Source of the DNA: Kaistella soli
GTDB taxonomy: Bacteria > Bacteroidota > Bacteroidia > Flavobacteriales > Weeksellaceae
Reading direction: 5' to 3'
Assembly: GCF_019038595.1 (NCBI RefSeq)
Contig: NZ_JAHOPF010000004.1
Coordinates: 191,747 to 255,746 of the forward strand
DNA: 64,000 bases
The position numbers were made by a program, and so were the translations under genes. The notes beneath the pieces were generated by a model. It did not search any database and was not told the DNA's origin. It saw nothing but the letters and a program-made list of their open reading frames with translations. The first letter of the stretch is position 1. Every line of letters starts with the position of its first letter. Below, one piece after another: positions 1 to 64,000 of the stretch.

Positions 1-128
1 CCGGCTCTGGCTTTCTGACCTTTGTGACCTTTTGCTGAAGTACCACCTTTTCCGCTTCCCTGTCCTCTACCAAGTCTTTTTGAATTGTGAGTTGCACCCG
101 ATGCAGGTCTTATATTATTTAAATTCAT
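1..128 (-). CDS. rplO: 50S ribosomal protein L15 (5' part only, cut by window edge)
   Basis: The first 42 codons and part of the next, read on the minus strand from the ATG at 128, give the Asn-rich L15 start ([20 protein letters not shown]) followed by the Gly-rich [18 protein letters not shown] segment typical of L15. L15 is a late-assembly protein of the large subunit. It follows rpmD in the spc part of the operon, as expected; secY would normally come next beyond the window. The gene is incomplete only because the window ends. Confidence 0.95.
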
Positions 129-199
129 TATTTTAAAATTAAAGGTTAAGGTTAAGGCAGAGGTTGAGCTTTAACTCAACCTAATCCTTTTCCTAAAAA

Positions 200-376
200 T
201 TATTTTTGAACTTCTACTAAATGACTTACCGCAGCTACCATACCTAAGATAGATGGTGTAGCTTCGTGTTCAACAACTTGGTGAAGTTTTTTCAATCCTA
301 ATGCTTCAAGCGTTCTTTTTTGGGTTTTAGTTCTACCAATAGCGCTTTTTACTTGTTTTACTGAGATTTTTGCCAT
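200..376 (-). CDS. rpmD: 50S ribosomal protein L30
   Basis: A 58-residue reading frame, ATG at 376 to TAA at 200-202. It begins MAKISVKQVKSAIGRTKTQK and ends with VSHLVEVQK, the usual L30 start, Arg/Lys-rich middle and C-terminal strand. The length is normal for bacterial L30. It lies 9 bp after rpsE and before rplO, the standard spc order rpsE-rpmD-rplO. Confidence 0.95.
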   Translation of the reverse strand: MAKISVKQVKSAIGRTKTQKRTLEALGLKKLHQVVEHEATPSILGMVAAVSHLVEVQK

Positions 377-385
377 TGTTTTATA

Positions 386-907
386 TTAACCGTTAAACAC
401 TTTACTTAATGAAACACCTCTTAATTTTGCGATGTCTTCAGGTCTTCTGATATCCAACAATGCTTTGAAAGTAGCTTTCACTACATTGTGCGGGTTAGAA
501 GAACCTTTAGATTTTGACAAAATATCGTGTACCCCTGCAGACTCCAATACCGCTCTTACCGCACCACCGGCGATTAGCCCGGTACCGTGGGAAGCTGGTC
601 TAAGATAGATATCAGCACCACCGTATCTTGCAGAAGACTGGTGAGGGATGGTATGATTGATAACAGGAACTTTTACTAAATTTTTCTTTGCATCTTCTAC
701 TGCTTTTGCAATAGCTGAAGCAACTTCTTTAGATTTACCTAAACCGAAACCTACAGTTCCAGCTTCGTCTCCTACAACAACGATTGCAGAAAATCCGAAA
801 GCACGTCCCCCTTTGGTTACTTTGGTAACTCTGTTTACTGAAACGAGACGATCTTTAAGTTCTAATCCTCCCGGTTTTACTTTTTCTATATTATCTAGTC
901 CTAACAT
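386..907 (-). CDS. rpsE: 30S ribosomal protein S5
   Basis: A 173-residue protein with the N-terminal dsRBD-like S5 domain ([24 protein letters not shown], about residues 24-47) and the C-terminal domain containing [25 protein letters not shown]5 lies at the mRNA entry side of the small subunit and affects decoding fidelity. The length is typical. It sits between rplR and rpmD in the spc operon and is probably co-transcribed; no internal terminator is visible. Confidence 0.97.
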
Positions 908-926
908 ATTTTCCGAAATTTAATGA

Positions 927-1274
927 TTAGAATTTTAGTCCGCCTTCTCTCGCACCGTCAGCAAGAGCTTTCACTCTTCCGTGGTATACGAAACCGTTTC
1001 TGTCGAACACTATATTTTCAATACCTGCAGCTTTAGCTTTTTCAGCGATTGCTTTACCAACTTCAGCAGAGATTTCAACTTTATTGCCTTTTGCGTTCAG
1101 ACTTCTTGAGGAAGCAGATGCTAAAGTTTTACCGTCTTTATCGTCGATTAATTGCGCGTAAATTTCTTTATTACTTTTGTAAACAGATAATCTTGGCAAT
1201 TCTGAAGAACCTGAGATTTTTCCTCTCACTCTTCTTTTAATTCTATTTCTTTTTTCTAATTTGCTTAGTGCCAT
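927..1274 (-). CDS. rplR: 50S ribosomal protein L18
   Basis: A 115-residue protein. The basic start [20 protein letters not shown], the [18 protein letters not shown] strand and the C-terminal [25 protein letters not shown] are the L18 hallmarks. It binds 5S rRNA with L5 and L25. It is in normal order between rplF and rpsE. Confidence 0.97.
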
Positions 1275-1291
1275 TTTCTTAAGTTTTAAAA

Positions 1292-1837
1292 TTAAGCAGA
1301 TTTACCAGCTTTACGTCTAACAATTTCTCCAACGAATCTAACTCCTTTTCCTTTGTACGGTTCAGGTTTTCTGAAAGATCTGATCTTAGCAGCTACCATC
1401 CCAAGAAGTTGTTTGTCGTATGAAGACAAAGTAATAATAGGGTTTTTACCTTTTTCAGATAAAGTATCTAAAGTAATTTCTTTTGGAAGATCCATCACGA
1501 TACCGTGGGAGAATCCTAAAGCCATATCCAGTCTGTTACCTTGGTGTGAAGCTCTGTATCCTACCCCTACCAATTCCAGTTTTTTTGTAAAACCTTCGGC
1601 AGTTCCCTGGATCATGTTATTGATTAACGCTCTATAAAGACCGTGTAATGCTTTGTGTTGTTTTGATTCGGACGGTCTTTCTAAAGTAAGTATTCCGTCT
1701 TCTTGTTTTAGAGTGATTCCTTCACTGATCTGCTGTGTAAGTTCTCCTTTCGGTCCTTTCACAGTTACCAAACCGTCTTTTTCGGTTACGGTAACATTAG
1801 CGGGAATTTCTATAATTGATTTACCAATTCTTGACAT
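1292..1837 (-). CDS. rplF: 50S ribosomal protein L6
   Basis: A 181-residue protein with the duplicated L6 fold. The start is [17 protein letters not shown], and the C-terminal half carries the signature [22 protein letters not shown], which binds 23S rRNA near the sarcin-ricin loop. Length and order (rpsH-rplF-rplR) are standard. Confidence 0.97.
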
Positions 1838-1854
1838 TTTCCTTTGATTAAAAA

Positions 1855-2253
1855 TTAATAAACATAGCAGATTACTTCTCCACCAACTTTTTCTTGTCTG
1901 GCTTTTTTATCTGTCATTACTCCTTTTGAAGTTGAGATAATAGCCACTCCCAAACCGTTCAATACTCTTGGCAGTTCCTCAGAACCTTTGTATTGTCTCA
2001 AACCTGGTCTAGACGCTCTTTGGATCGACTTGATTGCTGGTTTGTTAGTTTGTTTGTCATACTTTAAAGCGATTTTGATATTTCCCTGAACAGCGTGATC
2101 TTCGAACTTATAGTTCAAGATATAACCCTGGTCAAACAAAATTTTCGTAATCTCCTTTTTGATTTTCGATGCAGGAATGTCCACCACTTTATGGCCTGCG
2201 CTTTGTGCGTTCCTTACTCTGGTTAGGAAATCTGAAATTGGATCTGTTACCAT
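1855..2253 (-). CDS. rpsH: 30S ribosomal protein S8
   Basis: A 132-residue protein starting [21 protein letters not shown] and ending with the S8 signature [25 protein letters not shown] (split across the last 40 residues). In proteobacteria S8 is the translational repressor of the spc operon; whether that holds here cannot be told from the sequence. A 117-bp gap separates it from rpsN, the largest gap in this part of the operon. Confidence 0.97.
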
Positions 2254-2370
2254 TTTTCTATTTTAAATTATTGGTTTATGACAGTTAGTTTTGTTTCTGG
2301 TGCTTCGCTTTTAGCTGGGCTGGTCGCTCGTCACCAGGAACAACTTTACTGTCTCGATTATTCTAAATTG

Positions 2371-2640
2371 TTACCAACTAGCTTTTTTAACACCTGGGAT
2401 AAGACCTTTGTTGGCCATTTCTCTGAAAGTAACTCTGGAAAGTCCGAAAGTTCTCATGTATCCTCTTGGTCTTCCTGTTAATTTACATCTGTTGTGTAAT
2501 CTTACAGGGGAAGCGTCTTTAGGCAATAACTGAAGTGCTGCGTAATCTCCGGCTTCTTTCAAAGCTTTTCTTTTCTCAGCATATTTTGCTACTGTAGCTT
2601 CTCTTTTGCGCTCACGCGCTTTCATTGATTCTTTAGCCAT
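2371..2640 (-). CDS. rpsN: 30S ribosomal protein S14, zinc-independent (C-) form
   Basis: An 89-residue protein starting [20 protein letters not shown] and containing [20 protein letters not shown]. It has the long N-terminus of the C- type and no CxxC pairs, having only a single Cys, so it is the form that does not bind zinc. It lies between rplE and rpsH. Together with the B-type L31 at 31.4 kb it indicates a partly zinc-free ribosome. Confidence 0.97.
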
Positions 2641-2643
2641 CTT

Positions 2644-3195
2644 TTAATTCTTTTTAAAAGGCATACCAAAATGCGTTAATAATGCTTTTGCTTCTTTGTC
2701 AGTTTTCGCGGTTGTAACGAAAGTAATGTCCATCCCCTGGATTTTTTTTACTTTGTCGATTACGATCTCTGGGAAAATGATCTGCTCAGTGATTCCTAAG
2801 TTGTAATTTCCTCTTCCGTCGAAACCGTCAGCTTTGATACCAGAGAAATCTCTGATTCGCGGTAAAGCTGAAGAAGTAAGTCTGTCTAAGAACTCATACA
2901 TTTGATTAGCTCTTAAAGTTACTCTTGCTCCTACAGGCATTCCTTTTCTTAGTTTAAAGGCTGCTTCATCTTTTTTAGATAAAGTTCCTACTGCTTTTTG
3001 ACCGGTGATTGCTGTAAGTTCTTCGATTGCATAATCCACAATTTTTTTATCGGCTGTAGCAGCTCCTAAACCTTGTGAAATAACGATTTTTTCTAATTTA
3101 GGTACCTGCATAACAGATTTGTACCCAAATTCTTCCATCATCGCAGGAACAATCTTTTCTTTATATATTTTCTTTGGTCTTACTATATATTCCAT
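2644..3195 (-). CDS. rplE: 50S ribosomal protein L5
   Basis: A 183-residue protein. The L5 signature is seen in [32 protein letters not shown] and [20 protein letters not shown], and the end is [10 protein letters not shown]5 binds 5S rRNA and contacts the P-site tRNA. Only 3 bp separate it from rpsN. Confidence 0.97.
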
Positions 3196-3207
3196 CGTCT
3201 TTTATAA

Positions 3208-3534
3208 TTATAAAGTTTCCCCGGTTGTTTTAGCAACTCTTACTTTTTTATCACCTTCCACTTTTACTCCTGTTTTGGTAGCTTTACCGTTTTTGTCGAT
3301 CAATGCTACGTTAGAAATATGGATAGATGCTTCTTTCTCTACAATTCCGCCCTGTGGGTTTCCTGCTGATGGCTTGGTATGTTTTTTAACGATATTTAAA
3401 CCTGCAACAATTACTCTTGCGTCTTTGCCTTCTTTTCTGATCACTTCAATAACTTCACCTTTTTTACCTTTAATTTCTTTCTTACCGGTAGTGATGATTA
3501 CGTTATCTCCTCTTTTGATTTTTAACTTTGTCAT
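3208..3534 (-). CDS. rplX: 50S ribosomal protein L24
   Basis: A 108-residue protein with the KOW motif near the N-terminus ([20 protein letters not shown]) and the later segment [19 protein letters not shown]24 is an early-assembly protein. It sits between rplN and rplE in the conserved order. Confidence 0.96.
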
Positions 3535-3552
3535 TTTCTGTAAATTTTAAAA

Positions 3553-3921
3553 TTAAAGTACTTCAGGAGCTAATGAAATGACTTTCATATATTCTTTATC
3601 TCTCAGTTCACGGGCAACAGGTCCGAATACACGGGTACCTCTCATTTCGCCGGCTGCGTTAAGAAGAACACAAGCGTTATCGTCGAATTTGATGTATGAA
3701 CCATCTTTTCTTCTTACTGCTTTTTTCGTTCTTACTACAACTGCTTTAGAAACAGTTCCTTTTTTTGCGTTCCCCTGTGGTGTAGAATCTTTGATAGTAA
3801 CTACGATCTTATCACCAACTGAAGCGTATCTTCTTCTGGTTCCTCCCAGAACTCTGATAACTAGTACTTCTTTTGCACCTGTGTTATCAGCAACTTTTAA
3901 TCTTGATTCGGTTTGTAACAT
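3553..3921 (-). CDS. rplN: 50S ribosomal protein L14
   Basis: A 122-residue protein, the usual length. It starts [20 protein letters not shown] and has [20 protein letters not shown] and [21 protein letters not shown]14 forms part of the subunit interface and contacts L19. Its ATG overlaps the last base of rpsQ, which suggests translational coupling. Confidence 0.98.
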
Positions 3922-4175
3922 TACTTAGCTTTTTCAATGATTCTTACTAATCTCCATCTCTTACTTTTACTTGTAGGTCTTGTTTCAGTAATTAATACTG
4001 TGTCGCCTTCAGTACACTCGTTGTTCTCGTCATGAGCGGTATATTTTTTCGTCTTAAGAACGAATTTACCGTACATCGGGTGTTTTACTCTCGTAGTTTC
4101 ACTTACAACAATGGTCTTTTCCATTTTATTGCTGGAAACAATTCCGATTCTTTCTTTTCTTAAATTTCTATCCAT
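3921..4175 (-). CDS. rpsQ: 30S ribosomal protein S17
   Basis: An 84-residue OB-fold protein with [40 protein letters not shown] and [20 protein letters not shown], all family hallmarks. It is a primary 16S rRNA binder. It overlaps rplN by one base and follows rpmC. Confidence 0.97.
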
Positions 4176-4190
4176 GATAAAATGAAATTC

Positions 4191-4379
4191 TTATTGTTGT
4201 TTTAGTGTTAATTCAGTTTCAAGACGTGCGATTGTTTTTCTCATGTCTCTGATTTGAATAGGATTTTCAATCGGGCTGATTGCGTGTGACAATTTCAGTT
4301 TATTGAAATCTGCCTTTACTTCAGCTAATTTGTTTTGAATGTCTCCTGCGCTTAGATTTTTGATGTCAGCTTTTTTCAT
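4191..4379 (-). CDS. rpmC: 50S ribosomal protein L29
   Basis: A 62-residue helical protein starting MKKADIKNLSAGDIQNKLAE, with the C-terminal motif NPIQIRDMRKTIARLETEL. L29 lies at the polypeptide exit tunnel beside L23. Position between rplP and rpsQ is canonical. Confidence 0.96.
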   Translation of the reverse strand: MKKADIKNLSAGDIQNKLAEVKADFNKLKLSHAISPIENPIQIRDMRKTIARLETELTLKQQ

Positions 4380-4391
4380 AATAATTTCAGA

Positions 4392-4817
4392 TTATTGAGG
4401 TTGAACAAAATCGTTAGCGACTACAAATTTGGTAACTACCGGTAATTTTTGAGCGGCAAGTCTAAGTGCTTCTTTCGCAACATCGTAAGGAACACCTCCA
4501 ACTTCGAACATAATTTTTCCTGGTTTCACTACAGATACCCAATATTCTACGGCACCTTTACCTTTACCCATCCTTACTTCGGCTGGTTTTTTGGTAATTG
4601 GCTTATCCGGGAAAATTTTGATCCATAGCTGACCTTCTCTTTTCATATATCTTGTAGCAGCAATACGCGCTGCTTCAATTTGTCTTGCAGTGATCCAAGC
4701 ACCTTCTGTTGCTTTGATACCGAAGGTTCCGTAAGCGAGTTGATTCCCTCTTTGGGCAATCCCCTTCATCTTCATCTTGTGAACTTTACGGAATTTGGTT
4801 CTTCTTGGTTGTAACAT
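4392..4817 (-). CDS. rplP: 50S ribosomal protein L16
   Basis: A 141-residue protein with start [20 protein letters not shown] and the L16 signatures [20 protein letters not shown] and [20 protein letters not shown]. It contacts the A-site tRNA elbow. The 81-bp gap to rpsC contains short repeats of ATTTTAG and no gene. Confidence 0.98.
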
Positions 4818-4898
4818 AATTTCTTAAATTTTAGATTTTAGATTTTAGCTTTTAAAAAAGTAACGGTCATTTAAAACTGTCCTCTAAAATTTTATTAA

Positions 4899-5642
4899 TT
4901 ATTTTCTATCTCTTGGTCTTCTATCGCCTCTGTCCCCTCTGTCATTACGATCATTTCTGTCGCCTCTTCCTCCAGCTGCTTTCTTTTGTTGTCCTACTAA
5001 TGGGGAAAGGTCTCTTCTACCGTATACCTCACCTTTCATGATCCAAACTTTTACTCCCAATTTACCGTATTGAGTAAGTGCTTCACCGATATGATAATCG
5101 ATATCTGCTCTAAAAGTTGACAATGGAATTCTTCCGTCTTTGAAAGATTCGCTTCTTGCCATCTCCGCTCCGTTCAATCTACCAGAAATCTGTACTTTGA
5201 TTCCTTCTGCTCCCATTCTCATGGTGCTTTGAATTGCCATTTTCACGGCTCTTCTGTAAGAAATTCTGTTTTCAATCTGTTTTGCGATACTGTCAGCAAC
5301 TAATACTGCATCAAGTTCAGGTCTTTTGATTTCGAAGATATTGATCTGGATGTCCTTATCGGTAATCTTTTTTAATTCTTCTTTTAATTTATCAACTTCC
5401 TGTCCTCCTTTACCGATGATCAATCCCGGTCTGGCTGTAGTGATTGTTACTGTTACTAATTTCAGGGTTCTTTCAATATAGATTTTTGAAATACCGCCTT
5501 TAGATAATCTTGCTTCAAGGTATCTTCTGATTTTGTAATCTTCAGCGATTCTGTCGCCGTAGTTTTTACCACCAAACCAGTTTGAATCCCATCCTCTGAT
5601 GATACCTAATCTGTTACCAATTGGATTTGTCTTCTGTCCCAT
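4899..5642 (-). CDS. rpsC: 30S ribosomal protein S3
   Basis: A 247-residue protein. The KH domain carries the [20 protein letters not shown] loop (about residues 72-91) and the C-terminal domain has [20 protein letters not shown] and [19 protein letters not shown]. The last 25 or so residues form a tail of alternating Arg/Asp (repeats of RGD and NDR), longer than in many S3 proteins. S3 lines the mRNA entry tunnel and has helicase activity with S4 and S5. Confidence 0.97.
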
Positions 5643-5649
5643 ACCTTGA

Positions 5650-6051
5650 TTATTTGTTTTCTTTAGTACCTAAAATTAACGTAATGTGGTTTGATCTTTT
5701 TCTGATTCTATGGCCTCTACCTTGTGGTGCAGGTCTTAGTCTCTTCAATTGTCTTGCACTATCAACCATAATTTCTTTTACGATTAAGTTTGCTTCTTCA
5801 ATATCAGCACCTTCATTTTTCGTTTGCCAGTTAGCCATTGCAGAAAGAAGAACTTTCTCCAATTTGTTAGAAGCATCCTTTTTTGAAAATTTAAGGATAG
5901 CTAAAGCTTTATCTACTTCAACTCCTCTGATGATATCAGCAACTAATCTCATCTTTCTTGGAGAAGACGGGCAATCATTATGTAACGATTTTGCCACATC
6001 CTGGTTTGCTATTTTACGTGCTAATGCACTTTCTCTTTTTCTTGATCCCAT
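5650..6051 (-). CDS. rplV: 50S ribosomal protein L22
   Basis: A 133-residue protein. [20 protein letters not shown] near the N-terminus and the C-terminal [20 protein letters not shown] beta-hairpin are diagnostic. The hairpin tip lines the exit tunnel and is where macrolide resistance changes occur in other bacteria. Only 2 bp separate it from rpsS. Confidence 0.97.
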
Positions 6052-6053
6052 GA

Positions 6054-6332
6054 TTATCTACCTCCTTTATTTTTGTTACCACCGTGACCTCTGAAAGATC
6101 TTGTCGGAGAAAATTCGCCTAACTTGTGACCTACCATGTTTTCAGTTACATATACAGGGATAAAAGATTTCCCGTTGTGTACTGCGATGGTTTGTCCTAC
6201 GAAGTCCGGGGAGATCATTGATGCTCTGGACCAAGTTTTAATTACTGTCTTTTTATTAGCTTCTATATTAGCCTGAACCTTCTTATCTAAAGTATGATGG
6301 ATGAAAGGTCCTTTTTTAAGTGATCTTGCCAT
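6054..6332 (-). CDS. rpsS: 30S ribosomal protein S19
   Basis: A 92-residue protein starting [20 protein letters not shown], with [20 protein letters not shown] near the end. Both are strongly conserved in S19, which sits in the head of the small subunit. It is packed between rplB and rplV with 2-bp gaps. Confidence 0.98.
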
Positions 6333-6334
6333 AA

Positions 6335-7156
6335 TTATTTTCTTTTAGATACGATAAATCGGTTAGACGCTTTGTTTTTCTTTCTTGTTTTGTAACCTTT
6401 AGCCGGTTTACCGTTTCTAGATCTTGGGTGACCACCTGATGATTTACCTTCACCACCTCCCATTGGGTGATCTACAGGGTTCATTACAACCGGTCTTGTT
6501 CTAGGTCTTCTTCCTAACCATCTGCTTCTACCTGCTTTACCTGAAACGGTAAGCTGATGGTCGCCGTTGGAAACAGATCCGATCATTGCCATACATTCAG
6601 TAAGAATCATTCTGGATTCTCCTGAAGGTAATTTTACGATCGCGTATTTACCGTCTCTTGAAGTTAACTGTGCTGAAGATCCTGCACTTCTTGCCATTAC
6701 TGCTCCCTGACCAGGTCTCAGCTCGATACAAGAAACAACAGTTCCCAAAGGAATGTTCTTCAATTTCATTGCATTACCTACGTTAGGCTCTGCAGTTTCC
6801 GCAGCGATTACTTTCTGGTCCACTTTGATACCGTTTGGAGCGATGATATATCTCTTCTCTCCGTCTGTGTATTCTACTAGCGCGATGAAAGCAGTTCTGT
6901 TCGGATCGTACTCTACAGTTTTTACCGTTCCTTCAACATCAAACTTGTTTCTTTTGAAGTCGATAATTCTGTATTTTTGTTTGTGTCCACCTCCGGTGTA
7001 ACGCATGGTCATTTTACCAGTATTGTTACGACCACCTGACTTTTTAATACCAACAGTTAGAGACTTCTCTGGTTTGTTGGTAGTAATTTCCTCAAAGTTG
7101 TTAACAACTCTGAATCTCTGTCCCGGGGTGATAGGTTTTAATTTTCTAACAGACAT
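6335..7156 (-). CDS. rplB: 50S ribosomal protein L2
   Basis: A 273-residue protein of standard length. It has the N-terminal OB domain, the KOW-like middle domain ([20 protein letters not shown]) and the highly conserved C-terminal [20 protein letters not shown], which includes the His needed for peptidyl transfer in other bacteria. It lies in normal order rplW-rplB-rpsS. Confidence 0.98.
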
Positions 7157-7173
7157 TACTATTGATTATTTAA

Positions 7174-7464
7174 TTAATTCGTTGCAAAAATATCAATCAC
7201 TTCACCTTCAACAAGGGAAACAACTGCTTTTTTCAATTTGTTGGTTTTCCCAACCTGTAATCCTTTTTTGGTGTGTTTCGAGGAAACTTTAGGAGCGTAA
7301 ATCATTGTTCTTACGTCTGCTACTTTTACACCGTAAGCTTCTTCTATCGCTTTTTTGATTTGGATTTTATTCGCTTTTGTATTCACAAAAAAAGAATAAG
7401 CTCCTCTCAAATCTGTAAGATAGTTTGCTTTTTCTGAAATGATAGGTTTAATAATAATAGACAT
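7174..7464 (-). CDS. rplW: 50S ribosomal protein L23
   Basis: A 96-residue protein starting MSIIIKPIISEKANYLTDLR with the L23 segment KIQIKKAIEEAYGVKVADVR. It lies at the exit tunnel and is the docking site for trigger factor and SRP. Only 3 bp separate it from rplD. Confidence 0.96.
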   Translation of the reverse strand: MSIIIKPIISEKANYLTDLRGAYSFFVNTKANKIQIKKAIEEAYGVKVADVRTMIYAPKVSSKHTKKGLQVGKTNKLKKAVVSLVEGEVIDIFATN

Positions 7465-7467
7465 GAT

Positions 7468-8097
7468 TTATTTTCTTAAGTTTTCCTGAAATTTTTCGAT
7501 AGCACCTTCTAAAAATACAATCTCGCCAGCGTTTACTAAATCATAAGAACTGATCTCGTTATAAGTCAAAACTTTAGTTTTAGGTAAATTTCTTGATGAC
7601 AGATATACATTCTTGTTAGCTTCCGGTAAAATATAAAGAGATTTTTTACCTTCAAATCCTAATGCATTGTTCAGTGTGATAAATTCTTTAGTTTTCGGAG
7701 CTTCAAAGTTGAAAGCTTCTAAAACTTTAATTGAATTGTCTCTCATTTTCTGAGAAAGCACAGATTTTTTTGCTAATCTTTTCAAAGCTTTGTTCAGTTT
7801 GAATCTGTAGTCTCTTGGTTTTGGACCGAAAACTCTACCTCCACCTCTGAAAGTTGGCGATTTGATATCACCGTATCTCGCAGATCCAGATCCTTTTTGC
7901 TTTTTAAGCTTTCTTGTAGAAGCAGTAATTTCGCTTCTTTCTTTTGATTTATGTGTTCCCTGACGCTGAGCAGCAAGGAATTGTTTCACTTCTAAGTAAA
8001 CCGCGTGCTGATTTGGCTCAATTCCGAAGATTGCCTCATCTAACTGAACTGTTCTTCCGGTTTCTTTTCCTGATGTATTGAATACTACTAGTTCCAT
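7468..8097 (-). CDS. rplD: 50S ribosomal protein L4
   Basis: A 209-residue protein. The extended loop with [20 protein letters not shown] and [20 protein letters not shown] is the L4 signature; the loop reaches into the exit tunnel. L4 represses the S10 operon in E. coli, but no leader of that kind can be recognised here. Its first 10 bases overlap the end of rplC, which suggests coupled translation. Confidence 0.97.
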
Positions 8098-8714
8098 TTT
8101 CTGATAATTACATAAGAATTTTTTGCTCCCGGAACAGCACCTTTTACTACTAAAAGATTTTGTTCTTCATCTACTCTTAACACTTCAAGGTTTTGAACGG
8201 TAACTTGCTTACCACCCATTCTACCTGCCATACGCATTCCTTTGAATACTCTTGACGGGTCGGAACCTGCACCAATAGAACCTGGGGCTCTAAGTCTGTT
8301 GTGCTGTCCGTGAGTCGCTTGCATTACCCCACCGAAGTTGTGTCTTTTAACAACCCCCTGGAAACCTTTTCCTTTTGAAGTTCCTGTAACGTCAACATAC
8401 TCGCCTTGCGCGAACAGATTAACTTTTACTTCATCTCCTACAGATAAGTTGTCTACGAATTCATGATAGAATTCTACCAACTTAGCTTTTGGAGCAGAAC
8501 CAGCCTTTTTAAAATGGCCAGCTAACGCTTTACCAACGTTCTTTTCACTCTTGTCATCGAAACCAAGCTGAGCAGCTTTGTACCCATCTTTTTCTACGGT
8601 TCTGACCTGTAAAACCGAGCAAGGACCTGCCTGAATAACAGTACACGGCATGTTTTTGCCGTTCTCGTCAAACAAGGAAGTCATCCCGATTTTTTTACCA
8701 ATAATACCTGACAT
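8088..8714 (-). CDS. rplC: 50S ribosomal protein L3
   Basis: A 208-residue protein starting [20 protein letters not shown]. The loop with [21 protein letters not shown] and the [20 protein letters not shown] segment (with the conserved Gln that is methylated in some bacteria close by) are diagnostic. It is the first gene of this operon: rpsJ, its upstream neighbour in many bacteria, lies 4.7 kb away at 13.4 kb. A good promoter is seen about 100 bp upstream of the start codon. Confidence 0.97.
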
Positions 8715-8810
8715 TGTTTATATATATTATTTAAAATTCACTATTATCAATCGAGGTTTAGGTGATTTCTATTTCTGAAATAGGCATACTTCTTCCCTAA
8801 ATTGAGTGTG

Positions 8811-8840
8811 CAAATGTATGAAGTTTTTTTGAATTGACAA
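8811..8840 (-). promoter_or_regulatory. Bacteroidota-type promoter of the rplC-rplO operon
   Basis: Read on the minus strand, TTG (8838-8840), a 19-bp spacer and TACATTTG (8811-8818) match the Bacteroidota sigma-ABfr consensus TTG-N19-TAnnTTTG exactly. Transcription would begin near 8805, giving a leader of roughly 90 bases before the rplC ATG at 8714. The same spacing is found at rpsL and rpmE2. Confidence 0.75.
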
Positions 8841-8874
8841 ACAGGCAGTTAAAAATATTTTGATATTTAATACA

Positions 8875-8901
8875 AAAAACTTCAGATACTCTGAAGTTTT
8901 T
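8875..8901. terminator. Hairpin terminator in the left repeat copy
   Basis: The stem CTTCAGA/TCTGAAG (8880-8886 with 8890-8896, loop TAC) is extended by A5/T5 on both sides, so it could act in either direction. It corresponds to the terminator at 12560-12587 after the complete permease gene. Confidence 0.6.
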
Positions 8902-9011
8902 GAAATGTCTGACTGTGAAACGGTTAATTATAACCCGGCAAATTTTCAACTTTAAAAATAAACTGACTGAAATTTGAGTAAAAACTGAATCTTTCAGGAA
9001 ATCGGAAAGAG

Positions 9012-9110
9012 CTACTGGTCTTCTTTTTTTATTTCTTTCTTTATTCTAAGATTAGCATCTTTCAATTCCTCATCGTATTTCGCAACGTCGTTCGAGTATC
9101 ACATATGCAA
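9012..9110 (-). pseudogene. Remnant of the 3' end of an iron permease-like gene
   Basis: On the minus strand, the last ~33 codons before the TAG at 9012-9014 align without gaps to the C-terminus of the complete protein at 12699-13181. Shared residues include DLHM near the start and EIKKEDQ at the end. The middle is diverged and an in-frame TGA follows DLHM. The last ~8 codons and the downstream 100 bases are essentially identical to the complete copy, whereas the upstream part is not. It is a non-functional fragment left by duplication or recombination. Confidence 0.8.
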
Positions 9111-9665
9111 ATCATAAAATAGGTCCTAAATGCAGTTTGGGAAGTTGACCGGACAATTAGTCATTAAAATTCGTGAAGAAAAAGGAACTCAACATTTATT
9201 CGATCAACTGTAAACTTGAGAACTAATTTTGAGAAATGGAAGATGTTGAAATTCTGAGGTTAATGAAGATTGCGACTGGACTACGGGAATTAGTAAAGAA
9301 ACCAATCACAGATTTTTCGGTAGGAAGAGCTCACTTGTACTTTAAGATTTAATCAAGTAAAAAAAGCAAACTGTCGGAAATTCCATCGGTAAAAAAGTAT
9401 ATTTAATCTGCTACTCCACTTCTTCCCGTTTAGAAAAAACGATTGAGATACGATTTTGGACATTCCTACTTTAAAACTATCTGGAAAATATCGATCTTTA
9501 CCATATATAAAGCAGAGATTTCTGACCAACAATTAAAAGAAGTGAAAAAACATTTAAACAGAAACTACCCAATTAATATATTGCATAGCCAAAATCATAC
9601 TTCGAAAGCTTTACATGGAACCTGTTCTTATCATAATCACTTTAGAGAAAAATTAAATTAAAAAT
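9111..9665. other. Non-coding or decayed stretch between the repeat and the lipoprotein gene
   Basis: No convincing gene. Short plus-strand open stretches are seen: 28 codons from the ATG at 9130, 38 codons from an ATG at 9236 (MEDVEILRLMKIATGLREL...), and 72 codons from a TTG at 9443 (MRYDFGHSYFKTIWKISIFT...). None shows a domain I recognise or a start signal. The consecutive short frames on one strand look like the remains of one or more broken genes brought in with the island. Confidence 0.4.
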
Positions 9666-10070
9666 ATGAAAATTATATTGCTACTACACTGCTGTTTCGT
9701 TTTGCTCCTCAATTGTCAAACTGCGACATTTCAAAAAAACAGTAATAATCAAAATCCAGATCAATCTTTTGTTGGAACCTGGAGCGGAGCTTTACCCAAC
9801 AGTAAAAGTCCAATTCATAAGAGTTGGCAAATTACAAGAAAATCAGATGGAAGCTTTACTAAATCTGAAATTTTGTCCATCAAAGGAAGAATGCAAAAAA
9901 TAAACAGAAAAGGTACCTGGTGGATAAAAGATGGGATGTATTATGAAAAGTATGACTTAGATGAAATCTACCAAATTATGGAATATAAGTTACTGAAAGA
10001 TCATAAAATTCAATTCACATCGAAAGAAGATGGTTCTGTTTCTGTAGAATCGCCAGAACTACAGAAATAG
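9666..10070 (+). CDS. Lipocalin-like lipoprotein, small, function unknown
   Basis: A 134-residue protein. The N-terminus is a lipoprotein signal (MKIILLLHCCFVLLLNCQTA; LLNC lipobox with the acylated Cys near residue 17). The mature part starts with a short Asn/Gln linker, then FVGTWSGALP, WQITRKSDGSF and KGTWWIKDGMYYEKY, a pattern common in small lipocalin-like beta-barrel domains of Bacteroidota. It is probably anchored to a membrane facing the periplasm or surface. It lies in the island between rplC and rpsJ, convergent with the metalloprotease gene and separated from it by a bidirectional terminator. The family assignment is by pattern only. Confidence 0.7.
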   Translation: MKIILLLHCCFVLLLNCQTATFQKNSNNQNPDQSFVGTWSGALPNSKSPIHKSWQITRKSDGSFTKSEILSIKGRMQKINRKGTWWIKDGMYYEKYDLDEIYQIMEYKLLKDHKIQFTSKEDGSVSVESPELQK

Positions 10071-10093
10071 ATTTCCAATTGATTGTTAAAAAA

Positions 10094-10128
10094 AAATGGC
10101 TGCTTCCCTTATGGTGAAGCAGCCATTT
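10094..10128. terminator. Bidirectional hairpin terminator between convergent genes
   Basis: A perfect 13-bp stem, AAATGGCTGCTTC (10094-10106) with its complement at 10116-10128, and a 9-base loop. An A-run lies to the left and T-rich sequence follows on the right. It lies between the 3' ends of the lipoprotein gene (+) and the metalloprotease gene (-). Confidence 0.85.
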
Positions 10129-10148
10129 GTATCCACGAAAAGCTCTAG

Positions 10149-12374
10149 TTATTTTTTAATAAATTTAGTTTTGGTTACACTGCCATCATTTGCAAATGAA
10201 ATCACGTAGGATCCCTTTAGTAAACTGCTTACATTGATCTCCCCGTCATCAATCTGTCCTTTTGCGACTAATCTTCCTGTTGCATCATAGATTGTATAAG
10301 TCGATTTTGCCGAAATGTTTTTAACGAAAAGAACATCAGTTGCAGGATTAGGATAAATTTGAACTATATTTTTCCCAATTTCTGAGGTTGCAAGTGCTGC
10401 GGTTAAAGTTACCTTATTCACTGCGTAAAATACGTTTCCGATTGCAGAAACTCTTACGTAAGGAGTCGAAGCCCCTAAAGATGAAGGGAAAGTAACAGCC
10501 GCTGTTCCATTATTGGGAGCAGAAGCAGAAAGAACTGTCCAAGTGGCACCGTTATCAGTAGTATAATCAATTTTTACATTTGCAACATTGTATGGAGCAG
10601 CTGTAGTCCCTGAAACAACCCAAGTCACATTTACAGGACTTCCAGCAGCACCAGAAGCTGCATTTACTTTAAAAGCTGCGGCGGCACCTACTACAACAAC
10701 CTGATTTGCAGAGACTGTTTGAGCTTGTCCTCCAATTTTATTATCGCGTACGGTAACACGGAAATTGGTAGTTCTTGCTACAGTAGAAGCAGCCTCAAAA
10801 TCGGCTGTATTTTTTACAGCACCACCTAATACAGTAGATAATTTGGGGAAATATCTGGTTGGTGAACTTACTGCAGGCAAAGATCTAAAGCTAGCTCCAG
10901 AAGCAGTATTTCCGATATTTGATTTTGTAACACCATTACTCAGTTTACTATAATCTACTTGTTCCCAAGAATAGGTAAGTGCATCCATATCTGGATCAGT
11001 AGCCACTGCGGTGAGAACAAATGCAGTTCCTTTTGGAATTGTATAAGTGGTAGACATTGGCGTAATTACTGGTGGATTATTTGAAATAGGTGTTTCTACA
11101 TCAACACTAGTTGCAGCAAGAACAGCTTGAACCTGATCAATACTTACACTATGAAAGTAAGGGTCAGAATGCGCTTGTACATCGGTAGTAGAACCTGTAA
11201 TACCTGCATATCCCATAATAGTAGAACCAGAACCTGGCTCCATTTCTTTATTTAAGTAATTTTCATAAAAACTGTATGTATGGCTATCACCTAACTGATG
11301 GCCCATTTCATGTGCTACATAATCAATGTCAAAATTATCACCGAAAGGCTGATTATCTGCCGGAGAGGTAATACCACTTCCTTTGTAATTATCTGGTGAT
11401 AAATAGGCATAACCACAATCTTGCGGATCTGCGGGATAAGAGGTAAAAGCGGTATCATTACTTCCGATACAACCGATACATCCAGCATTACCACCACCAC
11501 CAGTCGCGCCGAATAAATGACCAATGTCAAAATCATTATCATTAACCCCAAAAGCTCCATTATGCAGGGTGTTCATCAATTCATAATTCCATTTGCAAAA
11601 TTCTGAGGCAGGGCTGAAAGGGTCTGTTGCAGCATCAGTGAAAATTAAATTGGGAGCATTAATAACATTTAGATGTAAATTAAACTCTTGTTCAAAAACC
11701 CCATTAACCCTCGTCATCGTTGCATTGATTTGAGCTAGTGCACCTGCTGTCCCATTAAAGTACGTCGTGTATTCTCCTGTTACTGCCATTGCAAGTCTCA
11801 ATGTATGGAATTTTTTGTTATTGGACTTACCCTCGGCATCATCCATGAATTTCTGTAATCTAGCAACAGAAGCAACACCCTCTTTGGTTTTGCAGGCAAA
11901 TGCATGTCCTTCTTTACTGGTTTTGCTGTGTAATGAGTAAATCGATTTCTCACCGTTGGCTGCTTCGATAAATTCATATTTCCCGTTGCTGATCATCATC
12001 GACTGAAAATCATTGGGAGCCACACTGAAGCGGATGTATTTAGAAGGATCATCTATCCCGGTTCCTACATAAGATCCCAGTTGGTACTGCGCAGCGACAG
12101 CTTCATCAAAAACCGGAAAACTATTTACTGCAAACCTTTCCATTTTACCTTCAGCATTCGGAATTTCAATCGTTACAGGTTTGCTCAGGTCACCCACTTT
12201 CTGGGCAGACAAAAGTTGCATCCTGATCTTGTTCATGTCTAATTTGTAATAGACAGAATTGTCGCTTTTTCTAGTGATAGATTCGTTTCCTGCTGTTTTG
12301 CTCCATTGCGCCTTTGCAGTGAAAGAACATAAAGTAAGTAATCCTAGAAATAAAGAAGTAATATTCTTATTCAT
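10149..12374 (-). CDS. Secreted reprolysin-like (M12B-type) zinc metalloprotease with T9SS sorting domain
   Basis: A 741-residue exported protease. Residues 1-22 are a signal peptide (ending FTAKAQ). The catalytic domain has the metzincin zinc motif HEMGHQLGDSH (about residues 354-364: HExxHxxGxxH) and a Met-turn, STIMGYAG, some 30 residues later. The following part is a Fn3/PKD-like beta-rich region (TPMSTTYTIPKGTAFVLTAV, then AAAFKVNAASGAAGSPVNVT). The last ~75 residues form a T9SS C-terminal domain (QIYPNPATDVLFVKN ... TKFIKK), so it should be exported through the type IX system and released or attached at the surface. Reprolysin-like T9SS proteases are common in Chryseobacterium. It is in an island bracketed by direct repeats. 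A -10 box lies 19 bp upstream. Confidence 0.93.
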   Translation of the reverse strand: MNKNITSLFLGLLTLCSFTAKAQWSKTAGNESITRKSDNSVYYKLDMNKIRMQLLSAQKVGDLSKPVTIEIPNAEGKMERFAVNSFPVFDEAVAAQYQLGSYVGTGIDDPSKYIRFSVAPNDFQSMMISNGKYEFIEAANGEKSIYSLHSKTSKEGHAFACKTKEGVASVARLQKFMDDAEGKSNNKKFHTLRLAMAVTGEYTTYFNGTAGALAQINATMTRVNGVFEQEFNLHLNVINAPNLIFTDAATDPFSPASEFCKWNYELMNTLHNGAFGVNDNDFDIGHLFGATGGGGNAGCIGCIGSNDTAFTSYPADPQDCGYAYLSPDNYKGSGITSPADNQPFGDNFDIDYVAHEMGHQLGDSHTYSFYENYLNKEMEPGSGSTIMGYAGITGSTTDVQAHSDPYFHSVSIDQVQAVLAATSVDVETPISNNPPVITPMSTTYTIPKGTAFVLTAVATDPDMDALTYSWEQVDYSKLSNGVTKSNIGNTASGASFRSLPAVSSPTRYFPKLSTVLGGAVKNTADFEAASTVARTTNFRVTVRDNKIGGQAQTVSANQVVVVGAAAAFKVNAASGAAGSPVNVTWVVSGTTAAPYNVANVKIDYTTDNGATWTVLSASAPNNGTAAVTFPSSLGASTPYVRVSAIGNVFYAVNKVTLTAALATSEIGKNIVQIYPNPATDVLFVKNISAKSTYTIYDATGRLVAKGQIDDGEINVSSLLKGSYVISFANDGSVTKTKFIKK

Positions 12375-12392
12375 GTTAAATTTTTAAGGCGA

Positions 12393-12400
12393 CAAATGTA
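12393..12400 (-). promoter_or_regulatory. Possible -10 box of the metalloprotease gene
   Basis: TACATTTG on the minus strand matches the TAnnTTTG consensus and lies 18 bp before the ATG at 12374. No TTG is seen 19 bp upstream, so the promoter would be weak or dependent on an activator. Confidence 0.4.
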
Positions 12401-12540
12401 AATAAAAACAGTCTATATTTTTAATAAAATATTGAAATATCTATCATATTTATTACACAAGTATTATTTAAATAAATTAAACCTTACAGAAAAGTCCAAC
12501 GGTTATGAAAAATAAAAAAGTCCCATCAAAAAATGAATAG

Positions 12541-12800
12541 TATTTTGATATTTAATGCAAAAAACTTCAGGGTATGCTGAAGTTTTTGGAATGAACTGAA
12601 TTTGAAACGGTTAATTATAACCCAGCAAATTTTCAACTTTAAAAATAAACTGACTGAAATTTGAGTAAAAACTGAATCTTTCAGGAAATCGGAAAGAGCT
12701 ACTGGTCTTCTTTTTTTATTTCCTCCTCTATCCTCCGGTTCCGCATTTTCAGCTGCTGATTGTCTTCCGCGGCATCAATGGAGTGTGACATATGCAGATC
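12541..12800. repeat. Right copy of the ~255-bp direct repeat flanking the island
   Basis: Matches 8856-9110 in the same orientation. It covers the last ~33 codons of the iron permease-like gene and about 160 bp downstream of it, including its terminator. The core 12603-12722 is identical to 8916-9035 except for one base. Confidence 0.9.
12560..12587 (-). terminator. Terminator after the iron permease-like gene
   Basis: The stem AAAAACTTCAG (12560-12570) pairs with CTGAAGTTTTT (12577-12587) around a 6-base loop; the minus-strand transcript ends in a U-run. It is the counterpart of the hairpin at 8875-8901, with a different loop. Confidence 0.7.
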
Positions 12801-13181
12801 CTCATCCTCCTCGGCGAGCGATGACAGCTTTTCATAATATTTATGCAGCTTATCGAGTTCCTTTTCGGTCAAATCCTCGATATCGACGATTCTGTTGCTT
12901 GCTTTTTCATGGGCTGCAATCAGTTCGTTCAGTTTGATCTGTATGGCTTTAGAATCTTTATTCTGCGCTTTCTGAATGAGGAAAACCATGAGAAAGGTAA
13001 CGATCGTTGTACCGGTGTTGATCACCATTTGCCAGGTCTCAGAAAATTTGAATATAGGACCCGTAGCCGCCCAGATAATTACCAAAATTGTAGCGCCGAT
13101 AAAAGCGCCGGCACTTCCGGTAAATTTACTTGCCCAATTCGCAAAATCGTCAAAAAAACTTTTGTTCTGTCCGTTTTCCAT
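12699..13181 (-). CDS. Low-affinity iron permease-like membrane protein
   Basis: A 160-residue protein when started at the ATG at 13181 (MENGQNKSFFDDFANWASKF). An upstream extension of 32 codons exists but does not look like coding sequence. Two membrane helices are seen: GAFIGATILVIIWAATGPIF and MVINTGTTIVTFLMVFLIQK. They are followed by QNKDSKAIQIKLNELIAA and an acidic coiled C-terminus ending IKKEDQ. This is the pattern of the low-affinity iron permease family (Iron_permease, first described from yeast Fet4); the bacterial members are small and their transport role is not proven. It is located between rpsJ and the protease. Its 3' end is duplicated at 9 kb. Confidence 0.85.
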   Translation of the reverse strand: MENGQNKSFFDDFANWASKFTGSAGAFIGATILVIIWAATGPIFKFSETWQMVINTGTTIVTFLMVFLIQKAQNKDSKAIQIKLNELIAAHEKASNRIVDIEDLTEKELDKLHKYYEKLSSLAEEDEDLHMSHSIDAAEDNQQLKMRNRRIEEEIKKEDQ

Positions 13182-13382
13182 TTGTATTAATTTTTGATCA
13201 CGAAGTGTGCGAACAAATAGTGTGCTAATATTATCCGTCCTAAAATGTACTGCAATCCGAAATATGACAGCTCTCAAGTAAGATTAAGGAAAAAACAAAG
13301 CAGCTGTATGTTTTTGGTATTAAAAATAGAATTAATAAACCGGAGGATTTTATCAATAAATCCTGATCCCCGAAAACAAAAA

Positions 13383-13412
13383 AAATTCCCTCTTCTTTCG
13401 AAAAGGGAATTT
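13383..13412 (-). terminator. Terminator of the str operon after rpsJ
   Basis: AAATTCCC (13383-13390) pairs with GGGAATTT (13405-13412). The inner part (TCTTC with GAAAA) extends the stem with one mismatch, leaving a TTTC loop. On the minus strand it is followed by a run of T. It lies 24 bp after the rpsJ stop and so separates rpsJ transcription from rplC. Confidence 0.8.
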
Positions 13413-13435
13413 CTATCATAGCAAAGTGCAAATTA

Positions 13436-13741
13436 TCACACTTTAATTTCTACGTCAACTCCTGAAGGAAGCTCTAATTTCATTAGGGCATCTACAGTTT
13501 TAGAAGAAGAAGAATAGATGTCCATCAGTCTTTTGTGAGCTGAAAGCTGGAACTGTTCTCTTGCTTTTTTGTTTACGTGCGGAGATCTCAATACGGTGAA
13601 GATTCTCTTGTTCGTTGGCAAAGGAATCGGGCCGTTTACCACAGCGCCGGTTGCTTTTACCGTTCTCACGATTTTCTCAGCAGATTTATCTACTAAATTG
13701 TAATCGTAAGATTTTAATTTTATTCTGATTCTTTGTGACAT
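13436..13741 (-). CDS. rpsJ: 30S ribosomal protein S10
   Basis: A 101-residue protein with [20 protein letters not shown] at the start, and [20 protein letters not shown] and [20 protein letters not shown] in the middle: clear S10. S10 (NusE) also joins transcription antitermination complexes. Here it closes the str operon and is followed by a terminator, rather than by rplC. Confidence 0.98.
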
Positions 13742-13760
13742 TTTAATTTAGATTTAAAGA

Positions 13761-15878
13761 TTAACCTCTTGCTTTTTCGATTACAGATTCAGCTACGTTT
13801 GAAGGTGCTGCTTCGTATTTCTCGAATTCCATAGAAGATGTAGCTCTACCTGAAGAAAGTGTTCTCAATGTAGTTACATAACCGAACATTTCAGAAAGCG
13901 GAACGAATCCTTTGATTACTTTCGCATTGTTACGGTCATCCATACCATTTACAGTACCTCTTCTTTTGTTAAGGTCACCTACGATATCACCCATGTATTC
14001 TTCTGGAGTTACCACTTCAATTTTCATGATTGGTTCCATGATTACAGGTTTAGCTTTTCTACCAGCTTCTTTGAAGCCCATCTTCGCTGCAAGTTCGAAA
14101 GAAAGTGCATCTGAATCCACAGGGTGGAAAGATCCGTCTTTCAAAGTTACTTTGATACCTTCAATTTCGAAACCTGCTAAAGGACCATTCTTCATCGCTT
14201 CTTTGAAACCTTTTTCTACGGAAGGAATAAATTCTTTAGGAATGTTACCCCCTTTGATTTCATTGATGAATTCAAGACCTGGTTTGTTGTCATCAGCCGG
14301 AGCCAATTCGAACACGATATCAGCAAATTTACCACGTCCACCAGATTGTTTTTTGTAAACTTCTCTGTGGTTAGCAGACATTGTAAGGTTTTCTTTGTAC
14401 TCTACCTGTGGCTGTCCCTGGTTAACTTCAACTTTGAACTCTCTTCTCATACGGTCAACAATAATGTCGAGGTGAAGTTCACCCATACCGGAGATGATTG
14501 TCTGTCCTGAAGCTTCGTCAGTTTTAACCTGGAAAGTAGGATCTTCCTCAGCAAGTTTTGCTAAAGCGTTACCCATTTTATCCTGGTCAGCTTTAGTCTT
14601 AGGCTCTACCGCGATACCGATTACAGGATCAGGGAATACCATAGATTCAAGAACGATAGGATGTTTCTCATCACAAAGGGTATCACCAGTTTTGATGGAT
14701 TTAAATCCAACTGCTGCACCAATATCCCCAGCTTCGATGAATTCAATAGGCTCTTGCTTATTGGCATGCATCTGGAAGATACGGGAGATTCTTTCTTTAT
14801 TGTTTGATCTTGTGTTCAAAACGTAAGATCCAGCATCAAGTCTTCCTGAATAAGCTCTGAAGAATGCAAGTCTTCCTACGAAAGGATCTGTTGCAATTTT
14901 AAAAGCTAATGCCGCGAAAGGCTCAGTAACTGAAGGTTTTCTGGAAATAGGCTCATCTGTTCTTGGATCTGTACCGTCGATTGCCTCCTTGTCCATTGGT
15001 GAAGGAAGATATCTACAAACAGCATCAAGCATGAACTGTACTCCTTTGTTTTTGAATGAAGAACCACATGTCATCGGAATGATGCTCATATCCAAAGTTG
15101 CAGCTCTAAGTGCAGCATGAATTTCCTCTTCAGTAATGGAGTTTTCGTCTTCCATAAACTTCTCAAGAAGATTTTCGTCATATGCAGCGATTTCTTCAAT
15201 CAGCTGTGCTCTGAACTGCTTCACTTCGTCAGCCATCTCAGCCGGGATCTCTACGATATCAAAAGTAGAACCATGATTTTCATCGTGCCATACAATCGCA
15301 CGGTTTTTCACTAAATCTACAACACCTTTGAAATCAGCTTCGTCACCGATTGGCAATACGATTGGAACTGCATTAGAACCAAGCATTTCTTTTACCTGCT
15401 TACAAACGTTCAGGAAATCAGCTCCCTGTCTGTCCATTTTATTTACGAATCCCATACGTGCAACTTTATAGTTGTCCGCAAGTCTCCAATTGGTTTCAGA
15501 CTGAGGTTCTACTCCATCTACTGCAGAGAAAAGGAATACAAGTCCGTCAAGTACACGAAGGGAACGGTTTACCTCTACGGTAAAATCAACGTGTCCCGGT
15601 GTATCGATAATGTTGAAGTGATAATCTTTGGCTTCCGGAAGAGCTTTTCCCTGCTCAGTTGGGAATTTCCAGTCTACAGTTACTGCTGCAGATGTAATGG
15701 TAATCCCTCTTTCAGCTTCCTGCTCCATCCAGTCGGTAGTAGCACCACCTTCATGGGTTTCACCAATTTTGTGATTCTTTCCGGAATAAAATAAAATTCT
15801 TTCTGTAGTGGTGGTTTTCCCTGCATCAATGTGCGCAGCGATACCAATGTTTCTTGTAAGTTTAAGATCTCTTGCCAT
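13761..15878 (-). CDS. fusA: Translation elongation factor G
   Basis: A 705-residue translocation GTPase of standard length. The G-domain motifs are visible: [10 protein letters not shown] (P loop), DTPGHVDF (G3) and [10 protein letters not shown] (G4). Domain IV and V segments such as [18 protein letters not shown] and [20 protein letters not shown] follow. It lies 6 bp after rpsG and 19 bp before rpsJ, the common str-operon position. Confidence 0.98.
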
Positions 15879-15884
15879 TTCAGA

Positions 15885-16361
15885 TTAGAATTTAAAGTGT
15901 GAAAATGCTTTGTTTGCTTCAGCCATTCTGTGAGTGTCTGTTTTCTTTTTGTAAGCAGCACCTTCTTCTTTTGCAGCAGCGATAACTTCAGCAGCTAATT
16001 TCTGAGCCATTGATTTATCGTTTCTTGCTTTTGAATATTTAATTAACCATTTCATTGCCATAGAAATTTTTCTGTCAGCTCTGATTGGCATTGGAATTTG
16101 GAAGTTAGCACCACCGATTCTTCTTGAACGTACTTCTACGTGAGGCATTACGTTGGTTAAAGCATCTTTCCAGATCTCCAAAGAAGTTTTTTCGTTTTCT
16201 CCTTTTTTACTTTCTACAAGGTCTAAAGCATCATAGAAAATTTTGAATGCGATAGATTTTTTACCATCCAGCATCAAATTGTTTACAAATCTCGTTACCA
16301 GCTGATCATTAAATTTAGGATCCGGTAACAACGGTCTTTTTTTCGCTTTCGTCTTTCTCAT
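15885..16361 (-). CDS. rpsG: 30S ribosomal protein S7
   Basis: A 158-residue protein starting [40 protein letters not shown] and [20 protein letters not shown] are diagnostic. S7 initiates assembly of the 30S head. The order rpsL-rpsG-fusA is conserved. Confidence 0.98.
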
Positions 16362-16387
16362 TGTTTCGTTTCTTTAAAAATTAATGA

Positions 16388-16801
16388 TTACTTTTTCTTA
16401 CCTTTTGCTGGTGCTGCAGCTGCCTGACCTGGTTTTGGTCTCTTAGCTCCGTACTTCGATCTTCTCTGTGTTCTGCCGGCTACTCCAGCGGTGTCCAAAG
16501 CTCCACGAACAATGTGATAACGTACTCCCGGTAGGTCTTTCACCCTTCCTCCGCGTACCAATACTATCGAGTGCTCTTGAAGATTGTGTCCTTCGCCCGG
16601 GATATAAGCGTTGACTTCTTTACCGTTAGAAAGTCTTACCCTTGCAACTTTTCTAAGTGCAGAGTTAGGTTTCTTAGGTGTGGTAGTATATACTCTTGTA
16701 CATACACCTCGTCTTTGTGGACAGGAATCAAGTGCAGCCGATTTACTCTTCTTGGTAAGTGCGACTCTTCCTTTTCTAACTAATTGTTGAATAGTAGGCA
16801 T
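16388..16801 (-). CDS. rpsL: 30S ribosomal protein S12
   Basis: A 137-residue protein beginning [20 protein letters not shown]. The decoding loops [20 protein letters not shown] and [18 protein letters not shown] carry the wild-type Lys residues at the positions where streptomycin resistance changes arise. The C-terminal tail is Ala/Lys-rich. It is the first gene of the str operon, with a strong promoter just upstream. Confidence 0.98.
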
Positions 16802-16825
16802 TTAATTGCTTTTTATTTTAGGGTG

Positions 16826-16855
16826 CAAAACTAATGATTATTTTTTAATCTACAA
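16826..16855 (-). promoter_or_regulatory. Bacteroidota-type promoter of the str operon
   Basis: On the minus strand, TTG (16853-16855), a 19-bp spacer and TAGTTTTG (16826-16833) match TTG-N19-TAnnTTTG. The leader before the rpsL ATG at 16801 would be about 20 bases. Confidence 0.75.
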
Positions 16856-16915
16856 AACACAATTATCTAATTTATAAGAATTTGCGATTTGCGTTTCATC
16901 ATAATCATTTTAGTG

Positions 16916-18526
16916 TCATTTCTGATATATATAAAACCATTGCTTTACATTACTATCAAGATTAAATTTGGAAAGATTTCTCTGAAGAGGCGCCACCTCT
17001 TCAGGTTTTAAGGCATAGAAAACAATCCTGCTGATAGCCGGTCCATAATTTGCGAAAGATGTCCATGAAGAAACAGGAATCCAATTTGCTGGCGGGCTTC
17101 CCGGAAACCATTCAGGGTAAATTACAGCAATTCCGCATTTTTTTTCTTTGGCATAATCTGTAATATACTTTTTGTTTTCTGTAATGTAACGCTCCCGCGA
17201 ATGATGCTTATTATTAATTTTTATTGTTGCAATATCTGTACTTCCAAGGCCCACCATATCCAACAGCTGCACATGACTGAAATAGGAAATGGCACCGATA
17301 TCATTAGCCAATACTTTTTCTCCTTTGTAATATTCCCCCAAAAACCTGGACATTTCTATTTGCTGCTCATTGATACCTTTGCTTGAGTATTTCAGCGGTA
17401 AATGATGATAAACAAAACGGTATGCAGAAACCATAATCACAACGGTCACGCTGCCAATCATTAAGAGATCAGATAAATTAACTTTTATGTTTTTGAATGA
17501 AAATCCTTTAAAAAAGTCAGCAATAATCGGGATAATGACCAGTAATACAGCAATCATCACGTAATTCTCGTACCTATATTTCAGGAAAGCAAAAAGAGAA
17601 TGCAAAACCGCCATCGAAACCACCGTTATGATTAATGTTTCAGATTTAAAAAGCACAGTGATTTTTGACTTTCTGTATTTATTAATTAAATAAACCACAA
17701 TAATTACAAACGGAAAGAAAAGACATTTATAAAAACTGGAATTAAGCAAAATTCCTTTCTCCAGAATATTCCATATACTATATAAGAAATGTTCATCTGA
17801 AGGATAACTTCCCTTTATCATGACAGAATTGGGAAAAAAGTATCCGCCACTTTTTACAGAGATTAAGCCGAAAATAACAATAGGCAAAAAGCCGGTGATC
17901 AAAACCAACACCGATTTCCAAATTTCTTTTCTCAGCGAAAGTGCCAGAGCTAAACTCACTGTAAAAAACATGCTTTCAAACCTTATAACCGAAATGAAAA
18001 ATACAACAGCAAGCATTTTCAAAAAGTCTCTTCGATCGAAATCAGAATTTACGTTTTGATGAATTAGATAAACTGCCACAGTTATTAAGAACATGTGAAG
18101 CGTATGCTCCATACCCAATAAAGCAGAAAAATATAACATAGAAAAAGGAAGAAGCAATACAATTGCCCACTTCATCTCGCGCTCCCCATAATTTTCTTTG
18201 AAATACCTGTACACCATATATACAGTGAGGTATCCAAAAAAGACGTTAATAATTAATGGGTAATATTCCCAGTCTCCAAAGACTTTTATTAATGCAGTAA
18301 GTAACAATGTGTATAGTATGGAGGAAGAGGCGCTGTCAAAGCCACTGGTGTTAACACTCCATATTCCATAATCTGCAAAATTCCTTGCTAAAGCTAAATG
18401 AATATATACATCATCAATAGGATAAATATAGCGATGACCTTCCGGCAACTGCCACCAACCAAGAAAAAAATAAAAACCAGTGACAATTGTGAAAATTAGT
18501 AAAAACGCATATAAATACTTCCTCAT
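16916..18526 (-). CDS. Polytopic membrane protein, GT-C glycosyltransferase-like
   Basis: About 536 residues, starting at MRKYLYAFLLIFTIVTGFYF (ATG at 18526; a start 5 codons earlier is possible). Some 10-11 hydrophobic helices fill the first two thirds. Between helices 1 and 2 there is an acidic pair in PIDDVYIHLALARNFADYGI, similar to the catalytic Asp motif in the first loop of GT-C glycosyltransferases (ArnT/PMT type), which use lipid-linked sugars. The C-terminal part is soluble, with VLANDIGAISYFSHVQLLDM. It is likely to act on a surface glycan, but the substrate is unknown. It diverges from the LRR gene, with 75 bp between the start codons. No terminator is obvious. Confidence 0.6.
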   Translation of the reverse strand: MRKYLYAFLLIFTIVTGFYFFLGWWQLPEGHRYIYPIDDVYIHLALARNFADYGIWSVNTSGFDSASSSILYTLLLTALIKVFGDWEYYPLIINVFFGYLTVYMVYRYFKENYGEREMKWAIVLLLPFSMLYFSALLGMEHTLHMFLITVAVYLIHQNVNSDFDRRDFLKMLAVVFFISVIRFESMFFTVSLALALSLRKEIWKSVLVLITGFLPIVIFGLISVKSGGYFFPNSVMIKGSYPSDEHFLYSIWNILEKGILLNSSFYKCLFFPFVIIVVYLINKYRKSKITVLFKSETLIITVVSMAVLHSLFAFLKYRYENYVMIAVLLVIIPIIADFFKGFSFKNIKVNLSDLLMIGSVTVVIMVSAYRFVYHHLPLKYSSKGINEQQIEMSRFLGEYYKGEKVLANDIGAISYFSHVQLLDMVGLGSTDIATIKINNKHHSRERYITENKKYITDYAKEKKCGIAVIYPEWFPGSPPANWIPVSSWTSFANYGPAISRIVFYALKPEEVAPLQRNLSKFNLDSNVKQWFYIYQK

Positions 18527-18601
18527 GGTGCAAATATGCAAAATTTAATTCCTTATCTCAACTTTTACTATATATTTGTACTCCGAAAACACAAATATCT
18601 G

Positions 18602-20233
18602 ATGAAAAAAATTCTACTTTTTTTATTCTTTTCGCAATTCTGCTTTTCCCAACAATGGAGCATCTCATTTGCCGAAAGATCAGCCCTTATAAGCATCTAC
18701 AATTCCACTTCCGGTGAACAGCTGTGGAGCCAAAAATGGGACCTCACAAAAGATCCAAAAACCTGGTACGGAATTAAAATAAAGAACGGAAACGTTACCG
18801 AAATTAATCTACGCGGGAATGCACTGAAAGGCAGTTTTCCATCAGTGTCCGGATTTTCAAAACTTCAGAAGCTGGATTTAAGTTCCAATCAGCTTTACGG
18901 AGATATTTTGCCGGCGATTTCTTCACTTACTAATCTAGTCCGTTTAGACATCAGCAATAACAGATTAACCGGTGATCCTACCACTGCTATTCTTCCGCTT
19001 TCAAATCTTCAGGAAATTTCTGTCGGCAACAATCAGTTTGTCTTTGCGGACATCAATACCTTTCTGCAGAATTTTCCTTCCCTAAAAGTCCTGGATCTTT
19101 CGCATACCAGTTTAACTGCAGTTCCACAAAACATTTCAACTCTAACCAATTTAGAGTCGCTGAACTTAAGCAATAATACGCTCTCACAAAATTTCAGCAA
19201 GTTGTCGCCGCTGATTAAACTTACGGAACTCAATCTTTCCGGAAATCAGCTTACAAGAATTCCGACAGAACTCGCCTCTTTAACGTCACTCACTTCTTTG
19301 GATGTAAGCCACAATTTATTTTCAACTAATTACGCAACAGTTTTAACCAGTCTAAAAAAACTCGAATGGTTATCACTGGGAAGCAACCAGATCACAATGT
19401 TCCCGGCTGAGCTTACTCAGTTGAAAGATTTAATACACCTTAATATTTCTGACAATAAAATTTCCGGCGGTTTTGAAAGCTTATTGCCTTTAAAGCAGCT
19501 GGAGCAGATCTATCTGGATAAAAATTTAATTTCGGGCAATTTTCCTCCGGCGCTTCTTCAGTTCGAAAAACTTCAGATGGTTTCGCTTACAGGAAATCAG
19601 CTTTCTGGGGAAATCCCGGAAAATATTCCGGCACTTACTTTTCTGGAAAATAACAGATTTACCAAGCAGGAAATTAAAAATTTCATTCTTAGAGAAAAAG
19701 CGCTGGCCGATTTCACTTACTCGCCTCAACGTTATGATGAACCGAAAACGGTCTACGCATCTTTAGGCGGTTCAGCTTCTTTGCCGCAGTCGATTTCCGG
19801 GAGTGATTATCAGTTTGCCTGGTTCAAAAATCTTGACCAAAAAACCGCTGCCTCGGCAGAAAGTTATTACATCAGCCGTGTGGAGGAAGAAGATTATACC
19901 GATTACATCTGTGAAGCTTATGTTTTCGAGAAACTACCGCGCGAACTGATGGAAATTTCCTTTTTCAGAGAACCTGTGACACTGGTGAAAGATTTGGCAA
20001 CCGCGGAAATAAACCGTGATTTGGTTGTTTATCCTAATCCGGCCACAGATTTTATCAATATTAAAACTACAAAATTAGATATCGAGAAAGTATTTATTTT
20101 TGATTTGAGCGGCAAACTTTTAATTTCAGAAAAATCAAGAAGAATAAACATAAGCCACTTACCTTCTGCTACTTATGTTATTTCCATTAAAACTTCCGAC
20201 GGATTAAAATCTTTCAAATTCATCAAACAATAA
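18602..20233 (+). CDS. Secreted leucine-rich-repeat protein with T9SS sorting domain
   Basis: A 543-residue protein when started at the ATG at 18602 (MKKILLFLFFSQFCFSQQWS), a good signal peptide; the upstream in-frame ATG at 18536 would bury it. After an N-terminal cap (ISIYNSTSGEQLWSQKW, like plant-type LRR caps) there are about 12 LRR units of the type LxxLxxLxLSxNxLxG, for example LQKLDLSSNQLYGDI. An Ig-like segment follows, then a T9SS C-terminal domain starting VVYPNPATDFINIKTT. It is probably on the cell surface, for binding proteins or glycans. A TATATTTG -10 box is seen at 18571-18578 without a clear -35. Confidence 0.9.
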   Translation: MKKILLFLFFSQFCFSQQWSISFAERSALISIYNSTSGEQLWSQKWDLTKDPKTWYGIKIKNGNVTEINLRGNALKGSFPSVSGFSKLQKLDLSSNQLYGDILPAISSLTNLVRLDISNNRLTGDPTTAILPLSNLQEISVGNNQFVFADINTFLQNFPSLKVLDLSHTSLTAVPQNISTLTNLESLNLSNNTLSQNFSKLSPLIKLTELNLSGNQLTRIPTELASLTSLTSLDVSHNLFSTNYATVLTSLKKLEWLSLGSNQITMFPAELTQLKDLIHLNISDNKISGGFESLLPLKQLEQIYLDKNLISGNFPPALLQFEKLQMVSLTGNQLSGEIPENIPALTFLENNRFTKQEIKNFILREKALADFTYSPQRYDEPKTVYASLGGSASLPQSISGSDYQFAWFKNLDQKTAASAESYYISRVEEEDYTDYICEAYVFEKLPRELMEISFFREPVTLVKDLATAEINRDLVVYPNPATDFINIKTTKLDIEKVFIFDLSGKLLISEKSRRINISHLPSATYVISIKTSDGLKSFKFIKQ

Positions 20234-20258
20234 ATTACACATTGACTTCATATTTACA

Positions 20259-20287
20259 AAAATCGTCTTTTCAGAGGCGATTTTTTG
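20259..20287 (+). terminator. Terminator after the LRR gene
   Basis: AAAATCG (20259-20265) pairs with CGATTTT (20278-20284), and the stem is followed by a run of T. It lies 25 bp after the LRR stop codon and before pncB. Confidence 0.65.
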
Positions 20288-20326
20288 TTTTGAATATTTA
20301 CATTTGTTAAAACATATTCTCCTGAA

Positions 20327-21505
20327 ATGAATGAAGTTCGGCTTAAATCAATCCTCGACAACGATTTCTATAAAATCACGATGCAGAATGCGGTGATCAA
20401 ACTTTTTCCTAACGAAAGAGTAAAATACGAGTTTATCAACCGCGGAAAACATCTCTTCCCCGCGGGCTTTGATACTGAACTCAGGAAATGCGTGAATGCA
20501 ATGGCGGAACTGAAGCTCACCAAGGACGAAAAAGAATTCCTCCGCATCACCTGTCCATATCTCGATTTGCCTTACCTTGATTTCCTGGGCGGTTATCATT
20601 ATGATCCAGCAGAAGTTCAGATTCGGCAGACAGGAAACGACCTCAGCGTTACTGTTGAAGGCGAATGGTACCGTACGATCTTATGGGAAGTCCCTCTTTT
20701 GGCTTTAATTTCCGAACTGTATTACGCAATGCACGGTATGGAAAGAGATTCCGACGAAAGTGTTATCATGAATACGCTCGAAAAAGCCCGTGAACTGAAT
20801 GATTTAGGAGTAACTTTCGCTGAGTTCGGAACCCGTCGGAGACATTCCTATAAAGTGCATGATTTGGTAATGGATGCTTTGACGCAAAATAAATCCTCAA
20901 AATTCACCGGTTCCTCTAATATACATTTTGCGATGAAATATGGCGTAAAACCGATCGGTACTCACGCGCACGAATGGTTTATGTTTCACGGTGCCGAATA
21001 CGGTTTTAAGATGGCCAACGCACTTTCTTTGGAACATTGGGTGGATGTTTACCGGGGAGATTTGGGCGTTGCGCTGTCTGACACTTATACTACAGACGTT
21101 TTCTTTCAGCAGTTTGACAAAAAATTCGCGAAACTTTTCGACGGCGTCCGTCACGACAGCGGCGACCCAATCGAATTTGCGTACAAAACCATTGAACATT
21201 ATAAAACTAACGGCATCAATCCTTTATTTAAATATATTATTTTTTCCGACGGATTAAATATGGAAAAAGTTGCAGAAATCACCCACGCCTGTAACGGAAA
21301 AATCGGGATCTCTTTCGGAATCGGAACCAACCTGACCAACGATGTGGGGCTGAAACCCATGAACATCGTTATGAAACTCATCGCGGCAAAATCAATCAAT
21401 GGCGATTGGATTCCTACAGTAAAACTTTCCGACGAGCACGGAAAATACACAGGTGACCCCAAAATGATTGAACTGGCGAAAGAATTTCTGAGAATTAAAG
21501 ATTAA
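20327..21505 (+). CDS. pncB: Nicotinate phosphoribosyltransferase
   Basis: A 392-residue enzyme that joins nicotinate to PRPP (ATP-stimulated) to give nicotinate mononucleotide in NAD salvage. Family segments are DNDFYKITMQNAVIKLFPNE near the start, FAEFGTRRRHSYKVHDLV, SSNIHFAMKYGVKPIGTHAH (with the His that is phosphorylated in the family), FDGVRHDSGDP and FSDGLNMEKV. Length is standard for the bacterial short form. A TACATTTG box lies at 20299-20306, 20 bp before the ATG. It stands alone between the LRR gene and a YciI-like gene. Confidence 0.95.
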   Translation: MNEVRLKSILDNDFYKITMQNAVIKLFPNERVKYEFINRGKHLFPAGFDTELRKCVNAMAELKLTKDEKEFLRITCPYLDLPYLDFLGGYHYDPAEVQIRQTGNDLSVTVEGEWYRTILWEVPLLALISELYYAMHGMERDSDESVIMNTLEKARELNDLGVTFAEFGTRRRHSYKVHDLVMDALTQNKSSKFTGSSNIHFAMKYGVKPIGTHAHEWFMFHGAEYGFKMANALSLEHWVDVYRGDLGVALSDTYTTDVFFQQFDKKFAKLFDGVRHDSGDPIEFAYKTIEHYKTNGINPLFKYIIFSDGLNMEKVAEITHACNGKIGISFGIGTNLTNDVGLKPMNIVMKLIAAKSINGDWIPTVKLSDEHGKYTGDPKMIELAKEFLRIKD

Positions 21506-21546
21506 ATCACTTGCCGAAAATAGAAAACAAACCAAAACCAAATACC

Positions 21547-22020
21547 ATGAAAATTCTGATTTCTGCTCTGATATTTTGCGCTTTTACTCTTTGCAGTGCA
21601 CAGCAAACCGTTCAGCAAAATCCTAAATTTGATCAAAAACTTGCCGATTCTTTAGGAGCTGACCGGTTGGGAATGAAAAATTATATGCTGGTCATTCTTA
21701 AAACAGGCCCGAAAGACAAAGAAATAACCGATAAAAGCAAACGCGAAGAATTGTTTAAAGGACATTTTTCTAACATGAAGGAAATGGGAAAATCCGGGAA
21801 ACTGAAAATGGCAGGCCCATTTGCTACCAGTAACAAACTAGGTTACCGGGGAATTTTTCTTCTTGATGTAAAAACCGAAGACGAAGCCAGAACGCTCATA
21901 CAAAATGATCCCACGATAAAAAACGGAATTTTCGATGTAGAAATTTTACCCTGGTATGGTTCTGCAGCTATTCCGATGCACCAGAAATATCACGAGAAAA
22001 TTGCAAAAGAAAACCCTTAG
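21547..22020 (+). CDS. Exported YciI-like domain protein
   Basis: A 157-residue protein from the ATG at 21547 (MKILISALIFCAFTLCSAQQ), a signal peptide; the in-frame ATG at 21511 would add 12 polar residues before it. The mature protein carries a YciI-like ferredoxin-fold domain: NYMLVILKTGPK, then FKGHFSNMKEMGKSGKLKMA, GPF and FLLDVKTEDEARTLIQNDP. The conserved His in GHF is in place. YciI-like domains are usually cytoplasmic, with unclear function; exported forms are found in Bacteroidota. It follows pncB by 41 bp and may be read with it. Confidence 0.8.
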   Translation: MKILISALIFCAFTLCSAQQTVQQNPKFDQKLADSLGADRLGMKNYMLVILKTGPKDKEITDKSKREELFKGHFSNMKEMGKSGKLKMAGPFATSNKLGYRGIFLLDVKTEDEARTLIQNDPTIKNGIFDVEILPWYGSAAIPMHQKYHEKIAKENP

Positions 22021-22123
22021 AAACTTTCAGAATAAACCTTCCTTCAACTCTGTTCTGGAATAATTTGTAAGAACTTTCCCGCAAAACAAAAAAAACAATA
22101 TTTTTTCTTCCTATTTTTGAAAT

Positions 22124-23641
22124 ATGGAAATCACGACTTTATTTACTGGTATTATTCTCGGTGCAATTCTGGGTGCCGTAATTTTATATTTCATCTTAAA
22201 ATCTGCAAATGTTCCCCGAAAAGATTTTGACGAACTTAATTATAATTTCATCCGCACAAATGCTGATTTACAAAACTCAAACCTGAAAAACAGCGAATTA
22301 GACCAAATTATTCAATTCGAAAAACAGACAAATCTTCAGCAAACTGAGACAATTAATAACCTGAAAAGCAATCTCGCTCAACTATCAGCTGAAAATAATG
22401 CACAGCAACAAAAAATTAGTGAACAGGCAGAAATCAATAATTTTCAGACTTCGGAAATTAAAAATCTTCAGGCCGAAAAAAACAATCTGATTGCCGCAAA
22501 ATCTCAGCTTACCGCTCAAAACGAAAACTTGCAGAAACTTCTCGACAGTCAGAAAGAAGAAATTTCAAAAATGCAGGAAATGGCAAAAGCTGAGTTTCAG
22601 AACCTTGCCAATAAAATTTTAGAAGAAAAAACCGAGAAATTCACCACTCTAAACCAAAATAATTTAAAGACGATTCTTGAACCTTTTCAGGAAAAAATGC
22701 AGGAACTGAAAAACAAAGTCGGTGAAACTTATGATAAAGAAGCTAAGGAAAGATTTTCTTTAGGCGAAAAAGTGAAAGAGCTCGCAGAACTGAATCAGCA
22801 GATTTCTGAAGATGCCAAAAAATTAACCCGCGCTTTAAAAGGTGAAAGCAAAACCCAAGGAAACTGGGGCGAAATGATTTTGGAAAGCATCCTTGAAAAA
22901 TCCGGTTTGGTAAAAGGAAGAGAATATTTCCTCGAACATGAACTTCGCGACGAAGACAACAAGGCTTTATTTTCTGAATTTTCCGGCAAGAAAATGCGTC
23001 CTGACGCAGTGATAAAATATCCCGATGAAAGAAATGTTATCATTGATTCAAAAGTTTCCTTAACAGCATTTACGGAATTGGTTGATGAAAATGATTCCGA
23101 AATCTATCACATCAAAGTTAATCAGCATCTTTCTTCAGTGAAAAACCACATCAACCAGCTGAGCCAGAAAGCGTATGATGATTACGGCAAATCGCTGGAT
23201 TTTGTGATGATGTTCATTCCCAGCGAACCGGCTTATATCGCGGCCATGCAGGCCGATCAAAACCTGTGGAATTTCGCCTACGAAAAAAGAATCCTGCTCC
23301 TGAATCCAAGCAATTTAATTACTTCTTTAAAGCTTATCGCCGACTTATGGAAACGCGAATACCAAAGTAAAAACGCGATGGAAATTGCAGAACGCGGTGC
23401 AAAACTCTACGATAAATTTGTAGGCTTTATTGATAATCTTGAAAAAGTCGGCAAAAATATCGATCAGGCCAAAAATGTCTATGATGAAGCTTTTAAACAG
23501 CTTTCTACAGGAAACGACAATCTTGTTCTGCAGACTCAAAAACTAAAAACTCTGGGCATCAAAAACAAAAAAGAACTTCCAAAAAGTCTGCTGGAAGCAA
23601 CGGAAACCGAAAATCACATCAGTTTTTTCAAAGAAAACTAA
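22124..23641 (+). CDS. rmuC: RmuC family DNA recombination protein
   Basis: A 505-residue protein. It has an N-terminal membrane helix (TGIILGAILGAVILYFILKS), a coiled coil of about 130 residues rich in Gln, Asn and Glu (about residues 40-170), then the RmuC nuclease-like domain with QGNWGEMILESILEKSGL, MRPDAVIKYPDERNVIIDSK, MMFIPSEPAY and IAERGAKLYDKFVGF. In E. coli, RmuC reduces inversions at short repeats; its biochemistry is open. A -10 box (TATTTTTG, 22112-22119) ends only 4 bp before the ATG, so the mRNA is likely leaderless. Confidence 0.93.
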   Translation: MEITTLFTGIILGAILGAVILYFILKSANVPRKDFDELNYNFIRTNADLQNSNLKNSELDQIIQFEKQTNLQQTETINNLKSNLAQLSAENNAQQQKISEQAEINNFQTSEIKNLQAEKNNLIAAKSQLTAQNENLQKLLDSQKEEISKMQEMAKAEFQNLANKILEEKTEKFTTLNQNNLKTILEPFQEKMQELKNKVGETYDKEAKERFSLGEKVKELAELNQQISEDAKKLTRALKGESKTQGNWGEMILESILEKSGLVKGREYFLEHELRDEDNKALFSEFSGKKMRPDAVIKYPDERNVIIDSKVSLTAFTELVDENDSEIYHIKVNQHLSSVKNHINQLSQKAYDDYGKSLDFVMMFIPSEPAYIAAMQADQNLWNFAYEKRILLLNPSNLITSLKLIADLWKREYQSKNAMEIAERGAKLYDKFVGFIDNLEKVGKNIDQAKNVYDEAFKQLSTGNDNLVLQTQKLKTLGIKNKKELPKSLLEATETENHISFFKEN

Positions 23642-23659
23642 AAATACTATTTTTGCAGA

Positions 23660-24427
23660 ATGCTAATTGAAAGTCTTCACAACGAAAAAATAAAAAATTT
23701 AACCCGTTTAATAAGCGACAACCGCTTCCGGAAAAAATCCGGTGTTTTTGTGGTGGAAGGAAAACAGGAAAATGAAAGAGCCGTGAAATTCGGTTTTGAG
23801 ATTCAGGAGTTTTTCATCTGCGAAAGTATTTTTGATGAGGACTTTCCGAAAGGGAAAATCCACCTGGTTTCAGAAAAAGTTTATGAAAAACTGGCATACC
23901 GGGGAACTTCCGAAGGAATTATCGGGGTGTATAAAACAAAAAGTGCCGAGCTTAATGAGTTTAAACCCAACAGCAATTCTTCGGTTATCATTGTGGAGAG
24001 CGTTGAAAAACCAGGAAATCTTGGAGCAATTCTCAGAAGTTGCGAAGCATTCGGGATCGATGCATTAATTGTTACCGATGCAAGAATAGATTTTTATAAC
24101 CCAAATGTAATCCGGTCAAGTGTGGGCTGTTTATTCGGAATGAACGTTTTCCAATCCAGCAACGAGGAACTTTACGGATTTCTGCAGAAAAACAGCTTCT
24201 CAATATTCACCACTTTGATGGATGAAAGCGCAGAAGATCTTTACAAGAAAGATTTTAAGGGAAAAAGTGCATTACTTTTCGGTACAGAACATTCAGGCCT
24301 CAGTGACTTCTGGATCGGAAAAGGAAAAAACACACTAATTCCGATGGCAGGAAGTATAGATTCACTGAACCTGAGCAATGCAGTAGCTATCAGCTGTTAC
24401 GAAATATTAAGACAAAAGCTTCAGTAA
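23660..24427 (+). CDS. TrmH/SpoU family RNA 2'-O-methyltransferase
   Basis: A 255-residue SPOUT enzyme that should use SAM to methylate a ribose 2'-OH in tRNA or rRNA. The three family motifs are present: EKPGNLGAILRSCEAFGIDA (motif 1), ALLFGTEHSGLSDFW (motif 2) and IPMAGSIDSLNLSNAVAISC (motif 3). An N-terminal L30e-like substrate-binding part precedes them. The target base cannot be told. It follows rmuC by 18 bp, and TATTTTTG (23648-23655) lies 4 bp before the ATG, so it may have its own leaderless transcript. Confidence 0.9.
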   Translation: MLIESLHNEKIKNLTRLISDNRFRKKSGVFVVEGKQENERAVKFGFEIQEFFICESIFDEDFPKGKIHLVSEKVYEKLAYRGTSEGIIGVYKTKSAELNEFKPNSNSSVIIVESVEKPGNLGAILRSCEAFGIDALIVTDARIDFYNPNVIRSSVGCLFGMNVFQSSNEELYGFLQKNSFSIFTTLMDESAEDLYKKDFKGKSALLFGTEHSGLSDFWIGKGKNTLIPMAGSIDSLNLSNAVAISCYEILRQKLQ

Positions 24428-24438
24428 TAGCAAAAAAA

Positions 24439-24463
24439 AACCGCTTCTCTGAGAGAAACGGTT
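24439..24463. terminator. Bidirectional terminator between the TrmH gene and the Ala-rich lipoprotein gene
   Basis: AACCG (24439-24443) pairs with CGGTT (24459-24463) and TTCTC with GAGAA inside, with one mismatch and a TGA loop. An A-run precedes and T-rich sequence follows, so it can end both convergent transcripts. Confidence 0.75.
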
Positions 24464-24486
24464 ATTTTGTTAAGCGTAGCTAATAA

Positions 24487-24774
24487 TTATTTAGCGTCTT
24501 TAGCAGCATCTTTAGCAGCATCAGCAGCACCTTTAGCAGCTTCAGCAGCTCCTTTAGCAGCGTCAGCAGTAGTAGCAGCAGCACCTTGAGCAGCATCAAC
24601 AGTAACAGCAGCAGCAGAATCAACAACAGCAGCAGCAGAATCTACAACTACAGCAGCAGAATCAACAGTTACAGCAGCAGAATCAGCAGCGTTAGCAGTT
24701 TCTACAGTTTCAGTTTTTTTACAAGCTACAAGAGCTAAAGCAGCGATACCAGCTACGAATAATGACTTTTTCAT
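24487..24774 (-). CDS. Small Ala-rich repeat lipoprotein
   Basis: A 95-residue protein from the ATG at 24774 (MKKSLFVAGIAALALVACKK; lipobox LVAC, Cys about residue 17). The mature part is built of short repeats: DSAAVTV, DSAAVVV, DSAAAVV, DSAAAVTV, then Ala/Lys/Asp units DAAKGAA and EAAKGAA. Composition is dominated by Ala, Asp, Val and Lys, and the codons (GCA, GCT) repeat at the DNA level. The last third should form an amphipathic helix. Similar short Ala-rich lipoproteins are seen in Chryseobacterium relatives; the function is unknown. A TACCTTTG box at 24843-24850 is a possible -10. Confidence 0.8.
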   Translation of the reverse strand: MKKSLFVAGIAALALVACKKTETVETANAADSAAVTVDSAAVVVDSAAAVVDSAAAVTVDAAQGAAATTADAAKGAAEAAKGAADAAKDAAKDAK

Positions 24775-24955
24775 AATAAAATTAAATTTAATTGTTTTGT
24801 TATATTCTAATTTGTTGTTCTCATTTATCATTTCGAACAGGACAAAGGTATAGCGACATTTAAATTTGTTTTAGAAAATTAATTGTAATATATTTGTAAA
24901 ACTGTTTTACAAAAAACAGATATTGATAATCAATACATTACGTAAAATTTAGCAA

Positions 24956-26125
24956 TTGAGCGATTTAGATTTATTACACTTTGAACAGCTGAAAACGGAG
25001 GTACAAACTCAATATTTGGTGAATCACACTCCTTCTTTCGAAAATATTTCGAAATGGAAAGGTATAGATATCATTTATTTTCAGGAAGACCTGCGGAAAA
25101 AAGCCAAAGGTAACATCAGTGAAAAGTCTTTTTATACCTATTTCAAAAACTCCCCGGTTACTAAACTTCCACGGATCGACATGCTCAACATTCTCTCTGT
25201 TTATGCAGGTTATGTATCTTGGTACGACTTCAAGAAAAACCATCTTTTTGCAGACGAAATCTTGAAAGATTACGAAGAGAATATGGATTTGGAAGCGGAA
25301 GAACCGCAAAAAGAATCCGAAAATCTTCGAATTTCAGAATCTGAAAGCAAAAAAAGTGAAAGCACACCCGTTTTGGCTGAAAAAGATAACAATTCAGTTA
25401 GCGAAAATCTGGATTTACAAAAATCAAATACTGTAAATCAATTAGTTAAAGAAAAAACTACAAATTTATCAACTTATGATACGGCGGAGCAAAAATCAAC
25501 TTTTTCTCTTGTAAAAAAATATATTTGGTTGGGAATATCGGCAATTCTAGCAGTTCTGGTTGGTCTTTTGGGTTTCAAGGATGAACTGTTCAGTAAAAAA
25601 TACTATTACAGTTTTATTGATGCTGACCGAAACTCAAAAATCAATGCGGAACTTCAGGTTCAGATTCTCAAAGAAAATGAATCACCTATACTTTATGTCG
25701 CAAAACCGAACGAGCCGTTTGTTTATACGACGAAATCGAAAACACTAACAATGGTCGTTTCTTCTCCTTATTACAGAACAGATACCATTCAGAGAAATCT
25801 GGAAACTGCGCCGGAGGCGGAAAACATCGAACTGAAGCCGAATGATTACGCAATTATGCTTTTCTATTATTCCAAATCATTAAAAGATTTAAAGAAGAAA
25901 AGGGTAAGTTTAAATTATTTAATTAGTGATAATGCATTAATCTACCAGGTTTTTGACAATCAGTTTTATGGTGTGGAAACGATGGACAAACAGCGGTATA
26001 TCAATCTGGTAACCTTACCTTCCACTTCCCTGGAAAAACTCGATGTAATTGATACTCAAGCTGATAAATCAGGAAAAATAGTAATGATCAAATTTAAAAT
26101 TGACACTGATGATGAAAAAAAGTAA
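24956..26125 (+). CDS. Unknown protein with N-terminal HTH-like domain and one membrane helix
   Basis: A 389-residue protein. The first codon must be TTG at 24956, because an in-frame TAG lies just upstream (24950-24952) and the next ATG would remove over 70 conserved-looking residues. Residues 1-100 resemble a conserved Bacteroidota domain (SFENISKWKGIDIIYFQEDL, SEKSFYTYFKN, LPRIDMLNILSVYAGYVSWY), perhaps DNA-binding. An acidic, Ser-rich linker of about 85 residues follows, then one helix, YIWLGISAILAVLVGLLGF (about 188-207), and an outer domain of about 180 residues. Its layout suggests a one-component membrane sensor. It overlaps the next lipoprotein gene by 14 bp, so the two are probably made together. 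Confidence 0.65.
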   Translation: MSDLDLLHFEQLKTEVQTQYLVNHTPSFENISKWKGIDIIYFQEDLRKKAKGNISEKSFYTYFKNSPVTKLPRIDMLNILSVYAGYVSWYDFKKNHLFADEILKDYEENMDLEAEEPQKESENLRISESESKKSESTPVLAEKDNNSVSENLDLQKSNTVNQLVKEKTTNLSTYDTAEQKSTFSLVKKYIWLGISAILAVLVGLLGFKDELFSKKYYYSFIDADRNSKINAELQVQILKENESPILYVAKPNEPFVYTTKSKTLTMVVSSPYYRTDTIQRNLETAPEAENIELKPNDYAIMLFYYSKSLKDLKKKRVSLNYLISDNALIYQVFDNQFYGVETMDKQRYINLVTLPSTSLEKLDVIDTQADKSGKIVMIKFKIDTDDEKK

Positions 26126-26693
26126 CATAGTAGGCGTACTTATCGTTTTGTTTTTTGCGCTTATTGCCTGCAAAAAAGAGAAAACTGAAGTTTCCGATCT
26201 TGAAAAATTGAGAAATAACACCAATAAAGTTTCGTATCCTGTAGCAAAAATGGACAGCGCACAGGCGATTTCTTTTATTACAAAACAGAAGATACAGGAA
26301 CTTCTGGACCTTTCTACGCTCTATACTTCCGGAAACCGTGACACTGAAATTGATTCCGTAATTTATGCGCAGATGCAAAGCTATTTCGCTGAAAACGATT
26401 CGAATAAACTAAAACCGATCCTAAAACAGCTTGACAGTTTTAAAGTAAAAACAGCAAAGGTTGGAAATATTTTCGTGAAGAAGGAAATCAAAGGACACGA
26501 TACTTTAGATTTCGCAAAATTCGATGTGGAATATTTCGATCATAACGATAAACTGATCGGTAAATTCCAGAAAAATGCACAGTATATGCTGAAGCTTTCA
26601 CCTGTGAAATTCAAAAAAGAATTTAAATTTTACTTTGTAGATTTTGACTCGGTTCCGGCGAAAGACAGCACTGCAGTAGGCGTGACCAAATAA
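26112..26693 (+). CDS. Lipoprotein of unknown function
   Basis: A 193-residue protein from the second of two adjacent ATGs (26109, 26112). It starts MKKSNIVGVLIVLFFALIAC, a lipoprotein signal with Cys at about residue 20. The mature part is charged and has no domain I recognise. It overlaps the upstream membrane protein gene and is likely its partner in the periplasm. Its last 64 bp overlap, on the opposite strand, the 3' end of the 5-formyl-THF cyclo-ligase gene. Confidence 0.75.
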   Translation: MKKSNIVGVLIVLFFALIACKKEKTEVSDLEKLRNNTNKVSYPVAKMDSAQAISFITKQKIQELLDLSTLYTSGNRDTEIDSVIYAQMQSYFAENDSNKLKPILKQLDSFKVKTAKVGNIFVKKEIKGHDTLDFAKFDVEYFDHNDKLIGKFQKNAQYMLKLSPVKFKKEFKFYFVDFDSVPAKDSTAVGVTK

Positions 26694-27217
26694 TCCAACG
26701 GAATATCGTTTTTCCAGACATCATCAATTTCTTCGTCAGGATTAAAGAAACCTATCCCAACTTTTACGGATTCCGGACTGATATTTTCAAAAAAACCGTC
26801 ATAATAACCTTTGCCGTAACCTACTCTATTGCCGTGAAAATCACAATACAATAATGGAGTAATGACAAAATCAAAGTTTTTCTCGCCTGAATCTTTATTG
26901 CTTTCAGGCTCAGAAATTCCCCAGGAGTTTTTAATTAAAGGCGTTTCAGAACTAATTTCCACGGAAATCAGCTTATTCCGGAAAATTTTAGGAACAAAAA
27001 CTCTTGCCTCACTTTCAAAAGCTTTATCTAAAAACAGCTTAGTATTTACTTCCCCTTTTTCAGGAATGGATAGAAAACAATGTATTTTCTTGCTTTCAGA
27101 CAGTTTGAATTCACGGATGAAATTTTCAAAAATAGTTTCAGATAAAAGCGAAATCTGCTCCTGCGAAAGGTTTTCCCGCTTTTTCACATACTTTTTTCTC
27201 AGTTCAGCTTTTGTCAT
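26630..27217 (-). CDS. 5-formyltetrahydrofolate cyclo-ligase
   Basis: A 195-residue enzyme that uses ATP to turn 5-formyl-THF into 5,10-methenyl-THF. The N-terminus has KAELRKKYVKKRENLSQEQI and the family signature RVGYGKGYYDGFF lies at about residues 130-142; LVTPTAVLSF is near the end. The final nine residues (AGTESKSTK) extend past the usual end and are read from the strand opposite the lipoprotein gene. It is the last gene of the trhO-trhP-ferredoxin operon, 2 bp after the ferredoxin gene. Confidence 0.93.
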   Translation of the reverse strand: MTKAELRKKYVKKRENLSQEQISLLSETIFENFIREFKLSESKKIHCFLSIPEKGEVNTKLFLDKAFESEARVFVPKIFRNKLISVEISSETPLIKNSWGISEPESNKDSGEKNFDFVITPLLYCDFHGNRVGYGKGYYDGFFENISPESVKVGIGFFNPDEEIDDVWKNDIPLDYLVTPTAVLSFAGTESKSTK

Positions 27218-27219
27218 TT

Positions 27220-27450
27220 TTAAATTTCTTTTACCGAAATAATTTTTACAGGACAGGCTTTCGCAGCTTTATCACAAGGTTCCAAAGCCATATGATTAGG
27301 AGTTTTCAAGGTATAAAAACCCTTTCTGTCTTCCGTCTTTAAAAGCACTGATTTGCCGTCTTTTTTTGACATCCTGAAATATTCCGGTGCGAATTCTGCA
27401 CAATAATTACAGCCGATGCATTTTTCGCGCTGAAGCGTAACGATAATCAT
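27220..27450 (-). CDS. Ferredoxin, [4Fe-4S]
   Basis: A 76-residue protein. CIGCNYCAEFAPEYF gives three cluster ligands (CxxCxxC) and KAAKACPVKII near the end the fourth. It is a small single-cluster type. It shares its first base with the end of the TrhP gene (27450), so the two are translationally coupled; it may feed electrons or an Fe-S cluster to TrhP. This link is inference from the overlap and from reports that TrhP function depends on Fe-S biogenesis. Confidence 0.88.
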   Translation of the reverse strand: MIIVTLQREKCIGCNYCAEFAPEYFRMSKKDGKSVLLKTEDRKGFYTLKTPNHMALEPCDKAAKACPVKIISVKEI

Positions 27451-28697
27451 CAGTTATTCTCAACGATTTTATACAGTTTATCGCTCGGTCTCATTCTGAA
27501 ATCTGTTTTAAAGGTAATGATATCCGACTTCGAGGCTTTCTCAGCATGTGGTTTTTGATCAACCTGCATGGCTTCAAGAACCATTTCCTGCGAACCTGTA
27601 GTCGGTCCCTGAATCAAAATTCGATCTCCAACAGCAATATCGTAAGCTTCAATCAAAAATTCCGCGACATCCGATTTTGGATAGAAATGTCGGCCTTTTC
27701 CAATATAAACTTTCTTCTGCGTTGCACTGGAGCCGGAAGTATCGGACCATTCTCCCAATTCCTGGCCTAAATAATAACCATCCCAAAAACCTCTGTTATA
27801 AACGGTTTCAAGCTGCTTCATCCACTGCTCCACTTTTTCGGGACTGAATGTTCCTTTAGCAACAGCATCTATTGCTTCTCTGTAACATTTAGTCACCGTT
27901 GCGACATACTCCGGAGCTCTTCCGCGGCCTTCAATTTTTAAGACTTTCACGCCTGCTTCAACAATCTGATCCAGAAAACTGATTGTGCAGAGGTCTTTTG
28001 GTGACATCATGTATTCGTTTTCCAGTTCGATTTCGAAGCCGGTTTCCTGATCGATGACGGTATATTTTTTTCTGCAGTTCTGTTTGCAGGCGCCTCTGTT
28101 TGCGGAAGAATTTGCAGAATGCAGACTTAAATAACATTTTCCGGAAACAGCCATGCAAAGCGCACCGTGCCCGAAAATTTCTATTTCAACCAATTTTCCG
28201 GAAGGCCCTTTCACCTCATCCTTATCAATTTGGTCGCAGATTTTTTTGATTTGAGTTATGCTTAATTCCCGGCTCATTACCATCGTATCGGCGAAAAGCG
28301 CGTAGAATTTCACGGTTTCAATATTCGTGATATTGATTTGGGTCGAAATATGTACTTCAAGCCCAATCTGTCTCGCATAGGAAATCACTGCCTGATCCAT
28401 CGCGATTACTGCTGTAAGATCTGCAGCTTTTGCTTTATCTAAAAGCGTTTTTATTAAAGATAAATCGTGATCGTAAATAATCGTGTTTAAAGTAAGATAT
28501 GATCTTACCCCTTTTTCAGAACATCTTCTTGCAATTTCAGGCAGGTCGTCGATCGTGAAATTCATCGAAGCTCTGGCTCTCATATTCAGCTGTTCCACGC
28601 CAAAGTATACAGAATCTGCGCCGTTATCCAGTGCCGCCTGAAGAGATGTAAAATCACCAGCAGGAGACATTAACTCTATTTTTCCTGATGCTGTCAT
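27450..28697 (-). CDS. trhP: U32 family protein TrhP, tRNA 5-hydroxyuridine synthesis
   Basis: A 415-residue protein. It begins with the U32 TIM-barrel (KIELMSPAGDFTSLQAALDN, ADSVYFGVEQLNMRA). The U32 signature EIFGHGALCMAVSGKCYLS is at about 173-191, and GACKQNC adds two more Cys, four in all, likely Fe-S ligands. The C-terminal ~85 residues are a small beta domain with GKGRHFYPKSDVAEFLIE and RILIQGPTTGSQEM. In E. coli, TrhP (YegQ) makes 5-hydroxyuridine-34 in tRNA using prephenate. It may instead be an RlhA-type paralogue acting on rRNA, but the neighbour TrhO supports TrhP. It overlaps both neighbours by one base. Confidence 0.88.
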   Translation of the reverse strand: MTASGKIELMSPAGDFTSLQAALDNGADSVYFGVEQLNMRARASMNFTIDDLPEIARRCSEKGVRSYLTLNTIIYDHDLSLIKTLLDKAKAADLTAVIAMDQAVISYARQIGLEVHISTQINITNIETVKFYALFADTMVMSRELSITQIKKICDQIDKDEVKGPSGKLVEIEIFGHGALCMAVSGKCYLSLHSANSSANRGACKQNCRKKYTVIDQETGFEIELENEYMMSPKDLCTISFLDQIVEAGVKVLKIEGRGRAPEYVATVTKCYREAIDAVAKGTFSPEKVEQWMKQLETVYNRGFWDGYYLGQELGEWSDTSGSSATQKKVYIGKGRHFYPKSDVAEFLIEAYDIAVGDRILIQGPTTGSQEMVLEAMQVDQKPHAEKASKSDIITFKTDFRMRPSDKLYKIVENN

Positions 28698-30052
28698 TAT
28701 CCTAAAATTTTATATAATTTGTCAGATAACCTGATTCTGAAAGGGACTTCGAAAGTAATTTGATCTCCTTTTTTTGCTGTTTCACACGGACCTCCGTTGG
28801 CGAAAATTTCGGTAATCGTAAATTCCTGCTCTCCCGTTGTCGGACCGGAAATCAGCACTTTATCACCGATAGAAAGTTCATTGTTATCAATTAAAAACTG
28901 AGCTATTTTTGACTTCGTATAATAATGCTCGGCCTTTCCAACCAATATTTTTTTAACGGATATTTTCTGACGGATATTTTTCGTGCTTACTTTTGCCAAA
29001 GGCTTATCCGGTAAATCCCCAGACTTTTTAAATTTCAAGGCATCGGATTTTCCTTTTTTGAAAATTTTATTTCCAACCTGTAATCCTTTTCTCAGTTTTG
29101 CCTGTTCTTCCAAAGGCAAATGGATTGTTTCCAAACATTCTGTCGAACAGCAGTTTTCCATGGCGGCTTTACATTCGTCGCACTGAATAAACAGCAGGTG
29201 ACAGGCATCGTTAAAGCAATTAGTATGATTGTCACACGGTTTTCCGCACTGGTGACACTGTGAAACAATATCATCAGTAATTCTCTCGCCTAAACGGTGG
29301 TCAAACACAAAGTTTTTACCAATGAATTTACTTTCAATATTTTCTTCTTTGATCTGACGTGCATATTCTATAATTCCGCCTTCGAGTTGGAAAACATTTT
29401 TAAAACCCTGATGCTTGAAATAAGCACTGGCTTTCTCACACCGGATTCCGCCGGTACAGTACATCAGCAGATTTTTGTCTTCCTTAAAATCCTGCAGCTG
29501 CTCATTGATGATCGGCAGACTTTCTCTGAAAGTTTCTACATCCGGAGTAATCGCCCCTTCAAAATGACCGACTTCACTTTCGTAATGATTTCTAAAATCG
29601 ACAACAATGGTATTGGGATCTTCGAGTAAAGTATTGAATTCTTTGGCTTTTAAGTGAATTCCTTTGTTGGTGACATCAAAGGTTTCATCATTTAAACCGT
29701 CAGCGACAATTTTATGCCGCACTTTTATCGTGAGCTTTAAAAAAGAATGATTATCCTGCTCAACAGCGACATTTAGGCGGATCCCTTTCATGAAATCATA
29801 AACTTCCAGCGTATCGCGAAAAGCTTCAAAATGATCTGCAGGAACACTCATCTGAGCATTAATACCTTCATGGGCAACATAAATTCGGCCCAGCGCATCG
29901 AGTGCGTTCCAGGCTATAAATAATTCGTCGCGAAATTTTTGGGGATCTGAGATTTTGGCGTACGCATAGAAAGACAAAGTAAGGCGCTGCTTACCGGCTT
30001 CATCAATTAGTTGAGCTCTTTCTTCTGCGCTTAAGGTGTTATACAGTTGCAT
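28697..30052 (-). CDS. trhO: tRNA uridine-34 hydroxylase TrhO with extra U32-like C-terminal domain
   Basis: A 451-residue protein, about 100 longer than E. coli TrhO (YceA). It has an N-terminal acylphosphatase-like domain (RIYVAHEGINAQMSVPADHF), a rhodanese domain with the active loop YCTGGIRCEKASAYFKHQGF, and a Cys/His cluster with CHQCGKPC, NHTNC, CDECK and CCSTEC. TrhO makes 5-hydroxyuridine-34 in tRNA with O2. The last ~90 residues (GKAEHYYTKSKIAQFLID, KVLISGPTTGEQEF, FRIRLSDKLYKIL) match the C-terminal domain of the adjacent TrhP closely. Start and stop overlap with trhP by one base. Confidence 0.9.
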   Translation of the reverse strand: MQLYNTLSAEERAQLIDEAGKQRLTLSFYAYAKISDPQKFRDELFIAWNALDALGRIYVAHEGINAQMSVPADHFEAFRDTLEVYDFMKGIRLNVAVEQDNHSFLKLTIKVRHKIVADGLNDETFDVTNKGIHLKAKEFNTLLEDPNTIVVDFRNHYESEVGHFEGAITPDVETFRESLPIINEQLQDFKEDKNLLMYCTGGIRCEKASAYFKHQGFKNVFQLEGGIIEYARQIKEENIESKFIGKNFVFDHRLGERITDDIVSQCHQCGKPCDNHTNCFNDACHLLFIQCDECKAAMENCCSTECLETIHLPLEEQAKLRKGLQVGNKIFKKGKSDALKFKKSGDLPDKPLAKVSTKNIRQKISVKKILVGKAEHYYTKSKIAQFLIDNNELSIGDKVLISGPTTGEQEFTITEIFANGGPCETAKKGDQITFEVPFRIRLSDKLYKILG

Positions 30053-30139
30053 GCTATAAACGGTTTAAGTGAGAAAATTTTTGCAAAGATAAGAATTTCA
30101 GACTTAAGGAAAAAAGCATTCACCGCCAGCTTTCAAGAG

Positions 30140-31300
30140 TTAATACTCGGTGTAGATATATTTTAAAATATTTCTGTCTTCTTCAGTAAAAGCAACTTTC
30201 CTTCTTGCCATCGCCAGTTCCGCAACTTCATAAGCTTTTTCGAGTTTGAATTTTTCATCGCCTTTCATTCCGCCCCAGGAGAAGCTTTCAATTAAATTTG
30301 GCGGAAAGCCGCTTTTGAAAATATTCGCAGCAACCCCAACCACCGTTCCGGTATTAAACTGAGTATTAATCGCCGTTTTAGAATGATCGCCCATAATTAA
30401 TCCCGCAAACTGCAAACCTGTGTTTACGAATCTTTTGGTTCGGTAATTCCACAGTTTCACTTCAGCGTAATTGTTTTTAAGATTCGAAGAATTGGTATCT
30501 GCTCCGAGATTACACCATTCTCCAATCACTGAATTTCCAACAAAACCGTCGTGACCTTTATTGGTATAACCGAAAATCACGATATTATTCACTTCGCCGC
30601 CAACTTTTGAATAAGGTCCAATTGTTGTGGCTCCGTATATCTTCGCCCCTAAATTAAATTTCGATTCTTCGCAAAGCGCGATAGGACCGCGGAGATTGCA
30701 GCCTTCCATCACTTCCGCATTTTTGCCGATGTAAATCTTTCCCGTTTTGGTATTTAAAGTAGAAAATTCAACTGATGCACCTTCTTCAATAAATAAATCC
30801 GTTTTATCGCCCAGAAATCCGTTGGTAGATGAAAGTGCAGCGGATGTTCTTCCTTTTGTCAATAATTCAAAATCGTAATTAATTGCCTTTTCATTGTAAG
30901 AAAATAAATCGGTCGGTTGCTTAAAGAAAAGAATTCCTTCATAGACATCTGTCATTTTCTCAATCTGGTTCAGAGAAAAATTTTTCATATTGATTCTCGC
31001 GGCGAGAAGTTCGTTCTCATAAACCAGAGCTTCACCGAGTTTTAAATCCTTTATCTGCTGCAAAACATTCTCGTCCGGAAGAAAATTCGGAGTTATAAAC
31101 AGACTTTCACGCTCTCCAGGTTTGTTGAATTTATCCTGCAAATAGTCTTCTGTGATATACGAAACTTCGTTTATTTCCAGAAGTTTCTGCCATCTTTCAG
31201 AAAAGGTAAGAATCCCGCAGCGCATTTCAGCAATCGGTCTTGTGAAAGTGAGCGGTAAAAAATCTTCCCAAAACTGGGCATCAGAAAAAACAATTTGCAT
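30140..31300 (-). CDS. Sugar nucleotidyltransferase-like protein with left-handed beta-helix (GlmU-like)
   Basis: A 386-residue protein. The N-terminal half starts MQIVFSDAQFWEDFLPLTFT followed by RPIAEMRCGILTF, as in the NTP_transf_4 family; the usual nucleotide loop GxGTRM is absent, so transfer activity is uncertain. The C-terminal half is a hexapeptide-repeat beta-helix (GKIYIGKNAEVMEGCNLRGP, GATTIGPYSKVGGEV, EWCNLGADTNSSNLKNNYAE), as in the acyltransferase part of GlmU. A role in UDP-sugar or cell-wall precursor synthesis is likely, the exact reaction is not known. It lies between trhO and rpmE2, in the same direction. Confidence 0.8.
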   Translation of the reverse strand: MQIVFSDAQFWEDFLPLTFTRPIAEMRCGILTFSERWQKLLEINEVSYITEDYLQDKFNKPGERESLFITPNFLPDENVLQQIKDLKLGEALVYENELLAARINMKNFSLNQIEKMTDVYEGILFFKQPTDLFSYNEKAINYDFELLTKGRTSAALSSTNGFLGDKTDLFIEEGASVEFSTLNTKTGKIYIGKNAEVMEGCNLRGPIALCEESKFNLGAKIYGATTIGPYSKVGGEVNNIVIFGYTNKGHDGFVGNSVIGEWCNLGADTNSSNLKNNYAEVKLWNYRTKRFVNTGLQFAGLIMGDHSKTAINTQFNTGTVVGVAANIFKSGFPPNLIESFSWGGMKGDEKFKLEKAYEVAELAMARRKVAFTEEDRNILKYIYTEY

Positions 31301-31345
31301 AAAGTAAGTATTTAAAGTTCCAGAATTTCAAATTTACAAATAAAA

Positions 31346-31373
31346 AAAGTCTTTCAGAAACCTGAAAGACTTT
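31346..31373 (-). terminator. Terminator of rpmE2
   Basis: A perfect 12-bp stem, AAAGTCTTTCAG (31346-31357) with its complement (31362-31373) around the loop AAAC. On the minus strand it is followed by a run of T. It lies 24 bp after the rpmE2 stop codon. Confidence 0.85.
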
Positions 31374-31396
31374 AATATCTTTAAAAAACTCAAGAA

Positions 31397-31648
31397 TTAT
31401 TTTGAGAATTTTTTGTATTTGTTCATGAATTTGTCAACTCTACCTGCAGTATCAACCAATTTCACTTTACCAGTGTAGAAAGGGTGAGAAGTTGAAGAGA
31501 TCTCCATTTTAACTAATGGATAAGTTTCGCCTTCGAATTCGATTGTGTCTTTGGTATCTGCTGTAGATTTGCAAAGAAATACCTCGTCGTTACTCATGTC
31601 TTTGAAAACAACAAGTCTATAGTTTTCCGGGTGGATTCCGTTTTTCAT
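31397..31648 (-). CDS. rpmE2: 50S ribosomal protein L31, type B
   Basis: An 83-residue protein starting [20 protein letters not shown], with [20 protein letters not shown] and FMNKYKKF near the end. It lacks the zinc-binding Cys cluster of type A L31, so it is the zinc-free form. It stands alone as a monocistronic gene with its own promoter and terminator. Confidence 0.96.
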
Positions 31649-31722
31649 AATAAAAATTTTAATAAATTAAAGTTTTGCTTCAGAAATAGTAATGGATATT
31701 CCTCTGCTAAATTTTTAGACCG

Positions 31723-31752
31723 CAAAAGTACAAATATATTTTTAATTTGCAA
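31723..31752 (-). promoter_or_regulatory. Promoter of rpmE2
   Basis: On the minus strand, TTG (31750-31752), a 19-bp spacer and TACTTTTG (31723-31730) match the Bacteroidota consensus. The leader would be about 70 bases. No Zur-like palindrome is recognised. Confidence 0.75.
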
Positions 31753-31833
31753 ACACCCAGTCTGATAATTTTAAAATTTTTAGGTTCAACATTTTTAATT
31801 AAATTTGAGACTTATATCTTTTATTAACTTTCA

Positions 31834-33216
31834 ATGAATAAATTCAAACTCATATTCGCTTTTTCGTTTTGGTGTCTTTTAACGGCTGTTGCCTGTAACA
31901 GAGACGACATCAGCTTCGAAAGCCCTTCACAACTTCTTCGGTTTTCTGCCGATACCGTTTTCTGCGACACTGTTTATAACCAGGTCCGTTCTGAAACTTA
32001 CGCAGTGAAAATTTACAATGACGAAGATAAAGACGTTATGATTCCGAAAATTTCTCTGGAAAAAGGGGCAACTTCATTATACAGAATCAATGTAGACGGG
32101 AAAGCGGGGACAGATTTCACCAATATTCCTTTGAGAAAAAACGACAGTCTTTATGTTTTCGTGGAAATTGCGCCGGTAGCAAATGCTACGGAAGCTATTG
32201 CTGAAGACCGTATTCAGTTTCAAACTCCGGCAGGAAACCAGCATGTAACGCTATTCTCGGTAGTTCAGGATGCGGAATTTTTTATCCAAAGCGCGTCCAA
32301 TCCTAATGTTTTGAATACCAATACTAATTGGACAAACGAAAAAGCCAAAATAATTTTCGGCGACTTAACACTTGAAGATGGTAAAACATTAGATATCCAA
32401 AAAGGAACGAAAGTTTATTTTCATAAAAACAGCGGTTTGAAAATTTCTAAAAATGCGACGCTGAATGTTATGGGAGATTTAGGCCAGGAAGTTGTTTTCC
32501 GCGGGGACCGAAACGACACAAGATATGACACGATCCCGAAAAACTGGAACGGAATTCAATTTGAAACTGGTTCAAAATTAAATATGAATTACGCGAAGGT
32601 TATGGGCGGAACCCGGGGATTGGAAATGACCGAAACCGACGCTCAAATAAAAAATACCATCATTCACACCCATCAGGAATACGGAATTTTCGCAGTGAAA
32701 TCGAATATCAATGCTTCAAATTTAGTGATGAACAACTGCGGTGAAGCAGATCTGGGAATTTTTAAAGGCGGAACTTACAATATTACTCATTCCACTTTGG
32801 CCAATTACTGGGACTTTAATTCCGCGCTTCCAGGTCTGGGAATTTACGCAACAAATGAGTATCAGAACGGAACTGCAGTGGAAAACGGCCCTTTAACTCT
32901 AAAGGTTAATAATTCTATAATTTATGGAAGTGCAGAAAACATGGTTGAACTGAAACCAATTTCCGGGCAAACTTTCACGACAGAATTTAATTACAGCTTA
33001 CTGAAATACGGAGGAAAAGCATCTTATGCCATTACGAATTCAGTTAAAAATGAAGATCCGAAATTCGTTAATTACTTTACTCAAAAAATGAACTTGAGAG
33101 TAAAAGACGACTCTCCTGCAAAACAAAAAGGAAATCCAGCTGTTGCAGCCCTTTTCCCTTTGGATATTGTGAAAGTTTCCCGAACATCTTCTCCAACAAT
33201 AGGTGCTTATCAATAA
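31834..33216 (+). CDS. Lipoprotein with right-handed parallel beta-helix
   Basis: A 460-residue protein. The signal MNKFKLIFAFSFWCLLTAVAC has a lipobox with Cys at about residue 21. The next ~120 residues are a beta-sandwich-like part (RFSADTVFCDTVYNQVRSET). From about residue 160 there is a beta-helix rich in Asn and Gly (GDLTLEDGKTLDIQKGTKVY, AKVMGGTRGLEMTETDAQIK, NINASNLVMNNCGEADLGIF). Proteins of this shape are common in Flavobacteriia and are thought to face the cell exterior; the ligand is unknown. It is followed after 3 bp by the MazG-like gene. Confidence 0.8.
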   Translation: MNKFKLIFAFSFWCLLTAVACNRDDISFESPSQLLRFSADTVFCDTVYNQVRSETYAVKIYNDEDKDVMIPKISLEKGATSLYRINVDGKAGTDFTNIPLRKNDSLYVFVEIAPVANATEAIAEDRIQFQTPAGNQHVTLFSVVQDAEFFIQSASNPNVLNTNTNWTNEKAKIIFGDLTLEDGKTLDIQKGTKVYFHKNSGLKISKNATLNVMGDLGQEVVFRGDRNDTRYDTIPKNWNGIQFETGSKLNMNYAKVMGGTRGLEMTETDAQIKNTIIHTHQEYGIFAVKSNINASNLVMNNCGEADLGIFKGGTYNITHSTLANYWDFNSALPGLGIYATNEYQNGTAVENGPLTLKVNNSIIYGSAENMVELKPISGQTFTTEFNYSLLKYGGKASYAITNSVKNEDPKFVNYFTQKMNLRVKDDSPAKQKGNPAVAALFPLDIVKVSRTSSPTIGAYQ

Positions 33217-33219
33217 ATT

Positions 33220-33546
33220 ATGGAAATCACGAATCTCCAGAAGGAAGTTGATGAATGGATAAAAACCGTTGGTGTACGTTATTTTAACGAACTCACCAAT
33301 ATGGCGATGCTTACGGAGGAAGTGGGCGAAGTTGCCAGAATTATTGCCAGAAGATACGGCGAACAGAGTGAAAAAGAAAGTGATAAAACCAAAGATCTCG
33401 GTGAAGAACTTGCCGATGTTTTATTTGTAACTTTATGCTTGGCAAACCAAACCGGAACCAACCTTCAGAAAGCCTTTGACAAAAAAATGAAGCTGAAAAC
33501 CGAAAGAGATTCGGAAAGGCATCAGAATAATAAAAAACTGAAATAA
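33220..33546 (+). CDS. MazG-like nucleotide pyrophosphohydrolase
   Basis: A 108-residue all-alpha NTP pyrophosphatase domain. Metal-binding acidic motifs are visible: LTEEVGEVARII (EExxE) and LGEELADVLFVTLCLA (ExxD). The size fits the single-domain MazG/iMazG type, which hydrolyses dNTPs (perhaps damaged ones). It is packed between the beta-helix lipoprotein and aroA genes, so it is likely co-transcribed with aroA. Confidence 0.88.
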   Translation: MEITNLQKEVDEWIKTVGVRYFNELTNMAMLTEEVGEVARIIARRYGEQSEKESDKTKDLGEELADVLFVTLCLANQTGTNLQKAFDKKMKLKTERDSERHQNNKKLK

Positions 33547-33555
33547 CCTCTTTTA

Positions 33556-34788
33556 ATGTTTTTAGAAAAATCCAGATTAATAGGAAATAAGACGATAGAA
33601 ATCAGCGGTTCGAAAAGTATTTCGAATCGCTTATTAATTCTGCATCAGCTTTTTGAGAATATCAGCATTAGAAATCTTTCGAATTCTCAGGATACTCAGC
33701 TTTTGCAGAACGCTTTAAACAGCAATGATGAAGTTATCGATATTCACCATGCCGGAACTGCCATGCGTTTCCTTACCTCTTTTTATGCAATTCAGGAAGG
33801 GAAAACCGTTACTTTAACCGGTTCGGAAAGGATGAAAAACAGACCGATAAAATTTTTGGTTGAAGCTTTGAGAGAATTGGGTGCCGATATTGAGTATCTC
33901 GAAAAAGACGGATTTCCGCCTTTAAAAATCACGGGTAAAAAACTGGAACGAAATTCGGTTACAATTCCCGCAGATATCTCGAGCCAGTTTATTTCTTCGC
34001 TGATGCTCATCGGTGCCAAACTTGAAAACGGTCTGACAATACATTTAGCAGGGAAAGTAACTTCAAAACCTTACCTCGAAATGACGCTGAAAATTCTGAG
34101 AACGGTAGGCATCAACAATCATTGGGAAGGAAATATCATTAGTATTGAACCCAGCATTCACACCGATAAACTTTCACAAAGCGTTCCTTTTGTTGTTGAA
34201 AGCGACTGGAGCTCCGCATCATACTTTTATTCACTGGCAGCTATTTCACGAGAAACTGTCAATTTAAAAAGCTTCAAACCCTATTCATTGCAGGGCGATT
34301 CTGCGCTCAAAGAAATTTACTGGAACTTTTTTGGAGTAAATACGATTTCTGAAGGTGCCGAAGCCAAAATTTCCCTTCTCCCTGAACATTACTTTAATTT
34401 TCCTGAAGAAATTGTTCTTGATATGAATGACTGTCCGGATATTGCGCAAACACTTTGTGTCACTGCAACCGCGCTGAAAATCCCTTTTGAAATCACCGGT
34501 TTGGCAACTTTAAAAGTAAAGGAAACCGACCGTCTTCTTGCTTTAAAAAACGAACTTTTCAAAATAGGATGTATTGCTGAAATTACAGAAGACACAATAT
34601 GTTCAGTAAAATATTTCGAGCCAAACGATAACATTTCCATAGAAACCTACAACGATCACCGGATGGCGATGAGTTTTGCGCCGTTCTGCCTCATTAGAGA
34701 TTTAAGAATTGAAAATGCGGACGTTGTAGAAAAGTCTTATCCTGATTTTTGGGAAGATTTCAAAAAACTCACTGAAAAAACAGACTAA
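33556..34788 (+). CDS. aroA: 3-phosphoshikimate 1-carboxyvinyltransferase (EPSP synthase)
   Basis: A 410-residue enzyme of the shikimate pathway that joins phosphoenolpyruvate to shikimate-3-phosphate. Family motifs: ISGSKSISNRLLILHQL near the start (Lys and Ser of the substrate site), HAGTAMRFLTSFYA (instead of the usual GNAGTxxR), ISSQFISSLMLIGAKL, NDCPDIAQTLCVTATAL, VKETDRLLALKNEL and YNDHRMAMSFAPF. The sequence is divergent and slightly short against the ~430 residues of classical AroA, but all motifs are in place. The next gene starts 4 bp on. Confidence 0.92.
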   Translation: MFLEKSRLIGNKTIEISGSKSISNRLLILHQLFENISIRNLSNSQDTQLLQNALNSNDEVIDIHHAGTAMRFLTSFYAIQEGKTVTLTGSERMKNRPIKFLVEALRELGADIEYLEKDGFPPLKITGKKLERNSVTIPADISSQFISSLMLIGAKLENGLTIHLAGKVTSKPYLEMTLKILRTVGINNHWEGNIISIEPSIHTDKLSQSVPFVVESDWSSASYFYSLAAISRETVNLKSFKPYSLQGDSALKEIYWNFFGVNTISEGAEAKISLLPEHYFNFPEEIVLDMNDCPDIAQTLCVTATALKIPFEITGLATLKVKETDRLLALKNELFKIGCIAEITEDTICSVKYFEPNDNISIETYNDHRMAMSFAPFCLIRDLRIENADVVEKSYPDFWEDFKKLTEKTD

Positions 34789-34792
34789 GAAA

Positions 34793-35581
34793 ATGACAAT
34801 AATTATCACAGGAACGTCCACCGGAATCGGTTTTGCTTTGGCTGAATTTTTTGGTAAAAAAGGGCATCATGTTTTCGGGCTGAGCAGAAAAAATGTAGAA
34901 TCCAGCTATTTCACAACAATCCCCACAGATATTACGGACAACACTCAAGTTCAGAATGCGGTGACGGAAATTTTAAAAACAGAAAACCGCATCGATATTC
35001 TGATCAATAATGCAGGAATGGGAATGGTAGGTTCTGTGGAAGATTCGAGCCAGGAAGAAATCCTAAAACTGTTCAATCTGAATTTAGTGGGTTCTGTACA
35101 GATGATGAGTGCAGTTTTGCCTAAAATGCGGGAACAGAAACTGGGTAAAATCATCAATATTTCGAGTATTGGTTCTGAAATGGGCTTGCCTTTCCGCGGG
35201 TTTTATTCAGCCTCAAAATCGGCGCTGGACAAAGTTACAGAAGCGATCCGTTATGAAGTTTCACCATGGAGCATCGATGTATGTACGCTTCATTTAGGCG
35301 ACATCAAAACAAAAATTGCCGAAAACCGGGTGAAAACTAAAGTTTCTGAACCATATCAAAAAACATTCGAAAAGATTTATGCCATCATGAATGCTCATGT
35401 TGATGACGGCACAGAACCTCTGGAAGTGGCTGAATATATCGAAAAGCTTCTCGCTAAGAAATCATGGAAAGCTCATTATTATTTCGGAAAATTCGGACAG
35501 AAAATCGGCGTCCCTCTGAAATGGATTTTACCTCAAAATTTCTATGAGAATCTGATGAGGAAGTATAGTAAAATGGATTGA
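34793..35581 (+). CDS. Short-chain dehydrogenase/reductase (SDR), classical type
   Basis: A 262-residue oxidoreductase. TGTSTGIGFALAEFF is the NAD(P)-binding TGxxxGIG motif, INNAGMG the NAG motif, INISSIGSEMG the catalytic Ser strand, and YSASKSALDK the YxxxK site. The substrate is unknown; the C-terminal ~60 residues, with WKAHYYFGKFGQKIG, resemble SDRs acting on lipids or ketones. It follows aroA by 4 bp. Its last 20 codons are repeated at 36321-36384. Confidence 0.9.
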   Translation: MTIIITGTSTGIGFALAEFFGKKGHHVFGLSRKNVESSYFTTIPTDITDNTQVQNAVTEILKTENRIDILINNAGMGMVGSVEDSSQEEILKLFNLNLVGSVQMMSAVLPKMREQKLGKIINISSIGSEMGLPFRGFYSASKSALDKVTEAIRYEVSPWSIDVCTLHLGDIKTKIAENRVKTKVSEPYQKTFEKIYAIMNAHVDDGTEPLEVAEYIEKLLAKKSWKAHYYFGKFGQKIGVPLKWILPQNFYENLMRKYSKMD

Positions 35582-35582
35582 T
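35519..35582. repeat. Direct repeat, copy A (3' end of the SDR gene)
   Basis: These 64 bases, covering the last 20 codons and stop of the SDR gene, recur in the same orientation at 36321-36384 with one difference (G35568 against A36370) and no gaps (offset 802). The similarity stops sharply on both sides. Confidence 0.93.
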
Positions 35583-35627
35583 ATTCTAATGATTTTATTT
35601 TATCTTTACCTACTAAAATCATAATTT

Positions 35628-36278
35628 ATGAAGAAATTAATTTTATTTATTTTGCTTATTTCGAGCGTCACTGCTTTTTATGGACAGCAGTCATATAAAA
35701 TCTATACGGGTCCTCTTTTATCTGTGGACAGAAATTCGGGTAAGCCAGAACAAAATATTGTTGGAACGCCTTATTTCAATGTCAATTTTATGTCGGCTAT
35801 TATTGGTAATACGAACGAAAAAGCACCAATTCGTTATGATGCATATTTGGACAGAATAGAAGTTTTGGCTGATGAGAAAGTTTATGAAGTTCCTAGGCAT
35901 GAAGATGTTTCTCTCTTTAAATTCGAAATGCTTAATACTCCTATTATTTATGTTAAAGAGACTGATGGCTATTATTTCAGATTAGTTGACGGAAAAAATC
36001 AGTTATTAAAAAAAGAAAAAATAAAACTTAAGGAGGTAAGAACATCCATTGAACCAAATTCATTAATAAAAGAGGGATACATTAAATTTGAAAAACAAAA
36101 TCCCACCTATTTCATCAAAACAGATGAAAAAGTCTTACCGATTCCAAAAAGCGTGAAAGAATTACTAAATATTTATCCAGCTCATAAAGAAGAGTTGGAA
36201 GCGTTTATTAAGGAAAACAATATTAAAATGAAACAGGAGGAATCACTAATAAAAGTAGTGAAATTTATGAACAAATAA
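35628..36278 (+). CDS. Secreted protein of unknown function
   Basis: A 216-residue protein with a signal peptide (MKKLILFILLISSVTAFYGQ). The rest is a mixed alpha/beta chain, with IYTGPLLSVDRNSGKPEQNI, NTPIIYVKETDGYYFRLVDG and PKSVKELLNIYPAHKEELEA. I recognise no domain. The gene is AT-richer to the eye than its neighbours and is enclosed by two copies of the SDR gene 3' end, which marks it as an insertion between the SDR and PAP2 genes. Repeats of KVYEV-type strands suggest it sits in the periplasm. Confidence 0.7.
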   Translation: MKKLILFILLISSVTAFYGQQSYKIYTGPLLSVDRNSGKPEQNIVGTPYFNVNFMSAIIGNTNEKAPIRYDAYLDRIEVLADEKVYEVPRHEDVSLFKFEMLNTPIIYVKETDGYYFRLVDGKNQLLKKEKIKLKEVRTSIEPNSLIKEGYIKFEKQNPTYFIKTDEKVLPIPKSVKELLNIYPAHKEELEAFIKENNIKMKQEESLIKVVKFMNK

Positions 36279-36320
36279 ACTTACGCTCCTCCGATTTATT
36301 TATATTATAAGGTTTCACCT

Positions 36321-36384
36321 AAATGGATTTTACCTCAAAATTTCTATGAGAATCTGATGAGGAAGTATAATAAAATGGATTGAT
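36321..36384 (+). pseudogene. Direct repeat, copy B: fragment of the SDR 3' end
   Basis: Read on the plus strand this gives KWILPQNFYENLMRKYNKMD and a stop, identical to the SDR C-terminus apart from one Ser-to-Asn change. No start or upstream part of the SDR gene is present. It ends 7 bp before the 3' end of the PAP2 gene on the opposite strand. Confidence 0.9.
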
Positions 36385-36391
36385 TAGTCCT

Positions 36392-37048
36392 CTAAGCACT
36401 CAGCGGATATTTTATTCTGAACCAATAAATCAGAAAAAAAAGCCACGAATACCCCAAACAAAAACCCGCCAAAACATCGCTTGGATAATGGACCATCAGA
36501 TAAATCCGGCTGATTCCGATACTCAGCGAAAGCAACATCAGAAAAAACATCATCAGTATTTTTACCGTTTTAGGAAAATTGCTTAACCAAACAAAGTAAG
36601 CCAAAGTTCCGTACAGGATAAAGCTTAAAGTGGCATGGCCGCTGGGAAAACTGTAGCCCGATTCTTTATACAGCAAAGGATACGGAGGTCTCGGCCTTTG
36701 GAAAAAAATCTTAATTAAATAAATCAAAATCATTCCGCCGGCACCGGCAACAAAAGTAAATATTGCTTTTCTGTAATATTTAAAAATCAAAAGCATCACA
36801 ATAAGAAAAGGATACACCAACTGTACAAAAACTGTTGAACAGAAGTGGGTAATGGCGTACATCAATGGCGTAAGTCCGTTCCGGATGATGTATGTTTTGA
36901 AAAATTTGAAAACCCAGAGGTCAACTTCCTGTTCTTTTTCGAGAACCACTTCATTGGTTATAGCCACAAATAAGAACAACGCTCCCAGAAAAAAAATAAA
37001 ACTCAAAATAAGTTTTGAGGAGTGATTTTTAAAAAGTTGAAAATTCAT
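36392..37048 (-). CDS. PAP2 family phosphatase, membrane-bound
   Basis: A 218-residue protein with about six membrane helices. The three PAP2 catalytic motifs are present: KIFFQRPRP (KxxxxxxRP), PSGHATLSF (PSGH) and SRIYLMVHYPSDVLAG (SRxxxxxHxxxD). Such enzymes dephosphorylate phosphatidic acid, undecaprenyl pyrophosphate or lipid A on the outer side of the inner membrane; the substrate here is open. It lies 12 bp after metF, in the same direction. Confidence 0.92.
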   Translation of the reverse strand: MNFQLFKNHSSKLILSFIFFLGALFLFVAITNEVVLEKEQEVDLWVFKFFKTYIIRNGLTPLMYAITHFCSTVFVQLVYPFLIVMLLIFKYYRKAIFTFVAGAGGMILIYLIKIFFQRPRPPYPLLYKESGYSFPSGHATLSFILYGTLAYFVWLSNFPKTVKILMMFFLMLLSLSIGISRIYLMVHYPSDVLAGFCLGYSWLFFLIYWFRIKYPLSA

Positions 37049-37060
37049 TTTACAAATCTA

Positions 37061-38020
37061 TCAAAAAATTTCGCGTGCAATCCTCTTAATATTTTCACTT
37101 TTCCCCATCGAATAGAAATGCAGCACCGGAACTCCAAAATCCATCAGTTCGCGGCACTGGTTAATCGCCCATTCAATTCCAATCTGTTTTACTGCGGTGT
37201 TGTCTTTTGCTTTTTCTACTGCGGAAATCAAATCTTCCGGCAGATCAATTTTGAAAACTTTTGGCAGCATCTGTAAATGACTTTTAACTGCAATTGGTTT
37301 TATTCCCGGAATTATGGGAACATTAATCCCAATTTCCCTCGCCTGTTTTACAAATTCAATAAATTTTTTATTGTCGAAAAACATTTGCGTTACGACATAA
37401 TCCGCTCCAGCGTCCACTTTTTCTTTGAGCCATTTTAAATCATAATTCATTGACGGCGCCTCAATGTGTTTTTCAGGGTAACCCGCCACACCGATACAGA
37501 ATTTATTTTGCTCATCGCAGATTTTTCCGTCATCATGAAGATATTTTCCGCGACCGAGATCATTCATCTGATTTACCAGATCCATCGCATTTTTATGTCC
37601 GCCCGGCGAAGGTTCAAAATACTGCTGCCCTTTCATAGCGTCACCACGCAACGCCATTACATTTTCGATTCCCAGATACATACAGTCGACCAGCAAATAT
37701 TCGGTTTCTTCCATCGAAAACCCTCCACATAAAACGTGAGGAACGGTATCCACATTATATTTATGCTGAATGGCAGAGCAGATTCCCAGAGTTCCGGGAC
37801 GCATTCTGGTGATTTTACGCTCCATCAGGCCGTTTCCTTTGTCGAGATAAATATATTCTTCGCGTGAGGTGGTCACATCAATAAACGGAGGTTTAAACTC
37901 CATCAGAGGGTCAATGTTTTTATAGAGATCCTCGATGCCGATTCCTTTTTGGGGAGGAACAACTTCGAGGGAGAATAATGTTTTACCGTTTGCGTTTTTT
38001 ATATGTTCTGTAATTTTCAT
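37061..38020 (-). CDS. metF: 5,10-methylenetetrahydrofolate reductase
   Basis: A 319-residue FAD-dependent enzyme making 5-methyl-THF for methionine synthase. The start is taken at MKITEHIKNANGKTLFSLEV (ATG at 38020); an ATG nine codons earlier is less likely. Motifs: FSLEVVPPQKG, VDVTTSREEY-like IDVTTSREEY, ALRGDAMKG, and AGADYVVTQMFFDNKKFIEF. It follows the two metH genes and precedes the PAP2 gene. The 200-bp gap upstream contains a 95-bp hairpin repeat. Confidence 0.95.
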   Translation of the reverse strand: MKITEHIKNANGKTLFSLEVVPPQKGIGIEDLYKNIDPLMEFKPPFIDVTTSREEYIYLDKGNGLMERKITRMRPGTLGICSAIQHKYNVDTVPHVLCGGFSMEETEYLLVDCMYLGIENVMALRGDAMKGQQYFEPSPGGHKNAMDLVNQMNDLGRGKYLHDDGKICDEQNKFCIGVAGYPEKHIEAPSMNYDLKWLKEKVDAGADYVVTQMFFDNKKFIEFVKQAREIGINVPIIPGIKPIAVKSHLQMLPKVFKIDLPEDLISAVEKAKDNTAVKQIGIEWAINQCRELMDFGVPVLHFYSMGKSENIKRIAREIF

Positions 38021-38085
38021 TTTGTAGTTGTGATCGAAGCCAAGCAATCTCTCAGTCTTTAATTATTATATTTTTGAAGCTTTTT

Positions 38086-38180
38086 CCCGCTGTCCGTTAT
38101 ATCTTTTTTGCCAGAAATATTTGTCCTTAATTGAAAAATTTTGCTGGCAAAAAAGGATGCCACTTCCATCGGGGCTAGGG
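38086..38180 (+). repeat. ~95-bp bulged hairpin repeat, copy 1
   Basis: Starts CCCGCTGTCCGTTATATC and ends GGATGCCACTTCCATCGGGG-CTAGGG. The inner stem CTTTTTTGCCAG (38103-38114) pairs perfectly with CTGGCAAAAAAG (38144-38155) around a 29-base loop. The outer arms pair in part (about 11 of 18 positions). A second copy lies inverted at 42012-42105. It occupies the gap between metF and the C half of metH. Confidence 0.85.
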
Positions 38181-38220
38181 TTTTTCGTTTTTTTTAAATA
38201 TTTTTATTATTGTGCGGGAA

Positions 38221-40878
38221 TTACGCCAGATTCGGGCTTAGCCATTTTCTGGCAAATTCCAAATCGATATTTTTCCTTTCTGCAAAGTCTTTCAGTTGGT
38301 CTTCGGCGATTTTTCCCACGCCGAAATATTTGGCTTTTGGATTCGCAAAATAATATCCCGAAACTGCAGCTGTCGGAAACATCGCGAGGCTTTCGGTGAG
38401 TTCTACTCCAATATTTTCTTTCACTTTCAGCAAATCCCAAATGGTAAGTTTTTCCAAATGATCCGGACAGGCTGGATATCCCGGTGCCGGACGGATCCCT
38501 GAATATTTCTCTGCAATTAAATCTTCGTTTTCCAAGTTCTCATTTGCTGCATAACCCCAGAATTCCGTTCGGACTTTATGATGCAAAAATTCAGCAAAAG
38601 CTTCTGCAAGCCGGTCAGCCAAAGCTTTTACAATAATCGCGTTATAATCATCCTGATCATCGTAATATTTCTGAGCCAATTCCTCCGTACCAAAACCGGT
38701 GGTAACGCAGAAAGCCCCGATATAATCCATTTTTGCGGAAGTTTTCGGCGCAATAAAATCGCTCAGAGCCAGATATTCCTTGCCTTCTGACTTTTTGTGC
38801 TGCTGGCGAAGCGTCCTGAAGATCGCCAATTCATTTCCGTTTTCGTCATTCACCTCAACATCATCATTTTCAAGCGAGTTTGCAGGGAAAATCCCGAATA
38901 TTCCTTTTGCAGTAAAGAGTTTTTCCTCCAGAATTTTATTTAAAATTTTCTGTGCATCACTGAAAAGTTCTGTCGCATGTTGACCCACAATCTCATCGGT
39001 TAAAATCTGCGGATATTTTCCGTAAAGTTCCCAACTTCTGAAAAAAGGTGTCCAGTCCACAAAATCAAGAAGTTCCTTTAAGTCCTGATTTTCGATGATG
39101 TGAATGCCGAGCTGATTAGGAGTTTTAATTTCTTCTTTTTCCCAGTCTATTTTGAATTTCTGATTTCTGGCTTCTTCGATGGTAATATATTCTTTGTCAG
39201 TTTGCCTGTTAAGAAACTTCTCTCTGAAATCTTCGTAATCGATCTTCAGATCAGCTTTAAACTGTTCGCTGTTTCTATCCAAAAGCTGGGATACAACGCC
39301 AACGGCACGGGAAGCATCGTTAACATGAACTACAGGCTGCGAATATTTTGGGAAAATTTTCACCGCCGTGTGAGCTTTAGACGTCGTTGCACCGCCGATC
39401 ATTAATGGGAACTTTAAGTTTTTACGCTGAAGTTCATCCGCGACATGCACCATTTCGTCTAAACTCGGCGTAATTAATCCACTTAGACCAATAACATCCA
39501 CCTCGTGTTCGATCGCTGCCTGAATGATCTTCTCAGCAGGAACCATCACTCCCAAATCCACGATTTCATAATTATTACAGCCCAAAACTACGCTCACAAT
39601 ATTTTTACCGATATCGTGAACATCGCCCTTTACGGTTGCCATTAAGATTTTTCCGTTCGCTTTCTGGGTCTGGTCTTTTTGAGCTTCAATAAAAGGCTGC
39701 AAATAAGCCACAGCTTTTTTCATGACTCTGGCGGACTTCACAACCTGAGGAAGGAACATTTTTCCGCTTCCGAAAAGATCGCCTACAACGCCCATTCCGG
39801 TCATTAAATTAATTTCAATAACATCCAAAGGTCTTGAAGAAAGCTGTCGAGCTTCCTCTACATCTTCAATAATGAAACGGTCGATTCCTTTCACTAGTGC
39901 ATGTGTTATGCGTTCCTGCAACGGCTCTTTCCGCCATTCGAGTTCTTCTGTGACTTCTTTTTTTGTTGATTTTACCCTTTCAGAATATTCAAGAAGTCTT
40001 TCCGTAGCGTCATCACTCCTGTCAAGCATTACATCTTCAACCAATTCCAATAAATCTTTTGGGATTTCGTCATACACTTCCAGCATCGATGGATTCACGA
40101 TTCCCATATTCATTCCTGCCTTAATCGCGTGATACAGAAAAACTGAATGCATGGCCTCGCGCACCCGGTCGTTTCCGCGGAAAGAGAAGGAAACATTGGA
40201 AACACCGCCGCTTACCGAAACATTAGGAAGATTTTCTTTTACCCATTTCGTGGCCTCAATAAAATCGAGTGCATTTTTCCGGTGCTCTTCCATTCCGGTG
40301 GCAACGGGAAAAATATTAAGATCGAAAATAATATCTTCCGAAGGAAAACCTATTTCGCTCACCAAAATATCATAAGAGCGCTTGCAGATTTCAATCCGTC
40401 TGTCATAATTATCTGCCTGTCCGTTTTCGTCAAAAGCCATTACAATTACCGCAGCGCCGTAACGTTTTATTTTCTTTGCGTGATTTTTAAATTCTTCCTC
40501 TCCTTCTTTTAAACTGATTGAATTCACCACACATTTTCCCTGAACAACCTGTAAACCGGCTTCCAGTATTTCCCATTTTGAAGAATCAATCATGATCGGA
40601 ATTCTGGAAATATCCGGTTCCGAAGCAATTAGGTTTAAAAATTTAACCATGGCGGCTTTTCCGTCCAGAAGTCCGTCATCAAAATTCACATCGAGAATCT
40701 GTGCTCCGCCATCAACCTGATGCCGCGCAATATCGAGTGCTTCAGAGAAATTTTCTTCTTTGATTAAACGGAGAAATTTTTTAGAACCCGCGACATTAGT
40801 TCTTTCCCCAACGTTAATAAAATTGGATTCGGGAGTTATAATTAAAGGTTCGAGACCTGAAAGTTTTAAGTATTTCAT
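38221..40878 (-). CDS. metH: Methionine synthase, C-terminal subunit (pterin, cobalamin and activation domains)
   Basis: An 885-residue protein matching the part of E. coli MetH after the homocysteine domain. The pterin-binding domain is first ([20 protein letters not shown]). Then come the cobalamin domain, with [20 protein letters not shown] (the DxHxxG Co ligand) and [16 protein letters not shown], and the SAM-dependent reactivation domain, with [17 protein letters not shown] and [13 protein letters not shown]. It transfers the methyl group of 5-methyl-THF through B12 to homocysteine, together with the separate N half encoded upstream. The 79-bp gap between the two contains AATGTAAC/GTTACATT arms but no gene. 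Confidence 0.96.
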
Positions 40879-40957
40879 AATTAATTTACCAACTTATCAA
40901 TGTAACGGTTTACCAATATTTTAAGACTACAAACATTGATGTTACATTTTTAAATTA

Positions 40958-41968
40958 TTAGATCGTTACATTAATTTTTCTGGGTTCATAATTTTTTACC
41001 AAATCAGCGATTGCTTTGATATGTGGCGGCGTGGTTCCGCAGCAGCCACCGATGATATTGATTAAACCTTTTTCGGCATATTCTTTAATCTGCGCAGCCA
41101 TAAACTCCGGAGATTCGTCGTATTGGCCGAAAGCATTCGGAAGTCCGGCATTCGGGTAGGCTGAAATATAAAACTCAGAATTATTCGAAAGCGTTTCCAA
41201 ATAAGGAGTAAGCTGCTCTGCACCAAGCGCGCAGTTGAAACCTACGCTTAAAAGATTTAAATGAGAAACTGAGATGAGAAAAGCTTCCGCGGTCTGTCCG
41301 CTTAAAGTTCGACCGGAAGCATCGGTAATCGTTCCGGAAACCATGATTGGAATTTCTATTTTTCTTTCCTCCTGAATCTCATCAATGGCAAAAAGAGCGG
41401 CTTTAGCGTTCAGCGTATCAAAAACTGTTTCGACTAAAAGAATATCCGAACCGCCATCTAAAAGAGCTTCTGACTGCTGTTTGTAAGCAATTCTTAATTC
41501 GTCGAAAGTAATCGCACGAAATCCGGGATCATTAACATCCGGACTTAAACTTGCTGTTTTATTGGTTGGTCCAATAGAACCCGCAACAAATCTTGGTTTC
41601 TCCGGATTTTTTGCGGAGAATTCGTCGCAAACTTTTCTTGCAATTTTTGCTGACTCATAATTGAGTTCGTAAACCAGATCTTCCATGTGATAATCTGCCA
41701 TGGCGATGGTGGTTCCGGAAAAAGTATTGGTTTCAATAATGTCGGCACCGGCTTCAAGATATTTGCGGTGAACTTCCTCAATCGCCTGAGGCTGAGTTAG
41801 CGACAGCAAATCATTGTTTCCTTTAAGTGGATATTCCCAATCTTTGAATCTTTCGCCGCGGTAATCTTCTTCCTCAAATTTGTACCGCTGAAGCATTGTT
41901 CCCATCGCTCCGTCGAGTACGAGGATTCGTTCGGAAATGGCTTTGTATAACTGTTCTGAATTTTTCAT
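40958..41968 (-). CDS. metH: Methionine synthase, N-terminal homocysteine-binding subunit
   Basis: A 336-residue homocysteine S-methyltransferase domain. [20 protein letters not shown] is at the start. The zinc-binding Cys residues are in [12 protein letters not shown] and [16 protein letters not shown]. It ends at the length at which the pterin domain begins in one-chain MetH, so methionine synthase here is two proteins, an arrangement known in many Bacteroidota. The 190-bp upstream gap contains copy 2 of the hairpin repeat. Confidence 0.95.
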
Positions 41969-42011
41969 TTTAATTTTTTATTGTTTTAACCGAAGGCCGG
42001 GAGATCTATTT

Positions 42012-42105
42012 TAGCCCCGATCGAAGCGGCATCCTTTTTTGCTTTTTAAAGAATTTCCTTTGAAAACACATCCCAAAAAGCAAAAAAGATACAGCGGAGA
42101 GCGGG
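42012..42105 (-). repeat. ~95-bp bulged hairpin repeat, copy 2
   Basis: On the minus strand it starts CCCGCTCTCCGCTGTATC and has GGATGCCGCTTCGATCGGGG near the end, close to copy 1 at 38086-38180. The inner stem is TTTTTTGCTTTTT paired with AAAAAGCAAAAAA, so the tip of the stem differs from copy 1 on both arms while staying paired. It fills the gap between metZ and the metH N half. Confidence 0.85.
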
Positions 42106-42158
42106 ACGGGTATTTCTTAGGAGCGGGAATATTCCTGCTTCTGATCTTTCTCCTATTT

Positions 42159-43319
42159 CTAATCTAAAGCCTGTTTCAAATCCTCAATAATATCGTCTAC
42201 ATGCTCTAAACCAACCGAACAGCGCACCAAACCAGCTGTAATTCCCACTTCATTTCTCTCCTCTTCAGAAAGTTTTGAATGCGTTGTGGAAGCAGGATGC
42301 GTAACAATAGTCCTGGTGTCCCCAAGATTGGCGGACAGCGAACACATTTTTATTTTATTTAGAAAATTTCTGCCGGCTTCGATGCCACCTTTCACTTCAA
42401 AAGCCACGATGTTTCCGCCCAGTTTCATTTGATTTTTAGCAGTTTCGTAATTGGGATGCGATTTCAGGAAAGGATATTTCACCAATGAAACATTGGGATG
42501 AGTTTCGAGAAATTCTGCCACTTTTTGGGCGTTTTCGCAATGTTTCTCTACCCGAACCGCAAGTGTTTCGAGGCTTTTGCTTAAAATCCAGGCGTTGAAA
42601 GGCGACATTGCGGGTCCGGTATTTCGGGCGAATAGATATATTTCCCGGATCAGATCTTTTCTGCCGACTGCAATTCCGCCCAAAACGCGACCTTGCCCAT
42701 CAATTAATTTTGTCGCCGAATGAACCACCAAATCTGCCCCGAATTTTATCGGCTGCTGAAGATAAGGCGTCGCAAAACAGTTATCAACGATGAAAATGAG
42801 GTTGTTTTTCTTAGCAAATTTTCCTAAAAATTCTAAATCCAAAACTTCAATGGCCGGATTGGTTGGCGTTTCGACATATAGAATTTTGGTGCTTGGATTT
42901 AAATATTTTTCTAAATCGGTTTCGTCTGCTTTAAAATAGGTCGTTTCAATATTCCATTTTGGGAAATATTTTGTAAAAAGCGTGTGAGTAGAACCAAAAA
43001 CTGACTGACAGCTCAGAATATGATCACCTGAATTCAATAATGCTGCAAATGCGGAATAAATCGCCGCCATGCCTGTTGCAAAGGAATATCCGTCTTCTGC
43101 GCCTTCCAGTTTCACTATTTTTTCGGTGAATTCATTCACATTTGGATTTGAAAAACGGCTGTATAAATTTTTCTGCTTTTCCTCCGCAAAACTCGAACGC
43201 ATATCTTCAGCATCCTGAAAAACGAAACTTGAAGTTAGATATAAAGGTGTTGAATGCTCATCAAACTGTGAACGTTCAGACTGAATGCGGATTGCGCTGG
43301 TTTCAAAATGTTCTGACAT
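42159..43319 (-). CDS. metZ: O-acyl-homoserine sulfhydrylase (MetZ-like)
   Basis: A 386-residue PLP enzyme of the Cys/Met metabolism family. The PLP-binding Lys is in HSATKLIDGQGRVLGGIAVG; this GQGR form fits MetZ rather than cystathionine gamma-synthase. Other motifs are FATGMAAIYSAFAALL, YVETPTNPAIEVLDL and SLGDTRTI-like NLGDTRTIVTHPASTTHSKL. It would make homocysteine directly from the activated homoserine made by MetX and sulfide. It lies 19 bp after hom. Confidence 0.88.
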   Translation of the reverse strand: MSEHFETSAIRIQSERSQFDEHSTPLYLTSSFVFQDAEDMRSSFAEEKQKNLYSRFSNPNVNEFTEKIVKLEGAEDGYSFATGMAAIYSAFAALLNSGDHILSCQSVFGSTHTLFTKYFPKWNIETTYFKADETDLEKYLNPSTKILYVETPTNPAIEVLDLEFLGKFAKKNNLIFIVDNCFATPYLQQPIKFGADLVVHSATKLIDGQGRVLGGIAVGRKDLIREIYLFARNTGPAMSPFNAWILSKSLETLAVRVEKHCENAQKVAEFLETHPNVSLVKYPFLKSHPNYETAKNQMKLGGNIVAFEVKGGIEAGRNFLNKIKMCSLSANLGDTRTIVTHPASTTHSKLSEEERNEVGITAGLVRCSVGLEHVDDIIEDLKQALD

Positions 43320-43338
43320 ATTATTTTGAGTGGTTTTA

Positions 43339-44880
43339 TTATTTATTTTCTGAAAGTCTTAAAATATCTCCGAAAACGCCTCTTGCGGTAACTTTCGCTC
43401 CGGCTCCGGCTCCCATAATTACGATCGGATTTTCGCCATAACTTTCGGTATAGATTTCAAAGATAGAATCGGAGCCTTTCAATTGTCCAAGTGCAGAGTT
43501 GGCGGGAACGGAAACCAATTTCACATCCAGAAGTCCTTTTTCCTGCTGCAGATCGCCATGTAAATCACCAACGAAACGCAAAACATGGTTTTCAGCCTGG
43601 CCATTTTTGATGTTTTCAAAGACTTCGTCCAGTTCATTTAACTTCGAAGAAAACTCAGAATTACTGATATTTCTTAATTGCTTTGGAACTAAGTTTTCTA
43701 CGTCGATGTCTTTAAATTCATTAATTAAATCAAGCTCTCTTGCGAGAATCAGCAGTTTTCTAGCAACATCGTTTCCTGATAAATCTTCTCTCGGATCCGG
43801 TTCAGTAAATCCTTTTTCCATTGCTTCTTTCAGAATGCTTGAGAATTTCTCCTCGCGCACCGAAAAATTATTGAAAATGTAACTCAGTGAACCTGAAAAT
43901 ACGCCTTTAATTCTAGTAATATTTTCACCCGACAAATGCAGAAGTTTAATGGTGTCAATTAATGGCAAACCCGCTCCAACATTAGTTTCATAAAGATATT
44001 TTTTATTCCGTTTCGCCAGAATGTGGCGGAAATTCCGGTAATCTGAAATTGGAAGTGTGTTGAAGATTTTGTTTGAGGAAACAAGATCGAAACCGTTTTC
44101 CGCCAAAACCGGATAGTTTTTCACAAACTCTTTGCTCGCTGTATTGTCAACAACGATCAGATTTTCCAGTTGATTTTGCTGCGAAAAAGAAATTAATTCC
44201 GAAATTTCTGACGGCCGTTCCGCAACCAGAATTTCATCATTCCAGTTTTCACTGAAACCTGCTTTATTAAGGGCGATCTTTTTTGAATTCGCCACCGCAA
44301 TAATTTTCAGATCTATTTTCTTTCTGTTTCTGATTTCTTCGGCACTTTCCAAAACCTGTTCTATCAAGGTTTTTCCAACATTTCCGTGACCGATAATTGC
44401 AAGATGAACAGTTTTCGGTTTCGCGAAGATTTCCGCCTCGATGATATTTTTTGCTTTTTCATCCTGTGAAGAGGTGACAACAATATTTACGCGGTCTTCG
44501 GCTGAAACCTGATTCAGGATCAGCGGGAATATATTGTTTCTGGCAAGTTCAGACATTATTTTATTAAAATCTTTGGAAACAAAACCAATTACAGAAACAT
44601 TATTAATGCTGTAAATAAGGTTTACTTTTCCGGATTTTCTTTCCTCTTCAAACTCGTTAATTAAGCAGTTCACCGCTTTTTCCGCATCAGTATCACTTAC
44701 CAAAACCGAGATTCCGTTTTCAATTGCCTGTTGCGAAATTACTCCTACACTTATTCTTGCATAAGTCAGTGCTTTGAAAATTCTTCCGTCCACGCCTACT
44801 TCACCGAGGAAATTTTTACCTTCAAATTTGATGATCGCGCGGTTTTTCAACACTTTTATCTGATTATTATTCTTTGTCAT
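43339..44880 (-). CDS. Homoserine dehydrogenase with N-terminal ACT domains (no aspartokinase domain)
   Basis: A 513-residue protein. Residues ~1-160 match the paired ACT regulatory domains of ThrA-type enzymes (ARISVGVISQQAIENGISVL, LIYSINNVSVIGFVSKD). Then follows a full homoserine dehydrogenase: HLAIIGHGNVGKTLIEQVL (NAD(P) site), NKIFNTLPISDYRNF, NVGAGLPLIDTIKLLHLSG and GFTEPDPREDLSGNDVARKL. The aspartokinase catalytic domain of bifunctional ThrA is absent. It reduces aspartate semialdehyde to homoserine, here dedicated to methionine. It lies 2 bp after metX and is under the SAM riboswitch. Confidence 0.9.
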   Translation of the reverse strand: MTKNNNQIKVLKNRAIIKFEGKNFLGEVGVDGRIFKALTYARISVGVISQQAIENGISVLVSDTDAEKAVNCLINEFEEERKSGKVNLIYSINNVSVIGFVSKDFNKIMSELARNNIFPLILNQVSAEDRVNIVVTSSQDEKAKNIIEAEIFAKPKTVHLAIIGHGNVGKTLIEQVLESAEEIRNRKKIDLKIIAVANSKKIALNKAGFSENWNDEILVAERPSEISELISFSQQNQLENLIVVDNTASKEFVKNYPVLAENGFDLVSSNKIFNTLPISDYRNFRHILAKRNKKYLYETNVGAGLPLIDTIKLLHLSGENITRIKGVFSGSLSYIFNNFSVREEKFSSILKEAMEKGFTEPDPREDLSGNDVARKLLILARELDLINEFKDIDVENLVPKQLRNISNSEFSSKLNELDEVFENIKNGQAENHVLRFVGDLHGDLQQEKGLLDVKLVSVPANSALGQLKGSDSIFEIYTESYGENPIVIMGAGAGAKVTARGVFGDILRLSENK

Positions 44881-44882
44881 TT

Positions 44883-45827
44883 TTACTTAATTATTTTTTC
44901 TAAAATTTCCTTCAGCTGTTCATATTCCATTAAAAAGGCATCGTGTCCGTGCATTGATTTTATCTCGTGGTAAAAAGTATTTTCTTTTGTTTTGCTAAGA
45001 TGATCATAACATTTTTTCATTTCAAAAGCAGGAAAAAACAAATCAGAATTCACAGCAACAAAATGGATATTTGCTTTGATATTTTTAAGCATTCTTTTAT
45101 CAGCATCAATTTTTATCAAAAGATGATTCATCAAATGATACGCGCGTAAACTAAACCTTTCGTTTAATTTTTTTCCGTGATAATTGAGCCAGTCATGAGA
45201 TTTGAAGATTTCCTTTTCGGTGTCAAATTCATTTTTGAAACGGACGTTCAGCGATTCCGGTGTACGGTAACATAACATTGCGTGGATTCTTGCTTTCTGT
45301 AAAGGTTCCTGTTCTGAGGCGAGCAAAAATTTCTGAATCAGACACTGCGCATGCAGCCAGTCCGAAGTTTTGAAATCGCAGGCAATGGGGATAAAATTCT
45401 CCGCCAAATCCGGCTGTGTCGCTAACATTTCCCATCCAATTGCACCGCCCAAAGATCCGCCGATAAGCGTATGAAGTTGGTTGATATTTAAGGAACTCAA
45501 ACCTTCTAAAAAAATATTTGCGATGTCAATAGTTTTGAAATCTTCATAATTTTCAATTAAAATTCCGTCAAAACCATTTCCGGGAATATTGAAACAGATT
45601 ACAGTAAATTTTTCGGTATCAATAATTTTTTTCTTGCCCACTAAAGTTTTCCACCACCCTTTTTCGCCTGAAACATTGGAGTTTCCGGTTAAGGCATGAT
45701 TGATGAGAATAATGGGTGCAGAAAATAAATCCCGACCGAAAATCTGATAGCACAAATTAATATCAAGGATTTTTCCTGATTTTAATTTAAAGTTTTGAAG
45801 AATGATATTTTGTAGCGGAGTTTCCAA
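44883..45827 (-). CDS. metX: Homoserine O-acetyltransferase (MetX family)
   Basis: A 314-residue alpha/beta hydrolase that should acetylate homoserine with acetyl-CoA. Features are LINHALTGNSNVSG, the nucleophile elbow LIGGSLGGAIGWEML, and MHGHDAFLMEY with the catalytic His near the end. It is shorter than typical MetX (350-380), so it is a compact form. The start is TTG at 45827, since no ATG precedes the conserved N-terminus. First gene of the met operon; a SAM-I riboswitch lies in its leader. Whether the acyl donor is acetyl- or succinyl-CoA cannot be settled from sequence. Confidence 0.87.
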   Translation of the reverse strand: METPLQNIILQNFKLKSGKILDINLCYQIFGRDLFSAPIILINHALTGNSNVSGEKGWWKTLVGKKKIIDTEKFTVICFNIPGNGFDGILIENYEDFKTIDIANIFLEGLSSLNINQLHTLIGGSLGGAIGWEMLATQPDLAENFIPIACDFKTSDWLHAQCLIQKFLLASEQEPLQKARIHAMLCYRTPESLNVRFKNEFDTEKEIFKSHDWLNYHGKKLNERFSLRAYHLMNHLLIKIDADKRMLKNIKANIHFVAVNSDLFFPAFEMKKCYDHLSKTKENTFYHEIKSMHGHDAFLMEYEQLKEILEKIIK

Positions 45828-45882
45828 TTTATAAATAAAATTAAAATTGAAAATGCTACCTGAAATGGGTAAAATAAGTTCG

Positions 45883-45985
45883 TGTTATCTGCATCGCCAA
45901 AGCGAATAGAATGTAGCACCTTCTCCGTTTCCGAAGGGTTGCCAAGGTTTCATTGAGTCTAATCTCTCCACCTTTCTTGATAACA
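45883..45985 (-). promoter_or_regulatory. SAM-I (S-box) riboswitch in the metX leader
   Basis: On the minus strand the aptamer begins TGTTATCAAGAAAGGTGGAG and goes on with AATGAAACCTTGGCAACC, which fit the S-box consensus (TTATCaAGAgaGGtgGAG; TGAAaCCnnGCAACC). The P1 arms TGTTATC (45979-45985) and GATAACA (45883-45889) close it. A GC-rich arm, CCTTCGGAAACGGAGAAGG, supplies P3. About 55 bases separate it from the metX start; no clear terminator is seen, so it may act on translation. Confidence 0.9.
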
Positions 45986-46096
45986 TTTTCAATATGTAAA
46001 TGAACAAAATCTATGGCAAAGATATGTAATTTTTTGGATTTCTGTAAAAACACGGGAAATAATAATTTCATAATTTCGCAACTGAAATATGATTTT

Positions 46097-48727
46097 ATGA
46101 CCGCAGAGAAACAGAGAATCCTTGATGAAAGCTGGAAAAAATGGGGGCCTTACGTGAGTAACCGCCAGTGGGGAACCGTTCGGGAAGATTACAGTTCCAA
46201 CGGGAATGCATGGGGATACACCAATTACAATGATGCTTTAAGCCGCGCATACCGATGGAATGAAGACGGCATTGCCGGGATTTGTGATAACAAACAGCGG
46301 TTATGTTTTGCGTTTTCTTTCTGGAACCGTAAGGACAAAATGATCAAGGAACGCTTCTTTGGTTTGAGCAATCACCAGGGAAATCACGGTGAAGACATCA
46401 AGGAAATTTTCTATTATCTGGATAATACACCCACGCATTCTTACATGAAAATGGTGTATAAATATCCAATTAATGAATTTCCTTATGATGAATTAATTGC
46501 TGAGAATGCACGGCGAAGTAAAAAAGAACCGGAATTCGAAATTGTAAATACTCAAATTTTTGATAACAGGGAGTATTTCGATATTTTTATTGAGTATGCT
46601 AAAATTAATCATGACGATTTTCTGATCCGTGTCACAGCGGTTAACAGAAGTGATAAAAAAGCTCAGCTTGTCATTCTTCCGACCGTATGGTACCGTAATG
46701 ACTGGAGCTGGGGATACGGGGATTATCAGCCTCAACTAAAATCCTCGGTGAATGGAATTATCGAAATTGAACATGAAAGCATCTCGATAAAAAAACTTTA
46801 CGCGAGGGATAAAAACACCAAAGCATTCTTCTGTAATAACGAAACAAATTCTCCAAAACTTTTTAATTCCCCTTCCGAAGCTCGGTTTTTCAAGGACGGG
46901 ATTAATGATTATCTCATCCATGGAAAAGCAACCGCAATCAACCCGGAAAGAACCGGAACTAAAGCCAGCTTTTTCATTGATGCAGAACTTGATGCTGGGG
47001 AAAGTCAAAGTTTTGATTTCCGGTTAAGCCCGCATGACATGGAAGATACTTTCTTTGATTTTGATGAAATTTTTAGTTTAAGAAAAAATGAAGCTCAGGA
47101 GTTTTATGATGAATTTCAGACCGACATTCCAAATGAAGAAGAAAAAAACATCCAGAGACAGGCTTTTGCAGGACTTTTGTGGAACAAACAGTTCTACTAT
47201 TACAACGTTTCCAAATGGCTGAAAGGCGATCCTAATTATAAAGCAGACAGAAATTTCCATCATCATGTAAGAAATACCGAATGGGGACATATGCAGAACA
47301 AAGATATTATTTCCATGCCCGACAAATGGGAATATCCGTGGTTTGCAACCTGGGATCTGGCTTTTCACTGCGTTCCTTTTGCGATCGTGGATTCTGGTTT
47401 TGCGAAACATCAGCTTAAGCTCCTGACGAAGGAATGGTATATTCATCCGAACGGACAGCTTCCTGCTTACGAATGGGATTTCAGCGACGTGAACCCGCCT
47501 GTGCATGCTTGGTCAACTTTCAGGGTTTTTAAAATTGATGAGAAAATCAACGGAAAACCTGATATTCCTTTTCTGGAAAGTGTTTTCCAGAAACTGCTCC
47601 TCAATTTTACCTGGTGGGTGAACCGAAAAGACAAAAAAGGAAACAATGTTTTCGGCGGAGGCTTTCTCGGTCTTGATAATATTGGCGCTTTTGACCGAAA
47701 TATGCAGTTTAAAAACGGCGACCATCTGGAACAGGCTGACGGCACAAGCTGGATGGCTATGTTTGCTTTGAACATGATGCGTATTTCCATGGAACTTGCT
47801 CTTTACAATCCGGTTTACGAAGACATGGCGATCAAATTTTTTGAACACTATCTTTACATTGCCGAAGCGATGGAAAATCTGGGTGAAACGAAAAACGGTC
47901 TGTGGAACGAAGAAGACGGCTTTTTCTACGATGTTTTACAGCTCAACAACGGTGATTCTGTTTCGTTAAAACTGAGAAGCATTGTCGGTTTGATTCCGAT
48001 GTTTGCTGTAGAAATAATTGAACACGAAACGCTGGAAAAACTTCCGAACTTCACCAAAAGAATGAAATGGATCCTAAAAAACAAACCTGAACTTGCCAAT
48101 CTTGTTTCACACTGGGAAGTGGAAGGACAAGGCGGTAAACACCTGATGAGTGTCCTGCGGAAAACCCGTCTCAAAAGAATTTTGCAGAGAATGGTGGATG
48201 AAAAAGAGTTTCTGTCAGATTACGGAATCCGTTCCATGTCAAAAGTTTATGAAGAAAACCCATTTCGGTTCACCGTTGACGGGCAGGATTTTACTGTAAA
48301 ATATACTCCCGCCGAAAGTGACAGCCGCATGTTCGGCGGAAACAGCAACTGGCGCGGACCAATTTGGTTCCCTATTAATTTTCTGATTGTGGAAAGTCTG
48401 CAGCGTTTCCATTATTATTATGGAGACAGTCTCCAGATCGAATTTCCAACTGGCAGCGGCGAAATGAAGGATTTGCTGTATGTATCAGAAAATTTAAGCA
48501 GAAGACTCTATTCCATTTTTTCGAAAAACGAAAACGGTGAAAGACCTTTTAACGGCGGAAACTATTTAATGAATCATGACGAGCATTTCAAAGATTACAT
48601 CATGTTTTATGAATATTTCAACGGTGATACTGGGATGGGAATTGGTGCCTCACACCAAACCGGATGGACGGCGACTATTGCAAAACTCATACAGCCCAGC
48701 AACGTGGTGAAAGGGAAATTTTCTTAG
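46097..48727 (+). CDS. GH63-like glucosidase, cytoplasmic
   Basis: An 876-residue protein when started at the ATG at 46097 (MTAEKQRILDESWKKWGPYV). No signal peptide. The N-terminal ~300 residues form a beta-sandwich (RQWGTVREDYSSNGNAWGYT, RFFGLSNHQGNHGEDIKEIF). The rest is an (alpha/alpha)6 barrel, with MPDKWEYPWFATWDLAFHCV, LPAYEWDFSDVNPPVHAWST, DGTSWMAMFALNMMRISMEL and NWRGPIWFPINFLIVESLQRF. These are typical of glycosidases of family 63 (mannosyl-oligosaccharide glucosidase and bacterial mannosylglycerate-type enzymes). The substrate may be a short alpha-glucoside. It is alone, divergent from the met operon. Confidence 0.85.
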   Translation: MTAEKQRILDESWKKWGPYVSNRQWGTVREDYSSNGNAWGYTNYNDALSRAYRWNEDGIAGICDNKQRLCFAFSFWNRKDKMIKERFFGLSNHQGNHGEDIKEIFYYLDNTPTHSYMKMVYKYPINEFPYDELIAENARRSKKEPEFEIVNTQIFDNREYFDIFIEYAKINHDDFLIRVTAVNRSDKKAQLVILPTVWYRNDWSWGYGDYQPQLKSSVNGIIEIEHESISIKKLYARDKNTKAFFCNNETNSPKLFNSPSEARFFKDGINDYLIHGKATAINPERTGTKASFFIDAELDAGESQSFDFRLSPHDMEDTFFDFDEIFSLRKNEAQEFYDEFQTDIPNEEEKNIQRQAFAGLLWNKQFYYYNVSKWLKGDPNYKADRNFHHHVRNTEWGHMQNKDIISMPDKWEYPWFATWDLAFHCVPFAIVDSGFAKHQLKLLTKEWYIHPNGQLPAYEWDFSDVNPPVHAWSTFRVFKIDEKINGKPDIPFLESVFQKLLLNFTWWVNRKDKKGNNVFGGGFLGLDNIGAFDRNMQFKNGDHLEQADGTSWMAMFALNMMRISMELALYNPVYEDMAIKFFEHYLYIAEAMENLGETKNGLWNEEDGFFYDVLQLNNGDSVSLKLRSIVGLIPMFAVEIIEHETLEKLPNFTKRMKWILKNKPELANLVSHWEVEGQGGKHLMSVLRKTRLKRILQRMVDEKEFLSDYGIRSMSKVYEENPFRFTVDGQDFTVKYTPAESDSRMFGGNSNWRGPIWFPINFLIVESLQRFHYYYGDSLQIEFPTGSGEMKDLLYVSENLSRRLYSIFSKNENGERPFNGGNYLMNHDEHFKDYIMFYEYFNGDTGMGIGASHQTGWTATIAKLIQPSNVVKGKFS

Positions 48728-48766
48728 GATTTATTTTTAAATACGGTCAGAAGTAAAATTGGGCAA

Positions 48767-49189
48767 TCATTCCGCTTTTTCTCCATTGACGTAAACCTCG
48801 TAATTCACTGTAACATTTGGTTCTAAAGTCTTGGAAACCGAACAGTATTTTTCAAAAGAAAGTTCTGCGGCTTTCAAAGCTTTTTTAGGATCAATGTTTC
48901 CTTTTAGAAAAAACTTTACAGTGATAGATTTAAAAGGTTTTGCTTCGTCCACCTGAACACGTTCGCCTTCCACTTCTGCTGAAAAAGCGGTAATTTCCTG
49001 TCGCTGTTTTTTCAGGATAGAAACCATGTCGATTCCGCTGCATCCTGCAACAGCCATCAGAATACTTTCCATTGGAGAAACTCCCTGTGCGTTGGGTTGT
49101 GACGTATTATCAAGCAGGATTTTGTTGCCGGCCTGGTTTGCACATTCGAATAAATAATCGTCGTTAATTCTGTTGAGAGTGATTTTCAT
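48767..49189 (-). CDS. OsmC family protein
   Basis: A 140-residue protein. FECANQAGNKILLDNTSQPN, then GVSPMESILMAVAGCSGIDMV (the first redox-type Cys) and EKYCSVSKTLEP (the second) are the OsmC/Ohr pattern. Such proteins reduce organic peroxides by a thiol mechanism; this is the YhfA-like branch, whose function is less clear. TAATTTTG at 49241-49248 is a possible -10, overlapping the DUF58 gene end. Confidence 0.88.
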   Translation of the reverse strand: MKITLNRINDDYLFECANQAGNKILLDNTSQPNAQGVSPMESILMAVAGCSGIDMVSILKKQRQEITAFSAEVEGERVQVDEAKPFKSITVKFFLKGNIDPKKALKAAELSFEKYCSVSKTLEPNVTVNYEVYVNGEKAE

Positions 49190-49245
49190 TAATTTAAATT
49201 TTAAAAACTTTTCAAGCTGTTATAGTACCTAATTACCTCACAAAA

Positions 49246-50568
49246 TTACAAAATCCCGCGCGCTTTTATTTCCAGATATTTATTAATGACTTCGATATTT
49301 AAATTTTCGGGAAGCGTGTAAATGGTATAAATTCCATATTTCCGGAGTTCCTGAATGATCAGTTTTTTCTCGAACTCCAGTTTTTCTGCGATAATTTCGT
49401 CGTACACTTCCTGCATATTTCCAGGGTTTTTGTGAATCAGGCTCTGCAATTCCGAATTCTGGAAGAATACAATGACCAGCAAATGATTCCTGGCGATTCC
49501 GCGAAGATATTTCATCTGACGGTTTACCGCATCAAGCGTTTCAAAATTAGTGAAAAGCAAAATTAAACTTCTCTGCCCAATACTGAATTTTACATCCTGA
49601 TAAAGCCTGCTGAAATCACTTTCGTAGAAGTTAGTCTGAACATTATACAAAGCTTCAGAAATCTTTTTCAGCTGTCCCGATTTGTTATCTGCCGCAACTT
49701 TATTTTCAGTTTTTTTGGAGAAAGTCATCATTCCGGCCCGGTCACTTTTTTTGAGGATGATATGACTTAAAGCCATGGTTGCATTAATTGAATAATCGAG
49801 CAGACTTAGCCCATTGAAAGGCATCTGCATGGTTCTTCCTTTATCAATCAGCATGAAAATCCGCTGCGATTTTTCATCCTGAAACTGATTGACCATCAGC
49901 TGATTCCGTTTCGAAGTTGCTTTCCAGTTGATCGTTCTCACATCATCTCCCGGAACATACTCTTTAATCTGCTCGAACTCCATCGTGTGACCCAGTTTCC
50001 TTATTTTTTTAATTCCGCCCAATAAAAATTCATTCTGCAAGGCCATCAGTTCATATTTTCGTAAATGAATAAATGAAGGATAACTTGGCAGAATTGCGTC
50101 TTTCTGAAAAGTAAATCTTCGCGAAACCAAGCCAACCGGCGATTTTACAAAAACATTCAGGTTACCGAAACTGTATTCTCCCCTTTCTTTAGGCTCAAGA
50201 AAATATTCAAAAAATACATTTTTTTGGGTTTCAATGGTTCTTTCAATTAAGAAATCGCGCTTCTGGAACTGAAATGGAATTTCATCAATCACCTTAATTT
50301 TGATCTGAAAAGGATAAGTGTTTTTCACATCTACTTTTACAGAATTCCTGTCGCCATTTGATAATTTCTCCGGTAGAATTCTTTGCGCCAAAACCACCTC
50401 TTTCTGATTAAAAAGCAACAGGAAATCAATAATAGCTGCGATAAAAATCAGAATTAAAAATACATGAGCTACCCACATCAAAACCGGAAAGAAAAACGCC
50501 AAAACGTAAATAAATCCCGCTCCGAAAAGCAGGAAGAAAATACGGTTATTGAGGTAAAGGTTTTTCAT
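49246..50568 (-). CDS. DUF58 domain protein of the MoxR cluster
   Basis: A 440-residue protein with two N-terminal membrane helices (FFLLFGAGFIYVLAFFFPVL, WVAHVFLILIFIAAIIDFLL), a beta domain, and the DUF58 signature YVPGDDVRTINWKATSKRNQ followed by LMVNQF. The C-terminal part has a von Willebrand A-like fold (RIFMLIDKGRTM). DUF58 proteins are partners of MoxR ATPases. It lies 21 bp after the moxR gene. Confidence 0.88.
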   Translation of the reverse strand: MKNLYLNNRIFFLLFGAGFIYVLAFFFPVLMWVAHVFLILIFIAAIIDFLLLFNQKEVVLAQRILPEKLSNGDRNSVKVDVKNTYPFQIKIKVIDEIPFQFQKRDFLIERTIETQKNVFFEYFLEPKERGEYSFGNLNVFVKSPVGLVSRRFTFQKDAILPSYPSFIHLRKYELMALQNEFLLGGIKKIRKLGHTMEFEQIKEYVPGDDVRTINWKATSKRNQLMVNQFQDEKSQRIFMLIDKGRTMQMPFNGLSLLDYSINATMALSHIILKKSDRAGMMTFSKKTENKVAADNKSGQLKKISEALYNVQTNFYESDFSRLYQDVKFSIGQRSLILLFTNFETLDAVNRQMKYLRGIARNHLLVIVFFQNSELQSLIHKNPGNMQEVYDEIIAEKLEFEKKLIIQELRKYGIYTIYTLPENLNIEVINKYLEIKARGIL

Positions 50569-50589
50569 TTATTAAAGTTCACGCACAGA

Positions 50590-51609
50590 TTATCGTGGAA
50601 TCTCAATGGTTTCTAAAATCTGGCGGATGATTTCGTCAGCAGTTAAACCTTCCATTTCTCGTTCCGGCGAAACCATGATTCGGTGACGTAAAACTGCATA
50701 GCTTCCTTCTTTGATATCTTCCGGAGTTACAAAATCTCTCCCACGGATTGCTGCAAAAGCTTTGGAAGCGGTGAGTAAAGCCAAACTTGCACGCGGTGAA
50801 GCTCCCAAATACAGAAACTGATTTTCTCTTGTGTTCACAATAATTTTAGCGATATATTCCAAAAGCTGCGGCTCGACAAGAATGTTTTTTACGATATCCT
50901 GATAATTTTTCAGCTGAATTCCTGTGATTACTTTCTTTACGGCATCGGTTTTATCTTCCAGCTTATTTTCGTGTTGGTTTTTAATGATTTCGACTTCCTG
51001 CGAAAGATTGGGATAACCAACATTTATTTTGAAAAGAAAACGGTCCAGCTGCGCCTCAGGAAGACGGTAAGTTCCCTCGTGCTCGATTGGGTTTTGCGTT
51101 GCAACAACAAGAAACGGTTCCTGCATCTCGTACTGCGTTCCGTCCATCGTGATCTGCCTTTCTTCCATCACCTCAAATAACGCAGACTGGGTTTTCGCTG
51201 GCGAACGGTTGATTTCATCAATCAAAATAAAACTCGAAAAAATGGGACCTTTTTTAAATTCAAACTCTGAATTTTTAACACTGAAAACAGAAGTTCCCAA
51301 AATATCTGAAGGCATCACATCCGGGGTAAACTGAATCCTGCTGAAACCGACATCTATCGTTTTCGCCAGCAATTTTGCCGTAATGGTTTTCGCAACACCG
51401 GGAACGCCTTCAATCAAAACATGACCGTTGGACAAAAGAGCTGCCAATAGATGTTCTATCATCGCTTCCTGCCCGACAATCACTTTTCCGATTTCAGATT
51501 TTACTTTTTCTAAACTTTGCTGAAGTTCAGTCATATCAATTCTTGACTGAAATTCCGGAGCAGAGTTAACATTGTCTGTATTTTCCTGAATATTTTCTAA
51601 GTTATCCAT
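50590..51609 (-). CDS. MoxR family AAA+ ATPase
   Basis: A 339-residue protein from the ATG at 51609 (MDNLENIQENTDNVNSAPEF); an upstream in-frame ATG adds ten residues. Walker A is GVPGVAKT and Walker B FILIDEINRSPAKTQSALFE; sensor elements lie in VVATQNPIEHEGTYRLPEAQ and the C-terminal lid in YLGASPRASLALLTASKAFA. MoxR proteins act as chaperones for assembly of complexes; partner proteins here are probably the DUF58 and DUF4129-type neighbours. Confidence 0.94.
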   Translation of the reverse strand: MDNLENIQENTDNVNSAPEFQSRIDMTELQQSLEKVKSEIGKVIVGQEAMIEHLLAALLSNGHVLIEGVPGVAKTITAKLLAKTIDVGFSRIQFTPDVMPSDILGTSVFSVKNSEFEFKKGPIFSSFILIDEINRSPAKTQSALFEVMEERQITMDGTQYEMQEPFLVVATQNPIEHEGTYRLPEAQLDRFLFKINVGYPNLSQEVEIIKNQHENKLEDKTDAVKKVITGIQLKNYQDIVKNILVEPQLLEYIAKIIVNTRENQFLYLGASPRASLALLTASKAFAAIRGRDFVTPEDIKEGSYAVLRHRIMVSPEREMEGLTADEIIRQILETIEIPR

Positions 51610-51664
51610 ATCTGTTTTTTTTACCAAAATTGTCCGCACTTATCACGAATCCTTTTAGCGTTAA

Positions 51665-52828
51665 TTATTTTAAAATTTGATCCAATAAATGATTCATTCT
51701 TATTAAATCCTCCTTCATCACGCTGGCATACGGATCCTGCCCTTTTTTGATCAGCGTTACCGCTTCATTGATTTCCTCTAGACTTTTTCCTGTTTTAAGA
51801 TGAAGTTTATGGGAAAAATCTCCGTCAAGATTTTGGGTATCAATGAGTAAATCCATTCTTACTTTATTCAGAAAAAACTGCGCTTTTTTAGCCATCATAT
51901 CGTGAAAATCACCTTCCTGAAGATACAAATTGCCAATACTTTTCACAAATTCGACCGATTTATTTTTGAGCGGTTCGATAACCGAAACAATTCTCTGCTT
52001 CCGCTTTGCATTGAAAATAACAAAAAGCAGCAGACCACCTAACAGCAGCCACCATGCATATCGGAGCGCAGGTTTTGAGAGGATGAAACGCATGGGAGAA
52101 GAGGATTCGGCGGCCTTTTCATTTTTTGCCGAAAACCAAACCGTCTCGCGGCCGGGAAGATAGGAGAAAACATCCTGCACATATTTGTCGTTACCCGGAC
52201 CCAGTAAGTAATAATTGGTTACGATCAAAGGTTCGGCGTGCAGATAGATATGCCCTTCTCCGTAATTTATTTTAATGAAATTAGCTTTTCTATTTCCTTT
52301 CTCGTCTGTATTTCCTCCCAAAATTTCGTGGTATTTGAGAATGCTTACAAAACCTCGTTCCCACGGCAATTTATCCAAAACCAACGAATCTTTTACGAAT
52401 TTTTTATCAGTGAGCGTCAGCACGTTTCTTTCACCATAATTTTCATACAAATGCTGAAAACCCAATTCATCAGAAAGATACTCAGGGAATTTTTCAGAGA
52501 TAAACATTAAATCAGATCCCTCGTCCACCCGATCAAGAATTTTTTCCCAGGAAACTTCATCGATATCTGATTCAATGATCAAAATATTATGCGGTGTTTT
52601 CCTGTTGCTTTTATAATAATCGTAAGGGGAAATCTGGATTTTCTTTAATTGATTATCAAAAAAATGATTGGATTCTTTATTAAAGACGAACAGTCCAAAA
52701 GGCGTCTTTTTATTTACATCAAAATTTTTACGCCAATCCGTAACCGAGGTTTTATTAAGCTCCAGCAAAGCCAACACCGCCAAAACGATGAGGAAAATAA
52801 TACCGTATAATTTGAAAGTCTTATTCAA
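51665..52828 (-). CDS. DUF4350 domain membrane protein
   Basis: A 387-residue protein. An N-terminal helix (LYGIIFLIVLAVLALLELNK) is followed by a periplasmic-type domain with HNILIIESDIDEVSWEKILD and GEGHIYLHAEPLIVTNYYLL; a second helix is YAWWLLLGGLLLFVIF, and then a cytoplasmic helical tail. This is the DUF4350 arrangement seen in MoxR clusters of Bacteroidota. The function is unknown. It is 4 bp upstream-adjacent to the DUF4129 gene and 55 bp from the moxR gene. Confidence 0.82.
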   Translation of the reverse strand: MNKTFKLYGIIFLIVLAVLALLELNKTSVTDWRKNFDVNKKTPFGLFVFNKESNHFFDNQLKKIQISPYDYYKSNRKTPHNILIIESDIDEVSWEKILDRVDEGSDLMFISEKFPEYLSDELGFQHLYENYGERNVLTLTDKKFVKDSLVLDKLPWERGFVSILKYHEILGGNTDEKGNRKANFIKINYGEGHIYLHAEPLIVTNYYLLGPGNDKYVQDVFSYLPGRETVWFSAKNEKAAESSSPMRFILSKPALRYAWWLLLGGLLLFVIFNAKRKQRIVSVIEPLKNKSVEFVKSIGNLYLQEGDFHDMMAKKAQFFLNKVRMDLLIDTQNLDGDFSHKLHLKTGKSLEEINEAVTLIKKGQDPYASVMKEDLIRMNHLLDQILK

Positions 52829-52832
52829 AAAT

Positions 52833-53630
52833 CTAAGCTTTAAATTTTAAAAATTTCTCTTTAAAATGATTATAGTTGTCTTCATTAATTTCGAATTCGC
52901 CATACCAAACGTAATCGAAAATATAAACCAGCTCTCTGAAACTGTCTTTTATGCCTGCATTTTTCAGTTCTGCAAAATAATCTCTGTTTGTTTTTTCAGG
53001 ATTCCAGACGATGAGTTTTTTGTCAGCTAAATTTTTCAGTGCCAATAGAAACCGGTAACGCACTGCCGAACGGTAATCTTTTTGTTTTTCAAAGGAATCA
53101 ATCGTCTCAGGGAAATTAATTTCGTGGATGTTTTCATGAAGATCCTGACTTGCAACGTCCACCTTTCTGTTCTTTTTGCTGAAAAAGAAATTTCCGTCCT
53201 TTTTCAATAAAAACCGGATCAAGAAGTAAAGAACAAATCCGATAATGACGATGGCAAAGAAACGCAAGATGTTTCCGGCATAATCGGAAGTTCTATTCGG
53301 ATCAATATCTCCAAAAACCGCTTCGACAATCCTTCTAATTAATTTCTCCATCTTTTGCCATAGAGATTCTCTGGGTTTTACCGTAGTATAATCGAATTCT
53401 TCACCCTGATAGCTGGATTGAAATTTTGGCCGAAAGGTTTTAGGAAAAATAAGATTATCTGTAGGTTGACGGAGTTTTAAAACAGAATCGGTGGAAATCA
53501 TTTCATCATCAAAGGAAACGGAAGCTGAATCGATAAGTTCAGCGACTGGCGAAGTCGGGATTTTCCCTTTCTGAGAAAATCCGACGGTGAATGTAATTAA
53601 GAAAAATAAAATAAAGAATCTACCCTTCAT
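52833..53630 (-). CDS. DUF4129-like protein with signal peptide and membrane helix
   Basis: A 265-residue protein from the ATG at 53630 (MKGRFFILFFLITFTVGFSQ), a signal peptide. A start 21 codons earlier would overlap the upstream gene and bury the signal. A Ser/Asp-rich outer part, a helix (ILRFFAIVIIGFVLYFLIRF) and a cytoplasmic domain with RSAVRYRFLLALKNLADKKL follow. The helix and last domain fit DUF4129, also found near MoxR. It overlaps the next upstream gene by 11 bp. Confidence 0.78.
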   Translation of the reverse strand: MKGRFFILFFLITFTVGFSQKGKIPTSPVAELIDSASVSFDDEMISTDSVLKLRQPTDNLIFPKTFRPKFQSSYQGEEFDYTTVKPRESLWQKMEKLIRRIVEAVFGDIDPNRTSDYAGNILRFFAIVIIGFVLYFLIRFLLKKDGNFFFSKKNRKVDVASQDLHENIHEINFPETIDSFEKQKDYRSAVRYRFLLALKNLADKKLIVWNPEKTNRDYFAELKNAGIKDSFRELVYIFDYVWYGEFEINEDNYNHFKEKFLKFKA

Positions 53631-54585
53631 AGGTGCCAATGGTATCAATTTCTGTAAATCCCACTTTCCTGTGAAGATCTGTTCTGCTGTCATAATACTG
53701 TAATCCTGAGCTTACAAAAAGAAAATTCATCATTAAAAATGACACCAAAAGCGACACGCCATAAATTACGAAAAACAAAATTCCCATAGGGCCCGCGAGT
53801 GGATTTTCCTGCACTCCGCTACCTTGCTGAATGGTATATATTTTCACAAAGATGAAAATCATCGGAATTGCAGTGAAAACAGAAACAATTACCTGGATAA
53901 TTAAATACATGATTACGGTTGATCCCCAGTATTTCCAGAAAGGTGATTTTTCATTGGTGTTCGGATAAGAAAACTGAGACCGTAAGGCATAACTCAAAGA
54001 TTCAAAAAAACCCTTTCGTGTATGGAAATAATCAAACATTAAAAAATTCACGACATTCATTAAGGTCGGCATCACCAAAATAAGGAGAAAAAATCCTATT
54101 AATAAGAAAACTAAAACATAAGAAATCCCAACAACCAGCATCGCCAAAGGCGTCACTACAAAAACTAATCCGAGGAAAAGTTTTAAAAATCTTCCGGAAT
54201 TGTTTTTAAGATCTCTAAGCAACTCGTCAGCTTTTATGTCTTTATTTCCTGTTTCACTCAGCCTTTTTAAATAGAGAATTGGATAAGAATAGGAAACAGC
54301 TGTAACCAGCAAAAAGAGAATAAAAACCAATACGGATACTAATGCAAGCATGAATCTGTTCTCCTCAAAATACGCCTGAAAGTAATAATTTTGACCTCCT
54401 GTATTCGATCCCAAGATCTGAGAAAATAATTCGCGATAGCCAAAAACAAAAATCACTACCATTAAAATCAGCAGTAGCCCGTTGATGAAAATATAATTTT
54501 TGAAGTAATTTTTTCCGTTTTCTTTAAAAAAAGTGAAAGTATCACTGACGATGGTTCCGAAGTTCCTTTTCTGGTAAAACTGCAT
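53620..54585 (-). CDS. Polytopic membrane protein of unknown function in the MoxR cluster
   Basis: A 321-residue protein with about six hydrophobic helices, for example YIFINGLLLILMVVIFVFGY and LFLGLVFVVTPLAMLVVGIS. A YIP1- or GlpQ-membrane-domain-like segment is possible (FYKRNFGTIVSDTFTFFKEN at the start). I cannot assign a function. It overlaps the SpoIIM-like gene by 44 bp, a large overlap, and the DUF4129 gene by 11 bp, so production of all three is probably coupled. Confidence 0.7.
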   Translation of the reverse strand: MQFYQKRNFGTIVSDTFTFFKENGKNYFKNYIFINGLLLILMVVIFVFGYRELFSQILGSNTGGQNYYFQAYFEENRFMLALVSVLVFILFLLVTAVSYSYPILYLKRLSETGNKDIKADELLRDLKNNSGRFLKLFLGLVFVVTPLAMLVVGISYVLVFLLIGFFLLILVMPTLMNVVNFLMFDYFHTRKGFFESLSYALRSQFSYPNTNEKSPFWKYWGSTVIMYLIIQVIVSVFTAIPMIFIFVKIYTIQQGSGVQENPLAGPMGILFFVIYGVSLLVSFLMMNFLFVSSGLQYYDSRTDLHRKVGFTEIDTIGTYEG

Positions 54586-55549
54586 GATTTAATTGTGTTT
54601 TTGCTGAAACAATATATGGATAAATAAAATAATAAAAACCAATAACAGAAAGGGTTCCAAAGATGAGCATGACGTTGATAATTGCCGGCATCTGCAGTGC
54701 ATATCTTGTAACATATCCTTCGAGAATTCCTGCAATTATAGTAAATGGAACGGTACTTAAAAATATTTTGAAAGCATCTCTAAACCCAATTTTAAATGAA
54801 TTGAAACGCGAATAAGTCTTCGGAAACAAAATGGATGCACCCAAGATTAATCCCGCACCTGCCTCTACCACCATGCTGAAGATTTCGAAAACACCATGAA
54901 CCCAGATGCCTTTTGCACTTTCCTTCAATGCGCCATGCTCGTGAAAAAAATACTGGAAAGAACCCAACATAATGCAATTCTGCAGCAACGCGAATAACGT
55001 TCCTACGCCGCCAAAAATTCCGTAAATAAAAAGAACAGCTCCAACTTTCAGATTATTGAAAGTAATTGCAATAGTGCTTCCCCAATTAGATCCCTGCTGA
55101 TAAACCCCGACAGCGTTCCCTTTTTGGATATTTTCAATGGTTTTGTTTACATACTCTTCACCCAGAATTATTTTTACAAATTCCTTATCATAATACGCCG
55201 AAATAACACCTATTAAAGTAAAGAGGACGAAAAAAGCAAACGCATAATACAGATATCTCCTGTACTGATATACAAGCAGAGGCACTTCAGTCTTAAAAAA
55301 ATAAAATAACCTGTTCTGTTCTGCTCTTTTGGTTTTATAAATTTTCTGGAAGATGAGCGAGGAAAGATTGTTAAGATAAACTGTGGTTTTGCTTTTTGGG
55401 TAGTAAGTTTGCGAGAAGGAAAGATCATTCACCAAGTTAATATACATGGACGAAAGATCATCAGGATTTTTTTTTACTTTTCCCTCAATTACGCGTTCAA
55501 TTCCCAACCATTTTTCTTTATTTTGCTTTATAAATGCAACCTCTCTCAT
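54542..55549 (-). CDS. SpoIIM-like membrane protein (stage II sporulation protein M family)
   Basis: A 335-residue protein. It has an N-terminal cytosolic part (MREVAFIKQNKEKWLGIERV), then helices including YLYYAFAFFVLFTLIGVISA, VGAVLFIYGIFGGVGTLFAL and the segment HEHGALKESAKGIWVHGVFE followed by IFSMVVEAGAG, typical of the SpoIIM family. This organism is not a spore-former; in Bacteroidota the family belongs to MoxR clusters. The gene diverges from the RDD gene with only 22 bp between start codons. Confidence 0.88.
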   Translation of the reverse strand: MREVAFIKQNKEKWLGIERVIEGKVKKNPDDLSSMYINLVNDLSFSQTYYPKSKTTVYLNNLSSLIFQKIYKTKRAEQNRLFYFFKTEVPLLVYQYRRYLYYAFAFFVLFTLIGVISAYYDKEFVKIILGEEYVNKTIENIQKGNAVGVYQQGSNWGSTIAITFNNLKVGAVLFIYGIFGGVGTLFALLQNCIMLGSFQYFFHEHGALKESAKGIWVHGVFEIFSMVVEAGAGLILGASILFPKTYSRFNSFKIGFRDAFKIFLSTVPFTIIAGILEGYVTRYALQMPAIINVMLIFGTLSVIGFYYFIYPYIVSAKTQLNHAVLPEKELRNHRQ

Positions 55550-55571
55550 ACGAAGCTAAAATAATAAAAAT

Positions 55572-56324
55572 ATGTCGCTCATCGCTATAAATACTTCACA
55601 AAATGTAAATATTAATTTCAATACTGCGAGTATTGGCGAACGAATTATAGCTTTTATTATTGATATTTTAATAAAAGCTGCTTATTTGCTGGTGATGTAT
55701 TTTACCTTCTTCCGGATAGTAAATTTAGGAAAGGTGCTGGACCAGCTTGATAATTGGTCCTCAGCGGCAGTTATAATTATTCTAACTTTCCCAATTCATA
55801 TCTACACTGTGGTGTGCGAAAGTTTGATGGAAGGGCAGACTTTTGGGAAGAAACTAATGAAAATCAAGGTGGTAAAAATTGACGGTTTTCAGGCAAGTTT
55901 CGGGGATTATCTGATGCGCTGGTTTTTCCGTCTCATTGATGTTTTTTCAAATTCAGGAATTATTGGTTTAGTAAGCATGATTGTTTCTAAAAACAACCAG
56001 CGCTTAGGAGATATGGCTGCTGGTACCGCAGTTATTTCGCTGAAAAGCAACGTCAATATTTCACATACGATTCTTGAGAACCTTAAGGAAGATTATAAGC
56101 CTGTTTTTCCGCAGGTTATTGCACTTTCCGACAACGATATGAGGATCATAAAAGAAAATTACCAGAAGGCCCTTAAAATTGACGACAGACAGGTAATCTC
56201 CAAGCTTTCTAATAAAATTAAGGAAATACTGAAGTTAGAACCAGACTCGGTAAAATTAACCGAAAGGCAGTTTATTAATGTCATCATTAAAGACTATAAC
56301 TTTTACACCGGGAAGGATCATTAA
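55572..56324 (+). CDS. RDD family membrane protein
   Basis: A 250-residue protein. The RDD domain (about residues 17-160) has ASIGERIIAFIIDILIKAAY, QTFGKKLMKIKVVKIDG and FGDYLMRWFFRLIDVF, with the characteristic Arg and Asp residues. A soluble tail of about 90 residues follows. RDD proteins commonly sit next to SpoIIM/MoxR genes, with an unproven transport role. Confidence 0.88.
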   Translation: MSLIAINTSQNVNINFNTASIGERIIAFIIDILIKAAYLLVMYFTFFRIVNLGKVLDQLDNWSSAAVIIILTFPIHIYTVVCESLMEGQTFGKKLMKIKVVKIDGFQASFGDYLMRWFFRLIDVFSNSGIIGLVSMIVSKNNQRLGDMAAGTAVISLKSNVNISHTILENLKEDYKPVFPQVIALSDNDMRIIKENYQKALKIDDRQVISKLSNKIKEILKLEPDSVKLTERQFINVIIKDYNFYTGKDH

Positions 56325-56363
56325 AATTTTCAGTATATTTAAATATCCAAAAAAAGAAAAGAT

Positions 56364-56654
56364 ATGAAATACGAAAATAAACAATCCGGAAACGGCGGAG
56401 TAATTACCCTGAACAACGATGAAGAGGAAATCGGAAGACTTACCTACACTATTTTCCCTGAAGACAGCAAACTGATTATTTCATTCGTGTTGGTTCATCC
56501 AAAATTTGAAGGTCGGGGTATGGGAAAATACCTGGTGGAAGAAGGAATAAAATTCGCTAGGGAAAATAACTGGAAAATTTATCCGCACTGTTCTTATGCA
56601 CGGTCAGTGATGAACCGTATGAATGATGTGGATGACATTTTGCTCCCGCAATAA
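56364..56654 (+). CDS. Small GNAT-type N-acetyltransferase (YidJ/Acetyltransf_CG type)
   Basis: A 96-residue protein with the short acetyltransferase fold: LTYTIFPEDSKLIISFVLVH, FEGRGMGKYLVEEGIKFARE (the acetyl-CoA binding Arg/Gly loop) and IYPHCSYARSVM. The acceptor is unknown. It follows the RDD gene by 39 bp and ends at a bidirectional terminator. Confidence 0.87.
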   Translation: MKYENKQSGNGGVITLNNDEEEIGRLTYTIFPEDSKLIISFVLVHPKFEGRGMGKYLVEEGIKFARENNWKIYPHCSYARSVMNRMNDVDDILLPQ

Positions 56655-56657
56655 AAC

Positions 56658-56691
56658 AAAAAAAACTCAAAGATTAGCTTTGAGTTTTTTT
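56658..56691. terminator. Bidirectional terminator between the GNAT gene and yebC
   Basis: CTCAAAG (56666-56672) pairs with CTTTGAG (56678-56684) around ATTAG, extended by A-runs on the left and T-runs on the right, so the stem reaches more than 12 bp. It lies between convergent genes. Confidence 0.85.
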
Positions 56692-56715
56692 TTATTTTTT
56701 TAGAGATACTGCGAA

Positions 56716-57456
56716 TTAAATACTTTCCATTAATTCATCGGTGATTTCCATATTATGGAAAACATTCTGCACATCGTCATCTTCTTCAAAACGGTCGAGC
56801 ATTTTCATATTTGCTTTGAACTGGTCTTCGCTTACTTCTTTTGTATTATTGGCAATTCTCTGCAATTCGGCACTTTTAACTTCAATACCCAAATCATCCA
56901 GTTTGTGGGAAAGGGTACCGAAGTCTTCGAATGCAGTTGTAATCATTACCTCTTCATCATCACTTTCAACATCTTCGGCTCCGCCATCAATCATTTCCAT
57001 TTCAAAATCATCCCAGTCCATTTTAATTGAAGATTTATCGATAGAGAAGATTCCTTTCCGGTCGAAAATAAATGCCAGTTCTCCGTTCTTACCCAAGTTT
57101 CCATCAAATTTATTGAAGATAGCTCTTACGTTTGCAACGGTTCTTGTCGGATTGTTTGTCGTACATTCTACAAAAAAAGCAACACCGCCCTGGCCATAAC
57201 CTTCGTAGGTAATTTCTTCATAGTTTTCTGCGTCAGCACCGCTTGCTTTTTTGATCGCACGTTCTACATTATCTTTCGGCATATTGGCACCTTTTGCATT
57301 CTGAATGCATCGGCGAAGAGCGGGGTTAGTATCCTGATCAGTTCCGCCGGCTTTCACAGCTAGGGCAATATCTTTTCCAATTTTTGAAAACGTTTTGGCC
57401 ATCTTATCCCAACGGGCCATTTTTGAAGCTTTTCTATATTCGAATGCGCGTCCCAT
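56716..57456 (-). CDS. yebC: YebC/PmpR family (TACO1-like) regulator
   Basis: A 246-residue protein starting MGRAFEYRKASKMARWDKMA, with TFSKIGKDIALAVKAGG, RRCIQNAKGANMPKDNVERA and EITYEGYGQGGVAFFVECTT. Members act as transcription regulators or, as shown for several, relieve ribosome stalling. Its -10 is likely TATTTTTG at 57479-57486. Confidence 0.93.
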   Translation of the reverse strand: MGRAFEYRKASKMARWDKMAKTFSKIGKDIALAVKAGGTDQDTNPALRRCIQNAKGANMPKDNVERAIKKASGADAENYEEITYEGYGQGGVAFFVECTTNNPTRTVANVRAIFNKFDGNLGKNGELAFIFDRKGIFSIDKSSIKMDWDDFEMEMIDGGAEDVESDDEEVMITTAFEDFGTLSHKLDDLGIEVKSAELQRIANNTKEVSEDQFKANMKMLDRFEEDDDVQNVFHNMEITDELMESI

Positions 57457-57503
57457 AATTTTAATGAATTTATGACTGCAAAAATAATGAATTTATATCA
57501 AAA

Positions 57504-57529
57504 AAACGCTCCCATTACTGAGAGCGTTT
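57504..57529 (-). terminator. Terminator of the ompA gene
   Basis: AAACGCTC (57504-57511) pairs with GAGCGTTT (57522-57529) around 10 bases. On the minus strand it is followed by a run of T. It lies 23 bp after the ompA stop. Confidence 0.75.
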
Positions 57530-57551
57530 ATTTATTTAGAAAAATAATTAA

Positions 57552-59021
57552 TTATTTTTTCTTTTTAGCTGGAGCTTTTTTTACAGCTGCTTTTTTCACA
57601 GGAACATCAGATTTCTGATAAGTTGCCCATTCTGTAGCATCTTCGATAGCTCTTACAACTACTTTTCTGTCTTGTTGTCTTTCCGCATCAGTAGCAGTTT
57701 CAGGAACTACAGCTTTAGCTTCACCAACACCGATAGATTTAAGATCACTTGCATCTACACCTCTAGCATCTAATGCAGCTACTACAGATTGTGCTCTTCT
57801 TCTTGATAAATCTAAGTTATAAGCTTCTGAACCTTTTTTATCAGTTTGACCTTCTAATAAATAGTTACCACGGTCTGTTTTGATAATTTTTGCAGCAGCG
57901 TCTAATCTTGGACCTGACTCAGCTTTGATTGTAGCTTTGTTGAAATCGAAATAAATGTTTTTCAATTCAGTTTCTACTTCAGTAGCTGTTACAGATTTAG
58001 GTTTTGGACAACCATTGTATTGAGCAAGACCTGGAACTGTAGGACAAGCATCATCTTTGTCTAATACTCCGTCTCCGTCAGTATCTGGCCAAGGACAACC
58101 ATTGTTTTCAGCTGGACCAGCAACATCTGGACAAGCATCATCTTTGTCTAATACTCCGTCTCCGTCAGTATCTGGCCAAGGACAACCATTGTTTTCTTTT
58201 GGACCAGCAACATCTGGACACTGATCATCTTTGTCTGGAATTCCGTCTCCATCAGTATCAGGACAACCTTGGAATTCTGCTAATCCTGGAGTATCTGGAC
58301 ATAAATCGTCTTTATCTAGGATACCGTCTTTATCTCTGTCTGTATTTCCAAATCTAAACAATAATGAAGCAGATGCTTGGAAAAAGTTAGCAACGTCAGA
58401 TTTATCAATTGGAGTTGACACATAATCACCCTGAACTCCTAAACCGAAGTTTTTAGTGATCCAGAAGTTAGATCCGATACCTGTAGAAAGAGTAAAGTGA
58501 TCTTTTCTTCTTTGGGTAGATGGTTCACCAGAGAATCCTGCATAATATTTACCGTTAACATCTGTCAAAGGGAAAGTAACACCTGAATAATCATGTCTCA
58601 TATAGTTGGCACCAACTCTTAAGTATGGGTCAAACCAAGAATCTTCATTCCAAAGGCTGTTTACTTTAAATTGAAGACCTAAACCAGTCATTAGGAAAAA
58701 TTCTTTTCCCATACCGATCCTTTGATTGTCAACATTCCCTACGGAAGTTTGCCAGTCAAGAACCAAATACTTGTTCAAATTTCTTGCAACTGTAAGTTTG
58801 GAAAGTGGTGGTGTAATAGTAAAATTGTTGATATTATACAATTTTCCTCCGTTACCTCCGAAAGAAGTTGATAATACATCTCCAACTTGTCCTCCAGCAG
58901 CAACGTGATTTACTCCGTGAGCACCAACACCGATTAACCACGGATTGCTGGTCGTCTGAGCGAAAACAGTAGAGGCTACAGTAAGTGCCAATGCTGAAAT
59001 TCCTAATTTTAGATTTTTCAT
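57552..59021 (-). CDS. OmpA family outer membrane protein with TSP type-3 repeats
   Basis: A 489-residue protein. Signal peptide MKNLKLGISALALTVASTVF. An N-terminal beta-barrel (about residues 25-225) is followed by four calcium-binding thrombospondin type-3-like units (DTDGDGVLDKDDACPDVAG and similar, about 230-340). Then the OmpA-C peptidoglycan-binding domain has FDFNKATIKAES, LEGQTDKKGSEAYNLDLSRR and RAQSVVAALDARGV. A Lys/Ala tail ends the protein. It ties the outer membrane to the wall and is often the most abundant protein in Chryseobacterium. A possible promoter is at 59051-59081. Confidence 0.94.
   Translation of the reverse strand: MKNLKLGISALALTVASTVFAQTTSNPWLIGVGAHGVNHVAAGGQVGDVLSTSFGGNGGKLYNINNFTITPPLSKLTVARNLNKYLVLDWQTSVGNVDNQRIGMGKEFFLMTGLGLQFKVNSLWNEDSWFDPYLRVGANYMRHDYSGVTFPLTDVNGKYYAGFSGEPSTQRRKDHFTLSTGIGSNFWITKNFGLGVQGDYVSTPIDKSDVANFFQASASLLFRFGNTDRDKDGILDKDDLCPDTPGLAEFQGCPDTDGDGIPDKDDQCPDVAGPKENNGCPWPDTDGDGVLDKDDACPDVAGPAENNGCPWPDTDGDGVLDKDDACPTVPGLAQYNGCPKPKSVTATEVETELKNIYFDFNKATIKAESGPRLDAAAKIIKTDRGNYLLEGQTDKKGSEAYNLDLSRRRAQSVVAALDARGVDASDLKSIGVGEAKAVVPETATDAERQQDRKVVVRAIEDATEWATYQKSDVPVKKAAVKKAPAKKKK
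58044..58260. repeat. 87-bp tandem repeat inside ompA
   Basis: Two almost identical 87-bp units (58044-58130 and 58131-58217) and a third, more diverged partial unit encode the TSP3-like linker units of 29 residues. Units 1 and 2 differ only in their last part. Such a near-perfect tandem array can change copy number by slippage or recombination. Confidence 0.8.
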
Positions 59022-59050
59022 AGAATTAAATGATTAAATAATTGATAATG

Positions 59051-59081
59051 CAAAATAAATATAATTTTTCGTTATAAACAA
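59051..59081 (-). promoter_or_regulatory. Possible promoter of ompA
   Basis: On the minus strand TTG (59079-59081), a 20-bp spacer and TTATTTTG (59051-59058) come close to TTG-N19-TAnnTTTG, with one change at the second base of the -10. It is about 30 bp before the start codon. Confidence 0.45.
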
Positions 59082-59098
59082 AGAATTTAAGTGATTTT

Positions 59099-59557
59099 TT
59101 AACTTTTCTTTAATATACGGTCAAGGTTCCTTTTGTTTTCTCTGTCTTTTATGCTTTCCCGTTTATCAAAGAGTTTTTTACCTCTTCCAAGTGCAATAAG
59201 GATTTTGGCTTTCCCTTTGTCGTTAATATACAGTTTCAAGGGAATAATTGTATTGCCGGCATCTTTTAGTTTTTTTTCAAACTTATGCAACTCTCTTTTG
59301 TGCAACAGCAACTTTCGTTCCCTTTTTGTTTTATGATTATAAAAAGTTCCCAATTTATATTCATCAATCATCATATTTATCACATATAATTCCCCATCAA
59401 TAAACTGACAGAACGACTCAGTTATACTCGCTTTTGAAGACCGTAGAGATTTTATTTCAGTTCCTGTAAGTACCATCCCAGCCTCGATTTCTTCAAGTAT
59501 CTCGTACTCAAACCGGGCTCTTTTATTAAAAATATTTATTGTTTTTTCTATCTTCAT
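59099..59557 (-). CDS. smpB: SsrA-binding protein SmpB
   Basis: A 152-residue OB-fold protein for trans-translation. It has NKRARFEYEILEEIEAGMVL, TGTEIKSLRSSKASITESFC, RKLLLHKRELHKFEKKLKDA and the basic tail with RESIKDRENKRNLDRILKKS. Length and motifs are standard. The tmRNA gene is not in the window. Confidence 0.97.
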   Translation of the reverse strand: MKIEKTINIFNKRARFEYEILEEIEAGMVLTGTEIKSLRSSKASITESFCQFIDGELYVINMMIDEYKLGTFYNHKTKRERKLLLHKRELHKFEKKLKDAGNTIIPLKLYINDKGKAKILIALGRGKKLFDKRESIKDRENKRNLDRILKKS

Positions 59558-59665
59558 TTTTACAGCAGATTCCCTGCTTTTTTAATTTGTTAATTTTTCG
59601 AACTATTAACGAAATATTATCATAATTTTTTTCATCGTGTAATTTGTAGAATCTTCTGAATATAA

Positions 59666-61345
<1,680 letters not shown>

Positions 61346-61368
61346 GTCAAAAGCTAAAATAAATAATA

Positions 61369-61392
61369 AACCGTTCAAGAAATTGAGCGGTT
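61369..61392 (+). terminator. Terminator after the ABC-F gene
   Basis: AACCGTTCAA (61369-61378) pairs with TTGAGCGGTT (61383-61392), with one T-G pair, around GAAA; a run of T follows. Confidence 0.8.
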
Positions 61393-61549
61393 TTTTTCAG
61401 CTATTCTTCTCACCAAAAACTGTCACTGTTATATTTTAATTTTTAGTTACACCTCTGTTTCTTAAACTGGATTTAATTAAAATTACAGCAGAGTCAGCAG
61501 TTTTAAACCTCCTGAGAAATCCAAAAAAAATCTCTATTTTTGTATCATT

Positions 61550-63259
61550 ATGAGTCAAAAATGGATTTACAAACCGGAACCGGATGAAGATATTGTGGAC
61601 GGAATCAGTTCATCACTTGGTTTTGGAACTTTTGAATCCAAAATTCTCGTCCTTCGCGGTATTGATAACTATCAAAAGGCAAGAGAGTTTTTTAAGCCCA
61701 ATCTCAACGACATTCATAACCCGTTCTTAATGAAGGACATGCAGCTTGCCGTAGACCGAATTGCAACTGCAATCGAAAACGGGGAGAAAATACTTGTTTA
61801 TGGCGATTACGATGTAGACGGAACCACTGCCGTTGCCTTAATGTATCTTTATTTAAGTAAAATTGTTGATAAAAAATATCTTGATTATTACATTCCGGAC
61901 AGAAATTCTGAAGGGTACGGAATTTCCACCGAAGGTATCGATTTTGCCAAAGAAAACGGCTTTTCGGTAATCATCGCTTTGGATTGCGGCATCAAGGCTC
62001 TCGATAAAATTGAATATGGAAAGAGCTTAAATGTAGATTTTATTATCTGTGATCACCATTTACCGGGAGATGAAATTCCGAATGCGGTGGCGGTTTTGGA
62101 TCCGAAAAGAAAAGACTGCAGATATCCTTTCAAGGAACTTTCTGGTTGTGGCGTAGGCTTTAAACTTTGCCAGGGATTAAATACCATCTATAAAATTCCC
62201 GAAGCCGAACTTTTCGAACTTACCGATTTACTGGCCATTTCTATTGCTGCAGATATCGTTTCGATGACCGGCGAAAACAGAGTTTTGGCAAAACAGGGTT
62301 TAAAGATTTTAAGAAAATCAAGAAATCTGGGTCTACGAATGCTTATTCCGGAAGATAAACTGGCCACTTTTGAAATATCAAATATCGTTTTTGAAATCGC
62401 CCCAAAAATAAATGCTGCAGGAAGAATTTCCCATGGAAAAGCGGCGGTGGAATTGATGGTTTCGGATAATCTGAAACAGGCTCATCAGATTGTCAACGAC
62501 ATTATTACGCTCAATGATTCCAGAAGAGAAATGGATATGAGCAGCACTACCGAAGCACTTTTACAGGTTGAAGAAACCGGCCAGCTTCAGAATTTCACCA
62601 CTGTGGTTTACGGCTCCAGCTGGAATAAAGGAGTAATTGGAATTGTAGCATCAAGACTTATCGAAACTTATTACAAACCTACTTTGGTTTTCACCGACGG
62701 CAATAATGGTGAAATGGTAGCTTCGGCACGTTCTGTAGCCGATTTTGATGTACACGACGCTCTTGAAAACTGCTCAGAACTCTTTCTCAAGTTTGGCGGC
62801 CACCCCGCTGCTGCAGGACTTTCCATGGAAAAAGACAAATTTGACATGTTCCGTGAAAAGTTCGAGAAAGTAGTTGCAGAAAAAATCAGGGAACACCAGA
62901 AAGAACCTAGTGTTACGATCGATTCAGAAGTTGAAATTGATGAACTGAACAAGGATTTCTTTAATTTCCACCGAAAACTTGCACCTTTCGGGCCACACAA
63001 TATGAAACCGGTTCTGGTCCTGAAAAACCAGAAAGTTGCAGGCTATGTAAAAACGATGGGAAAAGACGGAAGCCATATTAAATTTTATATCCGACAGGAG
63101 TCTACAGGCAGAAATATCGAATGTATCGGTTTTAAATTAGGCAAGTATGCCGAACAGTTCCGGGAGAAAACTTTCGATATTGCGTTCACCGCGGAAGAAA
63201 ATCACTGGAAAGGAAATGTCACTTATTTCCTGAATATCCGCGACGTCAAGTTCAACTAA
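61550..63259 (+). CDS. recJ: Single-stranded-DNA-specific exonuclease RecJ
   Basis: A 569-residue 5'-3' exonuclease for repair and recombination. DHH-family motifs are VYGDYDVDGTTAVALMYLYL (motif I), DCGIKA (II), CDHHLPGDEIPNAVAVLDPK (III) and GGHPAAAGLSM in the DHHA1 domain; the C-terminal OB domain follows. TATTTTTG at 61535-61542 lies 7 bp before the ATG, so the transcript should be nearly leaderless. Confidence 0.96.
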   Translation: MSQKWIYKPEPDEDIVDGISSSLGFGTFESKILVLRGIDNYQKAREFFKPNLNDIHNPFLMKDMQLAVDRIATAIENGEKILVYGDYDVDGTTAVALMYLYLSKIVDKKYLDYYIPDRNSEGYGISTEGIDFAKENGFSVIIALDCGIKALDKIEYGKSLNVDFIICDHHLPGDEIPNAVAVLDPKRKDCRYPFKELSGCGVGFKLCQGLNTIYKIPEAELFELTDLLAISIAADIVSMTGENRVLAKQGLKILRKSRNLGLRMLIPEDKLATFEISNIVFEIAPKINAAGRISHGKAAVELMVSDNLKQAHQIVNDIITLNDSRREMDMSSTTEALLQVEETGQLQNFTTVVYGSSWNKGVIGIVASRLIETYYKPTLVFTDGNNGEMVASARSVADFDVHDALENCSELFLKFGGHPAAAGLSMEKDKFDMFREKFEKVVAEKIREHQKEPSVTIDSEVEIDELNKDFFNFHRKLAPFGPHNMKPVLVLKNQKVAGYVKTMGKDGSHIKFYIRQESTGRNIECIGFKLGKYAEQFREKTFDIAFTAEENHWKGNVTYFLNIRDVKFN

Positions 63260-63282
63260 AACCCTCGTTATTGTTTTGAGAT

Positions 63283-64000
63283 TTAAAGCATTTTATGTCT
63301 CTCAAATTTTTTATTACGGTCGAAAAGATATCGGTAAGTTGCCAGTTTTCTGGTGACTTCGGTTTCTAAATTCTCCGCAATTTTCATCATTTTTGGATTA
63401 AAATCGCCAATCCACTGCATTTCGTAATCTTCAAAAGCTGTCGTTTTTCTGAAATGTCTTGTACCTTCCCAAATCATAAACCCATCAATTCCCTTTTTTT
63501 GCCATTCAGGAATAACGCCAAAAACCAAACCTACCATTTTTTTATTCTTTCGGAATTTCTTCACCAAAAGGAATTTCAGTTTCTGCCAAAGTCCGAATTT
63601 CCCATCTAAATATTTGAACCATTGGTTCAGATCCGGAATATTCATCCACATCGCGATCGGCTTTTCATTTTCATACACAAACCAGGAAATATGCTCATTG
63701 ATTACCGGCTTCAAAGTTTTAAAGATTTTTAGGGTCTGCGCATTTGAAATTTGTTTTCCTTCGCCATGATTTGCCCATGCTTTGTTATAAATTTCAGTAA
63801 AATCAGCTGCAAATTTTTCAAGCTGCTGAACTTTCATTCTCCTTGCTGAAATCTCTTTGTTTTTCGAAATTCTTTCATGCATCTGGATAAAATTTTCAGC
63901 CACTTCATCATGAATTTTTCTTCCAAAACACAATTGGTTGAAATAAATCTGAAATCCGTAATTCTCAAAAAGTTCCTTATAATAATGAGGATTATAATTC
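63283..64000 (-). CDS. GNAT-like protein, 5' part beyond the window
   Basis: The reading frame stays open to the window edge: upstream of the only in-window start-like codon (TTG at 63933) it continues as YNPHYYKELFENYGFQIYFN and so belongs to a longer gene. The visible 239 codons include WFVYENEKPIAMWMNIPDLN, KKMVGLVFGVIPEWQKKGID and MIWEGTRHFRKTTAFEDYEM, a pattern of large Bacteroidota proteins with a GNAT fold (about 370 residues), with function unknown. It converges with recJ, with 23 bp between them. Confidence 0.75.
   Translation of the reverse strand, partial: NYNPHYYKELFENYGFQIYFNQLCFGRKIHDEVAENFIQMHERISKNKEISARRMKVQQLEKFAADFTEIYNKAWANHGEGKQISNAQTLKIFKTLKPVINEHISWFVYENEKPIAMWMNIPDLNQWFKYLDGKFGLWQKLKFLLVKKFRKNKKMVGLVFGVIPEWQKKGIDGFMIWEGTRHFRKTTAFEDYEMQWIGDFNPKMMKIAENLETEVTRKLATYRYLFDRNKKFERHKML

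Follow-up and report, generated by a model that had tools for sequence, protein, structure and literature searches.

Textbooks cite ribosomal protein operons for their fixed gene order, and rplC and rpsJ are usually neighbours. Gene insertions between the str and S10 operons are described in passages of PMC8046335, namely bfd-bfr in Gammaproteobacteria and ilv-leu in Bacilli, and in many species the operons around such insertions later became fully separated. Transfer hotspots in which no mobile element is recognisable and the flanking core genes recombine are treated in sections of Oliveira et al. 2017 (PMC5635113), and part of PMC4033161 deals with replacement flexible genomic islands, where different genes, often for exposed or secreted functions, occupy one location. 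For T6SS modules of Vibrio cholerae, sequential displacement akin to homology-facilitated illegitimate recombination was proposed in passages of PMC5361080.

The junction between rpsJ and rplC is a hotspot of gene turnover in the Chryseobacterium-Kaistella group. The window analysed here is a stretch of 64,000 nucleotides from Kaistella soli, in which fusA (13761-15878) precedes rpsJ and several genes and gene remnants separate rpsJ from rplC (Table 1). Of the 36 genus intervals, 34 were closed in the fetched sequence, with gaps of 264-9,805 nt between the two border genes (the 8,089 nt of G006 are too small a length, this interval having ended at its truncated rpsJ copy); in G027 the gap is about 23 kb. 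The 17 other ribosomal junctions used as controls in 41 genomes do not exceed 338 nt. Genes of G006 beyond the truncated copy are absent from the pair, architecture and gain/loss counts, and the open intervals of G013 and G027 contributed part of their content and stand outside the gap list and the pair comparison. Among the 36 genomes 27 architectures of the interval were found, and nine families underwent at least 49 gains or losses on the ribosomal-gene tree. Near-empty intervals were registered in G012 (264 nt), a member of the window's own subclade, and in G023 (404 nt), while G031, G033 and G019 keep only a permease. Content thus varies between relatives, in agreement with the first-pass interpretation, and the island with its repeats is not common to all of them.

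Table 1. Features of the rpsJ-rplC interval and its borders in the window.
Feature	Position	Strand	Basis
rplC (L3), fixed left border	8088..8714	-	present in 36/36 genus genomes
rplC promoter-like motif TTTG-N19-TACATTTG	8811..8841	-	motif search
Left repeat copy	8851-9113	-	alignment of the two copies
Left (rplC-side) terminator hairpin	8870..8905	-	folds, -12.0 kcal/mol
Left core, near-identical	8916-9035	-	119/120 columns
Permease remnant, codons 128-160, in-frame stop	9015..9113	-	alignment, weak-scoring match, reading of frame
c1 remnant, from about codon 124, more than one frame	9247..9568	+	comparison with relatives
Weak remnant of c3 C-terminus	9515..9649	+	score 5.8, E 0.0013
Lipoprotein-like ORF, 134 aa	9666..10070	+	ORF, Pfam/family searches
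T9SS-sorted reprolysin-like metalloprotease, 741 aa	10149..12374	-	domain matches
Right repeat copy	12536-12800	-	alignment of the two copies
Right copy of rplC-side type terminator	12556..12592	-	folds, -10.8 kcal/mol
Right core, near-identical	12603-12722	-	119/120 columns
Intact permease PF04120, 160 aa	12699..13181	-	Pfam, reading of frame
rpsJ terminator	13370..13425	-	folds, -19.6 kcal/mol
rpsJ (S10), fixed right border	13436..13741	-	present in 36/36 genus genomes

The same core genes therefore flank differing accessory content in related genomes, with turnover far above that of the neighbouring junctions. Fixed core borders, high gene turnover, lack of an integrase where it was searched for and competence-type genes in the genome bring the locus close to the hotspots in the sections of Oliveira et al. 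(PMC5635113). The PF00589 integrase was absent from the interval in all six genomes searched; for the cargo proteins (n = 42, the ORFs of at least 100 aa out of 109, the other 67 belonging to clusters c0-c3) no recombinase occurred among the matched Pfam families listed (25 of 42). Clusters c0, c1 and c3 were scanned separately by one member each, and c2 through the window's permease. Domains of DprA and ComEC type were found in the window's genome. Unlike those hotspots, this one is bordered by ribosomal genes of a usually unbroken cluster and was compared between species rather than strains, and recombination in the flanks is a feature of theirs. We read the turnover at this operon boundary as driven by recombination. 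The str-S10 cases in PMC8046335 share with ours the operon boundary and the presence of inserted genes, but the passages describe two single events inherited by a clade, whereas here most species differ in content and some of the events are marked by gene-end duplications. Similarly, the islands in the part of PMC4033161 resemble this locus in holding differing genes, often for exposed or secreted functions, at one location, but they swap as whole clusters, whereas the content here leaves remnants. A hotspot of this kind is already known; for the rpsJ-rplC place and the gene-end scars no description was found in the literature searched.

Several general features of the interval were considered as well. 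The motif before rplC is what we take to be the Bacteroidetes-type promoter consensus, and in its strict form it precedes rplC in 18 of the 36 genus genomes, compared with 0.15 expected from base shuffles. The idea that rplC gained a promoter of its own as a novelty of the expanded clade was rejected, the strict motif being present at 14 of 19 loci L071-L089 and also at 27 of 61 loci L090-L150. Matches of 8600-13800 to Rfam, three in number, were all far under the gathering scores, and no structured RNA is therefore claimed. A cassette array with repeated spacers was suggested by G025, where two of three similar spacers precede intact ORFs; it is not claimed because 25 of the 34 closed genus intervals hold a single rpsJ downstream sequence. 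Polarity, with older genes near rplC, was also set aside as based on non-independent pairs: the same gene was found at the rplC end versus the rpsJ end in 11 vs 5 of 15 such pairs less than 0.06 apart, and in 16 vs 10 of 44, 31 vs 24 of 101 and 65 vs 35 of 336 equally non-independent pairs farther apart.

In the window, the first-pass annotation had noticed the same segment at both borders of the island, with a 120-bp core differing by one base and with diverged flanks, all of which was confirmed. The alignment of the two copies, which lie 3,685-3,687 apart, has 265 columns; the core occupies columns 79-198, and outside it agreement falls to 49/78 on the coding side (columns 1-78) and 55/67 on the terminator side (columns 199-265). 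The longest identical run, 98, was equalled in none of 20,000 column shuffles. Searching the window's genome with 8850-9050 returned, among the 40 of 91 candidates scored, the two copies and one 36-bp match, the latter being the right copy's own hairpin on the opposite strand. The sharp boundary of identity had been ascribed to gene conversion or a crossover in the core, and both the alignment and the run test fit such an origin. From this pattern we infer later gene conversion within the core, which would be near identical between diverged flanks because the two 3' ends exchanged sequence.

The repeated segment belongs to an iron permease-like gene, as was thought earlier and as its match to PF04120 (Low affinity iron permease) confirms. 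Its left copy is indeed a broken remnant with an in-frame stop, which scores weakly, and the right one is intact. The broken copy adjoins rplC, the intact one lies on the rpsJ side. It is the truncated copy, and not the complete one, that stands against rplC, in the place where 11 of the 36 genus genomes keep an intact permease as the first gene. In G005, G022, G026, G025 and G033 this rplC-side permease has the same terminator type, which adjoins rplC also in G034. Because its terminator is of the rplC-side type, we read the intact permease of the window as a probable relocated duplicate. However, the protease adjoins the permease also in G104, G055 and G093, so that a permease on the rpsJ side could be older than assumed, which counts against this reading. 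The placement of the window copy in the permease tree is weakly supported. In the alignment of the window to relatives (G000 left out, as well as L071 and L072, whose contigs are as long as those of G031 and G007), stretches inside 13377-13430, the area of the rpsJ terminator, align to many genomes, while 13196-13376, upstream of the right permease, gave no match from which its arrival could be dated; this also weakens the relocation scenario.

Between the copies, the decayed sequence reported earlier is what remains of c1 (a 322-aa protein in relatives) and c3 (about 890 aa), and a single junction, 9114-9246, divides the truncated permease from the truncated c1. The protease is reprolysin-like with a Por_Secre_tail, in line with its annotation as a T9SS metalloprotease; the label "lipocalin-like" for the neighbouring ORF did not hold, as there was no Pfam match and NF045606 stayed sub-threshold (20.3 bits, cut-off 60). 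In G004 c1, c3, lipoprotein and protease are intact in the same order at the same locus, with a 56% relative of the lipoprotein-like ORF and a 75-77% relative of the protease, and the DNA alignment of the window to G004 starts at 9596, within the end of G004 c3. The order of c1, protease and permease recurs in G055, G093 and G104, of another genus. The cargo is therefore probably older than the duplication of the permease end. None of the four genes (c1, c3, lipoprotein, protease) is present in the nearest sisters of the window, and the block must therefore have been lost several times or transferred.

These data bear on the proposed single-crossover integration of a circle that bore the cargo together with a homologous permease end. 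The order of complete gene, cargo and truncated copy is what it predicts, and cargo-free states do exist (permease-only and near-empty intervals, including G012). Yet the cargo order matches that at the same place in G004, although sister genomes lack the cargo, the cargo is decayed at its left, no integrase or replication family was matched by any of the three main ORFs, and plasmids gave no megablast match; we consider such an origin of the cargo very unlikely. The single phage record found shows one place of 26% identity to the protease. Tandem duplication of a unit from the permease 3' end through the protease, followed by loss and decay, also seems improbable: it would account for 3' sequence that both copies share and that was not seen among the relatives listed, but a second protease-lipoprotein copy should be present or have been lost, and the left copy passes straight into the rplC promoter.

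With moderate confidence we favour a joint explanation from hotspot state, deletion, relocated permease and gene conversion, reconstructed from sequence comparison. The interval of the window would be one state of the hotspot between an operon ending in rpsJ and an operon starting at rplC, and its earlier state was probably rplC-terminator-permease-c1-c3-lipoprotein-protease-rpsJ. In an order of events that we infer, one deletion would have removed the 5' ends of the divergent permease and c1, so that a broken permease end and a c1 remnant stayed behind next to rplC; a further permease copy, with its 3' region and an rplC-side type terminator, would have settled next to rpsJ as the intact one; and the two 3' ends may then have exchanged sequence by conversion. 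New genes most likely reach the hotspot by recombination in which flanking or resident genes provide the homology; the incoming DNA is probably that of relatives. It counts against this explanation that the proposed starting state was found in one piece in no genome examined, and that the nearest sisters are devoid of the block. The repeated gene end in the window looks like a scar of gene traffic.

Comparable scars were found at rpsJ itself. Six other genomes, representing at least four events, have two-ORF inserts bracketed by its 3' ends: the 5'-truncated copy, which begins abruptly, is the one nearer to rplC, and the complete rpsJ lies on the far side; an rpsJ-like match in G116, with 29.5% nucleotide identity to its own rpsJ, was not counted. 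Nucleotide comparison gave no support for an origin of the extra ends in another species, the host's own rpsJ being closest or tied. G006 and G014 have one common insert junction, yet within each genome the two rpsJ 3' copies have the same, genome-specific downstream sequence, an independent sign of homogenisation; the run test, applied to these two rpsJ pairs, was weak for G014 (179 of 5,000 shuffles) and stronger for G006 (5 of 5,000). Truncation at codons 57-60 in three genera and segments all of 1.3-1.5 kb might point to an unrecognised recombinase that integrates site-specifically at the 3' ends of genes. We regard this as scarcely credible: no recombinase was matched among the bracketed ORFs scanned (the GLPGLI ORFs of G006 and G014 were assigned by cluster), in the pair from the genus itself the break lies at codon 3, a different gene is involved in the window and the identity is long rather than short.

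The arrangement in these six genomes also agrees with displacement in one event by homology-facilitated illegitimate recombination: DNA anchored at rpsJ would bring permease, terminator, protease, lipoprotein and part of c1, with the free end of this DNA joining within the resident rplC-side permease, of which the 3' end survives. The single permease-c1 junction of the window suits it, as do the passages of PMC5361080 on a similar mechanism for stacked T6SS immunity genes in Vibrio cholerae, where a new module likewise stands beside a constant anchor and older gene ends are moved downstream; here, however, the cargo is not made of effector-immunity modules, and a ribosomal gene or the permease would serve as anchor. 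Such displacement is possible but rather doubtful, as it needs a donor in which a terminator of the rplC-side type already stood on the rpsJ side, and the same junction is accounted for by a deletion between permease and c1, which are divergent and adjoin each other in G002. Tentatively, the rpsJ 3' end might be a recurrent entry port, where modules arrive joined to a gene-end copy and terminator and are placed next to rpsJ, pushing older modules to rplC; the interval would then be a layered record with repeated ends kept alike by gene conversion. If so, the clustering of rpsJ breakpoints in three genera would mean some sequence preference of the port.

In this group of bacteria, one junction of the ribosomal cluster became a site of gene turnover and its neighbours stayed fixed. 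With these neighbours as natural controls one can ask what makes a single operon boundary receptive to new genes, and the gene-end duplications may reveal a way of gene entry that needs no integrase.

Two copies of a permease 3' end with its terminator, reported in the first-pass annotation, were found as described. Repeat search returned a 217-nt pair with a spacing of 3,687 nt, and adjoining pieces carry the repeat out to 8851 on the left and 12536 on the right. In the alignment of the whole repeat 119 of 120 columns agree in the core (columns 79–198), 49 of 78 on the coding side and 55 of 67 on the terminator side, and the identical run of 98 was reached by none of 20,000 column shuffles. 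The left copy includes the last 33 permease codons with an in-frame stop inside. When 8850–9050 was searched against its own genome, the only matches among the 40 scored candidates (of 91) were the two repeat copies and the opposite strand of the right hairpin.

Features of the rplC–rpsJ interval (window positions)
Feature	Position	Strand	Description
rplC	8088–8714	−	
Left repeat copy	8897–9113	−	member of the 217-nt pair
134-aa ORF	9666–10070		without Pfam match
Protease	10149–12374		reprolysin-like domain, T9SS sorting tail
Right repeat copy	12584–12800	−	member of the 217-nt pair
Intact permease	12699–13181		PF04120, 160 codons, ended by the right copy
rpsJ	13436–13741	−	

The "decayed sequence" noted earlier between the copies matches two proteins of relatives, c1 and, weakly, c3. 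The designation "lipocalin-like" for the 134-aa ORF is unproven, the Pfam search having given no match. The remnant of c1 (322 aa in relatives, no Pfam match) begins at 9247, approximately at codon 124, and the weak match to the end of c3 (~890 aa) reaches 9649. Both the permease and c1 lack their 5' parts between 9113 and 9247. The order in the window is rplC, permease end, c1 remnant, c3 trace, lipoprotein, protease, permease, rpsJ; at the same locus of G004, a compared genome with 74% DNA identity to 9596–12439, it is rplC, c1, c3, lipoprotein, protease, rpsJ. In G002 the permease adjoins rplC and a shortened c1 lies next to it. A relative of the 741-aa protease, 57% identical and in a longer open frame of 975 aa, lies about 43 kb from it (G000:C15:157157–159082), and each of the 36 genus genomes has a match with E of at most 1e-60.

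The permease was counted in 15 of the 36 genus genomes. In 11 of them it is the immediate neighbour of rplC (G005, G022, G026, G009, G018, G031, G025, G033, G019, G021, G002), and in G013, G029 and G035 it lies farther right. The left-copy terminator passes into the rplC promoter, an arrangement also seen in G005, G022, G026, G025 and G033; the right copy has the same terminator type and about 18 further bases in common with the left (one mismatch), after which they diverge. From these sequence comparisons we take the left copy to be the probable resident and the right one to be duplicated from the rplC-side block. Two points speak against this reading: the protease also stands next to a permease in G104, G055 and G093, all of another genus, although the stretch between the two genes there lacks the rplC-side terminator type, and the permease tree places the window copy with weak support.

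The size of this junction varies between relatives. In 34 of 36 genus genomes, where the interval closed within the fetch, the rpsJ–rplC gap is 264 to 9,805 nt, and in G027 it is ~23 kb by coordinates; 17 other junctions from rplC to rpsE never exceed 338 nt (41 genomes). For 84 genomes of other genera gap classes were read by hand from coordinates. Gaps below 540 nt occur in 16, which are all those of genera g8, g19, g22, g28 and g29; 34 more, in which rpsJ and rplC are in line and no more than 19.5 kb apart, were fetched, and 32 of them exceed 1 kb; six have gaps of ~20–24 kb, and in the remaining 28 the two genes are split between contigs, widely separated or inverted, or one of them was not detected. 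Among 61 named loci outside the Chryseobacterium group (L090–L150) 56 have gaps of 31–411 nt and two Aquimarina loci 1,109 and 3,113 nt, while rpsJ was not found in the examined stretch of three Sphingobacterium loci. The named loci and the compared genomes share some records, and each gap count draws on one set only. On one contig, yet far apart or oppositely oriented, rpsJ and rplC were seen in eight genomes (G036, G085, G108, G066, G103, G037, G070, G071); thus, larger rearrangements also break at this junction.

Interval content disagrees with the ribosomal-gene tree, on which nine families require at least 49 changes; the ribosomal genes of G025 and G027 differ by ~0.018 changes per site, yet the two genomes carry different interval genes. 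Presence of TonB receptors and PepSY proteins is clustered on the tree no more than with shuffled labels. For c1 and c3 the clustering is strong (0 of 300 shuffles); part of the content is therefore inherited. The cargo includes GLPGLI-type proteins, TonB receptors with PepSY proteins, T9SS proteases, glycoside hydrolases and a multicopper oxidase; no PF00589 integrase was found inside the interval in G000, G004, G012, G014, G025 and G031.

The rpsJ side bears scars of its own. A second, 5'-truncated rpsJ copy is present in 2 of 36 genus genomes (G006, G014) and in 4 of 84 others (G086, G100, G046, G074; an rpsJ match was present in 86 of the 90 genomes of the other-genus comparison). In all six the complete gene is the copy farther from rplC. 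FusA sequence clearly precedes it in G086, G100, G006 and G014; in G046 and G074 a four-residue FusA match was registered in the ~70 nt examined. The copies are separated by 1.3–1.5 kb with two main ORFs; in G006, G014 and G086 one of these encodes a small, secreted-looking peptide that contains cysteine, the other a GLPGLI-type protein. Since one junction is common to G006 and G014 and another to G046 and G074, at least four events were counted. Both copies in G006, and in G014, carry that genome's own downstream sequence, which fits gene conversion between them; the run test supports it in G006 (5 of 5,000 shuffles), but for G014 its support is weak (179 of 5,000).

The truncated copies of G086, G100, G046 and G074, from three genera, start at codons 57–60, closer together than scattered breaks would suggest, with only four events in all. 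Next to rpsJ, such small cysteine-containing peptides (83–103 aa) immediately precede GLPGLI-type genes at L195:557–1673, at L159:674–1808 (the G086 locus) and in rpsJ-proximal modules of G006, G008, G016, G017 and G025, and those scanned gave no family match above cut-off. Downstream of rpsJ in G046, G074, G100 and G025 tandem TTTTAG or TTTAGA hexamers, differing in copy number by eye, follow a promoter-like stretch ahead of rpsJ-proximal modules.

Nearest parallels are hotspots without mobile elements whose flanks recombine (PMC5635113), str-S10 boundary insertions in other phyla (PMC8046335), displacement with 3' remnants left behind (PMC5361080) and replacement islands (PMC4033161); no description of the rpsJ–rplC hotspot was found in the open-access literature searched, among the matches listed. 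The interval edges, that is the rpsJ terminator and the rplC promoter, may be the reason why this junction tolerates insertions. The promoter is not sufficient for it, because its strict motif also precedes rplC in 27 of the 61 named loci outside the group. In the window a deletion would have disabled the rplC-side permease, a copy of it would have come to the rpsJ side, and conversion would keep the cores alike. New genes would be supplied by recombination with DNA of relatives, for which transformation is a plausible route, judging from DprA-type and ComEC-type domains in the window's genome and from the reported natural competence of two Riemerella species, which NCBI likewise places in the Weeksellaceae.
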